Shown here piece after piece: positions 1-64,000 of a stretch of DNA of 64,000 bases. Every line of letters begins with the position of its first letter. Within the stretch, counting starts at the first letter, position 1. The stretch comes from Streptomyces chumphonensis (lineage in GTDB: Bacteria > Actinomycetota > Actinomycetes > Streptomycetales > Streptomycetaceae). The position numbers were made by a program, and so were the translations under genes. The DNA lies in the NCBI RefSeq assembly GCF_014779715.1, contig NZ_JACXYU010000001.1, forward strand, positions 434,001 to 498,000, read 5' to 3'. The notes below the pieces were generated by a model. That model searched no databases. It was not told where the DNA came from and was given only the letters and a program-made list of their open reading frames with translations.

Positions 1-113
1 GGGTCCATGGGAGTCCAGCGTCGTCCCCCCGGAGCCGCCCCGCAAACGCGGACCGGTCCTCCGGCGGCACGACGGAGCGGCGCCCGGTGGGAGCAAGGGC
101 GGCCCACGGGGCC
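1..113. other. Intergenic edge, nothing recognised
   Basis: These bases lie downstream of the first glycosyltransferase gene and reach the window edge. I see no supported start codon with a ribosome binding site, no terminator hairpin and no repeat here. Confidence 0.5.
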
Positions 114-1265
114 TCAGGGAGCCCGGAGCAGCTCCTTCAACCGCTCGGCGAGCAGGTCCCAGCGCCAGCGCTCCTCCACCCAGGCCCGACCGCGCTCCCC
201 CATGCGCCGCGCCAGCTCGGGGTCCCGGAGCAGCGCCGACACGCGCTCCGCCGTCCCACGCGGGTCGTCCCCGCGCACCACCCAGCCCGTCTCCCCGTGC
301 AGGACGGCGTCGGGCGCGCCCCCCGAGTCCCCGGCCACGACCGGCAGCCCGGTGGCGGACGCCTCCAGGTAGACGATGCCGAGGCCCTCGACGTCCAGGC
401 CGCCGCGCCGGGTGCGGCAGGGCATGGCGAACACGTCGCCCGCGCCGTAGTGGGCGGGCAGCTCCTCCCAGGGCACGGCACCGGTGAACCGCACGGAACC
501 GGCGACACCGGTCTCCTCCGCCAGCCGGCGCAGCTCGCGGTCGTAGGGGCCACCGCCGACGATCAGCAGCACCGCCTCCGGCACCTCGGCGAGGATCCGC
601 GGCAGCGCCCGGATCAGGGTGTCCTGCCCCTTGCGCGGCACCAGCCGGGAGACGCACACCACGACGGGGCGGTCGGCCAGGCCGAGCCGCTCGCGCACCG
701 CGTCCCCCCCGGAGTCCGGGTGGAACGTCTTCTCGTCGACGCCGGGCGGCAGCTGCGTCATCCGGGCGGCGGCCTCCGGCGTCAGGGCCCGCTCGATCCG
801 GGAGCGCGTGTACGCGCCCAGGTAGGTGAGGGTGTCCGTGGACGTGCCGATGCGCCGCAGCAGCCCCCGGGCCACCGGGAGCTGGGCCCAGCCCGCCTCG
901 TGCCCGTGCGTCGTGGCCACCAGCCGTTCGGCGCCCGCCGAGCGCAGCGCGCCGCCCATCAGCCCCAGCGGGGCCGCCGCGCCGAACCACACGGCGCGGC
1001 AGCCGTGTTCACGCAGCAGCCCGACGGCGCGCCGCGTCACGCGGGGGGTGGGGAGCAGCATGGTGGCGCGGTCCCTGACGACGGTGAACGGCTGCTCGGC
1101 GTCGAACCGGGCGGTCGCCTCCCGCCCCTCGGCGGTGCGGTTCCAGGTCGAGGCGTAGACGACGACCTTCTCCGGGTCCAGCCGCAGCGCCATGCTGTGC
1201 AGGAACGCCTGGATCCCACCGGGCCGGGGCGGGAAGTCGTTGGTGACAATCAACGTCTTGTGCAT
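114..1265 (-). CDS. GT4 family glycosyltransferase, PimB'-like mannosyltransferase
   Basis: This 383-residue protein has the GT-B fold pattern of GT4 retaining glycosyltransferases. The N-terminus reads VTNDFPPRPGGIQAF (residues 8-22), a donor-domain stretch VSRLVPRKGQDTLIRALP starts near 205, and E293 and E301 form the EX7E motif before the GLPVVAGDSGGAPDA loop. Length and N-terminal motif match mycobacterial/corynebacterial PimB' (about 385 aa), which adds the second mannose to phosphatidylinositol using GDP-mannose at the inner membrane face. The ATG at 1265 is chosen because homologues begin just before the VTNDFPP motif; the reading frame continues upstream without coding character. A divergent GT87-type mannosyltransferase gene lies 63 bp away, supporting a role in mannolipid or glycolipid synthesis. 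The family is certain; the exact acceptor is inferred. Confidence 0.85.
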   Translation of the reverse strand: MHKTLIVTNDFPPRPGGIQAFLHSMALRLDPEKVVVYASTWNRTAEGREATARFDAEQPFTVVRDRATMLLPTPRVTRRAVGLLREHGCRAVWFGAAAPLGLMGGALRSAGAERLVATTHGHEAGWAQLPVARGLLRRIGTSTDTLTYLGAYTRSRIERALTPEAAARMTQLPPGVDEKTFHPDSGGDAVRERLGLADRPVVVCVSRLVPRKGQDTLIRALPRILAEVPEAVLLIVGGGPYDRELRRLAEETGVAGSVRFTGAVPWEELPAHYGAGDVFAMPCRTRRGGLDVEGLGIVYLEASATGLPVVAGDSGGAPDAVLHGETGWVVRGDDPRGTAERVSALLRDPELARRMGERGRAWVEERWRWDLLAERLKELLRAP

Positions 1266-1328
1266 CGCGCACGACAGTACCGCGTCGCCGGTGTCCGGCC
1301 CCGGCGACCACCACGTACGGTCGGTGGC

Positions 1329-2537
1329 ATGCGCCTGCCCCTGGTCGTCTGGGCCCTGACCCGCACCGCCCTGCTCCTGTGCGTCTTCGGCGTGGTCACC
1401 CTCCGCGGGCCCGACGTGACGAGCGACGTGTCGGTGATCTACCAGAACTGGGCGGAGACGCTGCGGGCGGGCACCTTCCCGCAGGCGGACGTGACCTGGC
1501 AGTACCCGCCCGGCGCGGCCCTGCCCGTCCTGGCCCCGGGCCTGCTGCCCTTCCTGTCCTACCCGGCGGCCTTCTTCGTCCTGGTCTGCGCCGCCGACGC
1601 CGTCGTCCTCGGCCTCCTGCTGCGGCCCTCGCGCGCCCGCGCCGGAGCCTGGACGTGGATCGCGGGCGTCCCGTTGCTCGGGCCGACGGTGTACGCCCGC
1701 TACGACCTCCTGGTGACGGCGCTCGCGGTCGGCGCCCTCCTCGCCGCCGCCCGCCGGCCCCGGCTCGCCGGGGCCCTGGTCGGACTGGGCGCGCTCGTCA
1801 AGGTGTGGCCCGCGCTCCTGCTGACGGGCTACCGGGCGGGCCGGTCCGCGCGGCGGCTGTGGCTCGCGGCCGGAGCCACCGCCGCCGGGGCGGCGGCCCT
1901 GCTCACGCTGGCCCTCCCGCACGGTTGGGACTTCCTCTTCGCCCAGCGCGACCGGGGTCTGGAAGTGGAGTCCGTCGGCGCCCTCGTCTTCCACGTCGCA
2001 CGGCACTTCGGGTGGTCGGGCCACGTCAGCCTGCACTACGGCTCGATGGAGTTCCTCGGCCCCGGGGTGGGCGTCGTGGCGACGGCGTCACTCCTGACGA
2101 CGCTGGCGGCCTTCGGCTGGCTCCTGCTGTGGCGGACGCGCGCGGTGCGGTGGGGCCCGTCCACCCCGGCCGACGCGGCGTTCGCGGCGGTGCTGCTGTT
2201 CACCGTGACCAGCCGCGTCATCAGCCCGCAGTACCTGGTGTGGCTGACCGGGCTGGCCGCCGCGTGCCTGGCACTCGGCTCCGCCCGGCAGCGGACCCCG
2301 GCCCGCCTGGTGCTGGCCGCCACGGCGGTGACGGTGCTGGAGTTCCCGCTGTTCTTCGACGCCGTCGTGGCCAGCACTCCCGGGGGCATCGCGCTCCTCG
2401 TGCTGCGCAACGGGCTCCTGCTGGCGGCCGCCGGCCTGGCCTGCGCGGAGCTGTGGCGCTCGACCGTCCCCCGGTCCCGGGACGGGGGTCAGGGACGCGC
2501 CACCGCGCTGACGGGCATCATGCCCACCGGGTCGTAG
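1329..2537 (+). CDS. GT87/DUF2029-type integral membrane glycosyltransferase
   Basis: A 402-residue polytopic membrane protein with many hydrophobic segments separated by short Arg-rich loops. Features of polyprenyl-phosphomannose-dependent GT-C enzymes are visible: an acidic periplasmic loop after the first membrane segment, the WQYPPGAALPVLAPG stretch (near residues 57-71), and a central GLGALVKVWPALLL segment. It probably transfers mannose from a lipid-linked donor on the outer face of the membrane, like the mycobacterial Rv2181 family (established for relatives, inferred here). It is divergent from the PimB'-like gene, and its last 49 bases overlap the 3' end of the convergent NlpC/P60 gene. 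The C-terminal about 20 residues (after ELWRST) are polar and may be a by-product of that overlap. The ATG at 1329 lies directly before the first membrane helix. Confidence 0.8.
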   Translation: MRLPLVVWALTRTALLLCVFGVVTLRGPDVTSDVSVIYQNWAETLRAGTFPQADVTWQYPPGAALPVLAPGLLPFLSYPAAFFVLVCAADAVVLGLLLRPSRARAGAWTWIAGVPLLGPTVYARYDLLVTALAVGALLAAARRPRLAGALVGLGALVKVWPALLLTGYRAGRSARRLWLAAGATAAGAAALLTLALPHGWDFLFAQRDRGLEVESVGALVFHVARHFGWSGHVSLHYGSMEFLGPGVGVVATASLLTTLAAFGWLLLWRTRAVRWGPSTPADAAFAAVLLFTVTSRVISPQYLVWLTGLAAACLALGSARQRTPARLVLAATAVTVLEFPLFFDAVVASTPGGIALLVLRNGLLLAAAGLACAELWRSTVPRSRDGGQGRATALTGIMPTGS

Positions 2538-3535
2538 CGGACGGCGGCGCCCGGGTAGGGGGCGTGGATGACCCGGCCGCCCCCCGCGTACATGGCCACG
2601 TGGCTCGCGTCGCTGCGGTAGATGACGAGGTCGCCCGGCCGCACCTCGGAGAGGGGCACCCGCCGACCGGCGTGCGCCTGCCCCTGCGAGGTGCGCGGGA
2701 TCGAGACGCCCGCCTGCCGGTAGGCCCACTGCGTCAGCCCGGCGCAGTCGAACGCGCCCGGCCCCGCCTGCCCCCACGCGTAGGGGCGGCCCAGGGCGCT
2801 GTGCGCGGCGCTCAGAGCCGCGCCCGACCGTCCGGAGACGGACCCCGGCGGCACCGCGCCGCGCCGCTCGGCGCCCCGGGAGGCGCGCTCCTCCCGTTCG
2901 CGGCGCTCCTGCGCGGTCAGCGTGTTGAGCAGCCTGCGGGCGGCGGTGAGCTTGCTGCGCACGGACTCCTGATGCCGACCCAGGCGTCCGCGTTCCTCCT
3001 CCAGCCGCTCCAGTGTGCCCTTCGCCCGCTCCCGCTTGCCGTCCAGCAGTCGCTGGGCGGTGCGCAGTTCGCGCAGTTCGCCCGCCTTGCGGCTGCCGAT
3101 GCGGTCCAGGGTGGCGACCCGTCCGAGGTAGCCGTCCGGGTCGCTGGAGAGCATCAGGGCGATCGTCGGGTCGAGCGCGCCCGACCGGTACTGGGCGCCG
3201 GCCAGCGCGCCGAGCGCGTTGCGCAGGCGGTTGACGCGGCCCTGGCCACGGGCGACCTCGTCCTGCGCGTGCTCCACCCGGGCCCGCAGGTCGGAGACCT
3301 TCTCCCGGACGGCGTTGAACTTCTCGGTGGCCCGTTCGGCCTCGGCGTACAGCCCGTCCACCCGGGCGTTGACCGACGCCACCGAGGGCTCCCCCGGCTC
3401 CGCCCCGGCGGGGACGGCGGTCATCGCGGCGGCCGAGGCGGCGGCAGCCGTCAGGACGGTGGCCCGCTTGCCGAATCCGGGCTGCGGGGTGTGTCGATGC
3501 GAGCCCACGAGCGGCCGCGCTCCTTCCGCTGACAT
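2489..3535 (-). CDS. Secreted NlpC/P60 (C40) peptidoglycan endopeptidase
   Basis: The protein has a signal peptide (KRATVLTAAAASAAAMTAV, ending about AGA), a long coiled coil of about 170 residues, and a C-terminal NlpC/P60 domain. The catalytic Cys is in AFDCAGLTQWAY, and the His lies in the following ASHVAMYAG and RVIHAP stretches. It should cleave D-Glu/mDAP-type bonds in peptide stems outside the membrane, and the coiled coil probably controls recruitment or autoinhibition as in RipC/RipA-type enzymes. The ATG at 3535 follows a strong GAGGAGG about 5 nt upstream. A GTG at 3508 (VGSHRH, preceded by AAGGAG) aligns with the start of the neighbouring paralogue and is a real alternative. The 3' end overlaps the convergent GT87 gene. 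It is a paralogue of the gene at 3815-4855. Confidence 0.88.
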   Translation of the reverse strand: MSAEGARPLVGSHRHTPQPGFGKRATVLTAAAASAAAMTAVPAGAEPGEPSVASVNARVDGLYAEAERATEKFNAVREKVSDLRARVEHAQDEVARGQGRVNRLRNALGALAGAQYRSGALDPTIALMLSSDPDGYLGRVATLDRIGSRKAGELRELRTAQRLLDGKRERAKGTLERLEEERGRLGRHQESVRSKLTAARRLLNTLTAQERREREERASRGAERRGAVPPGSVSGRSGAALSAAHSALGRPYAWGQAGPGAFDCAGLTQWAYRQAGVSIPRTSQGQAHAGRRVPLSEVRPGDLVIYRSDASHVAMYAGGGRVIHAPYPGAAVRYDPVGMMPVSAVARP

Positions 3536-3562
3536 CCCCTCCTCCTCGGACGGGGCGCCCGC

Positions 3563-3591
3563 ACAGTAGCGGCCTTGCGGGTGCGGCTCAA
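3563..3591 (-). promoter_or_regulatory. Sigma70-type promoter of the first NlpC/P60 gene
   Basis: On the minus strand TTGAGC (3591-3586) is followed after exactly 17 bp by TACTGT (3568-3563). Transcription should start near 3556, 20 nt before the ATG at 3535. The same hexamers, spacing and flanking CGC before the -10 recur at the paralogous gene's promoter (5007-5035). Confidence 0.65.
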
Positions 3592-3728
3592 AGCACCTCG
3601 CGGTGACGCTCGACGGCGTGAAGTTGACGCTCCGGGCCGTTCACCGGCGCCGTTGCGGCCCCGGAGCGGCGGACACGGCATGCGGCGCCCGCGGTGATTC
3701 ACCCGCGGGAGGGAACACGTCGCGTCGC

Positions 3729-3806
3729 CGTGGACGGCGACGCAACAGGGGTCGTGGACGGCGACGCGACAGGGGCCGTGGACGGCGACGCGACAGGGGC
3801 CGTGGA
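3729..3806. repeat. 24-bp tandem repeat, 3.25 copies
   Basis: Three direct copies of a 24-base unit (3729-3752, 3753-3776, 3777-3800) and a six-base partial fourth copy lie end to end. The unit contains GTGGACGGCGACGCGACAGG. Copy 1 differs from the others at two positions and copies 2 and 3 are identical. The array sits 9 bp downstream of the NlpC/P60 gene ending at 3815. The unit is a multiple of three and leaves all frames open, but I see no gene using it. Confidence 0.9.
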
Positions 3807-3814
3807 ACGGCGGA

Positions 3815-4855
3815 TCAGATCCGTACGCCCCACATGAACGGCATCCCGGACCGCGCTATGGACTCGTACCGCACCTGCGCGCCCGGCTTGGGCGCGTGCA
3901 GCATCTGCCCGTTGCCCGCGTAGAAGCCGACGTGGCCGAGGTCGTTGCGCAGGATGACGAGGTCGCCGACCTGGAGGTCGCTCATGGAGTTGATGCGGGT
4001 GCCCGCGTTGGCCTGGGCCTGCGAGGTGCGCGGGACGGAGATGCCCGCCTGCTGGTAGGACCACACGACGAGGCCGGAGCAGTCGAAGGAGTTGGGCCCC
4101 TGGGCGCCCCACGCGTAGGGCGTCCCGACGCGCGTGGTGGCGGCCTGGTAGGCGGAGGCCGCGCGTCCGGGCGCCGCCTCCTCCTTGCCCATCTCGACCC
4201 GCTCACCGGCGGCCCGGCTGGCCCGCTGCTCCTCGGCGCGCATCTCGGCGCGCTCCTCCTCGGTGAGCTTGTTGAGGAGCTTCTGCGCCTCGGCGAGCTT
4301 GTCCTGGACCTTCTGCTTCTGGTCGCCGAGCTCCTTGCGGGTGTCGGCGAGGTCCTCCAGCTTCTCCGCCGCGTCGTCGCGCTGCTGCTTGAGCTGCCGC
4401 TGCTTGCTGCCGATCTTCTTGAGCGCACCGACCTGCTTGACGCTGAGCTGGTCCAGCGAGGAGGCGCGGTCGAGGTAGTCGTCCGGGTCCGAGGAGAGGA
4501 GCAGCTGGACCGAGGGGTCGAGCCCGCCGTTGCGGTACTGCGCGGTGGCGAGGGAACCGAGGCCGTTGCGGAGCTCGTTGAGGTCGTCCTGGCCGCGGGC
4601 CACGGAGTCCTGGAGCTCGTCGACCTCCTCCTGGAGCTTGTCGGCCTTCTCCTTGGCGCCGTTGTACTTCTCGGTGGCCGCCGCCGCGTCCTCGTGCAGC
4701 TTGTCGACCTCGGCCTTGACGCCACGCTTCGTCGGCTCCGGACCGGGGTCGGCGAAGGCGGAGTTGGAGGACAGGGCAACCGCCGCCGCGGCCGTCGCGG
4801 TCAGTACGGTCGCGCGGGTACGGCCCGGCTGCTTGGGACGACGGTGGGACGCCAC
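3815..4855 (-). CDS. Secreted NlpC/P60 (C40) peptidoglycan endopeptidase with coiled coil
   Basis: A 346-residue paralogue of the preceding hydrolase. It has a Tat/Sec-like N-terminus rich in Arg/Lys (ASHRRPKQPGRTRATVL), a hydrophobic core and an AFADPG cleavage region. A Lys/Glu-rich coiled coil spans about residues 45-215, and the C-terminal NlpC/P60 domain has the nucleophile in SFDCSGLVVWSY and histidines in LGHVGFYAG and MLHAPK. The GTG at 4855 is chosen because AAGGAG lies 9 nt upstream and the signal peptide begins directly afterwards; upstream codons do not look coding. It probably trims cell-wall peptides during growth or sporulation. The transcript carries a leader of about 145 nt, which suggests post-transcriptional control (see 4856-5000). 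Confidence 0.9.
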   Translation of the reverse strand: MASHRRPKQPGRTRATVLTATAAAAVALSSNSAFADPGPEPTKRGVKAEVDKLHEDAAAATEKYNGAKEKADKLQEEVDELQDSVARGQDDLNELRNGLGSLATAQYRNGGLDPSVQLLLSSDPDDYLDRASSLDQLSVKQVGALKKIGSKQRQLKQQRDDAAEKLEDLADTRKELGDQKQKVQDKLAEAQKLLNKLTEEERAEMRAEEQRASRAAGERVEMGKEEAAPGRAASAYQAATTRVGTPYAWGAQGPNSFDCSGLVVWSYQQAGISVPRTSQAQANAGTRINSMSDLQVGDLVILRNDLGHVGFYAGNGQMLHAPKPGAQVRYESIARSGMPFMWGVRI

Positions 4856-5000
4856 TGGGGCGAGCTCCTTCTTCCTCAGCCGCCTGCCGGGCCCCGGACG
4901 GGCGCACCCTGCCCGGTGGACCGGCTCCGCTTGCGCGCTGCGGATTCGGCGGTTCCTCCACTGTCGCCCCGGATGGGCGATCAACCGTGCGGAGGTTCGA
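4856..5000 (-). promoter_or_regulatory. Long 5' leader, candidate ydaO-type c-di-AMP riboswitch
   Basis: The leader between the promoter at 5007-5035 and the GTG start is about 145 nt, G/C-rich and highly structured. It contains GGAGGAACC closely followed by GAATCC, resembling the conserved purine-rich internal-loop elements of the ydaO/yuaA c-di-AMP riboswitch. A later CCGGCAGGCGGCTGAGG stretch only partly resembles the 3' consensus. Streptomycete cell-wall hydrolase genes are known ydaO targets, so the context fits. The match is incomplete and I could not fold or score it. The rest of the 323-bp gap (5036-5178) shows no gene. Confidence 0.35.
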
Positions 5001-5006
5001 AGCCAG

Positions 5007-5035
5007 ACAGTAGCGAGGTGCCGACGACTGCTCAA
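5007..5035 (-). promoter_or_regulatory. Sigma70-type promoter of the second NlpC/P60 gene
   Basis: On the minus strand TTGAGC (5035-5030), a 17-bp spacer and TACTGT (5012-5007) give a good vegetative promoter with an expected start near 5000. TTTGAGC and CGCTACTGT are shared exactly with the promoter at 3563-3591. Confidence 0.65.
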
Positions 5036-5178
5036 ATCCTTGGGGCGAAAATCTCACCGCGCACCGCCATCCTTTACCAACATCACACAGGCAGCAACAG
5101 CCACTTGACGTTGGGTGAGCCGCAGTCGCGCACGGATGGCCGCACACCACGGGAAACCGGGAAAAGCGGACGCACCGC

Positions 5179-6558
5179 TCACGACCGGGCAAGTCGCCTG
5201 AGCAGCAGGGCCGATGCCACCGGACGCGCCCCGGCCTCGGCCACGCCGTCGGCCACCTCCCGGTCCGTGGAGACGACGACCACCGGACGCCCCCCGGGCT
5301 CCGCCCGCACCAGCCGCCGGATCAACTCGTCGGCCGTCTGGCCCGGCTTGCTGAACAGCACCCGCACACCGCGCGGCGGGGCCAGCAGCACCGGCGCGGC
5401 CAGCTCGGCCCCGTCGAAGACACAGGTGACCTCCGCGCCGGACTGGGCCGCGAGCCCCGCCAGCCCGCCGAGCAGCCGCAACCGCTGCTTCTCCAGCGGC
5501 ATGGAGGGATAGCCGGTCTTGGTGACGTTGTACCCGTCGACGAGGAGGTGCACCTGCGGCAGCGCCAGCAACTGGTCCAGCAGCGCCGGGTCCTCCTCCG
5601 ACAGCGCCCGGTGGGCGACGTCCTTCGGGCTCATCCGGCCCGGCTCCACCGCCTCCACGGTGTCGGCGGGGTGCTGGGCCACCGGGGGCAGCGCGAGCTC
5701 CCGGCGCAGCCCCTGCGCGGCGTCCAGCACGGTGTCCAGCAGCAGCCGCACCCGCATGTCCGCCACGCCGCGGCCCTCCCGCGCGGCGCGCCGTCCGGCC
5801 TCCAGCGCCGACTCCGCCTCGGCGACCCGCCCCCGCAGCCGCCGCGCCTCACTGTCGGACGCCGCCTTCTGCGCCTGGGCCTGCCCCCGGACCTCCTCCA
5901 ACTCGGCGGCCAGCCTGCGCAGCGCCGCCTCACCGCGCTTGACGTCGGCCTGGGCGCTGCGCAGCCTGCGGTGCAGCCCCTCCATCTCGCGGCGGGCGTC
6001 GGCCAGCTCGGCGCGCAGCCTGCCGCTGTCGCCCCGCCCGGCGGCGCGGGCCTCGGCCAGCTCCGCGCGGAGCCTCTCCAGCTCCCGTTCGGCCTCCGCC
6101 CCGGCCCGCTCGGCCTGCGCCCGCTGTGCCTCCTCGCCCGCGGCGGCCACCAGCTTCGCCCAGCCCTCCGGCCGCACCACGTAGGCGAGGGCCGCGACGT
6201 CGACGGGGTCGGCGGCGGCGGGGGGAGAACCGTCCGCGACGGCCTCGGCGAGCTCCGGGAGGAGATCCCGCAGCCGGCCCGCCACGCGCTGGCGGAAGAC
6301 GGCGTCCGTCTCCAGCGCGGTGGCCATGGCGTTCCCGCCGAACTTCGCCCGGCGGGCGGGGGTGAACTTGGCGTACTGACGCAGCGGGGCGGGGAGTTCG
6401 GCGACGGTCAGCCCGCCGAGCACGTCGCCGGTCAGCGACACGACCCTGCGGCGCACCCGCTCGGGCAACGGACGGTCCAGCACCTCGGCGGCACGCGACC
6501 GCTCCCCGGCGCCGCGCGGCCGCTCCCCGCGCGGCTCACCGCCCGTCGTCTCCTGCAC
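5179..6558 (-). CDS. NYN-domain (YacP-like) putative RNA-binding/nuclease protein with coiled coil
   Basis: A 459-residue cytoplasmic protein in three parts. The N-terminal region (about residues 25-150) is a helical domain of unknown function. The middle is an Ala/Arg/Glu-rich coiled coil (about 160-275). The C-terminal PIN-like NYN domain contains LLVDGYNVTKTGYPSMPLEKQR (split by position near residue 340), the VTCVFDGAE acidic strand, TADELIRRLV and VVVSTDREVADGV. Acidic residues typical of PIN/NYN metal-dependent nucleases are retained, so an RNA-processing role is likely, but substrates are unknown. The start is a GTG at 6558 preceded by GTGGAGCC. The gene lies 25 bp downstream of the small zinc-ribbon gene and is probably co-transcribed with it. 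Confidence 0.82.
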   Translation of the reverse strand: MQETTGGEPRGERPRGAGERSRAAEVLDRPLPERVRRRVVSLTGDVLGGLTVAELPAPLRQYAKFTPARRAKFGGNAMATALETDAVFRQRVAGRLRDLLPELAEAVADGSPPAAADPVDVAALAYVVRPEGWAKLVAAAGEEAQRAQAERAGAEAERELERLRAELAEARAAGRGDSGRLRAELADARREMEGLHRRLRSAQADVKRGEAALRRLAAELEEVRGQAQAQKAASDSEARRLRGRVAEAESALEAGRRAAREGRGVADMRVRLLLDTVLDAAQGLRRELALPPVAQHPADTVEAVEPGRMSPKDVAHRALSEEDPALLDQLLALPQVHLLVDGYNVTKTGYPSMPLEKQRLRLLGGLAGLAAQSGAEVTCVFDGAELAAPVLLAPPRGVRVLFSKPGQTADELIRRLVRAEPGGRPVVVVSTDREVADGVAEAGARPVASALLLRRLARS

Positions 6559-6583
6559 GGCTCCACACCCGTCCGTCTCTGCC

Positions 6584-6823
6584 TCAGACCTCGGCTCCGG
6601 GCCGGTCCACCAACTCGATCTGGTCCACGGCGTTGCACCAGCGGCACCGCACGGACTCGATCGCCTCGCTCAGCACCTCCCGCTCCTCGACCCTGGGCTC
6701 ACCGGCCAGATCGAGGTGAACGTACTCCACGACCCTGCTGCTGCGCGTCACGTCGAAGCGGGTGAGGTTCCCGCACAGGGTGCAGCGCCACCGCGTCTCG
6801 GCCGTCGGCTGAGGGACCGGCAT
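6584..6823 (-). CDS. Small zinc-ribbon-like protein
   Basis: A 79-residue protein with two Cys pairs, WRCTLCGNLTRFDV near the N-terminus and VRCRWCNAVDQIEL near the C-terminus, separated by about 45 residues. This is the arrangement of a single zinc ribbon. It probably binds Zn and either nucleic acid or a partner protein; no family name is assigned. The ATG at 6823 has GAGG 7 nt upstream and is preferred over an in-frame upstream ATG at 6874 that adds an acidic, low-information extension. It precedes the NYN-domain gene on the same strand, suggesting a functional pair. Confidence 0.7.
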   Translation of the reverse strand: MPVPQPTAETRWRCTLCGNLTRFDVTRSSRVVEYVHLDLAGEPRVEEREVLSEAIESVRCRWCNAVDQIELVDRPGAEV

Positions 6824-7053
6824 GGTTCGTCCTCGACTTTCCTCGGGGCTTTCCGGGTCTGTGCTCACGGGCACGACGTTGTGCGGCGCAGGCTCCTACC
6901 TGCAACCCTACGGCCTGGAGCCTGCCCCGTGTGCCGGGTGGCCACGCCGTGGCCGAGCCGTCACCTGCGCGTGAGGCTAGGGTGTGCTTCGGACGTAGCG
7001 TCGTCCGCCCGGGGGCGAGCGGGCCCGACCGGGCGAGTGAGGGAGACGAGACC

Positions 7054-7335
7054 GTGATCACTTCGATCGTGCTCATCAGGACCAGCACCGATGCGATCCC
7101 CGAGGTCGCCGAGCAGATCGCCGCCCTGGAGGGCGTCAGCGAGGTGTACTCGGTGACCGGCGCGCACAACCTCATCGCGATGGTCCGCGTCGCGCGCCAC
7201 GACGATCTCGCCGACGTCATCCCCGGGCGCATCAGCAAGGTGCCCGGCGTCCTGTCCACCGAGACGCACATCGCCTTCCGGACGTACTCGCAGCACGACC
7301 TGGAGGCGGCGTTCGCCATCGGGCTCGACTCCTGA
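7054..7335 (+). CDS. Stand-alone Lrp/AsnC ligand-binding (RAM) domain protein
   Basis: A 93-residue protein that is only the effector-binding alpha-beta domain of Lrp/AsnC regulators, without the helix-turn-helix. Sequence runs from ITSIVLIRTSTDAIPEVAEQI through VYSVTGAHNLIAMVRVARHDDLAD to VLSTETHIAFRTYSQHDLE. Such SraA/DUF-type proteins oligomerise and bind amino acids, and may modulate a full-length regulator. The GTG at 7054 follows GGGAGACGAG. A TAGGGT -10-like element lies at 6978-6983. The gene converges with the SufS-like gene (27-bp gap, with a weak CCCGG/CCGGG hairpin). Confidence 0.85.
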   Translation: MITSIVLIRTSTDAIPEVAEQIAALEGVSEVYSVTGAHNLIAMVRVARHDDLADVIPGRISKVPGVLSTETHIAFRTYSQHDLEAAFAIGLDS

Positions 7336-7362
7336 GGAGCCCGGCCCACCCCGTCCGGGCCG

Positions 7363-8712
7363 TCAGCACCGCGACGGGCCGCGGCGCAGCAGTTCCTCGG
7401 CCGCCGTCAGGAAGCGGTCGATGTGGCCGCACGGGGTGCCCGCCCCGAAACTGACCCGGACGGCGCCCAGTTCACCCTCCTCGGGCGCGCCTCCGCACGC
7501 CCCGGGCGCCACGGCGTCGGCGCCCAGCAGCGCCCGCAGCAGCGGATGGGCGCAGAAGAGGCCGTCGCGCACCCCGATGCCGTACTCGTCCGCCAGGGCG
7601 GTGGCGAACTCCCGGCAGGACCAGCCGCTCACGGTGAACGACACGACGCCCACGCGCGGCGCGTCCGCCCCGAACAGGGACAGCACCCGGACCTGCGGCA
7701 GCCGGGCGAGTCCCGCGCGGAGCCGGTCCAGCAGCCGCTGCTCCCGGGCGACGAGGCGGTCGGCCCCGGCCTCCGTCAGGGCCCGGCAGGCCGAGGCGAT
7801 CGCGTAGGCACCGATGACGTTCGGCGAGCCCGCCTCGTGCCGGGCGGCGGAGGTGTGCCACCGGGCGCCGACCGTCCCGTCCGCGCCCCGCACGACGCTG
7901 CGGCTCGCCCCGCCGCCCGCGAGGTACGGCTCGGCCTCCCGCAGCCAGTCCGCCCGGCCCGCCAGGACGCCGGCCCCGAAGGGCGCGTAGAGCTTGTGGC
8001 CGGAGAAGGCCGCGTAGTCCACGTCGAGCGCGCCGATGTCGACGGGGTGGTGCGGAGCGAGTTGGGCCGCGTCCAGGGCGATGCGCGCGCCGTGCCGGTG
8101 GGCCACGGCGGCCAGTTCCGCGACGGGCCACAGCTCACCGGTCACGTTCGAGGCCCCCGTGACGCACACCAGCTTCGGCCCCTCCGGCGCGCCGTCGAGC
8201 GCGTGGTCCAGCAGGGCCACCGCCTCCTGCGGGCTGCGCGGAACGTCCAGCCAGGTCACCGCGCGGCCGCGCCAGGGCAGCAGCACGGCGTGGTGCTCGG
8301 ACGCGAAGACGAACACCCGCGTCCCGGCGGGCAGCACGGCGGCCAGCAGGGCCAGCGAGTCCGTGGTCGAACGGGTGAAGACGACGTCGTCGTCCGGGCG
8401 GCAGCCCAGGAAGTCGGCGACCGTGGCCCGGCTCCGCTCGAACAGGTCGGTCGACAGCTGCGAGAGGTGGCCGGCGCCCCGGTGGACGCTGCCGTACCAG
8501 GGCGCGTACTCGGCGACGTCCTCCCACACGCGGCGCAGGACGGGGGCGCTGGCCGCGTAGTCGAGGGCGGCGTAGGTGCGGGTCCCCGCACCGGCGGGGA
8601 CCCGCACATCGGCGCCCAGCACGGGCAGCGGACCGTCACCACCGGTCTCGACGGGCGGACGGAGGGTGACGGCGGCAGGGGTGGCGGGGGCGGCGACGGT
8701 GGGTGCGGACAT
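7363..8712 (-). CDS. SufS-like cysteine desulfurase (class V aminotransferase fold)
   Basis: A 449-residue PLP enzyme. The Schiff-base lysine is K240 in FSGHKLYAPFGAGVL, the cofactor-binding SEHHAVLLPW is near residue 139, and DAAQLAPH near 214 supplies the PLP-ring acidic residue. GIGVRDGLFCAHPLL near 390 matches the position of the catalytic persulfide Cys of SufS (RxGxxCAxP). It therefore probably releases sulfur from cysteine, although the product annotation in relatives is often only 'aminotransferase class V-fold'. The N-terminal 40 residues are Pro/Ala-rich and not conserved in appearance. It is transcribed away from trpD with a 373-bp leader gap that contains a possible 25-codon reading frame. 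Confidence 0.82.
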   Translation of the reverse strand: MSAPTVAAPATPAAVTLRPPVETGGDGPLPVLGADVRVPAGAGTRTYAALDYAASAPVLRRVWEDVAEYAPWYGSVHRGAGHLSQLSTDLFERSRATVADFLGCRPDDDVVFTRSTTDSLALLAAVLPAGTRVFVFASEHHAVLLPWRGRAVTWLDVPRSPQEAVALLDHALDGAPEGPKLVCVTGASNVTGELWPVAELAAVAHRHGARIALDAAQLAPHHPVDIGALDVDYAAFSGHKLYAPFGAGVLAGRADWLREAEPYLAGGGASRSVVRGADGTVGARWHTSAARHEAGSPNVIGAYAIASACRALTEAGADRLVAREQRLLDRLRAGLARLPQVRVLSLFGADAPRVGVVSFTVSGWSCREFATALADEYGIGVRDGLFCAHPLLRALLGADAVAPGACGGAPEEGELGAVRVSFGAGTPCGHIDRFLTAAEELLRRGPSRC

Positions 8713-8822
8713 GCTGAGGCTCCAGGGACAGGGCGAGGGAGTTCGGGACGCGGACCGGTACCCGCGGGGGAACGTCCGGCCGCAGGGCTGCGGGGCCGCT
8801 CAGGGCCCGGGGGCAGACGCCC

Positions 8823-8900
8823 CTAACGCATTCGCTGACGCATCGGAGAACTCCCTCGACCGCGCTTGCCGCCGACCTTGCTGTCGTGCGGCCCGGTCAT
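8823..8900 (-). CDS. Possible 25-codon leader ORF upstream of the SufS-like gene
   Basis: An ATG at 8900 opens a frame of 25 codons ending in TAG. It is basic (MTGPHDSKVGGKRGRGSSP then MRQRMR) and lies 110 bp before the desulfurase start on the same strand. No clear ribosome binding site precedes it and I do not recognise the peptide, so it is offered only as a candidate leader peptide. The remainder of the 8713-9085 gap contains the trpD terminator (9045-9081) and otherwise nothing I can name. Confidence 0.25.
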   Translation of the reverse strand: MTGPHDSKVGGKRGRGSSPMRQRMR

Positions 8901-9044
8901 CACCCGGGGCACCCCGCCACGGTTGGAGGGTTGCCGGACAGCGGGCCGGGGCCATGGTCGCTGTCACTCGTGACCTGCGCCGAGTATGCCACAGGGGGCG
9001 GCGCCGCCCCACCCCGCCCGGCGGCGTCGGGCGCGAGGGCGGCC

Positions 9045-9081
9045 CGAGGTGGCCGCCCGTCCGGGACGCGCGGCCACCTCG
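9045..9081 (-). terminator. Terminator hairpin after trpD
   Basis: A perfect 12-bp stem (9045-9056 with 9070-9081, arm CGAGGTGGCCGC) with a 13-nt loop lies 5 bp past the trpD stop on the minus strand. There is no U-tract, which is usual for streptomycete terminators. Confidence 0.65.
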
Positions 9082-9085
9082 GCCG

Positions 9086-10150
9086 TCAGGCGTGTGTCGC
9101 GGCGGCCCAGCGGTGCAGGGCGGCCTTGGCGGCACCGGAGTCGATGGCCTCCGCCGCGCGGGCGATCGCCGCCGGCAACTGCTCCGCGAGCGGCGCCTCA
9201 CCCGGCGTCAGGGCCACCAACGCGGCGGCCGAGTTGAGGAGCACCGCGTCGCGGACCGGACCGCGCTCGCCGTCCAGCACCCGGCGCGCCACCTCGGCGT
9301 TGTAGGCGGCGTCGGCCCCGCGCAACGCCTCGACGGGCACGAACTCGATGCCCACGTCACGGGGGTCGAAGGACTCCTTGCGCACGGCGCCGTTGTGCAC
9401 GACGTAGACGGTGGACGTCGAGGTGACCGTCAGCTCGTCCAGCCCGTCGTCGCCCCGGAAGACCAGCGCCGAGGTGCCGCGCTCGGCGAGCACCCCGGCG
9501 ACGATGGGCGCCATGCGGGCGTCGGCCACCCCCGTCGCCTGGGCCCGTACCCGGGCCGGGTTGGTGAGCGGGCCGAGGAAGTTGAACGTCGTGGGGACGC
9601 CCAGTTCGCGGCGGGCTCCGGCGACGTGGCGCAGGGCGGGGTGGAACTTCACCGCGAAGCAGAAGGTGATGCCCGCCTCCTCCGCGACCTCGGCCACCCG
9701 GGCGGGGCTCAGGTCCAGGTTGACGCCCAGCTGCTCCAGGACGTCGGAGGCCCCGCTCGCCGAGGACGCCGCCCGGTTGCCGTGCTTGACGACGCGCGTG
9801 CCCGTCCCGGCGACGACGATGGCCGACATCGTCGAGATGTTCACCGTCTTGGCTTGGTCCCCGCCGGTGCCGACGATGTCGACCGAGGGGCCCGCCACCT
9901 CGATGGTGTTGGCGTGCTCGTACATCGTGCGGACGAGTCCGGCGACCTCCTCCACCGTCTCGCCCTTGGCCCGCAGGGCCACCGCGAAGCCCGCGATCTG
10001 GGCGTCGGTCGCCTCGCCGCGCATGATGCGGTCCATCGCCCACGCCGTGTCCCCGGCGGTGAGGTGGCGGCCGGCCAGCAGGGAGTTGAGCACGCTCCGC
10101 CACGAGCGCTCCGCCATGGTGTCGCCTCCGGCGGGGGTCACAGCGCTCAT
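9086..10150 (-). CDS. trpD: Anthranilate phosphoribosyltransferase
   Basis: A 354-residue TrpD, normal for the family. It catalyses anthranilate + PRPP to phosphoribosyl-anthranilate in tryptophan synthesis. The PRPP-binding glycine-rich motif [17 protein letters not shown] (about residues 85-101), [18 protein letters not shown] (about 120-137), the [19 protein letters not shown] anthranilate-site segment and the [12 protein letters not shown] acidic segment (Mg sites) are all visible. The ATG at 10150 has AGGAG 8 nt upstream. No other trp gene is next to it, and it lies downstream of the bc1 genes behind a terminator. I see no attenuator. Confidence 0.95.
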
Positions 10151-10228
10151 CGGGCACGCTCCTGTCGACTTGGCGTAGGCGGCCTGCGTGCGCACGCCGC
10201 GTCCCCACACTATCGGCCCCGCGTGACG

Positions 10229-10278
10229 CCGCAGGGCCCCGTCCACCGTCCGGACGTGGACGGGGCGGGGCCCTGCGG
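10229..10278 (-). terminator. Terminator hairpin after qcrB
   Basis: The outer arms 10229-10240 (CCGCAGGGCCCC) and 10267-10278 pair perfectly over 12 bp, and an inner GTCCAC/GTGGAC pairing extends the stem with a small bulge. It lies 33 bp beyond the qcrB stop and separates the bc1 operon from trpD. Confidence 0.7.
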
Positions 10279-10310
10279 GCGGAGCGCGGCGTTGTGGCGA
10301 CGCCGGGGGA

Positions 10311-11948
10311 TCAGTGGTGGCCGTGGCCGGACATGATCTCCTGGTACTCCTTGGCCGTCGGCTTGGGGATCTGCGCGTGGGGGCCGAAGTAGCCCCGGCT
10401 GACGCGGACCCGCAGCCGCTCGATGGGTCCGACCTTGCGCTTGACGCCGTTCTCGTCGACGGCGGGCGGCAGCTCGGCCGGCTCGCGCTGCTCGTGCTGG
10501 GTGAGCAGGTGCAGCTGCTCCTGCGAGAGGGGCTCGTGCACCTCGACGAACTCACCGTGCGGGAGCCGCTTGATGATGCCGGTCTCGCGGCCGTGGAGCA
10601 CCTTGTCGCGGTCCCGGCGCTGGAGGCCGAGGCAGATGCGGCGCGTCACGACGAACACCAGGACGGGGACGACGAAGAAGCCGATCCGGACGAACCACGT
10701 GATCGCGTTGATCGACAGGTCGAAGAAGATCGCCCACAGGTCGTTGCCGCCACCGACCAGCATCACGAAGTACCAGCTGATCCACGCGGCGCCGAACGCG
10801 GTGCGCGTCGGGGCGTTGCGCGGCCGGTCCAGCAGGTGATGCTCCCGCTGGTCCTTGGTGACCCAGTTCTCGAAGAACGGGTAGACCGCGATCGCCGCGA
10901 GCACCAACGGGAAGATCATCAGCGGGATGAACACACCGAAGTTGATGGTGTGCCCCGTCGGGATGACCCACTCCCAGCCCGGCATGACGCGGATGAGGCC
11001 CTCGGAGAAGCCCATGTACCAGTCCGGCTGGGCGTTGGTGGACACCTGGTCCGGCCGGTAGGGCCCGATCACCCACACGGGGTTGATCTGGACGGCGGCC
11101 GAGATCATCGCGATGACGCCGAAGACCAGGAAGAAGAAGCCGCCGGCCTTCGCCATGTACACCGGCATCAGGGGGAAGCCGACGACGTTGGAGTTCGTCC
11201 GGCCGGGGCCGGGGTATTGCGTGTGCTTGTGGTAGAAGACCAGGATCAGGTGGGCCACCACCAGGCCCAGCATGATGCCCGGCAGCAGCAGCACGTGGAT
11301 CGAGAAGAACCTCGGGATGATCTCCGTCCCGGGGAACTCGCCGCCGTAGAGGAACATCGCCAGGTACGTGCCGACGACCGGCACGGCCAGGATGGCGCCC
11401 TCCATGAACCGGACGCCGGTGCCCGAGAGCAGGTCGTCCGGGAGCGAATAGCCGGTGAAGCCGGTGAACATGCCCAGGACCAGCAGCAGGAAGCCGAACA
11501 GCCAGTTCAGCTCGCGCGGCTTGCGGAACGCTCCGGTGAAGAACACCCGCATCATGTGCACGAACATCGCGACGAGGAAGATCAGCGCCGCCCAGTGGTG
11601 GATCTGCCGGACGAGCAGACCGCCCTTGACGTCGAAGCTGATGTCCAGGGTGGAGGCGAACGCCTCCGACATCAGGACGCCCTGCATCGGCACGTACGAG
11701 CCCTCGTAGTGGATCTCGGCCATGCTGGGCTTGAAGAACAGCGTCAGGTAGACGCCGGTCAGGATGATGATGATGAAGGAGTAGAGCGCGATCTCACCCA
11801 GGAGGAAGGACCAGTGGTCCGGGAACGCCTTCCGGATGTTCTTCTTCGCGGCTCCGTAGATGCCGAGCCGGCCGTCGGCCCAGTCGGCGATCCGCTCTCC
11901 GCGGGGCGCGCTGGCCCGGGGGCGGACGTTGTCGGCTGCGTTACTCAT
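10311..11948 (-). CDS. qcrB: Cytochrome bc1 complex cytochrome b subunit
   Basis: A 545-residue cytochrome b with the actinobacterial C-terminal extension after the membrane core. It oxidises menaquinol and passes electrons through two haems b in the bcc-aa3 supercomplex. Haem-ligand histidines sit in [20 protein letters not shown] and in [17 protein letters not shown]. The Qo-site PEW-like region appears as [19 protein letters not shown]. At least eight hydrophobic segments precede a cytosolic tail rich in Arg/Glu. The ATG at 11948 overlaps the qcrA stop by 4 bp (ATGA), giving translational coupling in ctaE-qcrCAB. Upstream frame extension is non-coding. Confidence 0.96.
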
Positions 11949-13015
11949 CCGCGCTCCCAGAAGCTCGGTCCGACGGGCTCGGCGAAGTCGTCCAGCGCCA
12001 TGAGGTAGCCCTCGTCGTCCACTCCGATGCGCAGCTGCGGCAGCGGGTGGCCGGCCGGGCCGAAGATGACGCGGGCGCCGTCGGCCAGGTCGAAGGTGGA
12101 CTGGTGGCAGGGGCACAGCACGTGGTGCGTCTGCTGCTCGTACAGGCTGACGGGGCAGCCGACGTGCGTACAGATCTTCGAGTACGCCACGATCCCCTGG
12201 TAGGACCACTCCAGTTCCTGCTGGTCCTTGATGTCCTCCGGCTCCAGCCGGACGAGCATCAGGGCCGCCTTGGCGATCTCCTTCTGGAAGGAGTGGTCGT
12301 CGTGCTCCAGCCCCTCGGGCAGCGCGAAGCTCAGCGAGCCGATCGTGATGTCCTCGGGGCGCAGGGCCTCGTGCGTGTTCTCGTTGACCAGGCGCTTGCC
12401 CCGGGCCCAGGCGGTGTGCCGCAGCTTGGTGCCCGGCGCGGGGCCGAGGCTGCCCAGGAGCACCACGCCGGAGAGCGGCACGAGCGCCAGGGCGCCGAAC
12501 ATGGTGGTGCGGATCAGCTTGCGACGGCCGAACTGCGAGTCACGGACGCCCTCGCCGAAGGCGGCCAGCGCCCCCGCCTTGTCCTCGTCGGCCGCACCGA
12601 TGGGGTAGCGGTCCTGGACGATCTCCGCGCCGCTCATCAGGGTCCGCGACCAGTGGACGGCGGCGGCACCGATGCAGAAGAGCGCGACGCCCAGCGTCAT
12701 GCCCAGCGCGAAGTTGACGGCGCTGATGCGGCCGATCGGGAAGATGTAGACGTACTCGTCCACCGGGATCACCGCGTAGGCGACGATGAAGCCGAGCGTC
12801 GCCAGCATGGAGACCGTGAACAGCATGGCCACCGTGCGCTCGGAGCGCTTGGCCGCCCGCTCGTCGATGTCCTGGATGCGCGGGTCGTGCGGCGCCAGTC
12901 CCGGGTCGGCGAACGGGTTCGTGTGCACCTCCGGCTCCGCGCCGGATGCGTCCTGCGCGGAGGGCAGGTTCTTGTCGTCTGACACGTTCTCGTGTGGTCC
13001 AGTCTCGCTACTCAT
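11945..13015 (-). CDS. qcrA: Cytochrome bc1 complex Rieske iron-sulfur subunit
   Basis: A 356-residue Rieske protein with three N-terminal membrane helices (about residues 63-83, 97-120 and 165-187), the arrangement typical of actinobacterial QcrA. The 2Fe-2S ligands are C282 and the paired C287 in CTHVGC, and C301, C303 and H304 in CPCHQS, with the two outermost-in-box cysteines forming the stabilising disulfide as in the family. It shuttles electrons from menaquinol to QcrC haems. It overlaps qcrC by 4 bp upstream and qcrB by 4 bp downstream. Confidence 0.96.
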   Translation of the reverse strand: MSSETGPHENVSDDKNLPSAQDASGAEPEVHTNPFADPGLAPHDPRIQDIDERAAKRSERTVAMLFTVSMLATLGFIVAYAVIPVDEYVYIFPIGRISAVNFALGMTLGVALFCIGAAAVHWSRTLMSGAEIVQDRYPIGAADEDKAGALAAFGEGVRDSQFGRRKLIRTTMFGALALVPLSGVVLLGSLGPAPGTKLRHTAWARGKRLVNENTHEALRPEDITIGSLSFALPEGLEHDDHSFQKEIAKAALMLVRLEPEDIKDQQELEWSYQGIVAYSKICTHVGCPVSLYEQQTHHVLCPCHQSTFDLADGARVIFGPAGHPLPQLRIGVDDEGYLMALDDFAEPVGPSFWERG

Positions 13016-13836
13016 GACTTCCTGGCCTTGGCGTTGTGGGCCGCGATCCAGACGGTGATCCCGATGAGGAGGGGCAGGCCGATGGCCCAGGCGAACAGGC
13101 CCTCGGCGACGGGGCCGAAGCCGCCCAGCTTGTAGCCGCCGGGGGTCTTGGCCTCGGAGGAGTTGACCTGGCCGAGGTAGGCGGCGATCTCCCGCTTGTC
13201 CTCCTCCGTCAGCACGGTGTCGGGGAAGGACGGCATGTTCTGCGGGCCGGTCTGCATGGCCTCGTAGATGTGCTTGGGGTCGACGTCGTCCAGCCCCGGG
13301 GCGTACCGGCCCTCGGTCAGGGCGCCGCCCTCACCGGTGAAGTTGTGGCACTGCGCGCAGTTGGTACGGAAGAGGACACCGCCCTCGGCGATCTCCTCGG
13401 CGCTGAGCCCCTCCGGGCTGTACTGCTCCTCCGTCGGGATGGCCGGGCCGGGGCCCAGGGAGGCGATGTAGGCGGCCATCTGGTCGATCTCGGCCTGCGA
13501 GTACATCACCGGCTTCTTGGGCGCCTGGGCGCCCGGGGCCTGCATGGGCATCCGCCCGGTGCCGACCTGGAAGTCGACCGCGGCGGCGCCGACGCCGACC
13601 AGGGTCGGGCCGTCAGAGGTGCCCTGGCCACCGGTGCCGTGGCAGCTGGAGCAGCCGACGGCGTAGAGCTTCTTGCCCTCCTCGATGGCGAGGGACTGGG
13701 CGGCGGGCGTCTCGTCGGCCTGCGCCTCGCCGGCGGGAGCGAACGCGGCGTACAGCCCCCCGGTGGCCGCCAGCGCGAAGAGGAGAACGACGATCGCCGC
13801 CAGCGGATGGCGCCGTCGTGCGGAGAGCTTTTTCAC
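13012..13836 (-). CDS. qcrC: Cytochrome bc1 complex dihaem cytochrome c subunit
   Basis: A 274-residue QcrC with an N-terminal signal-anchor (RRRHPLAAIVVLLFALAATG), two c-type haem sites (CSSCH at 62-66 and CAQCH at 160-164) and a C-terminal membrane helix near residues 248-268. The two haems allow direct electron transfer to CtaC without a soluble cytochrome c, as known for Actinobacteria. The start is a GTG at 13836. It is separated from ctaE by 67 bp and overlaps qcrA by 4 bp. Confidence 0.96.
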   Translation of the reverse strand: MKKLSARRRHPLAAIVVLLFALAATGGLYAAFAPAGEAQADETPAAQSLAIEEGKKLYAVGCSSCHGTGGQGTSDGPTLVGVGAAAVDFQVGTGRMPMQAPGAQAPKKPVMYSQAEIDQMAAYIASLGPGPAIPTEEQYSPEGLSAEEIAEGGVLFRTNCAQCHNFTGEGGALTEGRYAPGLDDVDPKHIYEAMQTGPQNMPSFPDTVLTEEDKREIAAYLGQVNSSEAKTPGGYKLGGFGPVAEGLFAWAIGLPLLIGITVWIAAHNAKARKS

Positions 13837-13903
13837 GGATTACCCCGGTGTCAGGATCTTCTGCGTCGATGTCTATGGCTCTGCTGTCAGGCCCCTGGCC
13901 CGA

Positions 13904-14524
13904 CTACTTGATCAGGTAGATCGTGGCGAAGAGGCCGATCCAGACGACGTCGACGAAGTGCCAGTAGTAGGACACGACGATGGCCGCGGTCGCCTGGTGG
14001 TGGGTGAACCTCCGCGCCATGTACGTCCTGCCCAGGACGAACAGGAACGCGATGAGGCCGCCGGTGACGTGGAGCCCGTGGAAGCCCGTGGTCAGGTAGA
14101 AGACCGACCCGTAGGCGTCCGAGGCCAGGGAGAGGCCCTCGTGCTTCACGAGCTCGACGTACTCCACGATCTGCCCGCCGATGAAGACGGCGCCCATCAC
14201 GAACGTGATCACGAACCACGAGCGGAGCTTCTTGACGTCCCCGCGCTCGGCCGCGAACACACCCATCTGACAGGTGAGTGAGGAGAGCACCAGGATGGTG
14301 GTGTTCACCGCCGCGAAGGGAAGATTGAGCGCATCCGCCTTCTCGGTCCAGAACTCGGCGCCCATCACCGAACGAGCGGTGAAGTACATCGCGAAGAGTG
14401 CCGCGAAGAACATCAGCTCCGAACTGAGCCAGATGATCGTCCCGACGCTGGTGAGGTTCGGCCGGTTGACCGACGGGTGCGCGTGCCCGGTTTCTACTGC
14501 TGTTGCTGTCGCCACGACCGACAT
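13904..14524 (-). CDS. ctaE: Cytochrome c oxidase subunit III
   Basis: A 206-residue, five-helix CtaE of the short bacterial type. It contains [49 protein letters not shown] and the C-terminal [20 protein letters not shown] signature. It is the first gene of the ctaE-qcrCAB operon. The ATG at 14524 fits homologues, yet the preceding AATAAGCGACATA has no Shine-Dalgarno sequence, so initiation may be leaderless or very weakly primed. Its partners ctaC, ctaD and ctaF lie in a separate operon 2-5 kb away. Confidence 0.95.
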
Positions 14525-14744
14525 TATGTCGGTCGCTTATTCCGTACTCACTTCGGGGGGTCCGGTTCGGTGTGTCCGCCCGTCGCGCACGGCGCGGACG
14601 TGGGGCCGCGGGGCGCGGCGGGAGTCGTCCGGAGTGCTGCCCGCCGGGGCCTTGGAGGAGTAGCATCCCCGGTAGCCGGGGAAGCCCGCACCACCTGTTC
14701 ATCCCTGTCCCACCCGCCCCGGCAGAAGCGAACGCGGAGGAACG

Positions 14745-15149
14745 ATGCAGCCGACGGCCACGGTGCTGGTCTACAGCGACGACGCGAACACGCGGGAGCA
14801 GGTGCGGCTGGCGGTCGGACGGCGGCCCGCGGCGGACGCGCCGTCGGTGGAGTACCTGGAGTGCGCGACGCTGCCGGCCGTGATCGCCGCGCTGGACGCC
14901 GGCGGGATCGACGCCTGCGTGCTGGACGGCGAGGCCACGCCGGCGGGCGGGATGGGCGTGTGCCGCCAGATCAAGGACGAGATCTTCGACTGCCCGCCGG
15001 TGCTGCTGCTCATCGGGCGGCGGCAGGACGCCTGGCTGGCCACCTGGAGCCGCGCCGACGCCGTCACCGCGCACCCGGTGGACCCGGTGGCCCTGGCGGA
15101 CGGACTGGCGGGCCTCCTGCGGGAGCGGACGGCCCAGCACGCGGGCTGA
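14745..15149 (+). CDS. Degenerate response-regulator receiver domain protein
   Basis: A 134-residue single-domain protein with a receiver-like fold. The acidic pair D12/D13 in VLVYSDDANTREQV and the phospho-acceptor position D61 in CVLDGEATPAGGM are present. The conserved Lys near the fifth strand is replaced (VTAHPVDPVAL), and the Thr/Ser position reads LLLIGRR. It is therefore either a poorly phosphorylated receiver or a pseudo-receiver. It has no output domain. A GCGGAGG ribosome site precedes the ATG at 14745. It is divergent from ctaE and lies between the two respiratory operons, so a link to respiration is possible but unproven. Confidence 0.75.
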   Translation: MQPTATVLVYSDDANTREQVRLAVGRRPAADAPSVEYLECATLPAVIAALDAGGIDACVLDGEATPAGGMGVCRQIKDEIFDCPPVLLLIGRRQDAWLATWSRADAVTAHPVDPVALADGLAGLLRERTAQHAG

Positions 15150-15195
15150 GCCCCCCGGGCCCCCCGGGCCGTACCCGCCGCCGACGACGGCCCCG

Positions 15196-15242
15196 ACGGC
15201 GGACGGGCGGGGTGCCGCAGAGGCACCCCGCCCGTCCGCCGT
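15196..15242. terminator. Bidirectional 21-bp terminator hairpin
   Basis: A perfect stem (15196-15216 with 15222-15242) with a 5-nt loop GCAGA lies between the convergent receiver gene and the L,D-transpeptidase gene and can serve both. Confidence 0.85.
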
Positions 15243-15247
15243 GCCGC

Positions 15248-16570
15248 TCACGCGGTGGGGCGCAGACGCCCCGCCCCGCCGCCGCTCGCGGCGGCCTCGG
15301 AGGTGTCCGGGGCCTCGGCGCTCTCGCGTTCTTCCGGGTCGTCGGTGTCCCCCGAGTTGCGGGGGTTGTGCAGGGCGCTGCCCTCGCGCCACTCCTTCCA
15401 GGAGAGGTTCCAGTCGCCGAACCCGTTGCCGAAGGCGGGCATGTCGGTCCCCTCGGTGTTGACGTGGGTCACCAGGTCGCCCTGCCGCACGTTGTTGAAG
15501 AACCACTCGGCGTTCGCGGTGCTCATCCCCGTGCAGCCGTGGCTGACGTTGGCGTAGCCGTGCGAGCCCGACGACCAGGGCGCCGCGTGCACGTACTCAC
15601 CGCTCCACGTCAGCCGGGTGGCCCAGTGCACCGGCAGGTCGTAGGACTCCGAGCTGCCCGGCGCGATGCCGATGCTCGTGCTGGTCATCCGGACGAAGGA
15701 CTGGCGGCCGAGGATCACCTTGACGCCGTTGCGGGTGCGGAACCCGGCCTTGCCGGTGGTGATGGGGAAGGTGTTGACGACCTTCCCGTCGCGCTTGACG
15801 GTCATCTGGAGCGACGCGGCGTCCGCGACGGCCTCCACCCGGTCCCCGGTCTTCAGTTCGAGCTTCTCGGTGGCGGCGCCGTAGAGGTTCTTGCGCACCC
15901 GCACCCCCCGCAGCCGGCTCTCCACGGTGATCTCGGCGTTGGTGGGCCAGTACTCCTTCGGGCGGTAGTGCAGTTTCTTGCCGTCCACCCAGTGCCAGGA
16001 ACCGGTGACCTTCGGGGTGGAGGTGACCCGCAGGGCCCGCTCGACGATGCGCCGCTGGGCGTTCTCGTCGACGGGCTTGCTCAGTTCGGCGGTGAGGGGC
16101 TGCCCGACGCCGTACGTCCCGGCCTCCGGGCCGAACGTCACGTCGAGCCGGTGCTCCTCGGGCGCCTTCCGGGTGGTGAACGTGCGGTCCGTCCGTCCGG
16201 CGTGGCCGTCCTCGTTCTCGGTACTGACCTTCACGGTGTACTCGGCGCCGGCGACCAGGGGCGTCGTACTGCGCCATCGGCTCCCGTCGGCGCTGAGCTC
16301 GCCGCGGACGTAGCGGCCCTCCGTGTCGACGACGAGCACGTCCGTGATCCGGCCCTCCTCCCCCGTGGCGGTGACCTCCAGCGGCTTCCCGGCGTCGACG
16401 GCACCGCGTCCCTCGGTGTCCGCGCTGACGGCGACCTGGTCGGCGGCGTCGTACGGCTTCCCGCCCAACGGATGGGAGGAGTCTCCGCAGGCCGTCAGCA
16501 CCACCGCCGACGCCAGCAGCACCGCGCCGCTTCGCGTGATTCGTTGCGATCCATGCGTCCCGTGCCTCAT
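15248..16570 (-). CDS. Lipoprotein L,D-transpeptidase (YkuD) with Ig-like domains
   Basis: A 440-residue lipoprotein with lipobox LTAC near residue 28. Two Ig-like domains (about 45-150 and 155-245) are followed by a YkuD catalytic domain (about 250-385), the LdtMt2-type architecture. The active site is HGYANVSHGCTGMS with nucleophile C346; relatives carry SHGCxRL or SHGCxxM/N here. It forms 3-3 mDAP crosslinks in peptidoglycan on the outer face of the membrane. A Ser/Glu/Asp-rich C-terminal tail of about 45 residues follows. The ATG at 16570 begins the signal peptide. The ctaF terminator lies upstream, so it has its own promoter in 16571-16623 (an AT-rich CATACTTTTTACTG stretch just before the start). 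Confidence 0.9.
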   Translation of the reverse strand: MRHGTHGSQRITRSGAVLLASAVVLTACGDSSHPLGGKPYDAADQVAVSADTEGRGAVDAGKPLEVTATGEEGRITDVLVVDTEGRYVRGELSADGSRWRSTTPLVAGAEYTVKVSTENEDGHAGRTDRTFTTRKAPEEHRLDVTFGPEAGTYGVGQPLTAELSKPVDENAQRRIVERALRVTSTPKVTGSWHWVDGKKLHYRPKEYWPTNAEITVESRLRGVRVRKNLYGAATEKLELKTGDRVEAVADAASLQMTVKRDGKVVNTFPITTGKAGFRTRNGVKVILGRQSFVRMTSTSIGIAPGSSESYDLPVHWATRLTWSGEYVHAAPWSSGSHGYANVSHGCTGMSTANAEWFFNNVRQGDLVTHVNTEGTDMPAFGNGFGDWNLSWKEWREGSALHNPRNSGDTDDPEERESAEAPDTSEAAASGGGAGRLRPTA

Positions 16571-16623
16571 GCAGTAAAAAGTATGAATAGTGGGCAGAAC
16601 GGGCGCGTTCAGTACGTACAAAC

Positions 16624-16657
16624 GGGTCATCCCCGGAGGACACTCCGGGGATGACCC
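16624..16657 (-). terminator. Terminator of the ctaCDF operon
   Basis: A perfect 15-bp stem (16624-16638 with 16643-16657, arm GGGTCATCCCCGGAG) with loop GACA lies 37 bp beyond the ctaF stop on the minus strand and upstream of the L,D-transpeptidase gene. Confidence 0.8.
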
Positions 16658-16694
16658 TTGACTTGCGGACCGTGTGTGTCACACGGCGGCGGCC

Positions 16695-17093
16695 CTACTG
16701 GTTCTGACCCTCACCGTGGTAGTACTCGAACACCCAGCCGAAGATCCCGACGAGGATGACGGGCGCCGAGATCCACATCAGCCACCAGCCGAACACCACG
16801 CTCATGAAGGCGAACGCGCTGCCCACGCCGAGCGCCAGCGGCTGCCAGCTGTGCGGGCTGAAGAACCCCAGCTCACCGGCGTCGTCGGCGACGTCGGCGT
16901 CCTCGCGGTCCTGCGCCCCGGTGTCCACGCGGCGCGCGGTGAAGGCGAGGTAGTAGCCGACCATGATGGACAGGCCGAACGCCATGAACAGCGCGGTGGT
17001 GCCGACCGGCTCCTTCGACCACATGCCGTAGACGACGGCGATGGCCAGGATGAAGAGGGCCAGCCAGATGAACATCTTGCCCTGGATCTTCAC
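16695..17093 (-). CDS. ctaF: Actinobacterial cytochrome c oxidase subunit IV
   Basis: A 132-residue membrane protein with four helices in two hairpins (about residues 7-24, 31-50, 88-108 and 110-125), the actinobacterial CtaF family. The acidic loop [20 protein letters not shown] faces the cytoplasm. It is a structural subunit of the aa3 oxidase. The GTG at 17093 overlaps the ctaD stop by 4 bp, and it is the last gene of ctaC-ctaD-ctaF. Confidence 0.93.
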
Positions 17094-18850
17094 TTGCCGG
17101 TCTCCTTCTCACCCTCGGAGCCGCCGGTGACGGAGCCCGCCACCACGGCTTCCTCCGCGGCGTGGTTCTGCAACTGGTCGATCGCCGCGATCTCCGGGTG
17201 GTGCAGGTCGAAGGCCGGGGACTCCGACCGCACCCGCGGCAGGGTGAGGAAGTTGTGCCGCGGCGGCGGGCAGGACGTCGCCCACTCCAGCGAGCGGCCG
17301 TACCCCCACGGGTCGTCGACCTCGATCTTCTCGCCGTACTTGGCCGTCTTCCAGATGTTGTAGAAGAACGGCAGCATCGAGGCGCCGAGGAGGAACGAGC
17401 TGATCGTCGAGATCGTGTTCAGCGCGGTGAAGCCGTCGGCCGCCAGGTAGTCGGCGTACCGGCGGGGCATGCCCTCGGCGCCGAGCCAGTGCTGCACTAG
17501 GAAGGTGCCGTGGAAGCCGACGAACAGCGTCCAGAACGTCATCTTGCCCAGGCGCTCGTCCAGCATCTTGCCGGTGAACTTCGGCCACCAGAAGTGGAAG
17601 CCGGCGAACATCGCGAACACCACGGTGCCGAACACCACGTAGTGGAAGTGGGCCACCACGAAGTAGGAGTCGGAGACGTGGAAGTCCATCGGCGGCGAGG
17701 CCAGGATGACGCCCGTCAGACCGCCGAAGAGGAACGTGATGAGGAAGCCGATGGTCCACAGCATCGGGGTCTCGAAGCTGAGCGACCCCTTCCACATCGT
17801 GCCGATCCAGTTGAAGAACTTCACGCCGGTCGGAACGGCGATGAGGAACGTCATGAAGGAGAAGAACGGCAGCAACACCCCGCCGGTGACGTACATGTGG
17901 TGCGCCCACACCGTCACCGACAGGCCCGCGATGGCGATCGTCGCGCCGATGAGGCCGACGTAGCCGAACAGCGGCTTGCGCGAGAAGACCGGGATGACCT
18001 CGGAGACGATGCCGAAGAACGGCAGCGCGATGATGTACACCTCGGGGTGGCCGAAGAACCAGAACAGGTGCTGCCACAGCAGCGCCCCGCCGTTGGCCGG
18101 GTCGAAGATGTGCGCCCCGAAGACACGGTCCACCATCAGTCCGAACAGCGCGGCGGCCAGCACCGGGAAGGCCAGCAGCACCAGCACACCGGTGAGCAGG
18201 ACGTTCCAGGTGAAGATCGGCATGCGGAACATCGTCATGCCCGGAGCGCGCATGCAGATGATCGTGGTGATGAAGTTGACCGCACCGAGGATCGTGCCGA
18301 AGCCGGAGAGCGCGAGGCCCATGATCCACATGTCGGCGCCGACACCCGGCGAGTGCTCCACGCTGGACAGCGGGGTGTAGGCGAACCAACCGAAGCTGGC
18401 GGCGCCGTTCGGCGTGAGGAAGCCGGCGACCGCGATGGAGGAGCCGAACAGGTAGAACCAGTAGGCCAGCATGTTCAGCCGCGGGAACGCCACGTCGGGC
18501 GCGCCGATCTGGAGCGGCATGATCCAGTTCGCGAAGCCCGCGAAGAGCGGGGTGGCGAACATGAGGAGCATGACCGTGCCGTGCATGGTGAACAGCTGGT
18601 TGAACTGCTCGTTCGACACCAGCTGGCTGCCGGGGCGGGCCAGCTCGGCGCGCATGACCAGGGCCATGACGCCGCCGATGATGAAGAAGACGAACGACGT
18701 GACGAGGTAGAGCGTGCCGATCGTCTTGTGGTCGGTGGTCGTCAGCCACTTGACCACGACGTTGCCGGGCTGCTTGCGCCGCACGGGCAGCTCGTTCTCA
18801 TACGAGTCGTCTGCCGCGTCGGCACCCTGAGGTTCGTTGAGGATGCTCAC
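17090..18850 (-). CDS. ctaD: Cytochrome c oxidase subunit I
   Basis: A 586-residue haem-copper oxidase subunit I with 12 membrane helices. Key motifs are the haem a ligand in [15 protein letters not shown], the Tyr-His crosslink region [14 protein letters not shown], the CuB histidine pair in [12 protein letters not shown], and the haem ligands in [14 protein letters not shown]. It reduces O2 to water and pumps protons. The GTG at 18850 overlaps the ctaC stop by 4 bp. The C-terminal tail is polar and non-conserved in appearance. Confidence 0.97.
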
Positions 18851-19809
18851 GGGTTGTTCGTCTCCGCATTCTCGGCCGCTTCCGACTGCTCGATGGCCGC
18901 GGGCAGATAGCCGGTGTTGCCCTGCTCGGCCAGTTCCTCCAGGTGCTGCTGGTAGCGCTCAGGAGAGACGACCTTGACGTTGAACAGCATCCGGGCGTGG
19001 TCCGTGCCGCACAGCTCGGCGCACTTGCCCAGGAAGGTGCCCTCCTTGTTGGGGGTCACCTCGAAGACGTTGGTGTGGCCGGGGATCACGTCCTGCTTCA
19101 TCAGGAACGGCACCACCCAGAAGGAGTGGATGACGTCCCGCGACGTGAGGATGAACTGCACGGACTCGCCCTTGGGCAGCCACAGCGTGGGGCCCGGGTT
19201 GCCGGTCTGCGGGTTCCTGTCGGCCGGGGTGCCGGCGACGTGCACGCCCTCGGCACCCTCGGGGACCGCCTCCATCATCCGGTCCGGGATGCCGTTGAGT
19301 TCGGCGGCGTCCCGGTTGTCGGTGGAGACGTCGCCGTCGACGTCCTCGAGGTAGTTGAAGCCCCAGCTCCACTGGTAGCCGACCACGTTGACGACGTGGT
19401 CCGGCTTGTCCGAGGTCTCCAGCAGCTCGGACTCGTCACGCGCCGTGAAGTAGAAGAGCACCGAGACCATGATGAGCGGGACCACGGTGTACAGCGCCTC
19501 GATGGGCATGTTGTACCGGGTCTGCGTCGGCACCTGGACCTTGGTGCGGGAGCGCCGGTGGAAGATGACGCTCCACAGGATCAGGCCCCACACCAGCACG
19601 CCTACGGCGAGCGCGGCGGCCCAGGACCCCTGCCACAGGGAGAGGATGCGCGGCGCCTCCTCCGTGACGGGGGTGGGCATGCCGAGGCGGGGGAGGTCCT
19701 CTGAAGTGCAACCGGTGGCGGTCGCCAGGACCAGGGCCGCGGTCAGCGCCGGCGGCAGCATCCGCCGCATCGGGCGCCGCGACGAGCGGTCGGAGCCGTT
19801 GGGACTCAC
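18847..19809 (-). CDS. ctaC: Cytochrome c oxidase subunit II (lipoprotein)
   Basis: A 320-residue subunit II starting at a GTG (19809) with GGAAGG 6 nt upstream. The longer upstream frame lacks coding character. It has a signal peptide with lipobox ATGC (Cys34), two membrane helices (about 55-78 and 103-121) and a periplasmic cupredoxin domain. The CuA ligands are the His in [11 protein letters not shown] and the cluster [12 protein letters not shown]. It accepts electrons from QcrC. It heads ctaC-ctaD-ctaF. An inverted repeat lies on its promoter region (19886-19917). Confidence 0.96.
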
Positions 19810-19885
19810 GTAGCGCCTTCCCGAGAGTCTCGCCCGCTCAGCCGGGCGCGGACCTGGGTGACCGGGCTCCGGCCCTGGTGCGGGC

Positions 19886-19917
19886 AGGGTTTGGATGTTT
19901 ATGCGGACCAAACCCTA
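19886..19917 (-). promoter_or_regulatory. Inverted repeat overlapping a TAGGGT -10 upstream of ctaC
   Basis: AGGGTTTGG (19886-19894) and CCAAACCCT (19908-19916) form a perfect 9-bp inverted repeat with a 13-bp spacer, symmetric on both strands. On the minus strand the same bases create TAGGGT at 19917-19912, about 100 bp before the ctaC start. It may be an operator for the oxidase operon (and for the divergent gene at 20040) or a hairpin at the transcript start. No matching regulator motif is known to me. Confidence 0.5.
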
Positions 19918-20039
19918 CTGGACACGATCTGAGCCCGTGCGGGGAGGGGGGCTAACGCGCCGACCCGCCGTCCGATGGGGTGGAATGCCCCGGTCCGCCG
20001 GAGCGCGGAGGCCGCGCCGGGACGCGCTAGCGTTCCCCT

Positions 20040-21473
20040 GTGCCCTACTTCGACGCCGCCTCCGCCGCCCCCCTGCACCCCCTGGCCCGGCAGGCCCTGC
20101 TGGCCGCGCTGGACGAGGGCTGGGCCGACCCGGCCCGGCTGCACCGCGAGGGACGCCGGGCGCGTCTGCTGCTGGACGCCGCCCGCGAGACGGCCGCCGA
20201 GGCCGTGGGCTGCCGTCCCGACGAGCTGGTCTTCACCCCTTCGGGCACGCACGCGCTGCACACCGCCGTCGCCGGCGCGTTGGCCGGACGGCGCCGGGTG
20301 GGCCGGCACCTGGTGGTCTCGGCGGTCGAGCACTCGGCGGTGCTGCACGCCGCCGCCCACCACGAGGCGGCGGGCGGCACGGTCGCCGAGGTGCCGGTCG
20401 ACCGCACCGGGCGCGTCGTGGCCGAGGAGTTCGCGGAATTGCTCCGCACGGGTGGCCCCACTGCTCCGTCGGAGGGCCGCGGCACCGCCGGGGGGCCGGC
20501 GTCCGGCGGCGGGGCCACCGCGCTGGCCTGCCTCCAGTCCGCCAACCACGAGGTGGGGACCGTGCAGCCGGTCGGGGACGTGGCCGCCGCCTGCCGCGAG
20601 GCGGGCGTACCGCTGCTCGTCGACGCCGCCCAGTCCCTGCCGTGGGGTCAGGTCGGCGGGGAGTGGTCGATGCTGGCGGCCAGCGCCCACAAGTGGGGCG
20701 GGCCGAGCGGGGTGGGGCTGCTCGCGGTGCGCAAGGGCGTCCGCTTCGCGCCGCAGGGCCCGGGTGACGAACGCGAGTCGGGTCGCTCGCCCGGCTTCGA
20801 GAACCTGCCGGCGATCGTCGCCGCCGCCGCGTCCCTGCGGGCCGTCCAGGCCGAGGCGGCGGCCGAGGCCGAGCGGCTGCGTCCGCTGGTGGACCGCGTC
20901 CGGCGGGTCGTGCCGGAGGCGGTGCCGGACGTCGAGGTGGTCGGCGACCCGCTGCGGCGGCTGCCCCACCTCGTCACCTTCTCCTGCCTCTACGCCGACG
21001 GGGAGGCGCTGCTCCACGCGCTCGACGCCGTCGGGTTCTCCGTCTCCTCCGGGTCCTCGTGCACGTCCAGCACCCTGACGCCCAGCCACGTGCTGCGGGC
21101 CATGGGCGTGCTGTCGGAGGGGAACGTCCGGCTCTCACTCCCCCGGGGGACGACGGCACGGGAGGTGGACGCCTTCCTCGACGCCCTGCCCGGGGTCGTC
21201 CGCTCGGTGCGGGGCCACCTCGCGCCCCACGAGGCCGGGCCGGAGCGGGCGCACGGCGAAGCGGACTCCCTCACGGTGGACGCGCTCGGCAAGCGCTGCC
21301 CGATCCCGGTGATCGAGCTGGCGAAGGTCATCGACCGGGTGCCGGTCGGCGGCGTGGTCACCGTGCTCTCGGACGACGAGGCCGCCGGCCTGGACATCCC
21401 CGCCTGGTGCCACATGCGGGACCAGGAGTACCTGGGCGCCGAGGGCACGGCCTACCGGGTCCGCCGCCGCTAG
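20040..21473 (+). CDS. Cysteine desulfurase fused to a TusA sulfur-carrier domain
   Basis: A 477-residue fusion. Residues 1-375 are an IscS/NifS-type desulfurase with PLP lysine K218 (ASAHKWGGPSG), HSAVLHAAAHHE near 98 and an active-site loop Cys341 in SSGSSCTSSTLTPSHVLRAMG. Residues about 405-477 are a TusA domain with the persulfide-carrying Cys420 in DALGKRCPIPVIELAK. Sulfur taken from cysteine can be passed to the carrier within one polypeptide, for tRNA thiolation, cofactor or Fe-S synthesis (inferred). The start is a GTG at 20040; an A/G/T-poor linker of about 25 residues near 137-160 looks inserted and Gly-rich. It is divergent from ctaC. Such fusions are common in streptomycetes. Confidence 0.9.
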   Translation: MPYFDAASAAPLHPLARQALLAALDEGWADPARLHREGRRARLLLDAARETAAEAVGCRPDELVFTPSGTHALHTAVAGALAGRRRVGRHLVVSAVEHSAVLHAAAHHEAAGGTVAEVPVDRTGRVVAEEFAELLRTGGPTAPSEGRGTAGGPASGGGATALACLQSANHEVGTVQPVGDVAAACREAGVPLLVDAAQSLPWGQVGGEWSMLAASAHKWGGPSGVGLLAVRKGVRFAPQGPGDERESGRSPGFENLPAIVAAAASLRAVQAEAAAEAERLRPLVDRVRRVVPEAVPDVEVVGDPLRRLPHLVTFSCLYADGEALLHALDAVGFSVSSGSSCTSSTLTPSHVLRAMGVLSEGNVRLSLPRGTTAREVDAFLDALPGVVRSVRGHLAPHEAGPERAHGEADSLTVDALGKRCPIPVIELAKVIDRVPVGGVVTVLSDDEAAGLDIPAWCHMRDQEYLGAEGTAYRVRRR

Positions 21474-21502
21474 CAACGGCGGACCGGGCGGACCGGCCGG
21501 CG

Positions 21503-22477
21503 TCAGCGGATGTGGGCCTGGACCTCGGCGGCGGCGTCCGCCCCGTAGGCCTTGGTGAAACGCTCCATGAAGTGGCTGCGGCTGAGGGCGTACTCCTGCG
21601 TGCCGACGGTCTCGATGACGAGCGTCGCGAGCATGCAGCCGACCTGGGCCGACCGCTCCAGGCTGACGCCCCAGGCGAGGCCGGAGAGGAAGCCGGCGCG
21701 GAAGGCGTCGCCCACGCCCGTCGGGTCGGCCTTCTTCTCTTCCTCCGGGCAGCCGACCTCGATCACGGGCTCGCCCGCGCGCTCGATCCGCACCCCGCGC
21801 GCGCCGAGCGTGGTGACGCGGGTGCCGACGCGGGACAGCACCTCGTCCGCCGACCAGCCCGTCTTCCGCTCGATGAGCGCCGTCTCGTACTCGTTGGCGA
21901 AGAGGTAGGCGGCGCCGTCGGTGAGGTCGCGGATCTCCTCGCCCTCCATCCGGGCGAGCTGCTGCGAGTAGTCGGCGGCGAAGGGGATGTCCCGGCTGCG
22001 GCACTCCTCGGTGTGCCGGAACATCGCCTCGGGGTCGTCCGCGCCGATGTGCACGAGGTCCAGCGCACCGACCCGGTCGACCACGGACTGGAGCTCGATG
22101 AGGCGGGCCTCGCTCATCGCCCCGGTGTAGAAGGAGCCGATCTGGTTGTGGTCCGTGTCGGTGGTGCAGACGAACCGGGCGGTGTGCAGCACGTCGGAGA
22201 TGCGCACGGAGCCGGTGTCGACGCCGTGCCGGTCCAGCCAGGAGCGGTACTCGGCGAAGTCCCCTCCGGCGGCGCCGACGAGCACCGGGCGGGCCCCGAG
22301 CTGGCCCATGCCGAAGCAGATGTTGGCGGCGACGCCGCCCCGGCGCACGTCGAGGGTGTCGACGAGGAACGACAGCGAGACGGTGTGCAGCTGGTCCGCG
22401 ACCAGCTGGTCCGCGAAGCGGCCGGGGAACGTCATCAGGTGATCGGTGGCGATGGAACCGGAGACGGCGATGCGCAC
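21503..22477 (-). CDS. PfkB-family sugar/nucleoside kinase, adenosine kinase-like
   Basis: A 324-residue ribokinase-fold kinase. The N-terminus MRIAVSGSIATDHLMTFPG and RRGGVAANICFGMGQLG give PfkB signature 1, and DPTGVGDAFRAGFLSGLAWG gives signature 2 with its catalytic Asp. Length and gene position match mycobacterial adenosine kinase (AdoK, Rv2202c, 324 aa, from memory), so phosphorylation of adenosine or a related nucleoside is most likely. Ribokinase or fructokinase activity cannot be excluded from sequence alone. It converges with the desulfurase-TusA gene. Confidence 0.85.
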   Translation of the reverse strand: MRIAVSGSIATDHLMTFPGRFADQLVADQLHTVSLSFLVDTLDVRRGGVAANICFGMGQLGARPVLVGAAGGDFAEYRSWLDRHGVDTGSVRISDVLHTARFVCTTDTDHNQIGSFYTGAMSEARLIELQSVVDRVGALDLVHIGADDPEAMFRHTEECRSRDIPFAADYSQQLARMEGEEIRDLTDGAAYLFANEYETALIERKTGWSADEVLSRVGTRVTTLGARGVRIERAGEPVIEVGCPEEEKKADPTGVGDAFRAGFLSGLAWGVSLERSAQVGCMLATLVIETVGTQEYALSRSHFMERFTKAYGADAAAEVQAHIR

Positions 22478-22589
22478 GGCGGGCTGCTCCTGTCGGGGCG
22501 GAGGCGTAAGGACGGCAGACTCACGCTACCCGTTCGAGCGAACATCGCGGCACGTGTACCTACCGGCGGTTACTACCCGAAAGTAGGTC

Positions 22590-22618
22590 TTACTCGGCGG
22601 TGGATCCCTCGCTAACGT
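22590..22618 (+). promoter_or_regulatory. Putative promoter giving a leaderless start at 22625
   Basis: TTACTC (22590-22595), 17 bp, then TAACGT (22613-22618) precede the ATG at 22625 by only 6 bp. This is the geometry of leaderless mRNAs, which are common in streptomycetes, and no Shine-Dalgarno sequence precedes the ATG. Confidence 0.4.
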
Positions 22619-22624
22619 CGACCC

Positions 22625-22840
22625 ATGACCCACGACAGCGGTGCCTCCACGACCACCGGCTCCCCCGAGCCGGAATCCCTCGACGAGCTGCGCGGCGACT
22701 GCGCCCGCATGGCCGGGCGCTGGACCTCCGGCACCAAGGCGTCCGTCCGCACCCGTGCGGCGGCCGAGCCGCTGCACGGCGTCCGGGTGCCCGACCGGTC
22801 CACCCGACTCGTGGAGGGCATGTCCGACTACGGGGACTGA
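22625..22840 (+). CDS. Small hypothetical protein (71 aa)
   Basis: An unrecognised 71-residue hydrophilic protein with almost exclusively G/C third positions, which supports real coding. Visible features are an acidic Ser/Thr/Pro N-terminus, one Cys (GDCARMAGRWTSG), a basic middle (KASVRTRAAAEPLHG) and a C-terminal VPDRSTRLVEGMSDYGD. There is no signal peptide or membrane segment. It is probably translated leaderless from the ATG at 22625. It precedes the 487-residue membrane-anchored protein gene by 89 bp on the same strand, so the two may be functionally related. Confidence 0.6.
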   Translation: MTHDSGASTTTGSPEPESLDELRGDCARMAGRWTSGTKASVRTRAAAEPLHGVRVPDRSTRLVEGMSDYGD

Positions 22841-22929
22841 CCCCCGGCACGACACGTGCACGGAACCGGAAGCGCTCCCGCCCCGTCCCATCCGCGTCAG
22901 CACGACGGCGACGCCGAAGGAGCGATGCG

Positions 22930-24393
22930 GTGAGCACGGTGGAGACGGGCCCGCGGGCGGACGACGCACCGGTCGGCCCCGGCCGCGGACGGCTGGCCGC
23001 CCTCGCGGTCACGGTCGCCGTCCTGCTGGCCGGGGGCGGCACCCTCGTGGCCGTCGGCGACGGCGGGCGCGGTGAGCGCGGGACGCCGGACGCCGCCGCG
23101 CCGGGCGACGCCGATCCCCTGGTGCTGGACGCCTACCCGGCGCGGGAGTCGGCGGAGCGGGTCCCCGCGTACCGCGCCGAGGGCGACCTGCCCGACGGGC
23201 CGGACCGCGCGGCCGTGTACCGCACCGACGACAGCGCGGACGAGGAGACCGTGACCGCGCTGGCGCGTGCGCTCGGCATCACCGCGCAGCCGCGCCGGCA
23301 GGACGGCGCGTGGGTCGCCGCCGACGGCACCGACGGCATGGGTCCCGCGCTGCGGGTCGCGGCGAGCGACGGGGCGGCCTGGTCGTTCGTCCACTACGCG
23401 GCGCCGAGCGACGACCTGGGCGGGCCGCCCGAGGGCGGACGGGAGCCGGATGCGCCGCCGTTCGACGGTGACGCCCGGCCCGGGAGGGCGCCCGCCGCGC
23501 CGATCACCCCTCCGGTCACGAAGGAGGAGGCCGAGGAGATCGCCGCGCCCGTCCTGGAGGCCGCCGGCGTGGCCGGGGGTGCCACCGACGCCGGGGAGAC
23601 GACGGGGTCGCTGCGCACGGTGGGCGTCGACCCGGCCGTCCGGGACCTGCCCACACAGGGCCGCCGGACCACGGTCACGGTCGGGGCGGACGGCCGGGTG
23701 GTCCGGGCGGCCGGGCACCTGGGCGCCGCCGAGCCGCTGGCCACCTACCCGGTCATGGACGCCGCCGAGACGCTCCGGGTGATGAGCGCACGCGGGGTGC
23801 CCACGACCGTCCACTGCGTCACGGCGCCGTGCCCCGCGCAGCCGGTGCGACCGCCGGGCGGCGAGGAGGAGCCGGTCGTCACCGGCGCCACGTTCGGGCT
23901 GAGTGCCCAGCTCTCGCGGGGGCGGACGGTGCTGGTGCCGTCCTGGCTGTTCCGGCTCGCGGAGGGGGGCGGGGACGGCCGCACGCTCGCCTTCCCCGCG
24001 CTGGACCCGGCGGACGTGACCACCGGGCACGCGGCCCCCGTCGATCCGGCCGCGCCGGGGCGCCCCGACGACGCCACGTCCACGCCCGCCGAGCCCGGCC
24101 GGGCGGACCCGGAACCGGCCGACCCGCCCCGGGCGGGCCTGGCGGTGGATGCCTACGCGGCCTCGGACCGCGAGCTGACCGTGCGCTTCACGGGGGGCGT
24201 GTGCGGCACGTACTCCGGGGTCGCGCGGGAGACGGGCGGCGAGGTGCGCGTGAGCGTGGCGGAGGAGCCGGACGACTCGGGACGACCGTGCATCATGCTC
24301 GCCCAGGAGATGAGCGTGGACATCGCACTGGAGAAGCCGGTCGGGGACCGGAGGGTCGTGGACGCGGAGGGTGATCCCGTGCCGCGCCGCTGA
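22930..24393 (+). CDS. Membrane-anchored extracytoplasmic protein of unknown function
   Basis: A 487-residue protein with a short cytosolic N-terminus and one membrane segment (about residues 20-41, LAALAVTVAVLLAGGG). A long extracytoplasmic part is rich in Gly, Ala, Pro and Asp. Two Cys pairs are visible (VHCVTAPCPAQ near 296-301, and the VCGTYSG and RPCIML cysteines near the C-terminus), suggesting disulfides. A Pro/Ala/Asp linker (about 355-400) separates the last domain. I cannot name the family. The GTG at 22930 has AAGGAG 7 nt upstream. The architecture resembles streptomycete putative membrane proteins that follow sigma factors, but no sigma gene is here. Confidence 0.8.
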   Translation: MSTVETGPRADDAPVGPGRGRLAALAVTVAVLLAGGGTLVAVGDGGRGERGTPDAAAPGDADPLVLDAYPARESAERVPAYRAEGDLPDGPDRAAVYRTDDSADEETVTALARALGITAQPRRQDGAWVAADGTDGMGPALRVAASDGAAWSFVHYAAPSDDLGGPPEGGREPDAPPFDGDARPGRAPAAPITPPVTKEEAEEIAAPVLEAAGVAGGATDAGETTGSLRTVGVDPAVRDLPTQGRRTTVTVGADGRVVRAAGHLGAAEPLATYPVMDAAETLRVMSARGVPTTVHCVTAPCPAQPVRPPGGEEEPVVTGATFGLSAQLSRGRTVLVPSWLFRLAEGGGDGRTLAFPALDPADVTTGHAAPVDPAAPGRPDDATSTPAEPGRADPEPADPPRAGLAVDAYAASDRELTVRFTGGVCGTYSGVARETGGEVRVSVAEEPDDSGRPCIMLAQEMSVDIALEKPVGDRRVVDAEGDPVPRR

Positions 24394-24427
24394 GCCGTCC
24401 GACGCCCTCCTTGAGCGGGCGCGGACG

Positions 24428-24473
24428 CACGAAGGGCGGTGCCCCTCCCGTGGGAGGGGCACCGCCCTTCGTG
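24428..24473. terminator. Bidirectional 22-bp terminator hairpin
   Basis: The arms 24428-24449 and 24452-24473 are perfectly complementary over 22 bp with a minimal loop. They lie between the convergent membrane-protein and erpA-type genes. Confidence 0.88.
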
Positions 24474-24505
24474 TCCTGCCGACGCGGCCGCGGTGCGGCT
24501 CGGGC

Positions 24506-24862
24506 TCAGCTGAAGGAGTCGCCGCAGGCGCAGGAGCCGGTGGCGTTGGGGTTGTCGATGGTGAAGCCCTGCTTCTCGATGGTGTCGACGAAGTCGATCG
24601 AGGCACCGCCGAGGTAGGGGGCGCTCATGCGGTCGGTCACGACCTTCACCCCGTCGAAGTCCTTGACGACGTCTCCGTCGAGCGAGCGCTCGTCGAAGAA
24701 GAGCTGGTACCGCAGACCGGAGCAGCCACCCGGCTGAACAGCGACGCGCAGCGCCAGATCGTCCCGGCCCTCCTGCTCCAGCAGGCCCTTGACCTTCGCC
24801 GCGGCGGCGTCGGACAGGATGATGCCGTCAGTCGTCGTAGCGGTCTCGTCCGATACGGACAT
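24506..24862 (-). CDS. erpA: ErpA/HesB-type iron-sulfur cluster insertion protein
   Basis: A 118-residue A-type carrier. The three cluster-binding cysteines are C47 (QPGGCSGLRYQLFFDE) and C111/C113 in GSCACGDSFS, and the family's DPxSAPYLGGASIDFVD-like segment is present (DRMSAPYLGGASIDFVD). It accepts Fe-S clusters from a scaffold and delivers them to apo-enzymes in the cytoplasm. The ATG at 24862 has GGGAGAG upstream. The divergent neighbour is nadA, whose product needs a 4Fe-4S cluster, and a desulfurase lies 4 kb away, so a delivery route is plausible. Confidence 0.92.
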   Translation of the reverse strand: MSVSDETATTTDGIILSDAAAAKVKGLLEQEGRDDLALRVAVQPGGCSGLRYQLFFDERSLDGDVVKDFDGVKVVTDRMSAPYLGGASIDFVDTIEKQGFTIDNPNATGSCACGDSFS

Positions 24863-25068
24863 CTGCTTCTCTCCCGGGTTGTACGGACTGCTCTGCCACC
24901 TGGGGAACAGGCGGGCCCCCGGATTCATTCCGGTGCCGGGGTCGTTCTTGTTCCGCTTATTCCGCCTTCATGCTCGCACACCGCAGGGGGGACGGTCACG
25001 GTCGTGCGGGGAGCGGACGCCGATCGGGGCGGGGTGTGCGTCACATCGCGGGGCCGGGCATCGTCACC

Positions 25069-25097
25069 CTGACGCGAAGGAGCTATCATAATAACGT
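25069..25097 (+). promoter_or_regulatory. Putative nadA promoter
   Basis: CTGACG (25069-25074), 17 bp, TAACGT (25092-25097) lie about 120 bp before the nadA GTG. TGACG at 25070 and CGTCA at 25095 also form a loose inverted repeat across the promoter. The rest of the 353-bp erpA-nadA gap shows no gene. An out-of-frame ATG at 25125 runs into nadA and is not accepted. Confidence 0.45.
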
Positions 25098-25215
25098 CAG
25101 ATAGACGAGAAACGGTGAAGTGACATGAGCCTCCCCCTCCCGGGGGCCGCTCTGAGCCAAGGGTGCGTGCCGTCAGCTTCCGAGGCGCCCGGTTTCGCCA
25201 AGAGGAGTGAACAAC

Positions 25216-26394
25216 GTGAACGCAGCACAGCCGCTGGACGTCCAGCCCACGCCGCTGGCCCTGCTGCTCCTCGGCCGGGAGGCCGACCCCAGGAGCGAAC
25301 GCGGCGTCGAGTGCCCCGGCGACCTCCCCGCACCCTCGGACCCCGACCTGGTGGCCCGCGCCCGTGCGGCCAAGGAGGCGCTCGGTGAGCGCGTCTTCGT
25401 GCTCGGCCACCACTACCAGCGCGACGAGGTCATCCAGTTCGCCGACGTCACGGGCGACTCCTTCAAGCTGGCCAAGGACGCCGCCGCCCGTCCGCAGGCG
25501 GAGTACATCGTCTTCTGCGGTGTGCACTTCATGGCCGAGTCGGCCGACATCCTCACCTCCGACGACCAGCAGGTCGTCCTCCCCGACCTGGCGGCCGGCT
25601 GCTCGATGGCCGACATGGCCACGGCGGAGCAGGTCGCCGAGTGCTGGGACGTGCTGGGCGAGGCCGGGGTGGCCGACGTCACCGTGCCCGTCTCCTACAT
25701 GAACTCCTCGGCGGACATCAAGGCGTTCACCGGTCGGCACGGCGGCACGATCTGCACCTCCTCCAACGCCCGCCGCGCCCTGGACTGGGCCTTCGAGAAC
25801 GGCGAGAAGGTCCTCTTCCTGCCCGACCAGCACCTCGGGCGCAACACCGCCGTGCGCGACATGGGCCTGTCCCTGGAGGACTGCGTCGTCTACAACCCGC
25901 ACAGGCCGAACGGCGGGCTGAGCACCGAGGAACTGCGCGCCGCGAAGATGATCCTGTGGCGCGGCCACTGCTCCGTGCACGGCCGGTTCTCGCTGGACTC
26001 GGTCAACGACGTGCGCGCGCGGATGCCCGGAGTGAACGTGCTGGTGCACCCGGAGTGCAAGCACGAGGTCGTCGCCGCCGCCGACTTCGTCGGCTCGACG
26101 GAGTACATCATCAAGACCCTCGACGCGGCGCCCGCCGGGTCGAAGTGGGCGATCGGCACGGAGCTGAACCTCGTGCGGCGGCTGGCCGACCGCTACGCCG
26201 CCGAGGGCAAGGAGATCGCCTTCCTCGACAAGACGGTGTGCTTCTGCTCGACGATGAACCGCATCGACCTGCCGCACCTGGTGTGGGCGCTGGAGTCGCT
26301 GGCGGCCGGCACGGTCGTCAACCGCATCCGGGTCGACCCCGAGACGGAGAAGTTCGCCAAGCTGGCGCTGGAGCGCATGCTCGCCCTGCCGTGA
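25216..26394 (+). CDS. nadA: Quinolinate synthase
   Basis: A 392-residue NadA that condenses iminoaspartate with dihydroxyacetone phosphate to quinolinate in de novo NAD synthesis. The 4Fe-4S ligand candidates are in YIVFCGVHFMAESAD (near 101), WRGHCSVHGRF (near 252) and KTVCFCSTMNRID (342/344). HHYQRDEVIQFADVTGDS and CKHEVVAAADF are also family motifs. The GTG at 25216 is preferred over the in-frame GTG at 25207, because the GAGGAG ribosome site lies 8 nt before 25216 and overlaps 25207. nadB and nadC are not in the window. Confidence 0.95.
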   Translation: MNAAQPLDVQPTPLALLLLGREADPRSERGVECPGDLPAPSDPDLVARARAAKEALGERVFVLGHHYQRDEVIQFADVTGDSFKLAKDAAARPQAEYIVFCGVHFMAESADILTSDDQQVVLPDLAAGCSMADMATAEQVAECWDVLGEAGVADVTVPVSYMNSSADIKAFTGRHGGTICTSSNARRALDWAFENGEKVLFLPDQHLGRNTAVRDMGLSLEDCVVYNPHRPNGGLSTEELRAAKMILWRGHCSVHGRFSLDSVNDVRARMPGVNVLVHPECKHEVVAAADFVGSTEYIIKTLDAAPAGSKWAIGTELNLVRRLADRYAAEGKEIAFLDKTVCFCSTMNRIDLPHLVWALESLAAGTVVNRIRVDPETEKFAKLALERMLALP

Positions 26395-26419
26395 CCCTCC
26401 CCACCGGCCGCTGACGGCG

Positions 26420-26447
26420 CCGGGTGGCTCCGCGCGGAGCCACCCGG
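26420..26447. terminator. Bidirectional terminator hairpin
   Basis: A perfect 13-bp stem (26420-26432 with 26435-26447, arm CCGGGTGGCTCCG) lies between convergent nadA and the methyltransferase gene. Confidence 0.75.
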
Positions 26448-26501
26448 GGCTCGGCGTGCGGGACCCGGGCGTGCGGCGCCGCGCCGAACCCGCGGGCCGG
26501 G

Positions 26502-27308
26502 TCAGTCGCGCGTCGCGCAGAGGTGGAGGAGCGGGGCGACGGACCGGTAGGGGTCGGTGGCCCCCGCGCGCTCCTCCGCCGCCAGCAGCGGCTCCAGCTC
26601 CCCCTCCGACGGCTGCCGGTGCGGCGCGGGGCCGGGCTCCGTCCGGTGGCCGGTGAACACCCCCACGCCGTACCAGGTCCGCAGGGGCACCCCGGTGCCG
26701 GCGAGGGCCGCCGTCAGCGCACCGAGCCGGTCGGCCCGCGCCGCCACGCCGACGTGGTCGGTGCAGTGCGGATCGTCGAACGCGGTCAGCGCGCCCGCCC
26801 AGTCACCCGCCAGCCCCGGCCCCACGGCCAGTGCGTCGGCGTTGCGCACCAGCAGGGACAGCAGACCGCCGGCGGCCAGCACCCGGGCCAGTCCCGCCAG
26901 CAGCGGGCCCGGCTCCTCGACGTACATGAGCACGCCGTGGCACAGGACGGCGTCGAACGTCCCGGGCCGGAACAGCGCGCCGGTCGCCCGGGCGTCCCCG
27001 GTGAGGAGCCGCACGCGCCGACGCACACCCGGCGGCTCGCACTCCAGCGCGTCCCGGGCCGACCGCAGCATGCGGGGGTCGAGATCGAGTCCGGTGACCT
27101 CGTGGCCGAGACGGGCCAGCCGCAGCGTCTGCGCACCCTCACCGGCACCCACGTCCAGCACGCGCAGGCGTCGGCCCACCGGGAAGCGGGCCGCCAGCTC
27201 GGCGTCGAGCCGGCGGGAGACGAGCGTGCGTTCCACGAGGTCACGCAGCGCCGTGGCGTCGCCGGGCAGACGTCCGTCGGCACCGAACGCCTGAGTGGGA
27301 ACGGCCAT
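26502..27308 (-). CDS. Class I SAM-dependent methyltransferase
   Basis: A 268-residue methyltransferase with motif I VLDVGAGEGAQTLRLA (residues about 50-65), the acidic end of strand 2 in VTGLDLDPRML, GDARATG as motif II region, and FDAVLCHGVLMYVEEP as motif III. It resembles the CmoA/SmtA-like fold; an upstream operon partner gives no substrate clue. Its ATG (27308) overlaps the stop of the DUF3043 gene by one base (TGATG), indicating translational coupling. The substrate is unknown. Confidence 0.85.
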   Translation of the reverse strand: MAVPTQAFGADGRLPGDATALRDLVERTLVSRRLDAELAARFPVGRRLRVLDVGAGEGAQTLRLARLGHEVTGLDLDPRMLRSARDALECEPPGVRRRVRLLTGDARATGALFRPGTFDAVLCHGVLMYVEEPGPLLAGLARVLAAGGLLSLLVRNADALAVGPGLAGDWAGALTAFDDPHCTDHVGVAARADRLGALTAALAGTGVPLRTWYGVGVFTGHRTEPGPAPHRQPSEGELEPLLAAEERAGATDPYRSVAPLLHLCATRD

Positions 27309-27907
27309 CAGCGGCGCGGCGACTCGCCACGGGCGATCTGCGGCTTGGGCAGCCGCATCCGCCGCATCTGGAGGGTGCGCATGATGGCGTACATGGTGAC
27401 GCCGCGCAGGTTCTCGTCGGGGAAGCGCTCCCGCAGGGCCTTCTTCAGGCGGCGCGCGGTGAGCACCGAGTCGACGACGATCATCGCGATGACGCCCATC
27501 CACAGCACCAGCGAGATGTTCTTCGCCTGGACGCTGGGCACGATGCTCAGGATCAGGATGAGCACGGCGATGGGCAGGAAGAACTCCGCGACGTGCCACT
27601 TGGAGTCGATGAAGTCGCGGGCGAACCGGCGCGGCTGGCCCCGGTCACGCAGCGGGAGGTAGCGCTCGTCACCGGTGGCGAGCGCCTGGCGCTGCCGGGC
27701 CATGTCGGCCCGGCGCGCCTCGCGGGCCCGCTTGGCGGCCTCCTTGCGGTCGGCCGGCGGCTTGGAGATCGAGCGGCGCTGCGCCTGCGCCTCGCGCCGC
27801 TTGGGCGTGGGACGGCCCTTGGGCGCCTGCGGGTCGCGCTGCGGGGTCAGATCCTCGACCGGCTCGGTGGCCGGGGACTGAGCTTCCTTGGAACGGCTTC
27901 GGAACAC
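27308..27907 (-). CDS. DUF3043 membrane protein
   Basis: A 199-residue protein. The N-terminal 90 residues are highly charged and rich in Lys/Arg/Gln (KRREAQAQRRSISKP, DRKEAAKRAREARRADMARQ). Two membrane helices follow (FFLPIAVLILILSIVPSV near 118-136 and LVLWMGVIAMIVVDSVL near 145-162), then a basic C-terminal tail. This matches DUF3043 proteins, which are conserved in Actinobacteria and of unknown role; the basic tail suggests membrane-proximal binding of RNA, DNA or acidic lipids. The GTG at 27907 follows TAGGCT by 7 bp and has no clear ribosome site, so it is probably leaderless. Confidence 0.82.
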   Translation of the reverse strand: MFRSRSKEAQSPATEPVEDLTPQRDPQAPKGRPTPKRREAQAQRRSISKPPADRKEAAKRAREARRADMARQRQALATGDERYLPLRDRGQPRRFARDFIDSKWHVAEFFLPIAVLILILSIVPSVQAKNISLVLWMGVIAMIVVDSVLTARRLKKALRERFPDENLRGVTMYAIMRTLQMRRMRLPKPQIARGESPRR

Positions 27908-27914
27908 GTGTCCC

Positions 27915-27920
27915 AGCCTA
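27915..27920 (-). promoter_or_regulatory. TAGGCT -10 element for a leaderless DUF3043 transcript
   Basis: On the minus strand TAGGCT lies 7 bp before the GTG at 27907. The hexamer is a classic streptomycete -10 and the spacing would put the RNA start at or next to the start codon. No good -35 is visible. Confidence 0.4.
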
Positions 27921-28190
27921 CGGTGTGCGTGGGTGTGTCCCCCACCCGCACGGGGAACGATCCCGCAACGGTGACCCTCCCCCGGTGCGACGGGGCGGAT
28001 CTTTCGCCTCCGCCGCAACGGTCGACCCCCTTTCGGGCGTCTCCACCCCTGGCGGGAGGCACCGGCGCCACGATCGTCCCGGAGAAGGAGCGCATCGGGG
28101 CGCGCACGGTGCGGTAATGGAAGCAGGGCCCGTACTGTGGGTTCTGTAGGGATGCCGAGGCGAACAGTCCGAAGGGGGCGCGCGAGGCCC

Positions 28191-28988
28191 ATGAGCGGTG
28201 TCATGAAGCGGATGGGGATGCTGTTCCGCGCGAAGGCCAACAAGGCCCTGGACCGGGCCGAGGACCCGCGCGAGACGCTCGACTACTCCTACCAGAAGCA
28301 GTTGGAGCTGCTGCAGAAGGTGCGCCGCGGCGTGGCCGACGTGGCCACGTCACGCAAGCGCCTGGAGTTGCAGCTCAACCAGCTGAACCAGCAGTCCGGG
28401 AAGCTGGAGGAGCAGAGCAGGAAGGCGCTGTCGCTCGGCCGGGAGGACCTGGCCCGAGAGGCGCTCACCCGCAGGGCGGCGCTGCAGCAGCAGGTCACGG
28501 ACCTGGAGACGCAGCACCAGACCCTGCAGGGCGAGGAGGAGAAGCTCACCCTGGCGGCGCAGCGGCTCCAGGCGAAGGTCGACGCCTTCCGCACGAAGAA
28601 GGAGACGATCAAGGCCACGTACACGGCGGCCCAGGCGCAGACGCGGATCGGTGAGGCGTTCACCGGCATCTCGGAGGAGATGGGCGACGTCGGGCTGGCC
28701 GTCCAGCGGGCGGAGGACCGCACGGCGCAGCTCCAGGCCCGGGCGGGCGCGATCGACGAGCTGCTGGCGTCGGGCGCGCTGGACGACCCGACGGGCACCG
28801 CCAAGGACGACATCAGCGCGGAGCTGGACCGCATCTCCGGCGGCTCCGACGTGGAGCTGGAGCTCCAGCGGATGAAGGCCGAGCTGTCGGGCGGCTCCGG
28901 CGGTGGCCAGCAGGCCATCGAGGGCGGCGCCCCCGGCACCGGTCAGGGGCAGTCCCAGCAGGACGCCCCCCGGTTCGACAAGCAGTGA
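28191..28988 (+). CDS. pspA: PspA/IM30 family envelope-stress protein
   Basis: A 265-residue PspA homologue. It has an amphipathic N-terminal helix (MKRMGMLFRAKANKALDRAEDP), long helical coiled coils (about 25-185), the ERD-like QRAEDRTAQLQARAGAIDELL segment and a Gly/Gln-rich tail (SGGSGGGQQAIEGG). It polymerises on stressed membranes and helps preserve the proton-motive force. The ATG at 28191 is supported by similarity to the S. coelicolor protein as I remember it; an in-frame ATG at 28203 and an upstream frame also exist. It is followed directly by pspAA. Confidence 0.93.
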   Translation: MSGVMKRMGMLFRAKANKALDRAEDPRETLDYSYQKQLELLQKVRRGVADVATSRKRLELQLNQLNQQSGKLEEQSRKALSLGREDLAREALTRRAALQQQVTDLETQHQTLQGEEEKLTLAAQRLQAKVDAFRTKKETIKATYTAAQAQTRIGEAFTGISEEMGDVGLAVQRAEDRTAQLQARAGAIDELLASGALDDPTGTAKDDISAELDRISGGSDVELELQRMKAELSGGSGGGQQAIEGGAPGTGQGQSQQDAPRFDKQ

Positions 28989-29019
28989 CGGCCGCGGGCC
29001 CCGCACGAAGGAGCGCGAC

Positions 29020-29301
29020 GTGATCGTACGGATCATGGGGGAAGGCCAGGTGAAGCTCGACGACAACCACCTGGCGGAGTTGGACAAGCTGGACGACGAG
29101 TTGCAGCGGGAGCTCGACAGCGGCGACGAGGCGGGGTTCCGCCGCACGCTGCTGGGTCTGCTCGACGCCGTCCACCGGCTCGGTACACCGCTGCCGGACG
29201 ACGCGCTGGAGCCGTCCGAGCTGATCCTCCCCGAACGCGAGGCGACGATCGACGAGGTCCGCGCGATGCTCACCGAGGACGGGCTGTTCCCGAACCCGTG
29301 A
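29020..29301 (+). CDS. pspAA: PspA-associated protein PspAA
   Basis: A 93-residue acidic protein starting VIVRIMGEGQVKLDDNHLAELDKLD, the hallmark N-terminus of PspAA. It ends LPEREATIDEVRAMLTEDGLF. It contains no membrane segment and is thought to partner PspA in actinobacterial/cyanobacterial membrane-stress systems. The GTG at 29020 has AAGGAG 8 nt upstream. It begins 31 bp after pspA and is followed by an 18-bp terminator hairpin, so the two form a short operon. Confidence 0.88.
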   Translation: MIVRIMGEGQVKLDDNHLAELDKLDDELQRELDSGDEAGFRRTLLGLLDAVHRLGTPLPDDALEPSELILPEREATIDEVRAMLTEDGLFPNP

Positions 29302-29333
29302 CGTGCCGCCCGGCGCGCACCCGGCATCCCTGA

Positions 29334-29382
29334 CGAGGGCGCCGGGGCCACCCCCTCCCGGGGTGTGGCCCCGGCGCCCTCG
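29334..29382 (+). terminator. Terminator of the pspA-pspAA operon
   Basis: A perfect 18-bp stem (29334-29351 with 29365-29382) with a further C-rich/G-rich inner pairing lies 33 bp beyond the pspAA stop. Confidence 0.85.
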
Positions 29383-29479
29383 CGTGCGCGGGGGGGCCAC
29401 GGCCGAGCAAGAGGGGCGGGCCCGCCGTTCGGCCGCGCTCTCCGGGCGGGCGAGGGGGCGCCGAGGCGACAATCCGCTC

Positions 29480-30595
29480 ATGACGGTTGCCCTGGTCCGC
29501 TCCCCCGCACGCCGGTCCGTCGTCCGCTGCGCCGCCGCGCTGTGCACGGGTGCGCTGCTGGCGGGCTGCGCGGGCGTCGAGGGGAGCGACCCCTCGGCGC
29601 GCCGTGCCTCCGGTGCCCCCGCGCCCGCCCCGTCCACCCCCGGCGCGTCCACGGAACGCCCGGACCCGCCGGACCCGACGGATCCGGACGCGCTCCAGGA
29701 GCGCTACCAGCGCGTCGTGCGGGACGTCCTGCCGTCCGTCGTCCAGATCACCACCGAGGAGCAGCTCGGCTCGGGCGTGGTCTACGACGATCAGGGCCAC
29801 ATCGTCACCAACGCCCACGTGGTGGCGGACGCCGGGAGCTTCGAGGTCGGTCTGGCCACCGGCGGCCGTCCGCTGAAGGCGGAGCTGGTCGCCGCCTACG
29901 AGGACCAGGACCTGGCCGTCATCCGGCTGACCGATCCCCCGCGCGCGCTGCACCCGGCGGTGTTCGGGGACTCGGCGAAGGTGCGGGTCGGGCAGATCGT
30001 GCTGGCCATGGGCAACCCGCTGGGCCTGTCCTCCAGCGTCACCCAGGGCATCGTCTCGGCGGTGGGCCGCTCGGTGAGCGAGGGCGAGGGGCGGGCCACC
30101 ATCGGGAACATGGTGCAGACGTCCGCCGCGATCAACCCGGGCAACAGCGGCGGCGCGCTCGTCGACCTCGCGGGCCGGGTCATCGGCATCCCGACGCTGG
30201 CGGCGCGCGACCCGCAGTTCGGCGCGGCTCCGGCGCCGGGGATCGGCTTCGCCATCCCGGCGTCGACGGTGCGCGACCTGGCGGGCCAGATGATCCGGCA
30301 CGGCGAGGTCGTCGACCCCGACAGGGCGGCGCTGGGCGTCACCGTGCGCACCGTGCTGGGTGACGACTTCCAGCCCGCGGGCGTGTCGGTCGTCGACGTG
30401 ACCGGGGACGGGCCGGCGGACGCGGCGGGGCTGCGCCCCGGGGACCTCATCGTGCGGGTCGACGAGGACGAGATCACCGACGTCGTCGGCCTCGCGGAGG
30501 CCCTGGCCGGGCACAGCCCCGGCGACCGCGTGGCCGTCACGGTCCGCCGGGGCGGAGCCCGGGAGCGGGCCACCGTGACCCTCGGGGAGGCGTGA
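29480..30595 (+). CDS. HtrA/DegP-like S1C serine protease, lipoprotein with PDZ domain
   Basis: A 371-residue protease with lipobox LLAGC (Cys30), a Pro/Ser/Thr-rich linker to about residue 70 and a trypsin-like domain. The triad is H113 (VTNAHVVAD), D144 (DQDLAVIRL) and S223 (NPGNSGGALVD). A C-terminal PDZ domain (about 275-368) has the GVSVVDVTGDGPADAAGLRPGD carboxylate-binding region split across residues 300-321. It degrades or chaperones misfolded proteins outside the membrane. The start at 29480 has only a distant GAGG, and a GACAAT lies just upstream, so a leaderless start is possible. It follows pspAA, matching an envelope-stress theme. Confidence 0.92.
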   Translation: MTVALVRSPARRSVVRCAAALCTGALLAGCAGVEGSDPSARRASGAPAPAPSTPGASTERPDPPDPTDPDALQERYQRVVRDVLPSVVQITTEEQLGSGVVYDDQGHIVTNAHVVADAGSFEVGLATGGRPLKAELVAAYEDQDLAVIRLTDPPRALHPAVFGDSAKVRVGQIVLAMGNPLGLSSSVTQGIVSAVGRSVSEGEGRATIGNMVQTSAAINPGNSGGALVDLAGRVIGIPTLAARDPQFGAAPAPGIGFAIPASTVRDLAGQMIRHGEVVDPDRAALGVTVRTVLGDDFQPAGVSVVDVTGDGPADAAGLRPGDLIVRVDEDEITDVVGLAEALAGHSPGDRVAVTVRRGGARERATVTLGEA

Positions 30596-30646
30596 GGCCG
30601 CCGCCGGGGAGCCGGGGACGCGTGAAGCCCGGACGGGCGCCCCCGG

Positions 30647-30856
30647 CTACTCGGCGGCGGCGTGCAGGCTCATGGGGCCGTAGACCTCGGTGCCGTCCTC
30701 CAGGAGCCGGACCTGGTCGACGCCGCCGTCCAGCAGCTCCTTCCAGGTCTCTCCCACCCAGGACTCGGCGTCGCCCTGGGTGGAGAAGTCCTCGACGGCG
30801 ACCGGTGGGTCCACCCGGTTGCCGTCGACCGTCTCGAACTGCCACGTCCATGCCAT
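30647..30856 (-). CDS. Small conserved-looking acidic protein (69 aa)
   Basis: A 69-residue acidic protein, MAWTWQFETVDGNRVDPP at its N-terminus and VYGPMSLHAAAE at its C-terminus. A predicted beta strand pair and an amphipathic helix (DAESWVGETWKELLDGG) suggest a small alpha-beta fold. I recognise no domain. The ATG at 30856 has GGAGGC upstream on the minus strand. It lies between the HtrA-like gene (convergent) and the divergent cobU gene. Codon third positions are G/C throughout, supporting it as a real gene. Confidence 0.7.
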   Translation of the reverse strand: MAWTWQFETVDGNRVDPPVAVEDFSTQGDAESWVGETWKELLDGGVDQVRLLEDGTEVYGPMSLHAAAE

Positions 30857-31008
30857 GTCCGCCTCCTGGGCGCGCTCGGAGATTGCCGGAAGATCACGGG
30901 CATCCTGCCCGCAGCGTACGCGGGCAGTCCCCGCCGGGCGGACGAACCCGGCACGACGACGGCGGAGGTCCCCGTGCCGTCCCCGGACCGACGCGAGACG
31001 ATCGAGGC

Positions 31009-32214
31009 GTGGACGTCACTCTGCTCGGCACCGGCGCACCGGCCGGTCTCCCCCGCCCCCACTGCCCCTGCGCCGTGTGCGCGAGCTCGACCGGCCCCCG
31101 GGCGCGGGCCGCCACCGCGGTGCTGGTGGACGACACGCTGCTCATCGACCTGACGCCCGGCCCGGCGTTCGCCGCCGCCCGCGCCGGCCGGTCGCTGCAC
31201 GGCGTCCGGCAGGTCCTGCTGTCCCACCCGCAGGACGGGCCCCCGATGGAGGTGCCGGCCGGACTGCCCGCGCCCGTGCGCGTCCCCGACGGGCAGGACC
31301 TCGCGCTGATCAGCGGGCACCGCGTGCGGGCCGTCGCCCTGGACACACCGGGCACCGGCTACGCCGTCACCGGCCCGGACGGCCGGCGCCTGCTCTACCT
31401 GCCGCCCGGCGCCGCCACGGCGGGCGGGGGCGCGCCCCCGGCCCCCTACGACCTGGTGCTGCTGGACGTCCTCGGCCGCCCCGAGGCCCTCGCCCGGCTG
31501 CGGGCCTCGGGCGCCGTGGGACCGGCGACCGACGTCGTGGCCGTCCACGTGGACCACACCGTGCCCCCGGGGGCGGAGCTGCACCGGCGGCTGGCCGCCC
31601 TCGGGACCCGCGCCGAGCCGGACGGCACGACGCTGGCCGCCGCCGCCTTCCACGACGTGCCGGACGTGCCGCGCCGCACGCTCGTGCTGGGCGGGGCCCG
31701 CTCGGGGAAGTCGCTGGAGGCGGAGCGGCGGCTGGCCGCGGCTCCGGACGTCGTCTACGTCGCCACCGGCGGCACCCGGGAGGGCGACGAGGACTGGGCG
31801 GCGCGCGTCGACGCCCACCGGCGGCGGCGCCCGGCGTCCTGGCGCACGGTCGAGACGTGGGACCTCACGCCCCTGCTCGCCGAGGACGGGCCGCCGCTGC
31901 TCCTCGACTGCCTGTCGCTGTGGTTGGCGCACGCGATGGACGCGGTGGACGCCTGGTCCGACACCGTGTGGGAGAACGGCGGCGCGCGCCGGCTCGCCGA
32001 GCGCACCGAGGCGCTGACGCGGGCGGTGCGGGCGACGTCCCGCACGGTCGTCGCCGTGAGCAACGAGGTCGGATCGGGCGTCCACCCCGCGACCGCCTCG
32101 GGCCGCCGGTACCGGGACGAACTGGGCCGTCTGAACGCCGCGTTCGCCGCCGAGTGCGAGCACGTCCTGCTCGTCGTCGCCGGGAACGCGGTCGTGCTCC
32201 GGGGTGCGGACTGA
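31009..32214 (+). CDS. cobU: CobU-type adenosylcobinamide kinase/guanylyltransferase with N-terminal MBL-like domain
   Basis: A 401-residue fusion. The C-terminal about 180 residues are CobU: P-loop LVLGGARSGKSLEAERR (near 224), YVATGGTREGDEDWAARVDAHRRRRP, and LLLDCLSLWL and VSNEVGSGVHP motifs. It phosphorylates adenosylcobinamide and transfers GMP to it in cobalamin assembly. The N-terminal about 215 residues resemble a metallo-beta-lactamase/PhnP-type fold (VDVTLLGTGAPAGLPRPHCPC, VLLSHPQDGPP). The full HxHxDH metal motif is absent (SHPQDG), so that half is probably not a functional hydrolase. The GTG at 31009 is a best guess, since no strong ribosome site is near. cobT follows. Confidence 0.85.
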   Translation: MDVTLLGTGAPAGLPRPHCPCAVCASSTGPRARAATAVLVDDTLLIDLTPGPAFAAARAGRSLHGVRQVLLSHPQDGPPMEVPAGLPAPVRVPDGQDLALISGHRVRAVALDTPGTGYAVTGPDGRRLLYLPPGAATAGGGAPPAPYDLVLLDVLGRPEALARLRASGAVGPATDVVAVHVDHTVPPGAELHRRLAALGTRAEPDGTTLAAAAFHDVPDVPRRTLVLGGARSGKSLEAERRLAAAPDVVYVATGGTREGDEDWAARVDAHRRRRPASWRTVETWDLTPLLAEDGPPLLLDCLSLWLAHAMDAVDAWSDTVWENGGARRLAERTEALTRAVRATSRTVVAVSNEVGSGVHPATASGRRYRDELGRLNAAFAAECEHVLLVVAGNAVVLRGAD

Positions 32215-32268
32215 CGCCCCGGCACCGGGCCCGCCGACGCGTCCGCCGCGCCGGGTAACCTCGCCCCC

Positions 32269-33378
32269 ATGAGCGAAGACCGCCTCAACCTGGACGACTT
32301 CGGCGACCTCATCGAACGGCCCGACGGCGGCGTCCGGCGGGACGCGGAGGAGCGCCGGCTGCGCACCGCGCCCCCGCGCGGCGCCCTCGGGCGGCTCGAC
32401 GAGCTCGGCGTGTGGCTCGCGGCGGCCCAGGGCCGGGTGCCGGTGGCCCCGGTCGAGCGGCCCCGCATGGTCGTGTTCGCCGGGGACCACGGCGTCGCGG
32501 AGCTGGGGGTCTCCGGCCGGCCGGCGGGCTCCGCCCACACGCTGGTGCGGGCGGCGCTGGACGGCACCGGCGCGGCGGCGATCCTGGCCCGGCTGGCGGA
32601 CGTGCCGGTGCGGGTCGTCGACATGGGGCTCGACTGCGACCCCGGTGAGCTGCCCGCCGAGGTGACCCGCCACCGGGTCCGGCGCGGGAGCGGGCGGCTG
32701 GACGTCGAGGACGCGCTCACCGCGCAGGAGGCCGAGCGGGCGTTCCGGGCGGGGATGGCCGTCGCCGACGAGGAGGCCGACGCCGGTACCGACGCCGTCG
32801 TGCTCGGCGACCTGAGCGTCGGCGGCACGACCGCCGCCGGCGTCCTCGTCGCCGCGCTGTGCGGGACGGACGCCTCGGTGGTGACCGGCCGGGGCGGCAC
32901 CGGGATCGACGACCTGGCGTGGATGCGCAAGTGCGCCGCCGTCCGCGACGGGCTGCGGCGCGCCCGTCCCGCCCTGGGGGACCCGCTGCGGCTGCTGGCC
33001 GTCACGGGCGGCGCGGACCTCACGGCGATGACGGGCTTCCTGCTCCAGTCGGCGGTCCGCCGCACGCCGGTGATCCTCGACGGCGTCGTCTCCGCCGCCT
33101 GCGCCCTGGTCGCCCAGCGGGTCGCGTTCCGGGCCACCGACTGGTGGCTGGCGGGGCAGCGCAGCGGTGAGCCCGGCCAGGCCCGAGCCCTGGACCGCAT
33201 GGCGCTCGACCCGCTGCTGGACCAGGGCGTGACCGTCGGCGAGGGCGCCGGGGCGCTGCTCGCGCTCCCGCTCGTGCGGGCCGCCGCCGCGCTCGCCGCC
33301 GAACTGCCCGTCGACGCCCCGGCCGACGCGCCCGTGGGCGCCCCCGCCGGGCCGGACGCCGGGCTCGACGCGACCTGA
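32269..33378 (+). CDS. cobT: Nicotinate-nucleotide-dimethylbenzimidazole phosphoribosyltransferase
   Basis: A 369-residue CobT that makes alpha-ribazole phosphate for the lower cobalamin ligand. Family motifs include MVVFAGDHGVAELGVS (near 66), GDLSVGGTTAAGVLVAAL (near 179), VTGRGGTGIDD, ILDGVVSAACALVAQ and the catalytic Glu in GVTVGEGAGALLALPL (near 322). The N-terminal 30 residues and the Ala/Pro/Asp-rich last 25 residues (DAPADAPVGAPAGPDAG) are extensions. It sits 55 bp after cobU on the same strand. A 7-bp tandem repeat follows its stop. Confidence 0.93.
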   Translation: MSEDRLNLDDFGDLIERPDGGVRRDAEERRLRTAPPRGALGRLDELGVWLAAAQGRVPVAPVERPRMVVFAGDHGVAELGVSGRPAGSAHTLVRAALDGTGAAAILARLADVPVRVVDMGLDCDPGELPAEVTRHRVRRGSGRLDVEDALTAQEAERAFRAGMAVADEEADAGTDAVVLGDLSVGGTTAAGVLVAALCGTDASVVTGRGGTGIDDLAWMRKCAAVRDGLRRARPALGDPLRLLAVTGGADLTAMTGFLLQSAVRRTPVILDGVVSAACALVAQRVAFRATDWWLAGQRSGEPGQARALDRMALDPLLDQGVTVGEGAGALLALPLVRAAAALAAELPVDAPADAPVGAPAGPDAGLDAT

Positions 33379-33399
33379 CCCCCCGCCGTCGGGCGTCGG

Positions 33400-33427
33400 C
33401 GTCAGGCGTCAGGCGTCAGGCGTCAGG
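33400..33427. repeat. 7-bp tandem repeat CGTCAGG, four copies
   Basis: Four perfect copies of CGTCAGG (33400-33427) lie between convergent cobT and the membrane-protein gene. Read on the minus strand the array carries TGA in successive frames, and the neighbouring gene's stop (33425-33423) falls in the last unit. Copy-number change would therefore add or remove bases at the gene's end without destroying termination. Confidence 0.85.
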
Positions 33428-34163
33428 CGGACGGTCGGCCGCCGAGGGCGTTCTGGAGGCGGCGCGTGAGCGCGCCCCACCGGGCGTCGTGCCGGGCGGC
33501 CCGCCGCCGCGCCCGCTCCAGGGCGCGCGGACGACGGCGGTACACGCGCCGCGCCCACGGCGACTCGGGGCGGGCCAGGCGGAGCGCGGCGAAGAGCGCG
33601 AGGAAGGGGACCAGCACGCCCAGCACCGCCAGCACGAACCGGCCCTTGACCAGCGCGACCGCCGCGCACAGGACGTTGACGCCGACGACGGAGAACAGCT
33701 CCGCCCGGTTCTCCCGCTGCTCCTGCGTCAGTTCCTCCGTGCCGAAGGGTGCGTAGCCGAGGAGCAGCAGCCCGAGGAGCGCGGCGGTGAGGACGACCGC
33801 CTCGACGCTCTTGCGGCCGTTCTCCGTCCAGTAGACGTCGCTCAGGTAGACGATCAGCGCGAACTCGTCCAGGACGAGCCCGGCCCCCACCCCGAACAGC
33901 ACGGCGAGCACCGGTGCGATCTCCTGCTCACGGGCGGTGGTCATCGCCCCGAAGCCGCCGACCATCATGAGGACCACGCCCGGGACGACGTGGTGGATGT
34001 GCACGCCCCCGGCGGACTCGACGTTGCGGAAGGGCCCGTGACCGGCCCGGATGAGCCGAGTCACCGTGCGGGTGACGAGGAACGTCACGAGGAAGGCGAC
34101 GAGTGCCAGCAGCAGCGGCAGCTTGCCCGCGTCCACGATGTCCCGGCTCCACCACTCACCCAT
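33423..34163 (-). CDS. Polytopic membrane protein of unknown function
   Basis: A 246-residue protein with about five membrane helices (about residues 14-32, 52-75, 80-105, 122-140 and 160-190). A His-rich stretch GGVHIHHVVPGVVLMM near 52 could bind metal. The C-terminal 60 residues are strongly basic (RRVYRRRPRALERARRRAARHD) and cytoplasmic. I do not recognise the family; it lies between cobT and cobS on the opposite strand, as I recall in other streptomycetes. A cobalamin link is possible only by position. Confidence 0.75.
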   Translation of the reverse strand: MGEWWSRDIVDAGKLPLLLALVAFLVTFLVTRTVTRLIRAGHGPFRNVESAGGVHIHHVVPGVVLMMVGGFGAMTTAREQEIAPVLAVLFGVGAGLVLDEFALIVYLSDVYWTENGRKSVEAVVLTAALLGLLLLGYAPFGTEELTQEQRENRAELFSVVGVNVLCAAVALVKGRFVLAVLGVLVPFLALFAALRLARPESPWARRVYRRRPRALERARRRAARHDARWGALTRRLQNALGGRPSA

Positions 34164-34206
34164 CGGCCCAGGGTCCGACGGCGCGCCCGGCTAGCCTGTC
34201 CCGACC

Positions 34207-35016
34207 ATGAACGACACACCGCCGCGTCCCACGGACGGACTCCGATTCGCCTTCGGCACCCTCACCGTGCTCCCCGTCCCCGTCCGGCGGTGGGACCGCG
34301 CCGCCGCCCGCGCGGGCATGCAGTGGGCGCCGGTCGTCGGGGTCGTGGTGGGCGTGGCCGCCGGGGCCGTGGGCGCGGCCCTGCTCGGGCTGGGCGCCGG
34401 AGCCCTCACCGCGGCGGTGGCCACCGTGGCCGTCCCCGCCGTGCTGACGCGGGGGCTGCACCTGGACGGACTGGCCGACGTGGCGGACGGGCTGGGCAGC
34501 GGCCGGGACGCCGAGGGCGCCCTGGCCGTCATGAAGCGGTCCGACATCGGGCCCTTCGGGGTCGTCACGCTGCTGCTGGTGCTGCTGGGACAGGTCGCCG
34601 TGCTCGCCGAGCTGTACGCGCGGAGCTGGCCGACGGGCGCCTGGGGCTACGTCGTGGCGGCCACGGCCGCCCGCGCCGCCCTGACGCTCGCCGCGCGGCG
34701 GGGGGTGCCCGGGGCGCGACCGGAGGGGCTGGGCGCCGTGGTGGCCGGAACGGTGCCCCGGGCGCGGGCCGCCCTCGTCGTCGCGGCGGTGGCGTCGCTG
34801 GCCGCCGCGGGCGGCGCGCTCGGCGACCTCGGGGACGGCGGCGCCGCGCTCGGGGCCGCGTCGCGGTGCGCCGCCGCCGTGCTCGTCGGCCTCGCCGCCG
34901 CCGAGCTGTTGCTGCGGCGGTGCCGACGGCGGCTGGGCGGGGTCACCGGTGACGTCTTCGGCGCGCTGGCCGAATGCGCCGCCACCGCGGCGCTGTTGAC
35001 CCTGGCGCTGGGCTGA
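34207..35016 (+). CDS. cobS: Adenosylcobinamide-GDP ribazoletransferase (cobalamin synthase)
   Basis: A 269-residue integral membrane CobS joining adenosylcobinamide-GDP and alpha-ribazole, the last cobalamin step. Signature regions are RFAFGTLTVLPVPV at the N-terminus, RGLHLDGLADVADGLGSGRDAEGALAVMKRSDIGPFG (split near residues 82-118) with its acidic Mg-binding residues, and the C-terminal RRLGGVTGDVFGALAE segment. Several hydrophobic helices are present. A TAGCCT -10-like element ends 9 bp before the ATG at 34207, and there is no Shine-Dalgarno, so the message may be near-leaderless. It is divergent from the membrane-protein gene. Confidence 0.93.
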   Translation: MNDTPPRPTDGLRFAFGTLTVLPVPVRRWDRAAARAGMQWAPVVGVVVGVAAGAVGAALLGLGAGALTAAVATVAVPAVLTRGLHLDGLADVADGLGSGRDAEGALAVMKRSDIGPFGVVTLLLVLLGQVAVLAELYARSWPTGAWGYVVAATAARAALTLAARRGVPGARPEGLGAVVAGTVPRARAALVVAAVASLAAAGGALGDLGDGGAALGAASRCAAAVLVGLAAAELLLRRCRRRLGGVTGDVFGALAECAATAALLTLALG

Positions 35017-35163
35017 CGGAGGGTCCGGGGGCGGGGCGGAGGGCGGCGCTTCCCGGCCGGTTCACGGCCGCCCGCCCGGCGCGGCGGGGTGAGGCGTAGG
35101 CTCGACGTCACCCGACCCCCAGGGAATTCACACGAATCTCCGACGAACAGGATCGCCAGGACC

Positions 35164-36780
35164 GTGACTGCTCTGACCCTCAGTACCTCGTCCGCCGCAA
35201 CGACGCGCGTGGACGCCATCGTCATCGGTATCGCCAAAAGCGCCGACGGCTCCGGCACCCCGGTCATCGCCCCGGGTGCCGAGACGGTGGACCAGGCCTT
35301 CGACGGGCGGCTCGCCTCCGTCCTGGAGACGCTCGGCGCGAGCGGCGGCGAGGGTGAGACCACCAAGCTCCCGGCGCCGGACGGGCTGAAGGCGCCGCTG
35401 GTGCTCGCCGTGGGCCTCGGTTCCGCCCCCGCCGACCCCGCCGTGGAGGGCGACGGCTACGCCCCCGAGACGCTGCGCCGGGCCGCCGGTGCCGCCGCCC
35501 GGGCGCTCACCGGGACGCGCAAAGCCGCCTTCGCCCTGCCCGTCACCGACGGCGCCGAGGCGGTCGCGGCGGTCGCCGAGGGCGCGCTGCTGGGCGCCTA
35601 CTCCTTCACCGCCTACCGGGGCACCGAGAACACCGAGAACACGGCGAAGGCCCCGAAGTCCGGTGCCAAGGCCGGCAAGGGCGGCAAGTCGGCCAAGGAC
35701 TCCGCGCGGGACGAGGCGAACGCCCCGCTGGCCGAGGTGACGCTGCTCGGCGGCAAGCCGCGCGACAAGGCCCACAAGGCCGCCGTCGAGCGGGCCGCCG
35801 TGCTCGCGGAGGAGGTCGCCCGCGCCCGGGACCTGATCAACACCCCGCCGAACGACCTGCACCCGGCCTCGTTCGCCACGCACGCGCAGAACGCCGCCAA
35901 GGAGCACGGCCTGAAGGTCGAGGTCCTGGACGAGAAGGCGCTCGCCAAGGGCGGCTACGGCGGCATCCTGGGCGTCGGCCAGGGCTCCGGCAGGCCGCCG
36001 CGCCTGGTGCGGCTCAGCTACACCCACGCGAAGGCGGCCAAGACGCTCGCCCTCGTCGGCAAGGGCATCACCTACGACTCGGGCGGCATCTCGCTGAAGC
36101 CCGCCGGTCACAACGAGACGATGAAGTGCGACATGAGCGGCGCCGCCGCCGTGTTCTCCGCCGTCGTGGCCGCCGCACGGCTGGGGCTCAAGGTGAACGT
36201 CACCGGCTGGCTGGCGCTCGCGGAGAACATGCCCTCCGGTGACGCCATGCGCCCGGGCGACGTGCTGACCATGTACAGCGGCAAGACGGTCGAGGTGCTC
36301 AACACCGACGCCGAGGGGCGGCTCGTCCTGGCCGACGCCCTGACCCGCGCCTGCGAGGAGTCCCCGGACGCCCTGGTGGACGTGGCGACGCTGACCGGCG
36401 CGATGGTGCTGGCCCTCGGCAACCGCACGTTCGGCGTCATGTCCAACGACGACGCCTTCCGCGCCGAGGTGCACGAGACGGCCGACCAGGCCGGCGAGCA
36501 GTCCTGGGAGATGCCCCTGCCGCCCGAGCTGCGCAAGGGCATGGACTCCTCCGTCGCCGACATCGCCAACATGGGCGAGCGCATGGGCGGCGGCCTGGTG
36601 GCGGGCCTGTTCCTGCAGGAGTTCGTCACCGACGGCACGCCGTGGGCGCACCTGGACATCGCCGGCCCGGCCTTCAACGAGGCGGGGCCGTTCGGCTACA
36701 CGCCCAAGGGCGGTACCGGATCGGCGGTCCGGACGCTGGTGCGGCTGGCCGAGCGCACGGCCGACGGCGAGCTGGGCTGA
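35164..36780 (+). CDS. pepA: Leucyl aminopeptidase (M17)
   Basis: A 538-residue M17 aminopeptidase. K300 in VGKGITYDSGGISLKP and the signature NTDAEGRLVLADAL at 380 supply the two-metal site. Two further motifs, CDMSGAAAVFSA and AGPAFNEAGPFGYTPKGGTG, are present. It releases N-terminal residues from cytosolic peptides. A Lys/Gly/Thr-rich insert (about residues 154-188, with TENTENTAKAPK and KAGKGGKSAKDS) interrupts the N-terminal domain and is probably a disordered loop. The GTG at 35164 is chosen because the upstream frame looks non-coding; a TAGGCT element at 35097-35102 is a plausible -10. An 21-bp terminator follows. Confidence 0.93.
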   Translation: MTALTLSTSSAATTRVDAIVIGIAKSADGSGTPVIAPGAETVDQAFDGRLASVLETLGASGGEGETTKLPAPDGLKAPLVLAVGLGSAPADPAVEGDGYAPETLRRAAGAAARALTGTRKAAFALPVTDGAEAVAAVAEGALLGAYSFTAYRGTENTENTAKAPKSGAKAGKGGKSAKDSARDEANAPLAEVTLLGGKPRDKAHKAAVERAAVLAEEVARARDLINTPPNDLHPASFATHAQNAAKEHGLKVEVLDEKALAKGGYGGILGVGQGSGRPPRLVRLSYTHAKAAKTLALVGKGITYDSGGISLKPAGHNETMKCDMSGAAAVFSAVVAAARLGLKVNVTGWLALAENMPSGDAMRPGDVLTMYSGKTVEVLNTDAEGRLVLADALTRACEESPDALVDVATLTGAMVLALGNRTFGVMSNDDAFRAEVHETADQAGEQSWEMPLPPELRKGMDSSVADIANMGERMGGGLVAGLFLQEFVTDGTPWAHLDIAGPAFNEAGPFGYTPKGGTGSAVRTLVRLAERTADGELG

Positions 36781-36824
36781 CCGGCCGGACGCACCCCGCA
36801 CGACGCGGAGCGTCCCGGACGTGA

Positions 36825-36873
36825 CGCGGGGGCCCTCCGCGCGGCCACCACAGCCGCGCGGAGGGCCCCCGCG
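36825..36873 (+). terminator. Terminator of pepA
   Basis: A perfect 21-bp stem (36825-36845 with 36853-36873) with loop CACCACA lies 45 bp after the pepA stop. Confidence 0.87.
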
Positions 36874-37013
36874 CGTCCGGCTCCGGGCGTGCGGAGCCCG
36901 GGGGCGACCGCGCGCCGGACGGGCCGGGGAGCGGGCCGCGCCCGTGTTCGCCCTCAGCGATCAGCTCCGCCCGATGTGCCGGTGGACGGAGGCTGGAGCG
37001 CAGGCCGGGGGCG

Positions 37014-37040
37014 GTGTGAGACGTTCCCGACGTCTCACAC
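37014..37040. promoter_or_regulatory. 11-bp inverted repeat upstream of lpdA, candidate operator
   Basis: GTGTGAGACGT (37014-37024) and ACGTCTCACAC (37030-37040) are perfectly inverted around TCCCG, 163 bp before the lpdA start. The size and spacing fit a dimeric regulator's site better than a terminator, although a leader hairpin is possible. The rest of the 422-bp pepA-lpdA gap contains the pepA terminator and no gene. Confidence 0.5.
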
Positions 37041-37202
37041 ACCGGCCCCGCGTCCCGCCCGGTCCCGACAAGTGCGAAGATGGGTTCTCGGCAGGACAGG
37101 GGCCCGCTCAACCCACAGGGCCGAAGCAGTACAGCGGCCGAACGCACAGCCGCCCGGTCACAGTCGACCGGCTCCGGCGCACCCATGCATGGAGGACGTG
37201 AC

Positions 37203-38591
37203 GTGGCGAACGACGCCAGCACCGTTTTCGACCTAGTGATCCTCGGTGGCGGGAGCGGCGGCTACGCCGCCGCCCTGCGCGCTTCGCAGCTGGGTCTCGA
37301 CGTCGCTCTGATCGAGAAGGACAAGGTCGGCGGCACCTGCCTGCACTACGGATGTATCCCCACCAAGGCGCTGCTGCACGCCGGCGAGCTGGCCGACCAG
37401 GCTCGCGAAGGCGCCGAGTTCGGTGTGAAGACCTCGCTCGAGGGCATCGACATGGCCGGTGTCCACAAGTACAAGGACGGCGTGATCTCAGGGCTCTACA
37501 AGGGCCTCCAGGGTCTGATCGCCTCCCGCAAGATCACCTATGTGGAGGGCGAGGGGCGGCTGTCCTCCCCCACCTCCGTGGACGTGAACGGCCAGCGCTA
37601 CGAGGGTCGGCACATCCTGCTGGCCACCGGCTCGGCGCCGAAGTCGCTGCCGGGGCTCACCATCGACGGTGACCGCGTCATCTCCTCCGACCACGCGCTG
37701 GTGATGGACCGGGTGCCGAAGTCGGCGATCATCCTGGGCGGCGGCGTCATCGGCGTCGAGTTCGCGTCGGTGTGGAAGTCCTTCGGCGCGGAGGTCACCG
37801 TCGTCGAGGGCCTGCCGCACCTCGTCCCGCTGGAGGACGAGAACAGCTCCAAGCTGCTGGAGCGCGCCTTCCGCAAGCGGGGCATCAAGTCCTCGCTCGG
37901 CTCGTTCTTCGAGAAGGCCGAGTACACCGACGGCGGCGTCAAGGTCACCCTGGCCAACGGCAAGGAGTTCGAGGCCGAGGTGCTGCTCGTGGCCATCGGC
38001 CGCGGGCCCGTCTCGCAGGGCCTGGGCTACGAGGAGGCCGGGGTCGCGATGGACCGCGGCTACGTCCTGGCCGACGAGTACTGCCAGACCAACGTGCCGT
38101 CGATCTCGGCCGTCGGTGACCTCATCCCGACCCTCCAGCTCGCGCACGTCGGCTTCGCCGAGGGCATCCTCGTCGCCGAGCGGCTCGCCGGGCAGAAGGT
38201 CGTGCCGATCGACTACGACGGCGTCCCCCGCGTCACCTACTGCCACCCCGAGGTCGCCTCGGTCGGCCTCACCGAGGCGAAGGCCAAGGAGAAGTACGGC
38301 GCCGACGCCGTCGTCACCCTCAAGTACAACCTCGGGGGCAACGGCAAGAGCAAGATCCTCAAGACGCAGGGCGAGATCAAGCTCGTCCAGGTGCGGGACG
38401 GGGCCGTGGTCGGCGTGCACATGGTCGGCGACCGGATGGGTGAGCAGGTGGGCGAGGCCCAGCTGATCTACAACTGGGAGGCGCTGCCGGCCGAGGTCGC
38501 GCAGCTCATCCACGCCCACCCCACGCAGAACGAGGCCCTCGGCGAGGCGCACCTGGCGCTGGCCGGGAAGCCGCTGCACTCCCATGACTGA
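37203..38591 (+). CDS. lpdA: Dihydrolipoyl dehydrogenase (E3)
   Basis: A 462-residue FAD disulfide oxidoreductase, the E3 of pyruvate and 2-oxoglutarate dehydrogenase complexes. FAD-binding LVILGGGSGGYAAALRASQLG is split around residue 11, the redox disulfide is in GGTCLHYGCIPTKALL (near 42-57), and NAD-binding IILGGGVIGVEFASVW is near 178. AVGDLIPTLQLAHVGFAEG binds FAD, and the C-terminal HAHPTQNEALGEAH carries the catalytic His-Glu. It reoxidises dihydrolipoamide. The GTG at 37203 is preferred over upstream in-frame ATGs that add a non-homologous 41-residue stretch. sucB follows after 51 bp. Confidence 0.96.
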   Translation: MANDASTVFDLVILGGGSGGYAAALRASQLGLDVALIEKDKVGGTCLHYGCIPTKALLHAGELADQAREGAEFGVKTSLEGIDMAGVHKYKDGVISGLYKGLQGLIASRKITYVEGEGRLSSPTSVDVNGQRYEGRHILLATGSAPKSLPGLTIDGDRVISSDHALVMDRVPKSAIILGGGVIGVEFASVWKSFGAEVTVVEGLPHLVPLEDENSSKLLERAFRKRGIKSSLGSFFEKAEYTDGGVKVTLANGKEFEAEVLLVAIGRGPVSQGLGYEEAGVAMDRGYVLADEYCQTNVPSISAVGDLIPTLQLAHVGFAEGILVAERLAGQKVVPIDYDGVPRVTYCHPEVASVGLTEAKAKEKYGADAVVTLKYNLGGNGKSKILKTQGEIKLVQVRDGAVVGVHMVGDRMGEQVGEAQLIYNWEALPAEVAQLIHAHPTQNEALGEAHLALAGKPLHSHD

Positions 38592-38642
38592 CCTGTCGGG
38601 CGCGACCCACATCCGTACCTTTCGTTAGGAGCAACCGAAACC

Positions 38643-40415
38643 ATGCCGGTTTCCGTAACCCTTCCGGCGCTCGGCGAGAGCGTCACCGAGGGCACCGTCA
38701 CCCGTTGGCTCAAGGCCGAGGGTGAGACCGTCGAGGCCGACGAGCCGCTGCTCGAGGTCTCGACCGACAAGGTCGACACCGAGATCCCCGCCCCGGCCGC
38801 CGGTGTGCTGTCCTCCATCAAGGTCGCCGAGGACGAGACGGTGGAGGTCGGCGCCGAGCTGGCCGTCATCGACGACGGCTCCGGCGGCGGCTCCGCCCCG
38901 GCGCAGGAGCAGCCCGCACAGGAGCAGGCCCAGCCCGAGCAGCAGCAGGCCCAGCCCGAGCCGGAGCCCGCCCAGCAGCAGGCCGCCGAGCAGCCCGCCC
39001 CGGAGCCGGCCGCCGCCCCCGCCGGTGGCGGCGCGTCCGGCACCGACGTGGTGCTGCCCGCGCTGGGCGAGTCCGTCACCGAGGGCACCGTCACGCGGTG
39101 GCTGAAGGAGGTCGGCGACGACGTCGAGGCCGACGAGCCGCTGCTGGAGGTCTCGACCGACAAGGTCGACACCGAGATCCCCGCCCCGGCCGCCGGCACG
39201 CTGCTGGAGATCCTGGTCGGCGAGGACGAGTCGGCCGAGGTCGGCGCCAAGCTCGCCGTGATCGGCGAGAAGGGCGCGGCCCCCGCCGCGCAGCCCCAGG
39301 CCGAGGCCCCGGCCCCGGCGCAGCCCGAGGCGAAGCCGGAGCCGCAGCCCGAGGCGAAGCCCGAGCCCGCCCCGGCGCCGCAGGCCCGGCCGGAGCCCGC
39401 CGCGGCCCCGGCTCAGGAGGCCCCCGCACCGGCCCCGCAGCCCGCCCAGGCCCCGGCCGCCCCGGCACAGCCCGCCCCGGCCTCCTCGGCCGGTGACGGC
39501 GGCGCCTACGTCACCCCGCTCGTGCGCAAGCTCGCGGGCGAGCACCACGTGGACCTGTCCACGGTGAAGGGCAGCGGCGTCGGCGGCCGGATCCGCAAGC
39601 AGGACGTCCTCGCGGCGGCCGAGGCGGCCAAGGCCCAGGCTCCGGCCGCGGCGGCCCCGTCCGCGCCGAAGGCCCCGGCGGCCCAGCCGTCCGAGCTGCG
39701 CGGGCAGACCGTGAAGATGTCCCGCATCCGCAAGGTCATCGCCGAGAACATGATGAAGGCGCTGCACAACCAGGCGCAGCTCTCCACCGTGGTCGAGGTC
39801 GACGTCACGCGGATCATGCGGCTCCGCGCCCGGGCGAAGGAGTCCTTCCTGGCCCGTGAGGGCGTGAAGCTCTCGCCGATGCCTTTCTTCGTGAAGGCCG
39901 CCGCCGAGGCGCTGAAGGTCCACCCGGCCGTCAACGCCAAGATCAACGACGACGGCACCATCACGTACCACGACGTCGAGAACGTCGGGATCGCGGTGGA
40001 CTCGGAGAAGGGCCTCATGGTCCCCGTCATCAAGGGCGCGGGCGACCTGAGCCTGGCGGGCATCGCCAAGCGGACGTCCGAGCTGGCCGGCAAGGTGCGC
40101 GGCGGCGGCCTGAGCCCGGACGACATGTCCGGCGGCACGTTCACGATCAGCAACACCGGCTCGCGCGGTGCGCTGTTCGACACGATCATCGTGAACTACC
40201 CGCAGGTCGCGGAGCTGGGCATCGGCGCGACCGTGCGCCGTCCGGTCGTCGTGAACCACCCGGAGCTGGGCGAGACCATCGCGATCCGCGACATGGCCTA
40301 CCTGACGCTCTCCTACGACCACCAGCTGGTCGACGGTGCCGACGCGGCCCGCTACCTGGCGGACGTCAAGGCCCGCCTGGAGGCCGGGGAGTTCGAGGGC
40401 GAGCTCGGCCTCTGA
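38643..40415 (+). CDS. sucB: 2-oxoacid dehydrogenase E2 with two lipoyl domains
   Basis: A 590-residue E2, the core acyltransferase, commonly annotated in streptomycetes as SucB. Lipoyl domains with lipoylated K43 and K174 (both in [17 protein letters not shown]) are followed by an E3-binding domain (about 288-325) and the catalytic domain with H560 and D564 in [14 protein letters not shown]. Ala/Pro/Gln/Glu-rich linkers of about 50-60 residues separate them. The two lipoyl domains are nearly identical, which indicates internal duplication. The ATG at 38643 begins directly at the lipoyl fold. In Actinobacteria this protein may serve mainly with aceE (also in this window) for pyruvate, as known for mycobacterial DlaT. 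It is co-transcribed with lpdA. Confidence 0.92.
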
Positions 40416-40429
40416 CCCTCCCGCACCAC

Positions 40430-40466
40430 CGGCGGCCCGTCCCGAACACCTCGGGGCGGGCCGCCG
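40430..40466. terminator. Bidirectional terminator hairpin
   Basis: A 16-bp stem with one G-T pair (40430-40445 with 40451-40466) and a 5-nt loop lies between convergent sucB and the epoxide-hydrolase-like gene. Confidence 0.8.
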
Positions 40467-40475
40467 TCGTACCGC

Positions 40476-41468
40476 TCAGTCCGGCAGGGAGGCGAGCCAG
40501 GCCGTCAGCAGCCGGTTGACCTCCTCGGGCCGCTCCTGCTGGATCCAGTGCCCGCAGCCGTCCAGGACGTGGGAGGAGGTCAGGCCGGGGAGCGTGACGG
40601 GGTAGGCGTCGATCGCGTCGGCCATCCAGGTCGTGGAGGCGTCCAGGGAGCCACCGGCGAACAGGGACGGCTGCGGGATCGGTGCGCCCCGGTGGGGAGC
40701 GAGGTCCGCCCAGTCCCGGTCCATGGCGCGGTAGCGGTTGAGGGCCCCGGTCATGCCGGTGCGCTCGAACTCCCCGGCGTACACGTCGAGGTCGTCCTCG
40801 CCCAGCCAGGCGGGCCGTACACCGCGCGGGAAGCGGTCGCGCAGCCGGCCGCCGGGGCGGGCCAGGAAGTGCGGATCGGGCTCGCCCTCGCCGGGCATCG
40901 TGTCGCCGGACATGGCCGCGTAGAAGCCGGCCAGCCAGCCCCGCACGTCGGGCTCGATCTCCGCCTCGGCCCGGCCGGGCTCCTGGAAGTAGGAGACGTA
41001 GAACTCCTCCTCGTCCCCGCCCATCCCGGTGAAGACGTCGCTGGGGCGGGGCCCGCCCGGCGGCGCGTAGGGGACGCTCAGCAGTCCGACGGCGCGGAAG
41101 ACCTCGGGGTGGAGCAGGGCGGAGAGCGCGGCGATGGTGGAGCCCCAGTCGTGCCCGACGACCACCGCCCTCTCCTCGCCCAGGGCCCGCACGAGGGCGA
41201 CGTTGTCCTCGACCAGTTCCCGCATCCGGTAGGCGTCGACCTCGGCGGGCCGGGAGGAGCGGCCGTAGCCCCGCACGTCGGGCGCCACGGCCCGGTATCC
41301 GGCCGCGGCGAGGGCGGGGAGCTGGTGACGCCAGGAGTACCAGGACTCGGGGAAGCCGTGGACGAGCAGCACCAGGGGGCCGGTGCCCTGTTCGACCAGG
41401 TGCAGGCGCCCGGCGGGCGCTTCGACGGTGCGGTGCCGCGGGTCGGCGGACGGCGGGGGCTGGTGCAT
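40476..41468 (-). CDS. Alpha/beta hydrolase, epoxide hydrolase-like
   Basis: A 330-residue hydrolase. The HGFPESWYSWRHQ oxyanion motif is near 38, the nucleophile D107 sits in VVGHDWGSTIAALSALL, and the catalytic His is in VLDGCGHWIQQERP (near 306). The Asp nucleophile and HGFPE motif indicate the epoxide hydrolase/haloalkane dehalogenase branch rather than a serine esterase. The cap region contains FYAAMSGDTMPGEGEPD. From memory, mycobacteria keep an epoxide hydrolase (ephD) next to dlaT at the equivalent place, so it belongs to the conserved block. The substrate is unknown. Confidence 0.88.
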   Translation of the reverse strand: MHQPPPSADPRHRTVEAPAGRLHLVEQGTGPLVLLVHGFPESWYSWRHQLPALAAAGYRAVAPDVRGYGRSSRPAEVDAYRMRELVEDNVALVRALGEERAVVVGHDWGSTIAALSALLHPEVFRAVGLLSVPYAPPGGPRPSDVFTGMGGDEEEFYVSYFQEPGRAEAEIEPDVRGWLAGFYAAMSGDTMPGEGEPDPHFLARPGGRLRDRFPRGVRPAWLGEDDLDVYAGEFERTGMTGALNRYRAMDRDWADLAPHRGAPIPQPSLFAGGSLDASTTWMADAIDAYPVTLPGLTSSHVLDGCGHWIQQERPEEVNRLLTAWLASLPD

Positions 41469-41932
41469 GGCGTCTCCTCGCTCGGCGGGTGGCCGTTGTC
41501 CTCCCGATCATGCGGTGCGGCGTCCGCCCCGCGCGAGCGCCGTTGCCGACCTGGCGAACGGTCGTCCAGGCGACGCCCGGGCGCGCACACCGGGCCCCAG
41601 TTCGCAGGCCGCAGCACCGCAAGGATTGCGGCACACCAGGGCGGAGGGGAACGTTCTGTGCGTGCTGACGTCGCGTCACCGGACAGCCTCCGCCGACGGC
41701 TCAGCTCCGCCATACGTCGGCCCGCTGTCCTCGGACGTCAACAGGTTGCTGATCGTCTGTAAAAAACCGGCCGCCGCAGGAGCCTTGCGGCGCGCCTGCG
41801 CCAACGAGCAGAGTCTCAGCCGCGGAACCCGTTCACACCGGTGTTCCGCCGGACCCCGGCCACCCCGCGTGCCGTTCTCGGCATGCCCCAACCCCCCAGC
41901 CGGCCGGGATCCGTGACCTGAAGGAGTGTGCG
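41469..41932. other. 464-bp intergenic region with an A6-linked hairpin
   Basis: No gene is visible. A 7-bp stem (CGCCGCA at 41772-41778 with TGCGGCG at 41786-41792) is preceded on the plus strand by AAAAAA near 41761. Read on the minus strand this is a hairpin, five bases and a T-run, that is a weak rho-independent terminator pointing away from the protease gene toward the hydrolase gene. The promoter of the protease gene must lie here, but I cannot assign it. Confidence 0.45.
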
Positions 41933-43135
41933 TTGAGGATTTCCAAGAAGTACGCGGTCGCCGGTATCGCGGCCGGTGCGGTGCTCGCGATGACGGCTCC
42001 GGTCACCGCCCAGGCGAACGGCTCCGGCGACGCCGAGCGGTACCAGCCGGAAATGATCACGGCACTGGCGGCGTCGCTCGACGTCACCGAGGCCGACGCC
42101 GTGGCCCTGCTCGACGACCAGGCGCAGCAGGAGAGGACGCTGGACTCGCTGGAGGCGAAGGGCCTGGACAGCGAAGGGGCGTTCTTCGACGAACGGGGTG
42201 ACCTCGTCGTCAACGTGGCCGACGCCGCCGCGCGGGACCGGGTCGAGAAGGCCGGGCTCGACGGCCGCATAGCCGAGCACGGCGACGACGTTCTCCGTGA
42301 TGTCATGAGCACGCTAAACGAGGCGGCGACGCAGCGGACCCCCTCGGGCGTCACCGCCTTCGGTGTGGACCTCGCCGACGACGTCGTGACCATCGAGGTG
42401 CGCGACGCCTCCGCCCCGGCCACGCAGGCGTTCCTGAAGAAGGCCGAGAAGTTCGGCGACGCCGTGCGCACCGTCGAGACCGACGAGCGGCTGGAGGCGC
42501 AGACGACGGTCTACCCCGGCAGCGAGATGAACCCGAACAACAACCCCAACAGCTGGTGCTCGGTCGGCTACGGGGCGCGGGACCGCTCCGGGAACCAGTA
42601 CCTGGTCAGCGCCGGTCACTGCATCAGCCCGGACACGGGCCTGTACTTCGACGGCGGCCGGTTCGCCGTCGGCGACCACACGCGCTACAGCCTCGGCACC
42701 CGCAGCGTGGACATGGGCGTCGCCCGGATCGACCGGGGCGACTCCATCGCCACCCAGGTGGGCACCTGGGGCAACGGCTCGAACAAGGCCGTCCGCGGCA
42801 GCCAGCGCGGGAGCGTCGGCTCGACCGTCTGCAAGTCCGGCGCCACCACCGGCTGGACGTGTGGGGAGATCGACTCCTACAACCGGACGGTCACCTACGT
42901 CGACCGCTCGGGCGGCCCCGACACGGTGGTCACCGGCCTCGCGAGCTCCTCGGTCTGCACCGAGGGCGGCGACAGCGGCGGTGCCTACATCTCCGGCGAC
43001 CAGGCCCAGGGCATGACCTCCGGCGGCCCGCTCAACCAGCGGTGCAGCGGAGGTGTCTACGCTTCGGGCAGCTCGTACTTCCAGCCGCTGGACGACGCCC
43101 TGAGCTACTACGGCCTCACCCTCAACACCCACTGA
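41933..43135 (+). CDS. Secreted streptogrisin-type S1 serine protease
   Basis: A 400-residue preproprotease. A signal peptide (KKYAVAGIAAGAVLAMTAPVTAQA) is followed by an alpha-lytic-protease type prodomain (about 30-190, acting as a folding chaperone in the family) and a mature chymotrypsin-like domain beginning near VYPGSEMN. The triad is H229 (SAGHC), D260 (SVDMGVARI) and S348 (EGGDSGGAY), with three disulfide pairs (C209/C230, C300/C310, C342 and the C-terminal NQRCSGG). It is an exported digestive protease. The start is a TTG at 41933 with GAAGGAG 8 nt upstream; no ATG or GTG fits better. Translation of a secreted protease from TTG may limit expression. Confidence 0.92.
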   Translation: MRISKKYAVAGIAAGAVLAMTAPVTAQANGSGDAERYQPEMITALAASLDVTEADAVALLDDQAQQERTLDSLEAKGLDSEGAFFDERGDLVVNVADAAARDRVEKAGLDGRIAEHGDDVLRDVMSTLNEAATQRTPSGVTAFGVDLADDVVTIEVRDASAPATQAFLKKAEKFGDAVRTVETDERLEAQTTVYPGSEMNPNNNPNSWCSVGYGARDRSGNQYLVSAGHCISPDTGLYFDGGRFAVGDHTRYSLGTRSVDMGVARIDRGDSIATQVGTWGNGSNKAVRGSQRGSVGSTVCKSGATTGWTCGEIDSYNRTVTYVDRSGGPDTVVTGLASSSVCTEGGDSGGAYISGDQAQGMTSGGPLNQRCSGGVYASGSSYFQPLDDALSYYGLTLNTH

Positions 43136-43151
43136 TCACCACCGGCGGAAC

Positions 43152-43182
43152 GGGGCGGCCCGCGCAGTGCGCGGGCCGCCCC
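43152..43182. terminator. Terminator of the S1 protease gene
   Basis: A perfect 14-bp stem (43152-43165 with 43169-43182, arm GGGGCGGCCCGCGC) with loop AGT lies 17 bp after the protease stop and before the XRE gene's ribosome site. Confidence 0.8.
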
Positions 43183-43223
43183 TCGCGGCGTTCACCGCCG
43201 CACCGCACCACCCGGAGGAGCCC

Positions 43224-44168
43224 ATGACGTCCGAGACCCACGGCAGGCCGGCAAGCCCCACCACCGGCCGGGCGACGTTCGCGGACGCCTTCCGCGGCGC
43301 GTTGCGGAGCCGCGGACTGACGCTGGAACGCGTCTGCGACCACCTGGCGACGAAGGGCATCAACGTCAGCCCGGCGACCCTGAGCCACTGGCAGCGCGGT
43401 CGCAGCCTGCCCGAACGAGCCCAGTCGCTGCGCGCGCTGCGGGAGCTGGAGAACATCCTCGGCCAGCAGCCCGGCGCGCTGACGTCCCTGCTGGTCGCAC
43501 AGCGCCCGCGCGGTCGGACGCCCCACACCCTGCAGGACGTTCGGGCCTCCCGGCGGCTGTACGGCGCGGACTCCCCGATCGAGCAGCTGCTCGGAGACGC
43601 CTTCGAGCGGTTCAACGCGGACCTCCACGCGCTGTTCCTCCACGAGACGGTCGACATCGACGCCCGGCGCAGGTTGAGCAAGGTCCACGTGACGCAGATC
43701 GTGCGCGCGGTGCGTGAGGGGGCGGACCGGCTGACCGTGGCACACGTCATCGGACAGACGGTCCCGCCCACCCTCCGGGTGAGCGGCGGACGGCTCGGTG
43801 AGGTCCGGTTCGACGGCGACATGAGGTGTCTGATCGCCGAGATCCACTTCGGGCGGGTCCTGGCCAGCAACGAGACGGCGCTCATCGACTACACGGTGTT
43901 CGGCGACGCCCAGGTCGCGGTCGACGACCACTACGAGCGCGGTACCCGGATCAACCTCCGCGAGTACCTCCTGCACGTGCGCTTCCGTCCCGAGGCGCTG
44001 CCGGTGCGCTGCTACCGGTCGTACCGGGAGAACTTCCACACGGCGGTCCGGGAGACCCGCCCCGTCGCCCTGGATGCCTCGCACTCCGTGCACCTCCTGC
44101 CGGGGAAGTGCCCCGTCGGTGTGCACGGCCTCCTCTGGGAGTGGCCGGACCTGCCCCCCGAGGGGTGA
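43224..44168 (+). CDS. XRE-family helix-turn-helix regulator
   Basis: A 314-residue protein. Residues about 17-70 hold a helix-turn-helix: FADAFRGALRSRGLTLERV, then VSPATLSHWQRGRSLP as the recognition segment. The C-terminal 200 residues have no recognised domain; they contain an LGDAFERFNADLHALFLHE helix and a beta-rich section. The ATG at 43224 has GGAGGAG 5-7 nt upstream. It starts 89 bp after the protease gene but behind that gene's terminator, so it is expected to be separately transcribed. It is a plausible local regulator of the protease. There is no obvious effector site. Confidence 0.82.
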   Translation: MTSETHGRPASPTTGRATFADAFRGALRSRGLTLERVCDHLATKGINVSPATLSHWQRGRSLPERAQSLRALRELENILGQQPGALTSLLVAQRPRGRTPHTLQDVRASRRLYGADSPIEQLLGDAFERFNADLHALFLHETVDIDARRRLSKVHVTQIVRAVREGADRLTVAHVIGQTVPPTLRVSGGRLGEVRFDGDMRCLIAEIHFGRVLASNETALIDYTVFGDAQVAVDDHYERGTRINLREYLLHVRFRPEALPVRCYRSYRENFHTAVRETRPVALDASHSVHLLPGKCPVGVHGLLWEWPDLPPEG

Positions 44169-44174
44169 AGGTGC

Positions 44175-44933
44175 CTAGCCCAGGATCAGGGCGGCGGAGG
44201 CGATGACGCCGACGGTGATGATGACCGCGCGCAGGGCCGTCGGGGGCAGTCGGCGGCCGAACCGGGCGCCCAGCGTGCCGCCGATCGTCGCGCCGACGGC
44301 GATGGCCGCGGCGGCCGCCCAGTCGATGTGCGTGACGGCGATGAAGACGACCGCCGCGACGCCGTTCACGATGGACGACAGGACGTTCTTCACGGCGTTC
44401 AGCCGTTGCAGGTCGTCGTCGAGGACGCTGCCGAACAGGCCCATCATGAGCACGCCCTGGGCGGCGCCGAAGTAACCGCCGTACACGCCGGTGCCGAGGA
44501 CGCCGAGCCACAGGGGCACGCCGCCGTCGGCGTCGGCGCCGTCCGGGCGGCGCGAGACCAGCCAGCGGTTCAGGCGCGGTTGGAGCACGACGAGCACGCA
44601 GGCCGTCAGGATCAGGACGGGGACGACGGCCTGGAACGCCTCGGGCGGCAGCTTCAGCAGGAGCAGGGCCCCGATGAGGCCGCCGATCAGGGAGCCCGTG
44701 CCGAAGCGCAGGACGCGGCGGCGCTGGCCCCGCAGCTCCCGCCGGTAGCCCCAGGCGGCGCTGAGCACGCCCGGGACCAGGCCGACGTTGTTGGAGACGT
44801 TGGCGAGCACCGGCGGGTACCCGAACGCGAGGAGCGTCGGGAAGGTGATGAGGGTTCCGGAGCCCACGACGGCGTTGATCCCGCCGGCCGCGACGCCGGA
44901 GGCCGCGATGGCCGTCAGCTCCAGGACGCTCAC
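44175..44933 (-). CDS. TauE/SafE family membrane permease
   Basis: A 252-residue permease with seven to eight hydrophobic helices. The family's repeated signature appears as GGINAVVGSGTLITFPTLLAFGYPPVLANVSNN at the N-terminal half and LGTGVYGGYFGAAQGVLMM at the second (listed here by positions about 18-50 and 145-163). It probably exports sulfite, sulfoacetate or a related small anion (known for the family). The GTG at 44933 overlaps the preceding acetyltransferase stop by 4 bp, giving coupling. The ribosome site is weak (GGACGG). Confidence 0.85.
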   Translation of the reverse strand: MSVLELTAIAASGVAAGGINAVVGSGTLITFPTLLAFGYPPVLANVSNNVGLVPGVLSAAWGYRRELRGQRRRVLRFGTGSLIGGLIGALLLLKLPPEAFQAVVPVLILTACVLVVLQPRLNRWLVSRRPDGADADGGVPLWLGVLGTGVYGGYFGAAQGVLMMGLFGSVLDDDLQRLNAVKNVLSSIVNGVAAVVFIAVTHIDWAAAAAIAVGATIGGTLGARFGRRLPPTALRAVIITVGVIASAALILG

Positions 44934-45454
44934 GACGCCGTCCGCTTGTAGTAGTACGTGGTCGGCCGCAGGACGCCGGCGGGGTCGGCGGCGTAGTCGG
45001 GCACGGTGCCCGCCTCCGTCCAGCCGGCGGCCCGGTAGAGGCGTTCGGCGGGGCTGCCGGTCTCGGTGTCGAGGACGAGCAGGGTGATCCCGGCCTCGCG
45101 GGCGGCGTCCTCGGCGGCCCTCAGCAGGTCGCGGGCGACGCCCCGGCCGCGCGCGTCGGGGTGGACCATGAGCTTCGCCACGTCGGCGCGGTGCCGGCCG
45201 TTGGGCATGCCCCCGGGGGTCAAGGTGATGGTCCCCACGGCGCGTCCGTCCGGCGTGCGGGCCACCCAGACGAGGGCGGCGCCGGCGGTGACGGCGTCGG
45301 CCCGCGCGAGCCACCAGGACCGCGCCTCGGTGTGGGGCAGCGGGGCGAGGAAGCCGACCGAGGCGCCGTCGGCGACCACGTCGACCAGGAGACGGGCGAG
45401 GGTGTCGGCCTCGGCGAGGAGGTCCGACCCGGAGAGCGGCGAGATCGTCGGCAC
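44930..45454 (-). CDS. GNAT family N-acetyltransferase
   Basis: A 174-residue acetyltransferase with the acetyl-CoA loop in VAKLMVHPDARGRGVARDLLRAAEDAAREAG (about 97-127) and a C-terminal TLLVLDTETGSPAERLYRAAGW segment. The conserved R/QxxGxG/A appears as RGRGVA. Its substrate is unknown; the closest-known type includes drug or amine acetyltransferases. The GTG at 45454 has TAGGGT 8 bp upstream and no ribosome site, so a leaderless start is likely. It is the first gene of a two-gene operon with the TauE/SafE permease. Confidence 0.85.
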   Translation of the reverse strand: MPTISPLSGSDLLAEADTLARLLVDVVADGASVGFLAPLPHTEARSWWLARADAVTAGAALVWVARTPDGRAVGTITLTPGGMPNGRHRADVAKLMVHPDARGRGVARDLLRAAEDAAREAGITLLVLDTETGSPAERLYRAAGWTEAGTVPDYAADPAGVLRPTTYYYKRTAS

Positions 45455-45462
45455 GATCAGGG

Positions 45463-45468
45463 ACCCTA
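45463..45468 (-). promoter_or_regulatory. TAGGGT -10 for a leaderless GNAT transcript
   Basis: On the minus strand TAGGGT ends 8 bp before the GTG at 45454, the usual spacing of a leaderless streptomycete promoter. A clear -35 is not visible. Confidence 0.45.
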
Positions 45469-45529
45469 CCGCCCGCCCGCACGGCGCACCGAGGTGACCG
45501 GTGAGTAGCCGGTGCGGTGGGCGCCGTAT

Positions 45530-45544
45530 TGTCGGAGGTCGACA
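45530..45544. promoter_or_regulatory. Candidate GntR-type operator upstream of the FCD regulator
   Basis: TGTCG (45530-45534) and CGACA (45540-45544) are inverted around GAGGT and end 13 bp before the regulator's ATG. The half-site TGTCG..CGACA is like the TnGTnnnACnA patterns of FCD-type GntR proteins, so it may mediate autoregulation and could affect the divergent GNAT gene. Confidence 0.4.
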
Positions 45545-45557
45545 GTTAGGAGCGCCC

Positions 45558-46196
45558 ATGGCACCGCCCGTCGTCCACTCACTGCGGGAGCAGATCCGCG
45601 AGCACATCGTGGAGGGCATCGTCAGTGGCCGGTGGAAGCCGGGCGAGCGGATCGTGGAGCGCCGCATCGCGGTGGAGCTGGAGGTCAGCCAGACGCCGGT
45701 GCGGGAGGCGCTGCGCGAGCTGGAGACGCTGCGGCTGATCGAGTCGGCGCCGAACAAGGGCGTGCGGGTGCGCGCGCTGTCGGCGGCCGACCTGGAGGAG
45801 ATCTACCCCGTGCGGGCGGGCCTGGAGCAGATGGCGGCGGAGCTCGCGGCGCCTCGGCTGGCCCGGGACGTCTCGGCCCTGGAGCCGCACGTCGCCGCGT
45901 TGTACGAGGCGGACCGGGCGGGCGACGGTGAGGCGCAGGTGCGGCACACCGTCGCCTTCCACCGGGAGCTGGTGCGGGCGTCGGGCAACAGCGTGCTGCT
46001 GCACACCTGGGAGTCGCTGGGCATCGAGGTGTGGACCGCGCTGTCGATCCGCTGGCTGGGCACGGTGCAGCAGTCCTACGCCGAGGAGCACGACGCGGTG
46101 GTGGCCGCGTTCCGCCGGGCGGACCCGAACGTCGCGCAGCTGGTGAAGGACCACGTGCTGGGCTGCGCCCCGGCCCCGGGTCGCGACGTCCGCTGA
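45558..46196 (+). CDS. GntR-family regulator with FCD domain
   Basis: A 212-residue regulator. A winged helix (about residues 5-75, RIAVELEVSQTPVREALRELETLRLIE) is followed by an all-helical FCD effector domain (about 85-205) with the metal/carboxylate-binding helix region VRHTVAFHRELVRASGN. Such proteins sense organic acids or sugar acids. The ATG at 45558 has AGGAG 5 nt upstream. Its operator candidate is at 45530-45544. No catabolic operon is next to it; the divergent neighbour is the GNAT-TauE pair. Confidence 0.88.
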   Translation: MAPPVVHSLREQIREHIVEGIVSGRWKPGERIVERRIAVELEVSQTPVREALRELETLRLIESAPNKGVRVRALSAADLEEIYPVRAGLEQMAAELAAPRLARDVSALEPHVAALYEADRAGDGEAQVRHTVAFHRELVRASGNSVLLHTWESLGIEVWTALSIRWLGTVQQSYAEEHDAVVAAFRRADPNVAQLVKDHVLGCAPAPGRDVR

Positions 46197-46225
46197 CGTC
46201 GCGGGCCCGGGGCCCACCTCGCCCG

Positions 46226-48619
<2,394 letters not shown>

Positions 48620-48791
48620 CGTGTCTCCGTACAGGGTGGTGCGGCCCCGGTGGTGTGCCGGAGCGGCTGCGGGCGGTACGTGGGGTTACGGGGTGTCTGC
48701 GGGGGCCGGAGGGCGCGGCCCCGGGGCTGCGGCGGCGGTGCGCCGCGCGGCTCCACGGTAGCCGGGCCGCGTTCGGGCCGCAGGTCGATAT

Positions 48792-48827
48792 CCCCGGGCG
48801 CCGAAGGTCAACCTCCGGCGCCCGGGG
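48792..48827 (-). terminator. Terminator of the VOC-protein gene
   Basis: Arms 48792-48803 (CCCCGGGCGCCG) and 48816-48827 pair over 12 bp and an inner AGG/CCT adds three pairs. It lies 7 bp beyond the VOC gene's stop on the minus strand. The remaining 48620-48791 stretch contains only the promoter region of the UvrA2-like gene. Confidence 0.75.
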
Positions 48828-48833
48828 GCGGGT

Positions 48834-49250
48834 TCAGCGCCGGCCGGCCTGGCTGAAGCGCACCATGTTCCCGGCGGGGTCGCGGAAGGCGCAGTCGCGG
48901 ACGCCGTAGGGCTGGTCGACCGGTTCCTGGAGCACGTCGGCACCGGCGGCGCGGAGGTGTTCGAACGTCGCGTCGCAGTCGTCGGTGGCGAAGATGACGG
49001 CGCGCAGGAGGCCCTTGGCCAGGAGTTCGGCCATGGCCCGCCGGTCGTCGGGCGAGGCGTTCGGGTCGGCCACCGGCGGTTCGAGCACGATGCTGACGTC
49101 GGGCTGCGCGGGGGCGCCGAGGGTCACCCAGCGCATTCCCTCGAAGCCGACGTCGCCCCGGACCTCCAGCCCGAGGGCGTCCCGGTAGAAGGCGAGCGCC
49201 TTGTCGTGGTCGTCGACGGCGATGAAGCACTGCGAAAGGTTGATCTCCAT
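48834..49250 (-). CDS. VOC (glyoxalase/bleomycin-resistance fold) protein
   Basis: A 138-residue VOC-fold protein, two beta-alpha-beta-beta-beta modules: SQCFIAVDDHDKALAFYRDALGLEVR at the N-terminus and VIFATDDCDATFEHLRAAG then RDCAFRDPAGNMVRFSQ at the C-terminus. His and Glu metal ligands are not fully evident, so it may be a binding protein or dioxygenase-like enzyme. The ATG at 49250 starts 5 bp after the AraC gene's stop. A GTG at 49259 would overlap that stop and is less likely. It is probably co-transcribed with the AraC-type regulator. Confidence 0.85.
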   Translation of the reverse strand: MEINLSQCFIAVDDHDKALAFYRDALGLEVRGDVGFEGMRWVTLGAPAQPDVSIVLEPPVADPNASPDDRRAMAELLAKGLLRAVIFATDDCDATFEHLRAAGADVLQEPVDQPYGVRDCAFRDPAGNMVRFSQAGRR

Positions 49251-49255
49251 GCCCG

Positions 49256-49681
49256 TCACGCTACGGGCGGGGGCGTCGTGCGGGCTTCTCCGTTCCTGAC
49301 CGGTCGGGTGTAGACCTTGGCGACGCAGGCCGGGACGGCGGCGCCCTCGGCGTGGTCGCGGGCCCGGTAGGCGCTCGGGGTCTCCCCCACCAGTTCGGTG
49401 AACCGCGAGCTGAAGGAGCCCAGCGAGGTGCAGCCGACGGCGACGCAGACGTCGGTCACGCTCAGGTCGCCCCGGCGCAGCAGCGCCTTGGCGCGCTCGA
49501 TGCGGCGGGTCATGAGGTAGCCGTACGGCGTCTCCCCGAAGGCCGCGCGGAAGCTGCGGGAGAAGTGGCCCGGTGACATGAGGGCGACGCGGGCGAGGGC
49601 GGGGACGTCGAGCGGCTCCGCGTAGTCGCGGTCCATCGCGTCGCGGGCCCGGCGCAGCCGGACCAGGTCGTCCAGGTTCAC
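49256..49681 (-). CDS. AraC-family helix-turn-helix regulator (short)
   Basis: A 141-residue AraC/XylS protein lacking an N-terminal effector domain. Two helix-turn-helix motifs are visible: [33 protein letters not shown] and [34 protein letters not shown] (positions about 28-60 and 77-110). The GTG at 49681 is chosen from homologues that begin [17 protein letters not shown]. Upstream in-frame codons give a Pro/Arg-rich non-coding extension. It probably regulates its downstream partner, the VOC gene, or the divergent aceE gene. Confidence 0.83.
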
Positions 49682-49842
49682 CCGGTCACGATCCCACACC
49701 GGCCCGCCGGGCGGCGGGGCACGCCGGGTCCGCGCGTACCGCGCGGTCCGCGCGGACCCGGCGGGCGAGGGCACCGAGTGCCCGGTTTCGTGGCACGGAA
49801 TGCCGATTTTGGCCCGTGGAACACATTTTCGCACCCCGGGCT

Positions 49843-49871
49843 TTGATCGATCATCGATCGAGGCTTATGGT
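49843..49871 (+). promoter_or_regulatory. aceE promoter with an embedded palindrome
   Basis: TTGATC (49843-49848), 17 bp, TATGGT (49866-49871) lie 80 bp before the aceE ATG. GATCGAT-C-ATCGATC (49845-49859) is a perfect odd palindrome covering the end of the -35 and most of the spacer. This suggests a repressor site. The unit continues GATCGAGG. Confidence 0.55.
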
Positions 49872-49950
49872 CATCGGCGCGGGCTCACCCCTGTCCTGCC
49901 CTGCACCTTTCAGCCCCACCACCGTCCTCATCCCCGGAAGGCGGCCCACG

Positions 49951-52647
49951 ATGACCCGTCCCGTACGCACCCCGGCGAGCGAGCTGGACCAGCTCCCCGA
50001 CCGCGATCCGCAGGAGACCGCCGAATGGCGGGAGTCCCTGGACGCCGTGGCGGCCGAAGCCGGTCCGCGGCGCGCCGCCTACCTGGTGCGCCGGACGGTC
50101 GAGCACGCCCGGCACAGCGGCCTCGCCGTGCCGTCGCTGCTGGAGACGGAGTACGTCAACACCGTCCCCACCGCCGCCGAGCCGGAACTGCCCGGCGACC
50201 CGGAGATGGAGACCCGCATCACGGCCTGGAACCGCTGGAACGCCGCCGCCATGGTGACGCGCGGCAGCCGGTACGGCGTCGGCGGCCACATCGCCACCTA
50301 CGCCTCGGCGGCCTGGCTCTACGAGACGGGCTTCCAGCACTTCTTCCGCGGCAAGGAGGACCCGGAGCGGCACGGCTCCGGTGACCAGCTGTACATCCAG
50401 GGCCACGCCTCCCCCGGGATCTACGCCCGCGCCTTCCTGGAGGGCCGGATCACCGAGGAGAACCTGGACCACTTCCGCCAGGAGGCCGGCGGCAAGGGCC
50501 TGCCGTCCTACCCGCACCCCCGGCGGCTGCCGTGGCTGTGGGAGTTCCCGACCGTCTCGATGGGCCTGGGCCCGCTCTCGGCCGTCTACCAGGCACGGTT
50601 CAACCGCTACCTGGAGCACCGGGGGATCAAGGACACCAGCCGCAGCCACGTCTGGGCGTTCCTCGGCGACGGCGAGATGGACGAGCCGGAGTCGACGGCC
50701 GCCCTCGCCCTCGCGGCGCGCGAGCAGCTGGACAACCTCACCTTCGTCATCAACTGCAACCTCCAGCGCCTCGACGGCCCCGTCCGCGCCAACTTCAAGA
50801 TCGTGCAGGAGCTGGAGGCCCAGTTCCGCGCGGCCGGCTGGAACGTCGTGAAGTCGCTGTGGGGCTCGGCCTGGGACGAGCTCATCGCGCTCGACACCAC
50901 CGGTGCGCTGCTGCGCCGCCTGCGCGAGGTGCCGGACGCGCAGTTCCAGACGTACGCCACCCGCGACGCCGGCTACATCCGCGAGCACTTCTTCGGCGCC
51001 GACCCGGCCCTCGCCGAGCTGGCGAAGCGGCTGTCGGACGCGAAGATCGCCGAGTGCTTCCACACCTCCCGCGCGGGCCACGAGCCGCGCAAGGTGTACG
51101 CGGCCTACCGGGCGGCCGTGGAGCACCGGGGCGCGCCGACCGTCGTCCTGGCCCAGACGGTCAAGGGCTGGACGCTGGGCCCCGGCTTCGAGTCGCGCAA
51201 CGCCAACCACCAGATGAAGAAGCTCTCCGGCAAGGAGTTCCGCGCCATGCGGGACCTGCTGGAGCTGCCGATCCCGGACGCGAAGCTGGACGACGAGCTG
51301 GTGCCCTACGCGCACCCGGGCGCCGACAGCCCCGAGGTGCGCTACCTGCGGGAGCGGCGCGCCGAACTGGGCGGCCCGGCGCCGGCCCGCACGGTCCACC
51401 CGGTGGCGCTGCCGGCCCCGGCCGACCGCCCCTTCGCCGCGCTCGCCAAGGGCAGCGGCAACCAGGAGATCGCCACGACCATGGCGTTCGTCCGGCTGGT
51501 GAAGGACCTGATGCGGGACAAGGAGACCGGCAGACGCTGGGTGCCGATCGTCCCGGACGAGGCGCGCACCTTCGGCATGGAGGCGCTCTTCCCGTCCGCG
51601 GGCATCTACTCCCCGCTGGGCCAGACGTACGAGCCGGTCGACCGCGACCAGCTGATGTACTACAAGGAGGCCAAGGACGGGCAGATCCTCAACGAGGGGA
51701 TCACCGAGGCCGGCGCCATGGCCGACTTCACGGCGGCGGCGACGTCGTACGCCACCCACGGCGAGCCGATGATCCCGTTCTACATCTTCTACTCGATGTT
51801 CGGCTGGCAGCGCACGGCCGACCAGTTCTGGGCGCTGGGCGACCAGCTGGGCCGGGGGTTCGTGGTGGGCGCGACGGCGGGCCGCACGACGCTCACCGGC
51901 GAGGGCCTCCAGCACGCCGACGGCCACTCCCACCTGATCGCGGCGACGAACCCGGCCGCGCTGAACTACGACCCGGCCTTCGCGTACGAGATCGGCGTCA
52001 TCGTCAAGGACGGCCTGCGCCGGATGTACGGGGAGAACCCCGAGGACGTCTTCTACTACCTGACGGTCTACAACGAGCCCAAGCAGCAGCCCGCCATGCC
52101 CGAGGGGGTCGAGGAGGGCATCGTCAAGGGGCTCTACCGCTTCAACCGGGGAAGCGTCCAGAACCCCGAGAACCCCGACGCCGACGTGCCGCGCGTGCAG
52201 CTGCTCGGCTCCGGCACGGCGATCCACTGGGTCCTGGAGGCGCAGCGGCTGCTGGCCGAGGAGTGGGGCGTCGCGGCGGACGTGTGGTCGGCGACGTCGT
52301 GGGGCGAGCTGCGCCGCGACGCGCTGGAGTGCGACGCCGCCGCGCTGCGCGGCGAGGAGCGCACCCCGTACGTCACGCGGGTCCTGCAGGACGCGCCGGG
52401 GCCGGTGCTGGCCGTCAGCGACTGGATGCGGCAGGTGCCGGACCAGATCAGCCAGTGGGTGCCGGGCGACTACTCCTCGCTGGGCACGGACGGCTTCGGC
52501 CTGTCCGACACGCGGGAGAACGCCCGCCGGCACTTCGGCGTGGACGCGCGGTCCGTCACCGTCGCGGCGCTGGCGCGGCTGGCCCGGCGCGGCGAGGTGA
52601 AGCAGGAGACCGTCCGCGAGGCCGCCGAACGCTACGGCCTGGCCTGA
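49951..52647 (+). CDS. aceE: Pyruvate dehydrogenase E1, homodimeric
   Basis: An 898-residue homodimeric AceE-type E1 that decarboxylates pyruvate and acetylates lipoyl-E2. The thiamine-diphosphate motif runs from [11 protein letters not shown] (near 240) to [20 protein letters not shown]. Typical regions include [32 protein letters not shown], the [19 protein letters not shown] segment and [11 protein letters not shown] with its catalytic histidines. The ATG at 49951 has AGGCGG upstream. An in-frame ATG at 49816 adds a non-homologous extension. It works with lpdA and the E2 gene found 12 kb away. A palindrome lies in the promoter. Confidence 0.96.
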
Positions 52648-52658
52648 TCCACGGCCAC

Positions 52659-52699
52659 GCGTGGGGGCCGCGACCGACGCCCGGTCGCGGCCCCCACGC
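52659..52699. terminator. Bidirectional 18-bp terminator hairpin
   Basis: Perfect arms 52659-52676 and 52682-52699 with loop ACGCC lie between convergent aceE and the small transporter-subunit gene. Confidence 0.88.
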
Positions 52700-52703
52700 C
52701 GCG

Positions 52704-52841
52704 TCAGATGGAGTGCTCCTCCGGGGACTCGGGCGGCAGCTCCACCTCCGGGTGGCCGCGCAGCTTGAGGATGGCCAGGGCGAGCCCGCCCCACACGACC
52801 ACGATCGACACGATCAGCATCACGATGGCGCTGGCGGACAT
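52704..52841 (-). CDS. MetS-like small transporter subunit (45 aa)
   Basis: A 45-residue protein with a single membrane helix (AIVMLIVSIVVVWGGLALAIL, residues about 5-25) and a polar tail ending VELPPESPEEHSI. This matches the methionine/alanine import small-subunit type that pairs with NSS transporters such as MetPS. Its ATG overlaps the transporter stop by one base (TGATG), so it is translationally coupled. It is easy to miss because of its size. Confidence 0.85.
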   Translation of the reverse strand: MSASAIVMLIVSIVVVWGGLALAILKLRGHPEVELPPESPEEHSI

Positions 52842-54364
52842 CAGGCACTCCTCTTCTCGTCGTCCGCGTCCGGCGGGACCTCCGCGCCGCGACGCCAGGG
52901 GATCAGGGACAGGACGATCCCGATGAGCAGGGCGCCACCGGCCACGCCCCAGCCCGCCCAGGCCAGGAAGCTGCTCGGGTAGTCCCCGTAGTTCTCGTCG
53001 ATCTCCTGCGCGAAGGAGTCGATGAGCATCAGCCCGAGCACGATCGGCGTGATGATGCCCAGGCACAGCTTCCACCAGCGGCCCAGTTTGACCGCGGAGG
53101 TGGCGTCGGCGTCGCGTTGCAGGACGGGCAGCTTGCGCAGGAGCCAGGCGACGACGATGACGGAGATCAGCGAGGCGAGGGCGATCCCGTACCGGTTGAT
53201 GAACCGGTCGGCGGCGTCCAGCAGGTACAGCCCGCCGTTGGTCGGGTAGAGCAGCAGGGAGACGAGCGCCACCAGCGTGCCCACCATCGCCACCGAGACG
53301 ACCCGGTTGACCCGCAGCCGGTCCTGCACGGCCGCGACGATGACCTGCATGATGCTGATGAGCGACGTCCACCCGGCGACGACCAGCGACAGGAAGAACA
53401 GCACGCCGAAGAAGCCGCCCCACGGCATCTCCGAGATGATGGTGGGGAAGGCGACGAAGGCGAGCCCGAGACCGCCCTCGGTCTCGAAGACCGCGCCGCC
53501 GCTGCTCGCCGCGAGGAAGCCGAGGGTGGCGAAGACGCCGATGCCGGCGAGGATCTCGAAGGAGCTGTTGGCGAAGCCCGCCACCAGGGCGGAGCCGCTG
53601 AGGTCCGAGCGCCGTCCCAGGTAGGAGGCGTAGGTGATCATGATGCCGAAGCCGACGGACAGCGAGAAGAAGATCTGGCCGTAGGCCGCCACCCACACGT
53701 CCCCGTCGGTCAACGCGTCCCAGTCGGGGGTGAACAGGGCGTCCAGGCCCAGGTCGGCGCCGTCCAGGGTGAGGGCCCGGACGACGAGGACGACGAAGAA
53801 GACGATCAGCAGCGGAATGAAGATCTTCGCCGCCGTCTCGATCCCGTGCCGGATGCCGAGGGCCAGCGTGATCAGGACGGTGACCCAGATGGCCAGGAGC
53901 GGCCAGAAGACCCCGCCCACGTAGCCGCCGAGCTCACCGGGGGTGTCACCCACCTGGAGGAAGGTCCCGAACAGGAAGCCCTCCGCGTCGTCCCCCCAGC
54001 TCTGCCCCACGGAGAAGCCGACGTAGCGCAGGGCCCAGGCGAGGATGAGGGCGTAGTAGGTGGCGATGACGAAGCAGATCGCCACCTGCCACCAGCCGAT
54101 GAACTGGGCCGGGCGGCCGAGCCGGAGGTAGGACGCCGGTGCGGAGCCGCGGTAGCGGCGCCCGATGGTGTACTCCATGATCAGCAGCGGCAGACCGGCC
54201 GTCACCAGAGCGATCAGGTAGGGCAGCATGAACGCGCCGCCGCCGTTGCGGTACGCCTCGGCCGGGAAGCGCCAGATGTTGCCCAGGCCGACCGCCGAGC
54301 CGATCGCGGCCAACAGGAAGCCCGCCCGGCTGCCCCACCTCTCGCGGGGTTGATCGCTCATCAT
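52841..54364 (-). CDS. NSS-family sodium-dependent amino acid transporter (MetP-like)
   Basis: A 507-residue transporter with about 12 helices of the neurotransmitter:sodium symporter family. The N-terminal WGSRAGFLLAAIGSAVGLGNIWRFP and FMLPYLIALVTAGLPLLIMEY carry the Na-binding unwound helix-1 motif. The C-terminal half shows FFSLSVGFGIMITYASY and NSSFEILAGIGVFATLGF. With its small partner it probably imports methionine or alanine using the sodium gradient. Two successive ATGs (54364 and 54361) occur; 54364 has AAGGGG 6 nt upstream. It is divergent from the WYL regulator, which may control it. Confidence 0.92.
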   Translation of the reverse strand: MMSDQPRERWGSRAGFLLAAIGSAVGLGNIWRFPAEAYRNGGGAFMLPYLIALVTAGLPLLIMEYTIGRRYRGSAPASYLRLGRPAQFIGWWQVAICFVIATYYALILAWALRYVGFSVGQSWGDDAEGFLFGTFLQVGDTPGELGGYVGGVFWPLLAIWVTVLITLALGIRHGIETAAKIFIPLLIVFFVVLVVRALTLDGADLGLDALFTPDWDALTDGDVWVAAYGQIFFSLSVGFGIMITYASYLGRRSDLSGSALVAGFANSSFEILAGIGVFATLGFLAASSGGAVFETEGGLGLAFVAFPTIISEMPWGGFFGVLFFLSLVVAGWTSLISIMQVIVAAVQDRLRVNRVVSVAMVGTLVALVSLLLYPTNGGLYLLDAADRFINRYGIALASLISVIVVAWLLRKLPVLQRDADATSAVKLGRWWKLCLGIITPIVLGLMLIDSFAQEIDENYGDYPSSFLAWAGWGVAGGALLIGIVLSLIPWRRGAEVPPDADDEKRSA

Positions 54365-54501
54365 CCAGATCCCCTTGTGACGGAATGCATGGGTATGGGT
54401 CTTTTGCACGCTAGCAGCGGCCCGTGACCCCCGCCCGCGGACACGCGTGCCGTACGCCCGCCCGCGCGGCGGCCCCTGACGGACCGGCACAATGCCCGGT
54501 T

Positions 54502-55548
54502 ATGCGGGCCGCACGACTCATCAGACTGGTACTCCTGCTCCAGAACCGGCGGGCGATGACCGCCGCCGAACTGGCCGCCGAACTGGAGGTGTCGCGGCGC
54601 ACGGTCGTCCGGGACGTCGCGGCGCTCTCGGAGGCCGGGGTGCCGGTCTACGCCGACCGGGGCCGGGCGGGCGGCTACCGCCTGATCGGCGGATACCGCA
54701 CCCGGCTGACGGGGCTGGGACGGGACGAGGCGGAGGCGCTGTTCCTCTCCGGCGTGCCGACCGCCCTGCGCGACCTCGGCCTGGCGGACGCCGCGTCGGC
54801 CGCCGAGCTGAAGGTGCTCGCCGCGCTCGACCCGCACCTGGGCGACGCCCGGCGCGGTGTCGCCCAGCGCTTCCACCTCGACGCCCCCGGCTGGTGGCAG
54901 GAGCCGACGGCGCCCGGGCTGCTCCCCCGGCTGGCCGACGCCCTCTGGGACGACCGGCGGGTGACGGTCCGCTACCGGCGGCGGGACGCGACGGTGGCCC
55001 GGACGCTGGAGCCGTACGGACTCGTGCTGAAGGCCGGCGTCTGGTACCTCGCGGCCCGCGTGGCGGCCCCCGACGCGGAGCCCGCCGGGGAGGGGGGCGG
55101 GGAGGCGTCCGGGGAGGCGGCCTTCCGCGTGTACCGGGTGGACCGGCTGGTCTCGGTCGCGGTGCGGGAGGAGCGCTTCGGCCGGGCGGAGGACTTCGAG
55201 CTGCCCGCGTTCTGGGCCCGGCGTGCGGCGGCGTTCGCCCGCTCGCTGCTGCGCGAGGAGGTCGTCGTGCGCCTGACGGAGACCGGTGCGCGGCGGCTGC
55301 GGTCCGTGCACAGCGACCGGGCGGCGGCCGCCGAGGCACTCGCCGCCGGGGAGCGCACGGAGCGGGGCGGGCGGAACGTCGTGACGGTGAGGCTGCCGGT
55401 CGAGTCCCTGGACGTGGCGTTCGGGGAGCTGTTCGCGCTCGGCCCGGAGGTGGAGGTCCTGGCCCCGGACGTCCTGCGGGAACGTTTCGCGGAGGCCGCC
55501 CGGCGCACGGCGGCGCTCTACACCGACGTGCGCCGGGCGGGCCCCTGA
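54502..55548 (+). CDS. WYL-domain helix-turn-helix regulator (YafY/DeoR type)
   Basis: A 348-residue regulator with an N-terminal winged helix (RLIRLVLLLQNRRAMTAAELAAELEVSRRTVVRDVAALSEAG, split at residues about 5-45), a linker, a WYL domain (VRYRRRDATVARTLEPYGLVLKAGVWYLAAR, near 155-190, reading VWYLAA at the WYL position) and a C-terminal WCX domain. WYL domains sense nucleic acid or small ligands. The ATG at 54502 has no clear ribosome site. It is divergent from the NSS transporter gene, and it ends one base before the stop of the convergent SDR gene. Confidence 0.88.
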   Translation: MRAARLIRLVLLLQNRRAMTAAELAAELEVSRRTVVRDVAALSEAGVPVYADRGRAGGYRLIGGYRTRLTGLGRDEAEALFLSGVPTALRDLGLADAASAAELKVLAALDPHLGDARRGVAQRFHLDAPGWWQEPTAPGLLPRLADALWDDRRVTVRYRRRDATVARTLEPYGLVLKAGVWYLAARVAAPDAEPAGEGGGEASGEAAFRVYRVDRLVSVAVREERFGRAEDFELPAFWARRAAAFARSLLREEVVVRLTETGARRLRSVHSDRAAAAEALAAGERTERGGRNVVTVRLPVESLDVAFGELFALGPEVEVLAPDVLRERFAEAARRTAALYTDVRRAGP

Positions 55549-56547
55549 CTAGCGGTACTCCTCCGGGTCCGGGCGCGGCCCCGCCTCCTCACCGGCCTCC
55601 TCGTGGGCGTGCAGGTCGAGCAGGTAGGCCCACGCGTCCGGCTGTGAGCCGTCGGTGTCGGTCACGCCGTACTCCCGGGCCAGCGAGGCGCTGGAGAGGG
55701 AGTGGCCGTTGAAGCGGGCCCGTTCCGGGTCGGCGGCGAGCGCCGCGAGGCCCCGGGCCAGGTAGCGCGGTGTCTCGGAGACCGCGAAGTCCGGGTTCTG
55801 CCGCGTGCCCTCGCGCCAGCCGTCCTCGGTCACCTTGAAGTGGGTGTCGAGCATGGCCTCCGAGCGCAGCCAGCCGGGGGTGGCCACCACGGCCGTCGCG
55901 CCGTGGGCGGGCAGCTCCCGCGCCAGGCCGCGGGTGATGCGCAGCGGCGCGCTCTTGGCCAGGTCGTAGTAGAGGGGCTCGCGGTAGCGGCGGTTGTACT
56001 CGGCGGTGCCGTCCGTCACCTCGACGACGAGGCCGCCGGGCCGGCGGATGAGGAGCGGGATCGCGTAGTGGCTGGTGACGAGGTGGGTCTCGACACCCAG
56101 CCGCAGCGCCCGCAGCCCGTCGCGCAGGTCGTGCTCCCACATCGGCCGCCCCCAGCCGATGAGGTGGTCGCCGCCCCAGATGTCGTTGACGAGGACGTCC
56201 AGCCGGCCCTGCTCGCGCTCGATCCGCGCGACGGCGGCCTCGACCTGTGCGGGGTCCAGGTGGTCGGTGGGCACGGCGATGCCCGTGCCGCCGGCGGCGG
56301 TGACCAGCTCGGCCGTCTCCTCGATCGTCTCCGTGGCCCGTCCGACCTCGCTCACGTGGCGACGCGTCGTGCGGCCGGTCGCGTAGACCGTGGCCCCGGC
56401 CCGGCCCAGCTCGACCGCGGTGGCCCGGCCGGCCCCGCGCGTCGCTCCCGCGACGAGCGCGACCCGCCCCCGCAGCGGCCCGTCGGCGTCCTGCGGCGGC
56501 GTCGGTCCGTCGGCGTTCCGCTGCACCGGGGTGCTGTGTTCCGTCAT
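55549..56547 (-). CDS. Short-chain dehydrogenase/reductase
   Basis: A 332-residue SDR with the cofactor-binding AGATRGAGRATAVELGRAGA (near 34; the TGxxxGxG motif varies as AGATRGAG) and RxR for NADP preference (ATGRTTRRH). The catalytic triad region shows an acidic stretch LVNDIWGGD, a tyrosine-rich YNRRYREPLYYDLAKSA (the YxxxK as YYDLAK) and AVVATPGWLRSEAML. The Ser of the canonical motif is not evident. It is about 80 residues longer than classical SDRs. The ATG at 56547 has AAGGAG 10 nt upstream. The substrate is unknown; it is adjacent (0 bp) to the convergent WYL gene. Confidence 0.83.
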   Translation of the reverse strand: MTEHSTPVQRNADGPTPPQDADGPLRGRVALVAGATRGAGRATAVELGRAGATVYATGRTTRRHVSEVGRATETIEETAELVTAAGGTGIAVPTDHLDPAQVEAAVARIEREQGRLDVLVNDIWGGDHLIGWGRPMWEHDLRDGLRALRLGVETHLVTSHYAIPLLIRRPGGLVVEVTDGTAEYNRRYREPLYYDLAKSAPLRITRGLARELPAHGATAVVATPGWLRSEAMLDTHFKVTEDGWREGTRQNPDFAVSETPRYLARGLAALAADPERARFNGHSLSSASLAREYGVTDTDGSQPDAWAYLLDLHAHEEAGEEAGPRPDPEEYR

Positions 56548-56702
56548 GCCCGATTCGCTCCTTACGTCGGTGTCAGCGCACACGTTCGCACCGAATGGAG
56601 CCATCCACTGTCGTGTTTCCCGTGTTTGCCACCCGACCTTCGGCCGCCCGGGGGACTGGGCGTGCGGCAGGACGTCGCGGGGCTGATGCTGGTCGCGTGA
56701 CG

Positions 56703-57224
56703 ATGCACGAGGACGAGTTCTGGGAGCTGATCGACGGCGCCCGCACGGCGGCCGAGGGCGACCCGGACGAACAGGCGGAGCTGCTGGTCGAGCGGCTGAC
56801 GGAGCTCGACCCGGAGACCGTCACCGACTTCGCACGGCACTTCGAGGCCCGGTACCGGCGGGCGTACCGGTGGGACCTGTGGGGCGCCGCCTGGGTCCTG
56901 CTGGACGGTGCGAGCGACGACGTCTTCGACGCGTTCCGCTGCTGGCTGATCGGGCAGGGCCGCAGGGTCTTCGAAGGCGCGCTGCACCGCGACCCCGACG
57001 CCCTGGCCGAGCTCCTGGGGGACTTCGACCCCGAAGTCGACGGCGACGCCGAGGAGCTGGGCTTCGCGGCCGACGAGGCGTACGAGGAACTGCTGGGCAC
57101 CGAAGTGCCCGAGCTGGGCCTGCCCGACCCGCCGCGCGAGCCGGAGGGCACCCCGCTGAACTTCGAGGACGACCGGGTCCTGGCGGAGCGCTTCCCCCAG
57201 CTCTGGGCGCGCTTCCGCAGCTGA
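56703..57224 (+). CDS. DUF4240 domain protein
   Basis: A 173-residue acidic cytoplasmic protein beginning MHEDEFWELIDGART, the typical DUF4240 start, and continuing LYRWD-like AYRWDLWGAAWVLLDGASDDVFDAFRCWLIGQGR. The C-terminal half is Asp/Glu-rich (DFDPEVDGDAEELGFAADEAYEELLGTEVPE, split near residue 105). The function is unknown. The ATG at 56703 is chosen; a GTG at 56697 is in frame. No signal peptide or membrane segment is seen. Confidence 0.8.
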   Translation: MHEDEFWELIDGARTAAEGDPDEQAELLVERLTELDPETVTDFARHFEARYRRAYRWDLWGAAWVLLDGASDDVFDAFRCWLIGQGRRVFEGALHRDPDALAELLGDFDPEVDGDAEELGFAADEAYEELLGTEVPELGLPDPPREPEGTPLNFEDDRVLAERFPQLWARFRS

Positions 57225-57435
57225 GACCCCGACCCGGGCGGGCGCCGCCGGCCGGTACGGCCCGCCCGTGCGACCGCTGTGCGCCCGTGCCCTGTCCATG
57301 CGCGTGTCCGCCGCATCCCGTAGGTCCGTAGGGTCGAACGGCGCTGGAGCTTTGGCGGAGCCCCCCAGGGGGCATGAGCCGGACAGCGCGACCGCCACAC
57401 CGCCGCACTACGGTTCCCGACCCCGGGGAGGGCAC

Positions 57436-58800
57436 GTGCTCAGCGCTGCACGCACACGTCGCACGGACGGCGCGGACGCCGCGGACGTCATCGTCATAGG
57501 AGCCGGGCTCGCCGGGCTCGCGGCGGCCCGACGGCTGGTGGGAGCCGGGCTCGCCGTCACCGTCCTGGAGGCCGCCGCGGGGATCGGCGGCCGGCTGGCG
57601 ACCGACGAGGTGGACGGCTTCCTGCTCGACCACGGCGGACGGTTCCTCTGCGCGGACTGGCCCGAGCTGACCGGGACGCCGGGGCTGGAGGCACTGGCGC
57701 TGCGGCCGCTGGCCCCCGGCGTCGTGATCCGCAGCACCGAGCGCACGGCCCGGATCAGCGGGACCCGCGCCGTCCGGCCCGCGCCGGGCACGGCCGTGCC
57801 GCCGCCGGGGCTCGGAGGCACGGGAGGCGCACGCCACCCGGCGCGCGCCCTCACCAGTGCGCTGGACGCCGCCCGGCTGCGGAACCAGCTCGCCCGACTG
57901 GCCACCACACCGCCCGCCCGGCTCCTGGCCCGCGCCGACCTGCCCGCCGGGCGGGCCCTGGCCGCGCGCGGCGTGCCCGCGCGCGTCGTCGAGGCCATGC
58001 TGCGCCCGCTGGTCGGCGCCCTGCTGTGCGACCCGGAGCTCACCACGTCCAGCCGGGTCGTCGACCTGGCGCTGCGCTCGTTCGCCCGGCACGGGCTGTG
58101 CCTGCCGGCGGGCGGCGCGGCGGCCGTCCCCCGGCTGCTGGCGGCCGGGCTGCCGCGCGGCACCGTGCGCACCGGGGTGCGGGCCGTCGCCGTCTCGGCG
58201 AACGCGGTCGAGACGGCGGACCACGGCACGCTCGGCTGCCGCGCCGTCGTCATCGCCACCGGCGCCCCCGACGCCGCCCGGCTGCTGCCGGGGCTGCGGG
58301 TGCCGGGCTTCCACCCCGTCACCGTGCTGCACCACTCCGCCGACGCCGCCCCGCCCGCCGGCGGCGGGGCCCTGGTCCTCGACGCCGACCGGCGCGGCCC
58401 CGTGGCGCACTCCGTGGTGGCCTCCGCCGCCGACCCCTCCCGCGCGCTCCCCGGCCGCACCCTGGTGACGTCCGTGGTGCTGGGCCGCGAGGCGGCCGAC
58501 CCGCCGGGCGTGCTGGACAAGGCGGCGCGCCGCCAACTGAGCGCGCTGCACGGCGTGGACGCGGACGCCTGGGAGCTGGTCGGCGCCTACCACCGGGCGC
58601 ACGCGGCGCCCGCCGTTCCCGCGCCGCACGACGCCCACCGCACGGTCCGGGTGCTCACGGGGCTGTACGTGTGCGGCGACCACCGCGACGTCGGGACGCC
58701 GCAGGGCGCGCTGCGGTCGGCCGCCCGGGCGGCCGACGCCGTGTGCCGGGACTTCGGCGTCCGCCGCCCGGCCGCCCCGGTCGGGGCGGCCGCGGCGTAG
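57436..58800 (+). CDS. FAD-dependent oxidoreductase (amine oxidase fold)
   Basis: A 454-residue flavoprotein. The Rossmann motif VIVIGAGLAGLAAARRLVGAG is near 19-39 and GIGGRLATDEVDGFLLDHGG near 48-68 gives the second FAD contact, while LTGLYVCGDHRDVGTPQGALRSA (near 410) is the C-terminal FAD-binding end. This matches the protoporphyrinogen/amine oxidase superfamily. The middle is Ala/Arg-rich and weakly conserved. The GTG at 57436 has GGAGG 4 nt upstream. The substrate is unknown; it is a stand-alone gene followed by a terminator. Confidence 0.88.
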   Translation: MLSAARTRRTDGADAADVIVIGAGLAGLAAARRLVGAGLAVTVLEAAAGIGGRLATDEVDGFLLDHGGRFLCADWPELTGTPGLEALALRPLAPGVVIRSTERTARISGTRAVRPAPGTAVPPPGLGGTGGARHPARALTSALDAARLRNQLARLATTPPARLLARADLPAGRALAARGVPARVVEAMLRPLVGALLCDPELTTSSRVVDLALRSFARHGLCLPAGGAAAVPRLLAAGLPRGTVRTGVRAVAVSANAVETADHGTLGCRAVVIATGAPDAARLLPGLRVPGFHPVTVLHHSADAAPPAGGGALVLDADRRGPVAHSVVASAADPSRALPGRTLVTSVVLGREAADPPGVLDKAARRQLSALHGVDADAWELVGAYHRAHAAPAVPAPHDAHRTVRVLTGLYVCGDHRDVGTPQGALRSAARAADAVCRDFGVRRPAAPVGAAAA

Positions 58801-58811
58801 CCGCGCCGGGG

Positions 58812-58844
58812 CGCCGGCCCGGACCCGCCCCGTCCGGGCCGGCG
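58812..58844 (+). terminator. Terminator of the FAD oxidoreductase gene
   Basis: A perfect 13-bp stem (58812-58824 with 58832-58844) with loop CCGCCCC lies 11 bp past the stop. Confidence 0.8.
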
Positions 58845-58938
58845 TCACCCACCGGCCATCCGACCTCTGCCCAACTGGTGGGTAACTGCCTTAGCCTTGC
58901 GCTGACTTGGTCTCCCCCACCAGCGAAGGCGGCCCCCC

Positions 58939-59976
58939 GTGCGCATGTCCTCGTCCCTGGCCGCGGCGGCCCTCCTGGCCGCCGCCGTCGCCGTTCCGGC
59001 CCACGCCGACCCCCGCACGTCCGACGCCGACACCCTCTCCTACGCCCAGAGCACCGGCGTGGGGGTGCACAACGCCTACGCGCAGAGCCGCTACCCCTAC
59101 CTGGCCGACGCCCTCGACTCGGGCGCCGCGATGCTCGAACTCGACGTGTGGACCAACGGCTTCGGGGTCGGCTGGCGGGTGGCCCACAACGCGCCGCTGT
59201 GGAACGAGAACAACTGCGTCGACGCCGCCACCGCCGCCGAACTGCGGACCGGGAGCCGGAACCGGGACCTCGCCGGCTGCCTCGCGGACCTGCGCGCCTG
59301 GCACGACGCCGACCCCGGCCACCGCCCGGTCCTGCTGAAGATCGAGATGAAGGACGGCTTCAACGGCACCGGCGGACGCGGCCCCGCCGCGTTCGACGCC
59401 CTGGTGGAACGCGAGCTGGGCGACGTCCTGTTCCGCCCCGCCGACCTGCTGGGAGCGCACGCCACGCTGGACGACGCCGCGCGGGCCGGGGCCTGGCCCA
59501 CGCGGGAGGCGCTGGCCGGGAAGTTCCTGATCCACCTCATACCGGGGACGGTCGAGCGGGGCAACCCGTTCGACTCGCTGTGGACCGACGTCGAGTACGC
59601 CCGGCACCTGCGGGCCCTGGCGGCGGCCGGGACGGCCGAACGGGCCGTCGCGTTCCCGGCGGTCCTGCGGGCGGAGTCCGGCGACCCGAGGGCCCGGTAC
59701 GCGGACGCGGGGCTGCGTCCCTGGTTCGTCGTGTTCGACGGGGACGCCGCCGCGTACGCCGCCGGTGCGATCGACACCGCCTGGTACGCCGACCGGGGCT
59801 ACCTGCTCGTCATGACCGACGCCCACGCCGTCCCGCCCGCCGTCGACGCCCGCAACCCGACGGAGGCCGAGGCGCGGGAGCGCGTGCGGGAGCTGGCACG
59901 CGCCCACGCCTCCGTCGTCAGCTCCGACTGGACGCCCCTGCCCCAGGTGCTCGGCACCGTCCTGCCGCGCGGCTAG
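58939..59976 (+). CDS. Secreted Ca-dependent phosphatidylinositol phospholipase C-like enzyme
   Basis: A 345-residue exported protein: signal peptide (SSLAAAALLAAAVAVPAHA), then a TIM-barrel-like PI-PLC domain. Catalytic-type histidines are in GVGVHNAYAQSRYPYL and VAHNAPLWNENNC, with acidic Ca-binding residues in AAMLELDVWTN. This is the pattern of Streptomyces antibioticus-type PI-PLC1-like enzymes, which cleave phosphatidylinositol. Two cysteines (NNCVD and AGCLAD) probably form a disulfide. The GTG at 58939 gives an Arg-containing n-region; the ATG at 58945 is an alternative. A GAAGGCGG site lies upstream. Confidence 0.85.
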   Translation: MRMSSSLAAAALLAAAVAVPAHADPRTSDADTLSYAQSTGVGVHNAYAQSRYPYLADALDSGAAMLELDVWTNGFGVGWRVAHNAPLWNENNCVDAATAAELRTGSRNRDLAGCLADLRAWHDADPGHRPVLLKIEMKDGFNGTGGRGPAAFDALVERELGDVLFRPADLLGAHATLDDAARAGAWPTREALAGKFLIHLIPGTVERGNPFDSLWTDVEYARHLRALAAAGTAERAVAFPAVLRAESGDPRARYADAGLRPWFVVFDGDAAAYAAGAIDTAWYADRGYLLVMTDAHAVPPAVDARNPTEAEARERVRELARAHASVVSSDWTPLPQVLGTVLPRG

Positions 59977-60062
59977 CTCCGCGCGGCGGGCCCGTCGCGG
60001 CAGCCCGACGGGGTCGAGGCGGTACTCCTCCACCCGCGGCGCCCTCCGTCCGGCCGGCGCCG

Positions 60063-60617
60063 TCAGTGCGGCATGGGGATCTCGAAGTGCACCGTGCTGA
60101 CGCCGGGGCCGTGTTCGCCCGTGGTGCGGGCGTCGAAGACCTCCTTGGCCACACTGCGCCAGAACGCCTCCGCGCCCTCCACGTTGACGTTGGTGTGCAG
60201 GTAGATGCTGTCGTAGCCGGGTGTCCCGGCGGCGAAGTCGCAGGCCCGCCGCACCAGCTCCCGTGCGAGTCCGTGGCGCCGGTGCCCCGTCCGCACGTAC
60301 ACCCGCACGATCTGGGCCGTCGTCACCGGGGGGTAGCGCTCGACCAGCCAGCGCGGGTGCGGCGGATGGTTCGGACCACCGGACCGCACGCCCGTGGTGG
60401 CGACGACCTCCCCGTCGCACACGGCCACCAGCAGCAGGTGTCGGGGGTCGTCCAGGTAGGTGGCCGCGAGGTCGACGACGTCCCGGTGCCACGCGGGCAC
60501 GTAGCCGTACCCGAACTCCTCGTAGAAGGTGTCGAGCATCAGGCGCCGCGCTCCCTCCACGTCGGCGGGCAGGGCGGCGCGGACGGTGTACGGGGTGGCG
60601 AGCGGTGCGTCGGACAT
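60063..60617 (-). CDS. GNAT family N-acetyltransferase
   Basis: A 184-residue acetyltransferase. The acetyl-CoA motif is IVRVYVRTGHRRHGLARELVRRACDFA (near 103-130, RRHGLA as the core) and the C-terminal SIYLHTNVNVEGAEAFWRSV is typical. The acceptor is unknown. It is divergent from the metal-box operon, 185 bp from its start to the first gene's start. The shared region contains the Fur-type box, so it could be co-regulated, but no minus-strand promoter is clear. Confidence 0.84.
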   Translation of the reverse strand: MSDAPLATPYTVRAALPADVEGARRLMLDTFYEEFGYGYVPAWHRDVVDLAATYLDDPRHLLLVAVCDGEVVATTGVRSGGPNHPPHPRWLVERYPPVTTAQIVRVYVRTGHRRHGLARELVRRACDFAAGTPGYDSIYLHTNVNVEGAEAFWRSVAKEVFDARTTGEHGPGVSTVHFEIPMPH

Positions 60618-60688
60618 CACGCCTGTTCTTTCGGTCGAGGGGAGCAGGGGCCGCCGTCTCGCGCGGCGAGAAGATGACGGCCGATCAG

Positions 60689-60717
60689 GTGACAACGATA
60701 ACCGTTATGGATAGTGT
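60689..60717 (+). promoter_or_regulatory. Promoter with a Fur-family (Zur/Fur-like) box
   Basis: GTGACA (60689-60694), 17 bp, TAGTGT (60712-60717) form a promoter whose expected start is near 60724. Its spacer is occupied by GACAACGATAACCGTTATG (60691-60709), which matches the classic Fur box GATAATGATAATCATTATC at 14 of 19 positions; four of the five differences are A/T-to-G/C transitions. ATAAC-C-GTTAT is its perfect palindromic core (60698-60708). Overlap with the RNA polymerase site implies repression when metal is bound. Zur, FurA and Nur are all possible owners. Confidence 0.6.
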
Positions 60718-60801
60718 GCGCCTCGATCAACCCGCCATGCGCCCCGGGGTGCGCGGCGGCACGTCTTGAGTTCCTCACCCGCCTTGTGAGAAAGGGAAGC
60801 C

Positions 60802-62058
60802 GTGGCTCACCTGCTAGTGGTCGAAAGCTGGGTCGGATCGATGAGCAGGCTGCTGCCACGCGCGATCCGCGAGGCCGGCCACGAGTTCACCTTCCTCACC
60901 CGGGACCTGCACCACTACCTGCGCACCGCGCCGGAGGGCACCGCCCACCCGCTGCTCGGCGCCCGCCACGTGCTGACGGCCGACACCAACGACGCCGAGA
61001 GCCTGCTGCCGTTCGTCGAGCGGGCCCACCGGGCGCTGGGCTTCGACGGAGTCATCACGTCCTGCGACTACTACCTGCCGACGGCGGCCCGCGTCGCCGC
61101 CCGGCTCGGGCTGCCCGGAGCCGATCCGGAAGCGATCGAGGCGGCGTGCCGCAAGGACCGGACGCGCCGTCTGCTGGCCGACGCGGGCGTACCGGGCCCA
61201 CGATTCGCCGTCTGCCGGGACTGGGCCGACACCGCCGCGGCGGCGCGTCGGATCGGCTATCCGCTGGTGTTCAAGCCGGTGGACCTGTGCGCCGGGATGT
61301 ACGTCCGGCGTGTCGACGACGAGGAGGGGCTCGCACGCGCCTTCCGTGCCCTCGCGGACTTCCCCCTCAACGCGCGGGGTCAGCGGCGCGACCCGGTGGT
61401 CCTGCTCGAGGAGCTGCTCGAAGGGCCGGAGGTCAGCGTGGAGACGGTCTCCTCCGGTGGGACGGCGCACATCGTCGGCGTGACGGACAAGAGCGTCGGC
61501 GGAGCGCCCGCCTTCATCGAGACCGGCCACATGTTCCCCGCCGCGCTCACGCCGGGGGACGCCGAGGCGGCCTGCGCGACCGCGCGGGCGGCGCTGCGGG
61601 CGCTGGGGTTGGACCACGGCGTGTCCCACACCGAGATCAAGCTCACGGCCGACGGCCCCCGGATCGTGGAGGTCAACCCCCGTCCGGCCGGGAACCGCAT
61701 CACCGAGCTCGTCCGTCACGTGACCGGGGTCGACCTCGCCGCCGCGTGCGTCGACGTGGCCCTCGGACGCGAACCGGACCTGCGCCGGCGCGACACCGGT
61801 CTGCGCAGCGCCGCCATCGCCTTCCTCGTCCCGGACACCGCCGGAGTGCTGGAAGCCCTCGACGGCGCGGACGAGGTGCGCGCCGCCCCCGGCCTCCTGG
61901 AGTTCCAGGCGCCCGAGCCCGGCCGCACGGTGAAGGTCGCGGGCAGCAACAACGAGTACCTCGGACACGTCATGGCGGGCGACGCGGCCGGGACGGGCGC
62001 CCGCGACCGTGCCGAAGCGCTGCTCTCCGTACTGTCGCCGAAGGTCGTGAGCCGATGA
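60802..62058 (+). CDS. ATP-grasp carboxylate-amine ligase
   Basis: A 418-residue ATP-grasp enzyme. The pre-ATP-grasp domain starts LLVVESWVGSMSRLLPRAIREAG. KDRTRRLLADAGVPGPRF, GYPLVFKPVDLCAGMYVRRVDD (near 158) and VLLEELLEGPEVSVET (near 195) supply ATP and Mg contacts. EIKLTADGPRIVEVNPRPAGNRITELV (near 283) holds the Mg-binding Glu/Asn typical of L-amino-acid ligases such as BacD. It should join a carboxylate to an amine with ATP; both substrates are unknown. The GTG at 60802 has AAAGGGA upstream. It overlaps the next gene by 4 bp and is the first gene of the metal-box operon. Confidence 0.88.
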   Translation: MAHLLVVESWVGSMSRLLPRAIREAGHEFTFLTRDLHHYLRTAPEGTAHPLLGARHVLTADTNDAESLLPFVERAHRALGFDGVITSCDYYLPTAARVAARLGLPGADPEAIEAACRKDRTRRLLADAGVPGPRFAVCRDWADTAAAARRIGYPLVFKPVDLCAGMYVRRVDDEEGLARAFRALADFPLNARGQRRDPVVLLEELLEGPEVSVETVSSGGTAHIVGVTDKSVGGAPAFIETGHMFPAALTPGDAEAACATARAALRALGLDHGVSHTEIKLTADGPRIVEVNPRPAGNRITELVRHVTGVDLAAACVDVALGREPDLRRRDTGLRSAAIAFLVPDTAGVLEALDGADEVRAAPGLLEFQAPEPGRTVKVAGSNNEYLGHVMAGDAAGTGARDRAEALLSVLSPKVVSR

Positions 62059-62891
62059 CCGGGATCACCGCCCCGCCGGCCACCGTCTCCTCCTACGCCG
62101 AGCTCCTCCAGCGGGTACGCGGCGGTGACCTGGGGCCCGACCCGCGGACTCAGCGCATATCCGTCGCCTTCACCACACGCCAGTCCGTCCGGCACGACGG
62201 ACGCGGCGGCGGCTACCGCAACGAGGTCCTGAGCCTTCGGCTGGCCGAGGCGACCGGGTCCTGCGCGGTGGAACCGGGCGAGCTGCCCGCCGACGCCGTC
62301 GAGGACTGCGTCGGCGCCGACGTCGCCCGGCTCCTGGACCACGACCTGACGGCCGTGCGCGTGGCGGCACTCGACGCCTACCTGTCCCACGCCCTCCCGC
62401 ACCAGCCCGCCCAGGGGGCCCGGGACTACCCGCTGCCCGCCGGGACCTCTCTGGAGAAGTCCCGGGCCCGCGCGCGGGCCGTCGTCGAACTCCTCGACGT
62501 GCGGCGGGGAGGCACCGTTCTCGTCGTCGGGGTGGTGAACTCCCTGCTGGAGGCCCTGCGGGCCCGAGGGCTGAGGTACATCCCCTGCGACCTCAAGGGC
62601 GGCACCACCGAATGGGGCGAACCCGTGCGCCGGGACGCCCCGGCGGAACTGGACCGCTGCGACGCCCTCCTCGCCTCCGGCATGACCCTCGGGAACGGCA
62701 GCTTCGAGCCACTGCGTGAGCACGCGCTGCGCCACGGGAAACCACTGGTGATGTTCGCCCAGACGGGGAGCGCGGTGCTGCCGCGCCTCATCGGGGCGGG
62801 GGTCAGCGCGGTGTGCGCGGAACCGTACCCCTTCTTCTGGCTCCACGGCGGCCCGGGAACCGTGCACCGCTACGGCGGAGCGCTCTCATGA
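62055..62891 (+). CDS. Rossmann-like (DUF364-type) protein, putative metal chelation
   Basis: A 278-residue protein. Its N-terminal half (about 1-120) is an alpha-beta region with VAFTTRQSVRHDGRGGGYRNE. Its C-terminal half (about 130-278) is a Rossmann-like domain: GTVLVVGVVNSLLEALRARG, YIPCDLKGGTTEWGEP, DALLASGMTLGNGSFEPL and LVMFAQTGSAVLPRLIGAGVSAVCAEPYPFFW. This is the layout of DUF364 proteins, which are linked to heavy-metal chelation. Exact activity is unknown. The ATG at 62055 overlaps the ATP-grasp stop (ATGA), and its own stop overlaps the next gene. Confidence 0.75.
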   Translation: MTGITAPPATVSSYAELLQRVRGGDLGPDPRTQRISVAFTTRQSVRHDGRGGGYRNEVLSLRLAEATGSCAVEPGELPADAVEDCVGADVARLLDHDLTAVRVAALDAYLSHALPHQPAQGARDYPLPAGTSLEKSRARARAVVELLDVRRGGTVLVVGVVNSLLEALRARGLRYIPCDLKGGTTEWGEPVRRDAPAELDRCDALLASGMTLGNGSFEPLREHALRHGKPLVMFAQTGSAVLPRLIGAGVSAVCAEPYPFFWLHGGPGTVHRYGGALS

Positions 62892-63985
62892 CCGCGGCCG
62901 TACTCAGCCCCGCCGGGAACCGGGAGCTGCTCGCCCTGCTCGGCCGGACGCCGCTCGCCCGCGTCACCGCCGACCTGCCCTGCCCCCAGCCCGGCTTCTG
63001 GGCCAAGCTCGAAGGGCTCGGCGTCGGCGGAATGAAGGCGCGGGCGGCCGTCGCCATGCTGCTCGGCGCCCGGGAGCGCGGCGAGTTGGCGCCCGGCGCA
63101 CCCGTGGTGGAGTCCACCTCCGGCACCCTCGGCATCGGTCTCGCCTTCGCGGGCCAGGCGCTCGGGCACCCGGTCGTTCTCGTCGGCGACGCCGAACTGG
63201 AAGCCCCGATGCGGCAGTTGCTGCGCGCGTACGGGGTGCGACTGGAGCTGGTCGACCGGCCGGCCGACCCCGGTGGCTGGCAGGCCGCCCGACTGGCGCG
63301 GCTGCGCGAACTCCTGGCACGGCTCCCGGACGCCTACTGGCCCGACCAGTACAACAACCCGGACAACAACGCCGGATACGCCTCCCTCGCGGCGGAACTC
63401 GCCGCCCAGCTCGATCACCTCGACGTGCTGGTGTGCAGCGTGGGGACCGGCGGCCACAGCGCGGGCGTCGTCGCCCCGCTGCGCCGGTACTGGCCCGGCC
63501 TGCGGTTGATCGGCGTGGACGCCACCGGCTCGACGATCTTCGGGCAGCCTGCCCGGCCTCGGCTGATGCGGGGCCTGGGCAGCAGCATCCATCCCCGGAA
63601 CGTCGCCTACGAGGCGTTCGACGAGGTCCACTGGGTCGGGCCGGCCGAGGCCGCCGACACCTGCCGACGGCTGGCCAGGACCACGTTCGTCAGCGGCGGC
63701 TGGAGTACCGGTGCCGTGGCTCTCGTGGCCGCCTGGGCCGCGCGGGTCCACTCCGGTGCCGTCGTCGCGACCGTCTTCCCGGACGGCCCGCACCGCTACC
63801 TCGGAAGCGTCTACGACGACGACTTCACCGACGCCCACGGCCTCGACCTGAGCACGGCGGCGGCCCGCCCCGTCGAGATCCCGCATCCGCGCGCCGTGGA
63901 GGCGACCGGCTGGGTCAGGTGCCGGACGGTCACCGATCCGCTGGCCCCCGCCGCCGCCCCGCCGCCCTCGGGAGAACGCACGTGA
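62888..63985 (+). CDS. Cysteine-synthase-like PLP-dependent enzyme
   Basis: A 365-residue fold-type II PLP enzyme of the CysK/CBS family. The Lys is in GVGGMKARAAVAML (near 48-61, where CysK has SxKDR), the phosphate-binding loop in CSVGTGGHSAGVVAP (near 193), the substrate loop in ESTSGTLGIGLAF (near 77) and SGGWSTGAVAL near 269. The residue after the Lys is Ala, not Asp, which is a family-branch mark rather than a defect. It probably does beta-replacement on an activated serine, as SbnA or DcsD do, giving an amino acid building block such as diaminopropionate (inferred). The ATG overlaps the preceding stop by 4 bp. Confidence 0.86.
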   Translation: MTAAVLSPAGNRELLALLGRTPLARVTADLPCPQPGFWAKLEGLGVGGMKARAAVAMLLGARERGELAPGAPVVESTSGTLGIGLAFAGQALGHPVVLVGDAELEAPMRQLLRAYGVRLELVDRPADPGGWQAARLARLRELLARLPDAYWPDQYNNPDNNAGYASLAAELAAQLDHLDVLVCSVGTGGHSAGVVAPLRRYWPGLRLIGVDATGSTIFGQPARPRLMRGLGSSIHPRNVAYEAFDEVHWVGPAEAADTCRRLARTTFVSGGWSTGAVALVAAWAARVHSGAVVATVFPDGPHRYLGSVYDDDFTDAHGLDLSTAAARPVEIPHPRAVEATGWVRCRTVTDPLAPAAAPPPSGERT

Positions 63986-64000
63986 AGCTCACCCAGCACA
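63982..64000 (+). CDS. Start of the next operon gene, truncated by the window end
   Basis: A GTG at 63982 overlaps the TGA of the CysK-like gene (GTGA) and opens a frame VKLTQH that runs off the window. Overlap and a GGAGAACG ribosome site (63971-63978) support a genuine fourth gene. Its product cannot be judged from six codons. Confidence 0.55.

What the first reader, a model, noticed from the sequence alone, without database searches (positions are those of the whole stretch)
60689..64000. Metal-box-controlled operon with ATP-grasp, Rossmann-like and CysK-like genes
The promoter (GTGACA, 17 bp, TAGTGT) has its spacer covered by a 19-bp G/C-shifted Fur-family box with a perfect ATAAC-C-GTTAT core, so a metal-bound repressor would block RNA polymerase directly. 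The genes behind it overlap by 4 bp each and are the kinds that build and bind small molecules: an amino acid ligase, a DUF364-type Rossmann protein linked to metal chelation and a cysteine-synthase-like PLP enzyme that could make a diamino acid. Together they look like a metallophore or metal-storage pathway outside the NRPS and NIS schemes. No such pathway with exactly this set is known to me.
Basis: partly seen in the sequence, partly recalled or inferred. Interest (0 to 1): 0.8.

Follow-up and report, generated by a model that had tools for sequence, protein, structure and literature searches.

The report
Zinc-scavenging molecule operon in Streptomyces
This stretch opens a ten-gene operon, kept in the same order in many Streptomyces, that is predicted to make, export and re-import a small zinc-binding molecule, likely by a route unlike the known ones, and would be switched on when zinc runs short.

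Summary
Three overlapping genes (ATP-grasp ligase, DUF364 protein, SbnA-type PLP synthase) start a ten-gene operon that continues past the window: dipeptide-epimerase-like enzyme, MFS exporter, methyltransferase and a complete Nik/Cnt-type ABC importer. All ten genes lie in this order in 72 of 80 relatives; seven of the other eight are cut short. The promoter box is a Zur box by descent: with a matrix built from znuA promoters, 72 of 76 relatives exceed the 99th shuffle percentile. The window's own copy has drifted and is not significant alone (68 of 500 shuffles reach it). A ~40%-identical paralogous group keeps the DUF364+SbnA pair (47 of 48 loci), mostly with other partners (FecCD importers, GHMP kinase), and in 42 of 48 the best Zur site again lies at an operon head. 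Best reading: a Zur-controlled zincophore pathway, neither NRPS, NIS nor opine-type, with DUF364+SbnA as core. Not shown: product, chemistry, zinc binding, Zur binding. The searches made in the held library listed no paper on it.

The parts
60063..60617 (-). GNAT acetyltransferase gene, divergent, sharing the 184-bp promoter region with g1; probable member of the regulon
   Evidence: Pfam Acetyltransf_1. GNAT gene near g1 in 24 of 68 loci; 12 adjacent; of the 12 lying 1.7-1.9 kb away, 4 (L098, L106, L116, L133) have a strong Zur box of their own and 8 have none
60689..60717 (+). Promoter: -35-like GTGACA (60689-60694), 17-bp spacer, -10-like TAGTGT (60712-60717)
   Evidence: read; relatives keep TGACAA and TAgyGT-like elements at the same spacing in many loci
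60690..60710 (.). Operator: drifted Zur box in two overlapping registers (60690-60704 and 60696-60710), palindromic core ATAACCGTTAT 60698-60708
   Evidence: orthologous position carries TGAAAAYGATTATCG in relatives; the window copy alone is not significant
60802..62058 (+). g1, ATP-grasp L-amino-acid-ligase-like enzyme
   Evidence: PF13535, PF18603 LAL_C2; nearest solved protein L-amino acid ligase BL00235
62055..62891 (+). g2, DUF364 (PF04016) protein: enolase-N-like plus Rossmann-like fold
62888..63985 (+). g3, SbnA-type PLP beta-substitution enzyme
   Evidence: PF00291; TIGR03945 238 bits, below its cut-off 349.95; best PDB matches are SbnA entries; Arg132 and Tyr152 equivalents kept, Ser185 equivalent is Gly
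63982..64000 (+). g4, start of a dipeptide-epimerase-like enolase-superfamily gene (ends at 65043 in extended coordinates, beyond the window); followed by g5 MFS 65040-66299, g6 methyltransferase 66310-67113, g7 SBP family 5 67179-68783, g8 and g9 permeases 68780-69733 and 69730-70515, g10 double ATPase 70512-72038
   Evidence: L008 = C1:490001-510000; families; coordinates

Best explanation
The finding is the head of a ten-gene operon that is predicted to build, export and re-import a small amino-acid-derived zinc chelator (a zincophore), and that zinc-loaded Zur would keep off when zinc is plentiful. Proposed steps, all inferred from family and context: the SbnA-type enzyme (g3) replaces the beta-leaving group of an activated serine (likely O-phosphoserine) by the amino group of an amino acid, giving an N-Cbeta-linked aminopolycarboxylate; the DUF364 enzyme (g2) acts next on that adduct; the ATP-grasp ligase (g1) joins an amino acid; the epimerase (g4) inverts a stereocentre; the methyltransferase (g6) decorates; the MFS protein (g5) exports; the Nik/Cnt-type ABC system (g7-g10) takes the zinc complex back. 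Shown directly: gene order and its conservation, families, key residues, Zur-like boxes at this promoter in relatives and at operon heads of paralogous clusters. Not shown: product, metal, reactions, binding of Zur.
For: One strand, 4-bp overlaps at seven of nine junctions. All ten genes in order in 72 of 80 loci, 68 of them with every best piece covering at least 60% of its query. Importer nearest Nik and Cnt models, exporter MFS: the MFS plus Opp/Nik transport pair is that of staphylopine-type zincophores (passages). Zur box upstream of g1: 72 of 76 above the 99% and 67 above the 99.9% shuffle level; best site of the whole locus within 300 bp upstream of g1 in 65 of 75. Independent paralogous group: SbnA-type gene in 47 of 48, MFS in 47 of 48, best Zur site of the stretch at a cluster-gene head in 42 of 48 against 8.7% of sequence counted as head. 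SbnA-type Arg and Tyr kept in 72 of 72 and 47 of 47. A CobW-type GTPase gene with a Zur box lies beside the cluster in 4 loci.
Against: The window's own box does not score as a Zur site (68 of 500 shuffles reach its 6.0 bits), although the genome has canonical boxes elsewhere. 8 of 12 separated GNAT genes have no box. In 10 of 75 clade A loci and 6 of 48 clade B loci the best site is elsewhere. g3 has Gly where SbnA has the OPS-selecting Ser185 and misses the curated SbnA cut-off. All transporter matches are below curated cut-offs. The matrix was trained on sites picked with the published Zur consensus, so it is not independent of it. No expression, binding or metabolite data.
Confidence: 0.75

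Rival explanations
1. It makes a diaminopropionate-containing dipeptide antibiotic or antimetabolite (bacilysin- or dapdiamide-like) that only happens to be zinc-regulated; the ABC system imports peptides.
For: ATP-grasp ligase resembles BacD and, weakly, dapdiamide synthase models; SbnA-type enzyme and MFS exporter also occur in such pathways (recalled).
Against: A whole importer is kept in the operon in 72 of 80 loci; Zur boxes also head paralogous clusters whose importer is FecCD-type (36 of 48).
Confidence: 0.1
2. A metallophore, but for another metal (nickel, cobalt, copper or iron), or in this strain under another Fur-family regulator.
For: The importer is nearest nickel transporter models; the window's box has drifted from the Zur consensus while staying palindromic; the own genome has four Fur-family genes.
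Against: Canonical Zur motif in 72 of 76 relatives and at heads of paralogous clusters. A recalled IdeR box gave no hit with up to 4 mismatches in 13 stretches; FurA and Nur motifs were not scored.
Confidence: 0.1
3. It is a member of the known EDDS (aes) zincophore pathway of Amycolatopsis.
For: Both are Zur-linked and outside NRPS and NIS (passages); both may use serine-derived N-Cbeta chemistry (inference).
Against: This DUF364 subfamily was found in 7 of 396 genomes of the phylum, six of the same genus and one remote partial hit. None of the ten proteins matched an argininosuccinate-lyase domain family in Pfam. The aes protein sequences were not at hand, so no direct comparison was made.
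Confidence: 0.04
4. A catabolic or scavenging operon for peptides or chelates, not a biosynthetic one.
For: Dipeptide epimerases and peptide-type ABC importers occur in peptide catabolism (general knowledge).
Against: ATP-grasp ligase and MFS exporter point to synthesis and export; the ten genes stay together.
Confidence: 0.03

Closest known systems
Staphylopine / Cnt and other opine-type zincophore systems
   Same: MFS exporter paired with an Opp/Nik-type (or, in clade B, FecCD-type) ABC importer, small amino-acid-derived product proposed, zinc-linked control (passages of PMC7438024 and PMC5666155).
   Different: No nicotianamine-synthase-like or opine-dehydrogenase domain among the ten proteins; instead ATP-grasp, DUF364, SbnA-type PLP enzyme and a dipeptide-epimerase-like enzyme.
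[S,S]-EDDS (aes) zincophore of Amycolatopsis japonicum
   Same: Zur-controlled, outside NRPS and NIS logic (passages of PMC4993170 and PMC9252823).
SbnA of staphyloferrin B synthesis
   Same: g3's best model and best PDB matches; Arg132 and Tyr152 equivalents kept. SbnA joins O-phosphoserine and glutamate (abstract and passages of PMC12414870).
   Different: Ser185 equivalent is Gly; no SbnB-family gene in the operon, the only PF02423 match of the genome is at C1:804634, about 300 kb away.
DUF364 protein Dhaf4260 (3l5o)
   Different: 13% identity; that paper proposed flavin, pterin or similar chelators, not an SbnA partner.
Coelibactin of S. coelicolor
   Same: Zur-controlled zincophore locus in Streptomyces (passages of PMC5472717).
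   Different: Described as a non-ribosomal peptide (abstract of PMC3430247 in the listings); no NRPS domain here.

Membership tests
Zur regulon | Zur-box motif at the promoter, in relatives | tested here: met
   72 of 76 upstreams above the 99% shuffle level; 65 of 75 loci have their best site there
Zur regulon | Zur-box motif at the promoter, in the window itself | tested here: inconclusive
   6.0 bits, 68 of 500 shuffles equal or better; symmetric but drifted
Zur regulon | Zinc- and Zur-dependent expression | not testable with these tools
   needs RNA and protein experiments
Opine-type zincophore | Nicotianamine-synthase-like enzyme and opine dehydrogenase (CntL, CntM) in the cluster | tested here: not met
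   no such Pfam domain among g1-g10 at E up to 0.001
Opine-type zincophore | MFS or EamA exporter with Opp/Nik- or FecCD-type importer | tested here: met
   nearest curated models are below their cut-offs
NRPS or NIS metallophore | NRPS domains or IucA/IucC synthetase | tested here: not met
   none among g1-g10 in Pfam
EDDS (aes) pathway | Orthologues of the aes genes | not testable with these tools
   the aes sequences were not at hand; papers seen give no gene table
SbnA family (TIGR03945) | Curated score cut-off | tested here: not met
   238 bits against 349.95
SbnA family (TIGR03945) | Arg132, Tyr152, Ser185 named as OPS-selecting (passage) | tested here: inconclusive
   Arg and Tyr kept, Ser is Gly, in 72 of 72 orthologues and 47 of 47 paralogues
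DUF364 (PF04016) | Curated cut-off and fold | tested here: met
L-amino acid ligase | ATP-grasp domain with LAL C-terminal domain | tested here: met
   PF13535 and PF18603 above cut-off
Dipeptide epimerase (enolase superfamily) | KxK, acidic metal ligands, second Lys, DxD (roles recalled) | tested here: met
   kept in 73-74 of 74; DLD aligns with 3iji and 3jva
Dipeptide epimerase (enolase superfamily) | Curated cut-off of an epimerase model | tested here: not met
   DgcA 210.8 of 400, L-Ala-D/L-Glu epimerase 138.9 of 343

The most novel reading that the evidence does not exclude
DUF364 plus an SbnA-type PLP enzyme is the two-enzyme core of a new class of zincophores (neither NRPS, NIS nor opine), carried by about four in ten Streptomyces in several rarely co-occurring variants. 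They differ in tailoring (ATP-grasp and epimerase, GHMP kinase, or 2OG oxygenase) and in importer (Nik/Cnt or FecCD), and this would give DUF364 its first reaction: processing the N-Cbeta-linked adduct made by the PLP enzyme.
Probability: 0.5. Interest if true: 0.82.

Novelty: new variant of a known kind. Interest (0 to 1): 0.72.

Why it matters
It points to a zinc-acquisition metabolite in a heavily mined genus, made by enzymes that ordinary NRPS, NIS or opine searches would pass over. It offers a testable role for DUF364, a family with a structure since 2010 and no assigned reaction in the papers I saw. Aminopolycarboxylate zinc chelators are also of practical interest: EDDS as a biodegradable chelator (passages) and aspergillomarasmine A as a metallo-beta-lactamase inhibitor (abstract in listing).

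Tried and rejected
Zur matrix on the window site: not significant, told as evidence against. The random-window control was spoiled because windows could overlap the boxes (its 99% level is 19.0, its maximum 24.3); searches replaced it. Of the ten clade A misses, four have their best site at the GNAT gene and three at a CobW-type gene; L069, L104 and L134 are unexplained. Of the six clade B misses, three (L194, L223, L227) have a strong site outside what I counted as heads, and L155, L199 and L210 have none there as good as elsewhere; among the 42 that count, two (L153, L200) score only 10.4 and 8.7 bits. A recalled IdeR box gave no hit with up to 4 mismatches in 13 stretches. FurA and Nur motifs were not scored: no model at hand. 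The own genome's second znuA-like gene has no box within 457 bp upstream, though a box lies at a ZnuB-like ORF about 2 kb before it. The EDDS link was sought in papers, but no gene table was seen. Literature searches around the gene set listed no paper on this cluster; only those terms and that library were searched, and most listed papers were not opened. A Serratia paper in which a DUF364 gene raises prodigiosin was looked at in passages and does not mention zinc. Pfam left several clade B ORFs without a family. The LysR, cysteine-dioxygenase-like and YeiH-like genes after g10 are not in the conserved set.

Dropped rows: 4 of 80 loci (g1 match at or under 97% of length); one more (start too near the end of the stretch). 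Clade B loci fetched: 48 of 63 listed places (62 genomes, one with two copies; hand count). In one search the DUF364 query is missing in 10 of 48 loci; I take this as an overlapping GHMP query winning the place, as each locus was chosen for its DUF364 hit. Genome counts for the two groups (52, 32, both 1 of 199; 44, 33, both 2 of 197) were read by hand; the samples overlap. The protein search showed only the best 120 of 1222; the contig scan kept the best 80 of 290.
Full report
WHERE IT LIES. The window is bases 434001-498000 of contig C1 of a 5.8-Mb genome; the nearest named relatives of g2 are Streptomyces. The contig continues, so the region after 64000 could be read.

THE OBSERVATION. g1 60802-62058, g2 62055-62891 and g3 62888-63985 overlap by 4 bp each. 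The promoter is GTGACA - 17 bp - TAGTGT (60689-60717), with ATAAC-C-GTTAT at 60698-60708 in the spacer. Perfect 5-1-5 palindromes number 208 in the 64 kb, but only this one has 8 or more A/T.

THE WHOLE OPERON. g3 overlaps g4 by 4 bp and further genes follow on the same strand: g4 enolase superfamily (63982-65043), g5 MFS (65040-66299), g6 methyltransferase (66310-67113), g7 family-5 substrate-binding protein (67179-68783), g8 and g9 permeases (68780-69733, 69730-70515), g10 a fused double ATPase (70512-72038), in extended window coordinates. Seven of nine junctions are 4-bp overlaps; the others are gaps of 10 and 65 bp. That the ten genes are one transcript is inferred. Curated models place the importer nearest nickel (Nik) and staphylopine (Cnt) transporters, all below their cut-offs.

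CONSERVATION. The genome-contig scan found 290 relatives of g2 and kept the best 80, 78 of them titled Streptomyces. All ten genes are in order on one strand in 72 of 80; seven of the other eight loci hold only 6.9-15.3 kb, and one (L076) lacks g8-g10 in 20.8 kb. In 68 of the 72 every gene's best piece covers at least 60% of its query; L078, L087, L098 and L111 have shorter pieces. In 199 Streptomyces genomes 52 carry this type of g2 (69% identity or more) and 32 a ~40% relative (counted by hand). Across the phylum the subfamily was found in 7 of 396 genomes, six of them the same genus, the seventh a partial remote hit.

THE BOX. Choi et al. 2017 give the S. coelicolor Zur motif as tGaNNatSatNNtCa (PMC5472717, passages). 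I built a matrix from znuA promoters only: 29 of 30 Streptomyces znuA upstreams have a site with at most 2 mismatches to that motif, nine distinct sites; the matrix thus leans on the published consensus, but not on this cluster. On the 76 usable upstreams of g1 (of 80) the best score has median 19.0 bits; 72 exceed the 99% and 67 the 99.9% level of dinucleotide shuffles. In 65 of 75 loci the best site of the whole locus is within 300 bp upstream of g1. The commonest form is TGAAAATGATTATCG, 30 of 76. In the window the same place reads CGATAACCGTTATGG: symmetric (6 of 7 arm pairs) but far from the matrix; the best overlapping register scores 6.0 bits and 68 of 500 shuffles do as well. The genome keeps canonical boxes at znuA, at an L32-like ribosomal ORF and at a ZnuB-like ORF (the last two named by eye from their first residues), so its Zur has not obviously changed its preference. 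In this strain the box is best called a drifted Zur box of unknown strength.

NEIGHBOURS. A GNAT gene is near g1 in 24 of 68 loci with at least 5 kb upstream: 12 adjacent, as in the window, and 12 about 1.7-1.9 kb away; of the latter, 4 carry a strong box of their own and 8 do not. A CobW-type GTPase (named by eye) occurs in 6 of 68 loci, with a box in 4.

AN INDEPENDENT GROUP. I fetched 48 of 63 listed places with the ~40% DUF364. The SbnA-type gene is found in 47 of 48 (the 48th, L200, is cut by its contig end), an MFS gene in 47, FecCD permeases in 36, a GHMP kinase in 34, a 2OG-oxygenase-like gene in 6 and a Nik-type binding protein in 4, plus one more beyond the stretch of L152 (L161). 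In 42 of 48 the best matrix site of the whole stretch lies at the head of a cluster gene, against a mean 8.7% of sequence counted as head (the loci are related, so the printed binomial tail is not a true probability). 15 of 48 stretches hold an exact match to the published consensus. So the DUF364+SbnA pair stays together while importer and tailoring enzymes change, and the Zur box mostly stays too. The two groups seldom share a genome: 1 against 8.4 expected in 199, 2 against 7.4 in 197 (overlapping, related samples).

HOW IT MOST LIKELY WORKS (inferred). Under zinc shortage Zur would leave the promoter. The SbnA-type enzyme would add an amino acid through its nitrogen to the beta-carbon of serine, as SbnA does with glutamate (abstract and passages). 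A kinase that could make the phosphorylated substrate sits in 34 of 48 paralogous clusters, as SbnI does for staphyloferrin B (passage); this operon has none and would draw on central O-phosphoserine. DUF364 would process the adduct; its pocket was judged fit for a longer substrate or for condensing two molecules (PMC2954201, section 3.2). Ligase, epimerase and methyltransferase would complete a short, partly D-configured chelator; the MFS protein would export it; the ABC system would import the zinc complex. MFS exporters with Opp-type importers, and FecCD importers in some actinomycetes, are known from opine-type zincophore clusters (PMC7438024, passages).

STATUS. It works like a Cnt system in transport but is not one in synthesis. 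It works like SbnA at one proposed step but misses the curated cut-off and one of three residues. Its relation to EDDS is untested. The searches named under Tried and rejected listed no paper on this cluster.

Noticed in passing
60063-60617 (-); L085, L098, L106, L116, L133: The divergent GNAT acetyltransferase may belong to the same regulon: in four relatives where it lies 1.7-1.9 kb from g1 it has its own strong Zur box, and in L085 a second box lies in the shared region; eight other separated copies have none.
   Followed up: partly
L071:6434-7594 (-), also L067, L079, L104: A CobW-type GTPase gene with a Zur box lies beside the cluster in four relatives.
   Followed up: partly
Streptomyces genomes: The two DUF364 groups rarely occur in one genome (1 against 8.4 expected in 199; 2 against 7.4 in 197), as if one type replaces the other.
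   Followed up: partly
L151:3000-20000 and L162: Beside a clade B cluster lies another, minus-strand set with MFS, methyltransferase, MR/MLE-type, ATP-grasp and Nik/Opp-type ABC genes, about 22-39% identical to g1 and g4-g10: a possible remote version of this operon.
   Followed up: partly
L008:16119-18801 (extended window 72119-74801): LysR regulator, cysteine-dioxygenase-like and YeiH-like genes follow the operon on the same strand but are not in the conserved set.
   Followed up: no
G000:C12:455300 and C12:459348 (L233, L240): Two strong Zur-like boxes about 4 kb apart in the own genome, at genes not identified; possibly another zinc locus.
   Followed up: no
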